Below, piece after piece: positions 1-5,347 of a stretch of DNA of 5,347 nucleotides (positions are counted from its first letter, which is position 1; each line of letters opens with the position of its first letter). The notes beneath the pieces were generated by a model that saw only the letters and a list, made by a program, of their open reading frames with translations, was not told where the DNA came from and searched no databases. Location: assembly GCA_018381425.1 (NCBI GenBank), contig JAGZRY010000127.1:1-5347 (forward strand). Direction: 5' to 3'. A program made the position numbers and the translations under genes. This DNA comes from Haemophilus parainfluenzae. GTDB taxonomy: Bacteria; Pseudomonadota; Gammaproteobacteria; Enterobacterales; Pasteurellaceae.

Positions 1-241
1 AATGTTGGAGGGTAAAGCGGTTCAAAATATGAGCCACCGAGGAAATTGCTACGATAATGCGGTGATTGAAAGCTTTTTTGCAATATTAAAATCAGAGTGC
101 TTTTACTCTCGGAGTTATCATTCAATTGCTGAATTACAGGCTGAAATTGAAGAATATTTAGTGTATTACAACCAAAAACGAATTAAACTTGGTTTAAAAG
201 GATTGAACCCAGTGCAATACCGAGCTCAATATTTAAGTTAA
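1..241 (+). CDS. IS3-family transposase (OrfB), C-terminal part, cut by window start
   Basis: This is the last part of the integrase-like DDE transposase of an IS3-family element, which cuts and joins the IS ends. The frame is open to the window edge, so the ATG at position 2 is an internal methionine and not a start. The visible motif MSHRGNCYDNAVIESFF is the conserved stretch around the third catalytic acidic residue (the Glu in AVIES) of IS3 transposases, followed by LKSE and the typical C-terminal YYNQKRIKLGLKGLNPVQYR block. The stop codon TAA is at 239-241. The terminal inverted repeat of the element begins 6 bases later, as expected for IS3 elements, in which orfB runs almost to the right end. 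Subgroup IS150-like is likely from the motif but is an inference. The two upstream catalytic Asp residues are outside the window. Confidence 0.93.
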   Translation, partial: MLEGKAVQNMSHRGNCYDNAVIESFFAILKSECFYSRSYHSIAELQAEIEEYLVYYNQKRIKLGLKGLNPVQYRAQYLS

Positions 242-247
242 CTAACC

Positions 248-272
248 TGTCCAACTTTTTGGGGGCAGATCA
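248..272 (+). repeat. Right terminal inverted repeat of the left IS3-family element
   Basis: This sequence ends in CA, as IS3-family right ends do. Its reverse complement matches the start of the second IS (5176-5200) at 22 of 25 positions, so it marks the boundary of the left element at base 272. The following bases CTTT/CTT would be the expected place for a short target duplication, but the other side of this copy is not visible. Confidence 0.85.
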
Positions 273-321
273 CTTTCTCTCGTACTACCCTTTCAGCTGG
301 GACAAACGCCCTTCTTCATCC
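273..321. other. Short unassigned segment between IS end and REP-like repeats
   Basis: I see no gene, promoter or RNA structure in this stretch. It is of mixed composition and separates the IS end from the first structured repeat. Confidence 0.4.
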
Positions 322-632
<311 letters not shown>

Positions 633-653
633 ACAATACAATAAAAATGAACT

Positions 654-685
654 AACACCCTAAAATGATTTTAGGGTGTTTTTTT
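654..685 (+). terminator. Rho-independent terminator behind the murA remnant
   Basis: The stem AACACCCTAAA (654-664) pairs perfectly with TTTAGGGTGTT (670-680) around ATGAT, followed by a T-run to 685. It lies 21 bases after the murA stop codon and was probably the native murA terminator. It now shields the microcin promoter region from read-through from the left. Confidence 0.88.
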
Positions 686-736
686 ATATCCATTTTATAT
701 ACTGGTAGGATGAGATATGTTTATTCATACATACTC

Positions 737-765
737 TTGTTAATCACACAAATTCATGATAAAAA
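737..765 (+). promoter_or_regulatory. Candidate promoter of the microcin operon
   Basis: TTGTTA (737-742) and TAAAAA (760-765) are spaced by 17 bases and could serve as -35 and -10 boxes. The -10 is a poor match, so this is only the best of several weak choices in an AT-rich region. It is favoured because the Fur box at 758-776 would cover the -10, which is the usual repression geometry. The start codon is about 90 bases downstream. Confidence 0.35.
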
Positions 766-776
766 TTATCATTATC
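758..776 (+). promoter_or_regulatory. Fur box (iron-responsive operator)
   Basis: The sequence GATAAAAATTATCATTATC matches the 19-bp Fur consensus GATAATGATAATCATTATC at 16 of 19 positions. Fur with ferrous iron would block transcription here and release it when iron is scarce. The site lies 78 bases upstream of the microcin start codon and downstream of the murA terminator, so the four-gene operon is its natural target. Iron control is known for colicin V and other class II microcins, so site and context support each other. Confidence 0.75.
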
Positions 777-804
777 AAATGATTTGTTTGATAAAAACGC
801 TTAA

Positions 805-819
805 ATCCTAATTTAGGAT
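805..819. repeat. Short perfect palindrome in the microcin leader region
   Basis: ATCCTAA (805-811) and TTAGGAT (813-819) are exact reverse complements around one central T. It lies between the Fur box and the ribosome binding site, so it could be an operator or a small hairpin in the 5' untranslated region. No known regulator is recognised from it. Confidence 0.4.
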
Positions 820-853
820 ATTTAAATCATCTAACTTTAATGAGGTGTAGTTT

Positions 854-1192
854 ATGAAAGAGCTAAAAGATTGCTGTTTAAATTATGTTTCTGGAGGAGA
901 TTATTATGGCAGTAGCAAGTGTTGCCCCATTTGCGATCCTGAGGAATATGAAAGAGAAATGGCAGAAAAAGCAAGACTTCAAAGAGGAGCACTCACCGCA
1001 GGATCTATTGTTGGAGGAGGAGTAGCTAGTATGGCAGGTCTTGGTCCATGGGGTTCAAGAATTGTTGCTGGGGCTACAGGTATGGCAGCAGCAGAAGTTG
1101 CAGGAATTATCTATGATAATCCAAGTGCTGCCGAACACCCTGATTATAATAGCCCTACAGGTAATATCATAAACAATAAACTTGGGTATTAA
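854..1192 (+). CDS. ColV-like class II microcin precursor with double-glycine leader
   Basis: This encodes a 112-residue secreted antibacterial peptide precursor. The leader MKELKDCCLNYVSGG ends in the VSGG signal that C39-peptidase exporters recognise and cut, giving a predicted mature peptide of 97 residues starting DYYGSS. The mature part has a Cys cluster CCPIC (residues 23-27), a charged stretch rich in Glu, Arg and Lys (30-44), a long Gly/Ala-rich membrane-active segment (45-86), and a polar tail. The stretch VAGATGMAAAEVAGIIYD, then SPTGNI, resembles the equivalent part of colicin V (microcin V) as I recall it. No Ser-rich siderophore-acceptor tail is present, so it fits the unmodified class IIa group. 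The start is set by GAGG at 842-845, 8 bases before the ATG. The target species and receptor cannot be read from the sequence. The cysteine placement is unlike colicin V. Confidence 0.85.
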   Translation: MKELKDCCLNYVSGGDYYGSSKCCPICDPEEYEREMAEKARLQRGALTAGSIVGGGVASMAGLGPWGSRIVAGATGMAAAEVAGIIYDNPSAAEHPDYNSPTGNIINNKLGY

Positions 1193-1193
1193 G

Positions 1194-1367
1194 ATGAATA
1201 AAATGGTTGTAAATATTTTTAGGATCGTTTCCATACCTATTGTTTTCTATCTCACTTTCCCAATAGACAACTTATTGATTAGGATCATAGTAATCTGCTT
1301 AGTTTTTTTCTTACTTGATTTTTTTATCGAAAAACTACTGATTTACTTAATAAAAAAATTTAAATAA
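1194..1367 (+). CDS. Small membrane protein, probable microcin immunity protein
   Basis: This encodes a 57-residue very hydrophobic and basic protein with two likely membrane segments (about residues 8-24 and 28-45, the second possibly running to 53) and a Lys-rich C-terminus (KKFK). No family is recognised by sequence. Its place directly after the microcin gene, with the ATG one base past the microcin stop codon, and its size and membrane nature fit the immunity proteins of class II microcins, which protect the producer's inner membrane. The close spacing suggests translational coupling. A TTG at 1182 would give four more residues and overlap the microcin gene by 11 bases. I prefer the ATG at 1194, although no strong ribosome site precedes either. 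Immunity function is inferred from context only. Confidence 0.7.
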   Translation: MNKMVVNIFRIVSIPIVFYLTFPIDNLLIRIIVICLVFFLLDFFIEKLLIYLIKKFK

Positions 1368-1395
1368 ATAATAATCTTAAGCAGAAAAATTTCCT

Positions 1396-2649
1396 ATGTT
1401 TAGACAAGAAGTCCTAGAAAGTCGAAAATGGAAGAGTACAGCGGTACTCTTCTCTTCTATCCCCACTTGGATAGTTTTTTCAATCTCATTCATCATTATT
1501 GCTTTCTTTATCCTTTATATTTTCCTAGGAAGTTATACCCGCCGAGAAAACATTATTGGTGAAGTTATTACGCAATCTCATCCTACTATTATTTTTTCAA
1601 ATAAATCGGGACACATATCTGATAGCTATATAAAACTTAACCAAAATATAAAAAAAGGGGAGCCTTTATTTAAAATCACACTTAATAAAACAACACAAAG
1701 TGGTGATGTCAGCCAAAACTCTATCCGATCCCTGGCAAACCAAATTCAGCATTTAGACAAAGTTATCTCTAGCTTGAATAAAAATAAACTGGATACAATT
1801 CAGAGCTTAATAAAACAAAAAGAAAATCATCAAAAAATATATAGGGAAAAAGAATCCTATTTAACTGAGATCAATAGAAATATAAAGGAACACTTAGACC
1901 TTTCTTCACGTTATGAAAAACTTTTAAAAAAGGGATATTCAAGTCTAGAGGAATTGACGTTGCAAAAATCTCGTTATTTACAGCAAAAGTCCCAATATAG
2001 TGACGTTCAAGCTGAACTTATTCAGGTTGAATCGACTATTCTAAATTTAGAAAATGAAATAGAAAGCAAGCGTATTGATTTTGATAACCAAATTTTACGC
2101 TATGAAATTCAACAAAGCGATCTGAAAATTCGTCTAATGGATTATGAACTATCTTCTGAATTAATTGTAAACTCTCCTATTGATGGAAAAATTGAATCCA
2201 TCAGTGTAACAGAAGGGCAAACCGTTAAAGAAAATGATGTTCTTGCTCAAATCCTTCCAGAAAATAAAGGAAAATATCAAATTGTTTTCTGGATCCCTAA
2301 TAGCGCAATATCTTTTATAAAGCAGGATGATGAAGTTAATATTCGTTATGAAGCCTTTCCCTTTGAAAAATTCGGTCAGTTTAAAGGGAAAATCCAGGCA
2401 ATTTCTACTCTACCGGTTTCACAACAAGAACTTAGTTTTTATAAGAATTTTCCTCAATTTACTGACCAAATAATTCCACTATATAAAGCTATTGTAGAAA
2501 TTGAAGAACAATCTATTAATCACAATAATAGAACGCTACACCTAGTAAATGGCATGAAAGCAGAAGCGACATTGTTTCTAGAAAAACGCAAATTATATGA
2601 ATGGATGTTATTTCCTGCGTATCAACTTACTAAAAATATGGAGCCTTGA
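1396..2649 (+). CDS. Microcin secretion membrane-fusion (adaptor) protein, CvaA/HlyD type
   Basis: This 417-residue periplasmic adaptor of a type I secretion system would link the ABC exporter in the inner membrane to a TolC-type outer-membrane channel. It has a short cytoplasmic N-terminus (FRQEVLESRKWKS), one membrane helix at about 23-45 followed by the family's conserved GSYTRRE motif, a long coiled-coil hairpin at about 105-250, and a lipoyl/barrel-sandwich half motif ELIVNSPIDGKI near 255-266. A beta-barrel domain and hydrophobic C-terminal part follow. Length is close to CvaA (about 413 residues). An in-frame stop at 1378-1380 limits the start, and the ATG at 1396 is the first available, though its ribosome site is weak. 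It begins 28 bases after the immunity gene, and its stop codon overlaps the exporter start. Confidence 0.92.
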   Translation: MFRQEVLESRKWKSTAVLFSSIPTWIVFSISFIIIAFFILYIFLGSYTRRENIIGEVITQSHPTIIFSNKSGHISDSYIKLNQNIKKGEPLFKITLNKTTQSGDVSQNSIRSLANQIQHLDKVISSLNKNKLDTIQSLIKQKENHQKIYREKESYLTEINRNIKEHLDLSSRYEKLLKKGYSSLEELTLQKSRYLQQKSQYSDVQAELIQVESTILNLENEIESKRIDFDNQILRYEIQQSDLKIRLMDYELSSELIVNSPIDGKIESISVTEGQTVKENDVLAQILPENKGKYQIVFWIPNSAISFIKQDDEVNIRYEAFPFEKFGQFKGKIQAISTLPVSQQELSFYKNFPQFTDQIIPLYKAIVEIEEQSINHNNRTLHLVNGMKAEATLFLEKRKLYEWMLFPAYQLTKNMEP

Positions 2650-4748
2650 TGAAATTAAGCAAGCCACTTAACTTTAACTTATTAAAAAAAATTCCTGTTA
2701 CATTACAAACAGAAACTGGGGAATGTGGTTTAGCATGTCTATCAATGATTCTTGCTTATTACGGCGGTGAGTCTAACTTATTTGATTTACGGTCTAAATA
2801 CGGTGTTTCTTCCAGAGGTACTACGCTACAAACATTATTAAATATTTCTCATGACCTTGGGTTAATTACCCGACCACTCTCATTAGAGTTAGAGGAAATT
2901 TATCAATTAAAGCTTCCTTGTATCTTACATTGGAATTTTAATCATTTTATTGTTCTAACTAAAATTACTAAGAATTATGCAATTATCCATGACCCAGCGA
3001 TGGGTAAAAGGAAAGTTTCAATAAAACAATTATCTAATTCATTTACAGGTGTTGCTTTAGAGGTATGGTCTGAAGTTAAGTTTAAAGAAAGAAAGTCAGA
3101 AAACCAAATTAGCTTATATGAAACCCTAAAATATATTTTGGGAGTTAAAGGAGAATTAATTAAGATATTTTCATTCTCTATACTAATTGAGTTAGTTGGA
3201 TTATTAATGCCGGTAGGCACACAACTTGTGATGGATCATGTAATGGTAGCAAAAGATAAATCATTACTATTGGTAATTTGCTTAGGACTTTTTTTATTCA
3301 CATTTTTCCGTTCTTCCGTTAGCATGTTAAGAGCATGGGTTTCTTTGAAAATGGATTATTTGATTAATTTTCAATGGACTGCAAGTTTCTTTTCTCATCT
3401 ATTAAAATTACCATTAGACTTCTTTGAGAAGAGGCAGGTAGGAGATATTCATTCTAGATTTTCATCTCTAAACACTATTCAACAAACTCTAACTGGAAGC
3501 ATAATCTCAAGCATAATTGATTCAATTATGATAATCAGCTTAACTATTATGATGATTCTTTATGGCGGATGGCTATTCGTACTAGTTTTAACATTTTCAT
3601 TTATTTATTTTATGCTACGAATAGTAACGTATTGGACATATAGACAAATTTCGGAAGAGCAAATTATTAGGAATGCTAAAGCCCATTCTCACTTTATGGA
3701 AACACTTTATGGGATTATTACATTAAAATCTCTTTCATTAACGAAGAAAAGACAAGAGCAATGGATGTCTTTAAATGCTGATGTATTCAATACATCAATT
3801 AAAATCACAAAATTAAATATGCTATTTTCCGGCATTCATACTTTTATTGCGACTTTAGAGCAAATACTCATTTTATGGGTTGGTGCAACCCTAGTAATAG
3901 AAAATACAATGACATTAGGTATGTATGTTGCTTTTAATTCTTACCGGGGGGCATTTTCCTCTCGTATGGCAAACTTAATTAATATTTTCTTCAATATAAG
4001 AATCTTAGCTCTACATAGAGAACGAATTGCAGACATAGCCTTAAGTGAAGCAGAAGAAGATACTTATAGTCAGACTTTGGAAAAAAATCCTCAAAATGCT
4101 GCAACAATAGAGCTTAAAAATGTCATATTTTCTTATAATCAATTTAATAAGCCAATATTGAAAAATATCAATTTAATAATTTCTGCAGGTGAAAGTGTGG
4201 CTATTACAGCTCCGTCAGGATTTGGGAAAACGACTTTACTTAAACTAATGTCAGGCTTATTAAAGCCTACATCGGGTGAAATCTACTTTGATGGTATAAA
4301 TATTAATCAAATGGGATTACCAAATTATCGTTCAAGAATTGCTATGATTTTACAAGAGGATACATTTTTTTCAGGTTCAATAATTGAAAATATTGTTAGC
4401 TTTGAAGATCAATATGACCGAGATTTTGCGATTGAATGTGCAAAATTAGCTAGTATTCACAACGAAATTATGGAAATGCCAATGAATTATGAAACCCTTT
4501 TGGGAGAACTAGGAAATAACCTTTCCGGAGGTCAACGCCAAAGGTTATTTATTGCCCGTGCACTATATAAAAAACCACAAATTTTATTTATGGATGAAGC
4601 AACTAGCCATTTAGACGAAGAAAATGAAAGAGCAATTAATGCCTCAATTTCTCAATTAAATATTACACGGATCATAGTAGCCCACAGACAATCTACTATT
4701 GACTCAGCGGATCGTCGCATTGAGTTAGATAAACTACCAACTTCTTAA
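2649..4748 (+). CDS. Peptidase-containing ABC exporter for the microcin, CvaB type
   Basis: This 699-residue inner-membrane protein should cleave the Gly-Gly leader and export the mature microcin using ATP. The N-terminal C39 peptidase domain (about 1-140) has QTETGECGLAC with Gln20 and catalytic Cys26, then His99 in FNHFIVL and Asp115 in IHDPAMG, so the catalytic set is complete. A six-helix transmembrane domain follows (about 169-440). The nucleotide-binding domain has Walker A APSGFGKTT (521-529), Q-loop Gln569, signature LSGGQ (625-629), Walker B ending in Asp649-Glu650, and H-loop His679. The first Walker A glycine is Ala. Length equals CvaB (about 698). The ATG at 2649 overlaps the adaptor stop as TGATG and has GGAG at 2640-2643. 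A TTG at 2646 is less likely. TolC must be supplied from elsewhere. Confidence 0.95.
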   Translation: MKLSKPLNFNLLKKIPVTLQTETGECGLACLSMILAYYGGESNLFDLRSKYGVSSRGTTLQTLLNISHDLGLITRPLSLELEEIYQLKLPCILHWNFNHFIVLTKITKNYAIIHDPAMGKRKVSIKQLSNSFTGVALEVWSEVKFKERKSENQISLYETLKYILGVKGELIKIFSFSILIELVGLLMPVGTQLVMDHVMVAKDKSLLLVICLGLFLFTFFRSSVSMLRAWVSLKMDYLINFQWTASFFSHLLKLPLDFFEKRQVGDIHSRFSSLNTIQQTLTGSIISSIIDSIMIISLTIMMILYGGWLFVLVLTFSFIYFMLRIVTYWTYRQISEEQIIRNAKAHSHFMETLYGIITLKSLSLTKKRQEQWMSLNADVFNTSIKITKLNMLFSGIHTFIATLEQILILWVGATLVIENTMTLGMYVAFNSYRGAFSSRMANLINIFFNIRILALHRERIADIALSEAEEDTYSQTLEKNPQNAATIELKNVIFSYNQFNKPILKNINLIISAGESVAITAPSGFGKTTLLKLMSGLLKPTSGEIYFDGININQMGLPNYRSRIAMILQEDTFFSGSIIENIVSFEDQYDRDFAIECAKLASIHNEIMEMPMNYETLLGELGNNLSGGQRQRLFIARALYKKPQILFMDEATSHLDEENERAINASISQLNITRIIVAHRQSTIDSADRRIELDKLPTS

Positions 4749-4755
4749 CATACAT

Positions 4756-4789
4756 AAAAAGGCTTAAGTTTTTCAACTTAAGCCTTTTT
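4756..4789. terminator. Bidirectional rho-independent terminator
   Basis: The stem AAAAAGGCTTAAGTT (4756-4770) pairs perfectly with AACTTAAGCCTTTTT (4775-4789) around a TTTC loop. The A-run on one side and T-run on the other make it work in both directions. It starts 7 bases after the exporter stop codon and 15 bases beyond the end of the convergent yfcZ-like gene, so it can end both transcripts. Confidence 0.92.
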
Positions 4790-4804
4790 ATTTAAATCAA
4801 TCAA

Positions 4805-5095
4805 TTAACGCGTAGAAAGTTGGAAAATCATCGATTCTGCTTGGCAGCTAAATTCAAATGTTGCTTTCAATTTAAAGCCATTTTCCACCGCACTTATTTC
4901 ACTGTTAATATTGCACGGTTCGCTTTCTGCCGCTCTCGCTTTTTCAGTTAAATACACTAACGCTTCTTTTGCCTGAGCTTCCGTTGCATAAACCTGTTCA
5001 AAATCAATGGTGCAATCGGAGCCATCAATGACTGTGCCGACATCAACACAGCAACACACTTTGGCTTCTTCTGCTTGGCATTTTAACGAACTCAT
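4805..5095 (-). CDS. yfcZ: YfcZ/YiiS-family protein (UPF0381, DUF406)
   Basis: This 96-residue cytoplasmic protein belongs to a family with no established biochemical role. Recognisable features are the Cys-rich start VCCCVDVGTVIDGSDC (residues 13-28), the helix EALVYLTEKARAAESEPCNI (44-63), and the C-terminal block FEFSCQAESMIFQLSTR (80-96), which together match E. coli YfcZ and its Haemophilus relatives from memory. The seven cysteines suggest metal or redox chemistry, which is not shown. AAGGAG sits five bases before the ATG (plus-strand 5101-5106). It is convergent with the microcin operon and shares its terminator. One DNA uptake core lies inside the gene, which marks it as resident Pasteurellaceae DNA rather than part of the microcin import. 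Confidence 0.85.
   Translation of the reverse strand: MSSLKCQAEEAKVCCCVDVGTVIDGSDCTIDFEQVYATEAQAKEALVYLTEKARAAESEPCNINSEISAVENGFKLKATFEFSCQAESMIFQLSTR
4887..4895 (-). other. DNA uptake signal core, Haemophilus type
   Basis: The minus strand reads AAGTGCGGT, the exact 9-base core of the Haemophilus-type uptake sequence that favours import of DNA during natural transformation. It lies inside the yfcZ-like gene, where it encodes part of the ISAVE stretch. Confidence 0.8.
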
Positions 5096-5132
5096 ATTCT
5101 CTCCTTTATAAAATCAGTTGAAACTTTCAATT

Positions 5133-5160
5133 ATTTTAGCATTATTAAAATACAATACAA
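5133..5160 (-). promoter_or_regulatory. Probable promoter of the yfcZ-like gene
   Basis: On the minus strand TTGTAT (5160-5155) and TAAAAT (5138-5133) are spaced by 16 bases, with TGC directly before the -10 giving an extended -10 element. It lies 38 bases upstream of the start codon. The right-hand IS begins only 15 bases upstream of the -35, so the promoter itself is intact. Confidence 0.55.
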
Positions 5161-5166
5161 AATTTG

Positions 5167-5175
5167 ACCGCACTT
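5167..5175 (-). other. DNA uptake signal core touching the IS boundary
   Basis: The minus strand reads AAGTGCGGT followed by CAAATTTTG and further AT-rich bases, which fits the extended Haemophilus uptake sequence with its A/T-rich tails. The core ends at 5175 and the IS terminal repeat begins at 5176, so the insertion landed directly against it. Confidence 0.85.
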
Positions 5176-5200
5176 TGATCTGCACCCCAAAACTTGGACA
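5176..5200 (+). repeat. Left terminal inverted repeat of the right IS3-family element
   Basis: The repeat starts with TG, as IS3-family left ends do, and matches the reverse complement of the left element's end (248-272) at 22 of 25 positions. It sets the IS boundary at 5176. Confidence 0.87.
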
Positions 5201-5219
5201 CCTAATTTGAGGTGCAGAT
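5178..5219 (+). repeat. Inverted repeat that can mask the orfA ribosome site
   Basis: ATCTGCACC (5178-5186) and GGTGCAGAT (5211-5219) are exact reverse complements separated by 24 bases. The second arm overlaps the GAGG ribosome site (5209-5212) and ends one base before the orfA ATG. A transcript entering from outside the IS would contain both arms and could fold to hide the ribosome site. Such read-through protection is known in several IS families. Confidence 0.5.
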
Positions 5220-5220
5220 T

Positions 5221-5347
5221 ATGTCTTACTCTTATCAATTTCGTTTAGAAATTATCAAACTCGTCACCGAACAGGATTATGGTATCCGTGAGGTGGCTAA
5301 ACTTCATAAAATTTCCCACGCTCTCGTCATTTATTGGCTAAAAGCAT
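5221..5347 (+). CDS. IS3-family transposase OrfA, N-terminal part, cut by window end
   Basis: The frame opens MSYSYQFRLEIIKLVTEQDY and continues with a helix-turn-helix (GIREVAKLHKISHALVIYWL), the DNA-binding domain typical of IS3/IS911 OrfA proteins, which bind the terminal repeats. The 42 visible codons have no stop. GAGG at 5209-5212 lies 8 bases before the ATG. The full transposase would normally arise by -1 frameshifting into orfB, which is outside the window. Confidence 0.88.
   Translation, partial: MSYSYQFRLEIIKLVTEQDYGIREVAKLHKISHALVIYWLKA

Follow-up and report, generated by a model that had tools for sequence, protein, structure and literature searches.

A predicted class II microcin operon in Haemophilus parainfluenzae and a candidate group of Pasteurellaceae microcins with a shared CPxC head

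Of the ten class II microcins that have been verified, most are from E. coli (PMC9746304), and a case from Acinetobacter has been reported since (PMC10333792). Class II leaders comprise 15-18 residues and end in GG or GA, a catalytic triad has been described in CvaB, uptake of the studied members is decided at the C-terminus, and iron-regulated production together with uptake through iron receptors is common among them (PMC10233263). In microcin V (MccV, or colicin V; class IIa) the mature peptide begins at residue 16, and the receptor-binding part consists of the C-terminal 32 residues, which bind Cir (PMC12190408). In Pasteurellaceae, microcin matches have been reported in 1.5% of the sampled species (PMC9746304).

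The precursor and its operon

The window, as we call the whole stretch of 5,347 nucleotides that was analysed, is predicted from its sequence to carry a class II microcin operon. The reading frame at 854-1192 heads it and is accompanied by a candidate immunity gene, a gene for a membrane fusion protein and a gene for an ABC exporter with a C39 peptidase. The features are as follows.

513..632, + strand: 3′ end of a truncated murA; from 513 onwards the sequence is related to the Aggregatibacter kilianii locus
628..4754, no strand: stretch separating murA from the DUF406 gene, absent at that site from the nearest relatives; most simply an insertion
654..680, + strand: hairpin resembling a terminator, close to the left end of that stretch (shuffles mean 0.1)
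758..776, no strand: Fur-box-like site, 78-96 bases before the microcin start codon (consensus scan)
854..898, + strand: double-glycine leader MKELKDCCLNYVSGG, with the CC typical of the group (sequence and group comparison)
899..1189, + strand: predicted mature microcin of 97 residues, assuming cleavage after GG; stop codon at 1190-1192
920..934, + strand: CCPIC, of which CPxC (residues 24-27) is conserved and Cys23 looks private (group comparison)
998..1165, + strand: Gly/Ala-rich core and YDNP..HPDY..PTG tail (sub-threshold MccV match, PF17508, E 0.02; core relatives)
1194..1367, + strand: candidate immunity protein, 57 aa, strongly hydrophobic (position; hydropathy, 19-residue Kyte-Doolittle maximum 2.9)
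1396..2649, + strand: membrane fusion protein of the HlyD type (HlyD_3, E 4e-15, over the cut-off)
2649..4748, + strand: peptidase-containing ABC transporter, PCAT (Peptidase_C39, PF03412, E 6.8e-38; ABC_membrane; ABC_tran)
4805..5095, - strand: DUF406-family gene of the right flank (PF04175, E 3.5e-35)

The precursor has 112 amino acids, a 15-residue leader followed by a predicted mature peptide of 97 residues. Its translation bears out the preliminary description both in this division at a VSGG leader end and in the placing of the mature cysteines, which stand at precursor positions 23, 24 and 27 (mature 8, 9 and 12) and leave the remainder of the mature peptide Cys-free; two more cysteines lie in the leader, at positions 7 and 8. 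The leader has the length and the GG end of a class II leader, and the computed mass of the mature peptide (10,026 Da; Gly 14%, Ala 14%) falls at the upper edge of the class II range of about 5-10 kDa. Structure prediction gave a mean pLDDT of 45.

The transporter aligns with PCAT1 (4ry2, E 2.7e-92), and the Cys, His and Asp of its peptidase are in register with what are presumably the catalytic residues of PCAT1. As in class II systems, the window thus encodes a PCAT with the C39 Cys, His and Asp and, alongside it, a membrane fusion protein. Class II immunity proteins are usually small and membrane-bound, and the 57-residue product is a candidate for this role by position and hydropathy; it had no family match in Pfam or NCBIfam. 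Together, leader peptide, membrane fusion protein and C39 exporter support the earlier proposal of a class II microcin in Pasteurellaceae-type DNA. Rfam, at gathering scores, gave no match.

The CPxC head among relatives

A single sequence search found three near-identical relatives, with one named near-identical locus, in A. kilianii PN_528, and a profile search yielded 33 protein relatives. Source names place relatives in Mannheimia, Ursidibacter, Actinobacillus, Rodentibacter and Bibersteinia, all of them Pasteurellaceae; this lineage was looked up for Ursidibacter, Bibersteinia and Aggregatibacter, while Mannheimia, Actinobacillus and Rodentibacter are genera that we take to belong there. 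A CC-type leader is present in 26 of the 33, and all 26, having been chosen by leader type, carry CPxC from mature residue 8-11 and have two mature cysteines each, no more. The other seven are five proteins without that N-terminus, P0030, with CSEC after a disrupted leader, and P0033 (the protein of genome G117), with CEEC after an intact GG leader that has no CC. The window shows all the defining features of the group, namely a leader of the form CCL....GG, CPxC starting at mature residue 8-11 (here 9) and a Cys-free core; the HH found in the leader of most members is absent from it.

We also searched 140 genomes from the family of A. kilianii, in which distant relatives show the leader CCLHHVSGG or CCLHHISGG with CPxC just after it. 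The A2 profile matched 26 of these genomes at E up to 1: five carry the leader with CPxC (G001, G032, G068, G124, G136), G117 has the CEEC gene and G016 a fragment with YCCEEC. Two of the 19 remaining genomes were opened (G047, G048) and proved to hold Gly-zipper lipoprotein-like loci, and weak matches in G022 and G036, listed by the search that had found the distant relatives, were taken for chance. Among 394 genomes of the wider order, a sample that omitted some Pasteurellaceae genomes of the 140-genome search, only G001, G136, G124 and a marginal G306 matched at E up to 0.01; the last (E 0.0084) is a 47-aa frame with a stop within the matched region. A search of plasmid sequences for near matches found none, and the sole match among viral contigs (L003), a phage protein with a short AEKARLQR stretch in common, was rejected.

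Leader and CPxC head stay constant among members while core and tail are exchanged: in 14 of 378 pairs the heads are at least 75% identical and the cores unrelated. Left out before this count were P0002, P0003, P0029, P0031 and P0032 (no N-terminus), P0009, P0010 and P0033 (the same proteins as those of G068, G124 and G117), P0030 (head not parsable) and P0001, P0021, P0024 and P0028 (near-duplicate, truncated or fused). As judged from sequence, there is a predicted Pasteurellaceae microcin group, wider than the window, in which the CPxC head is constant and the cores can be exchanged. In P0024 a CPxC-head microcin is in frame with a stretch that by eye resembles a membrane fusion protein, an apparent deletion fusion.

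These comparisons change the view of the cysteines. The cluster had been called unusual, yet CPxC recurs in 26/26 CC-leader relatives and only C24-P25-x-C27 is conserved. The Cys23 codon, TGT in the window, is TAT (Tyr) in A. kilianii, and Tyr is found at this position also in P0001, the representative, and the only member examined, of a 59-member cluster. Since the third cysteine is Tyr in the nearest alleles, Cys23 looks private to the allele of the window. The earlier reading, by which three cysteines leave one unpaired, is not supported, all 26 CC-leader relatives having two mature cysteines; as Cys23 is private, a mechanism that relies on three cysteines was rejected. The cysteine-cluster observation itself exceeds chance, given leader CC with CPxC in 26 of 33 relatives and the position of the gene within an exporter operon.

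The Microcin V family (PF17508) reached the window protein only below its curated cut-off (E 0.02, 15.9 bits against 27; residues 49-104, profile positions 15-69 of 104); Pfam gave nothing else and NCBIfam no match. Of the likeness to colicin V this sub-threshold hint stands, but the match ends before the C-terminal receptor-binding part of colicin V. With MccV the locus shares the 15-residue leader, export by PCAT and membrane fusion protein, and the iron link; it differs in the CPxC head between leader and core and in the end of the match at MccV profile position 69. PCAT export and the iron link are likewise shared with the siderophore (class IIb) microcins, but the C-terminus, PTGNIINNKLGY, is not Ser/Gly-rich, and no modification gene for siderophore attachment was found within the window. 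The haemocin of Haemophilus influenzae type b is a bacteriocin from the same bacterial family, and is likened here by family alone. Pfam searches with 28 group members found Gly-zipper_Omp in three and DUF6861 in four (both about 2e-5), and the NCBIfam matches of members were mostly glycine-zipper lipoproteins. P0009 (Actinobacillus minor NM305), named '17 kDa surface antigen' by its source and matching a Gly-zipper domain of Pfam, is likely a misannotated microcin.

We found no literature on the CPxC-head group among the openly licensed papers in the matches listed. It is not described in the available portion of PMC9746304, and 'Pasteurell' is absent from the main text, as available, of PMC10233263 and PMC11494933. 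The suggestion that such a microcin may be undescribed holds insofar as the group is named in no paper found; Pasteurellaceae microcin matches in general had already been reported (PMC9746304).

In three genomes, two of them mutually close, a JmjC/cupin gene akin to ribosomal-protein hydroxylases (L051 8931-10091, L079 8840-10009 and L081 9999-11168, all on the - strand) adjoins leader-bearing peptides with the common tail SGSDYGDGCNYQ or SGSNYDCGDGTDYQG. The L051 copy matches PF08007 (E 6.2e-28), those of L079 and L081 were recognised by eye, and relatives of the enzyme occur in Mannheimia, Actinobacillus, Avibacterium and Haemophilus. The adjoining peptides are possibly hydroxylated microcins.

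Export, iron and the possible role of the head

A transporter like that of the window occurs in 15 of the 140 genomes at E up to 1e-100, several copies being interrupted and one, in G097, only 32% identical. Around these transporters, 8 of 11 loci examined contain GG-leader peptides that have no CPxC head, 12 in all, hand-picked from leader-like reading frames of which others were left aside. A gene cluster in G032 combines one CPEC microcin with three head-less bacteriocin-like peptides, one with a leader ending in GS rather than GG. Given head-less GG-leader peptides at such loci, export in general probably does not require the head.

The Fur-box-like site at 758-776 has 2 mismatches in 19 positions on the - strand and 3 on the + strand to a Fur consensus, with 0.00 such sites expected in shuffles. 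A site with at most 4 mismatches lies in the 300 bases upstream of 5 of 8 headed genes (among these five are the CEEC gene of G117 and two near-identical copies, those of the window and of A. kilianii) and of 1 of 12 head-less genes (one-sided p of the contrast, 0.018 per gene and 0.06 per locus). The same scan found none upstream of 188 mechanical reading frames of at least 120 aa, and none at three further head-less genes of G032 (7, 5 and 6 mismatches). The iron link drawn in the preliminary description is thereby supported as likely.

The reading that we favour, at a probability of about 0.6, is a predicted class II (IIa-like) microcin that is likely expressed when iron is scarce. Its CPxC head would likely serve as a constant module for folding or for entry into rival cells, while killing is likely the task of the exchanged Gly-rich core. 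To judge by the site, Fur would repress the promoter and low iron would release expression. The C39 domain would cut after GG, and transporter, membrane fusion protein and a TolC would export the 97-residue peptide, as the make-up of the operon suggests. Outside the cell C24 and C27 would likely form a CPxC disulfide, with Cys23 likely incidental. Entry into related Pasteurellaceae would probably proceed through an iron- or haem-regulated outer-membrane receptor, on which the tail may dock as in MccV; the constant head could assist translocation or stability, the Gly-zipper-like core could perturb the inner membrane, and protection of the producer may fall to the small hydrophobic protein (1194-1367). 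The role of the head is the weakest step of this mechanism, because precedent places uptake at the C-terminus. With its constant head and exchanged cores the group is a natural mix-and-match set in which entry and killing could be told apart.

Zinc knuckles and the zinc hook of Rad50 also have CPxC as their motif, and the main rival, which we regard as unlikely, makes the head a metal site. Two heads, or a head and the leader CC, would hold zinc or iron by four cysteines, as a zinc-hook-like dimer or as a clasp across the cleavage site. The co-occurrence of leader CC and CPxC in 26 of 33 relatives agrees with such a site, as does the top PDB match of the A2 profile, a consensus zinc finger (E 0.0011, profile positions 22-44), although this is one weak match and is taken as a motif match only. 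Against it, the mature peptide has one CxxC without a further conserved ligand, P0033/G117 keeps its CxxC (CEEC) without a leader CC, and the window does not have the leader HH of most members. Binding of haem by the CP of the head was considered as well.

Because the head adjoins the cleavage site and leader and head are inherited as a unit, the ABC transporter might instead read it as an element for export or processing, without a role in the target cell. We hold this to be unlikely in view of the 12 head-less GG-leader peptides in eight loci with the same PCAT subfamily, if that transporter exports them, and of the G032 cluster, where the CPEC microcin and three head-less peptides, one with the GS leader end, are assumed to share export.

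A broad range of Bibersteinia trehalosi strains inhibit Mannheimia haemolytica through a chromosomal gene that was still sought in 2016, and short-range inhibition of relatives through a chromosomal product that needs a transporter has been postulated for this species (PMC4956465). One of the 33 relatives, P0023, comes from B. trehalosi and belongs to the CPxC-head group; it is a candidate for the effector of this proximity-dependent inhibition, in which it would resemble microcin PDI (MccPDI). The group thereby supplies concrete candidate genes for the short-range inhibition of M. haemolytica by B. trehalosi. A more far-reaching version, which we consider distinctly improbable, combines the group as this effector with a head that serves as an N-terminal Trojan-horse module; it would carry iron, haem or some other metal that Pasteurellaceae have to scavenge, or else a redox-active disulfide, and would be one constant key for many interchangeable warheads.

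An ordinary MccV-family microcin whose cysteine cluster is lineage noise is disfavoured and carries very little probability. A sub-threshold MccV match at E up to 0.1 is found in 5 of the 28 members (best E 0.02), but it stays below the Pfam cut-off, PF17508 exceeds its cut-off in 0 of the 140 genomes, and CPxC is kept in 26/26 CC-leader relatives though their cores differ.

The murA/DUF406 site

In G021 and G020 the DUF406 gene directly follows murA, so that the segment at 628-4754 is most simply an insertion; to its right, positions 4805-5160 are 97% identical to G021 and 96% to G020. A. kilianii (L001) has the same operon between murA and the DUF406 gene, with its exporter genes interrupted, and G016 holds exporter remnants at the same site. 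Between the window and A. kilianii the operon genes are 97-99% identical, the DUF406 gene 82% and the 117-base murA remnant 89%, and the microcin gene is the least conserved of the operon (97.1% versus 98.3-99.4%). The likeliest history is that recombination exchanged the cassette between species that are neighbours. A relic operon or a chimeric assembly, to which the cut of murA at 513 beside IS remnants (IS3-type ends) and the interrupted exporter genes of A. kilianii L001 might point, is highly improbable, as all four genes of the window are open, the right-hand junction and flank match G021 and G020, and the site is shared with A. kilianii and with the remnant in G016.

About the last 40 codons of murA are left in the window (492-632), the upstream part being replaced at 513. 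As murA is an essential gene in the normal case, the genome likely has a second copy or the break is an assembly junction. At the G016 site, L049 contains at about 6130-6300 a broken relic with a leader-like MKELKNQCLHGIFGG and a YCCEEC head. In the window, the murA remnant and the IS3-type end flank an inverted repeat (328-350 and 439-462) around cgcgcgtctcctgacgcgtg that appears MITE-like by eye. Both ends of the window cut transposase frames, a C-terminal fragment of the IS3 type at 2-241 and the start of another at 5212-5346.
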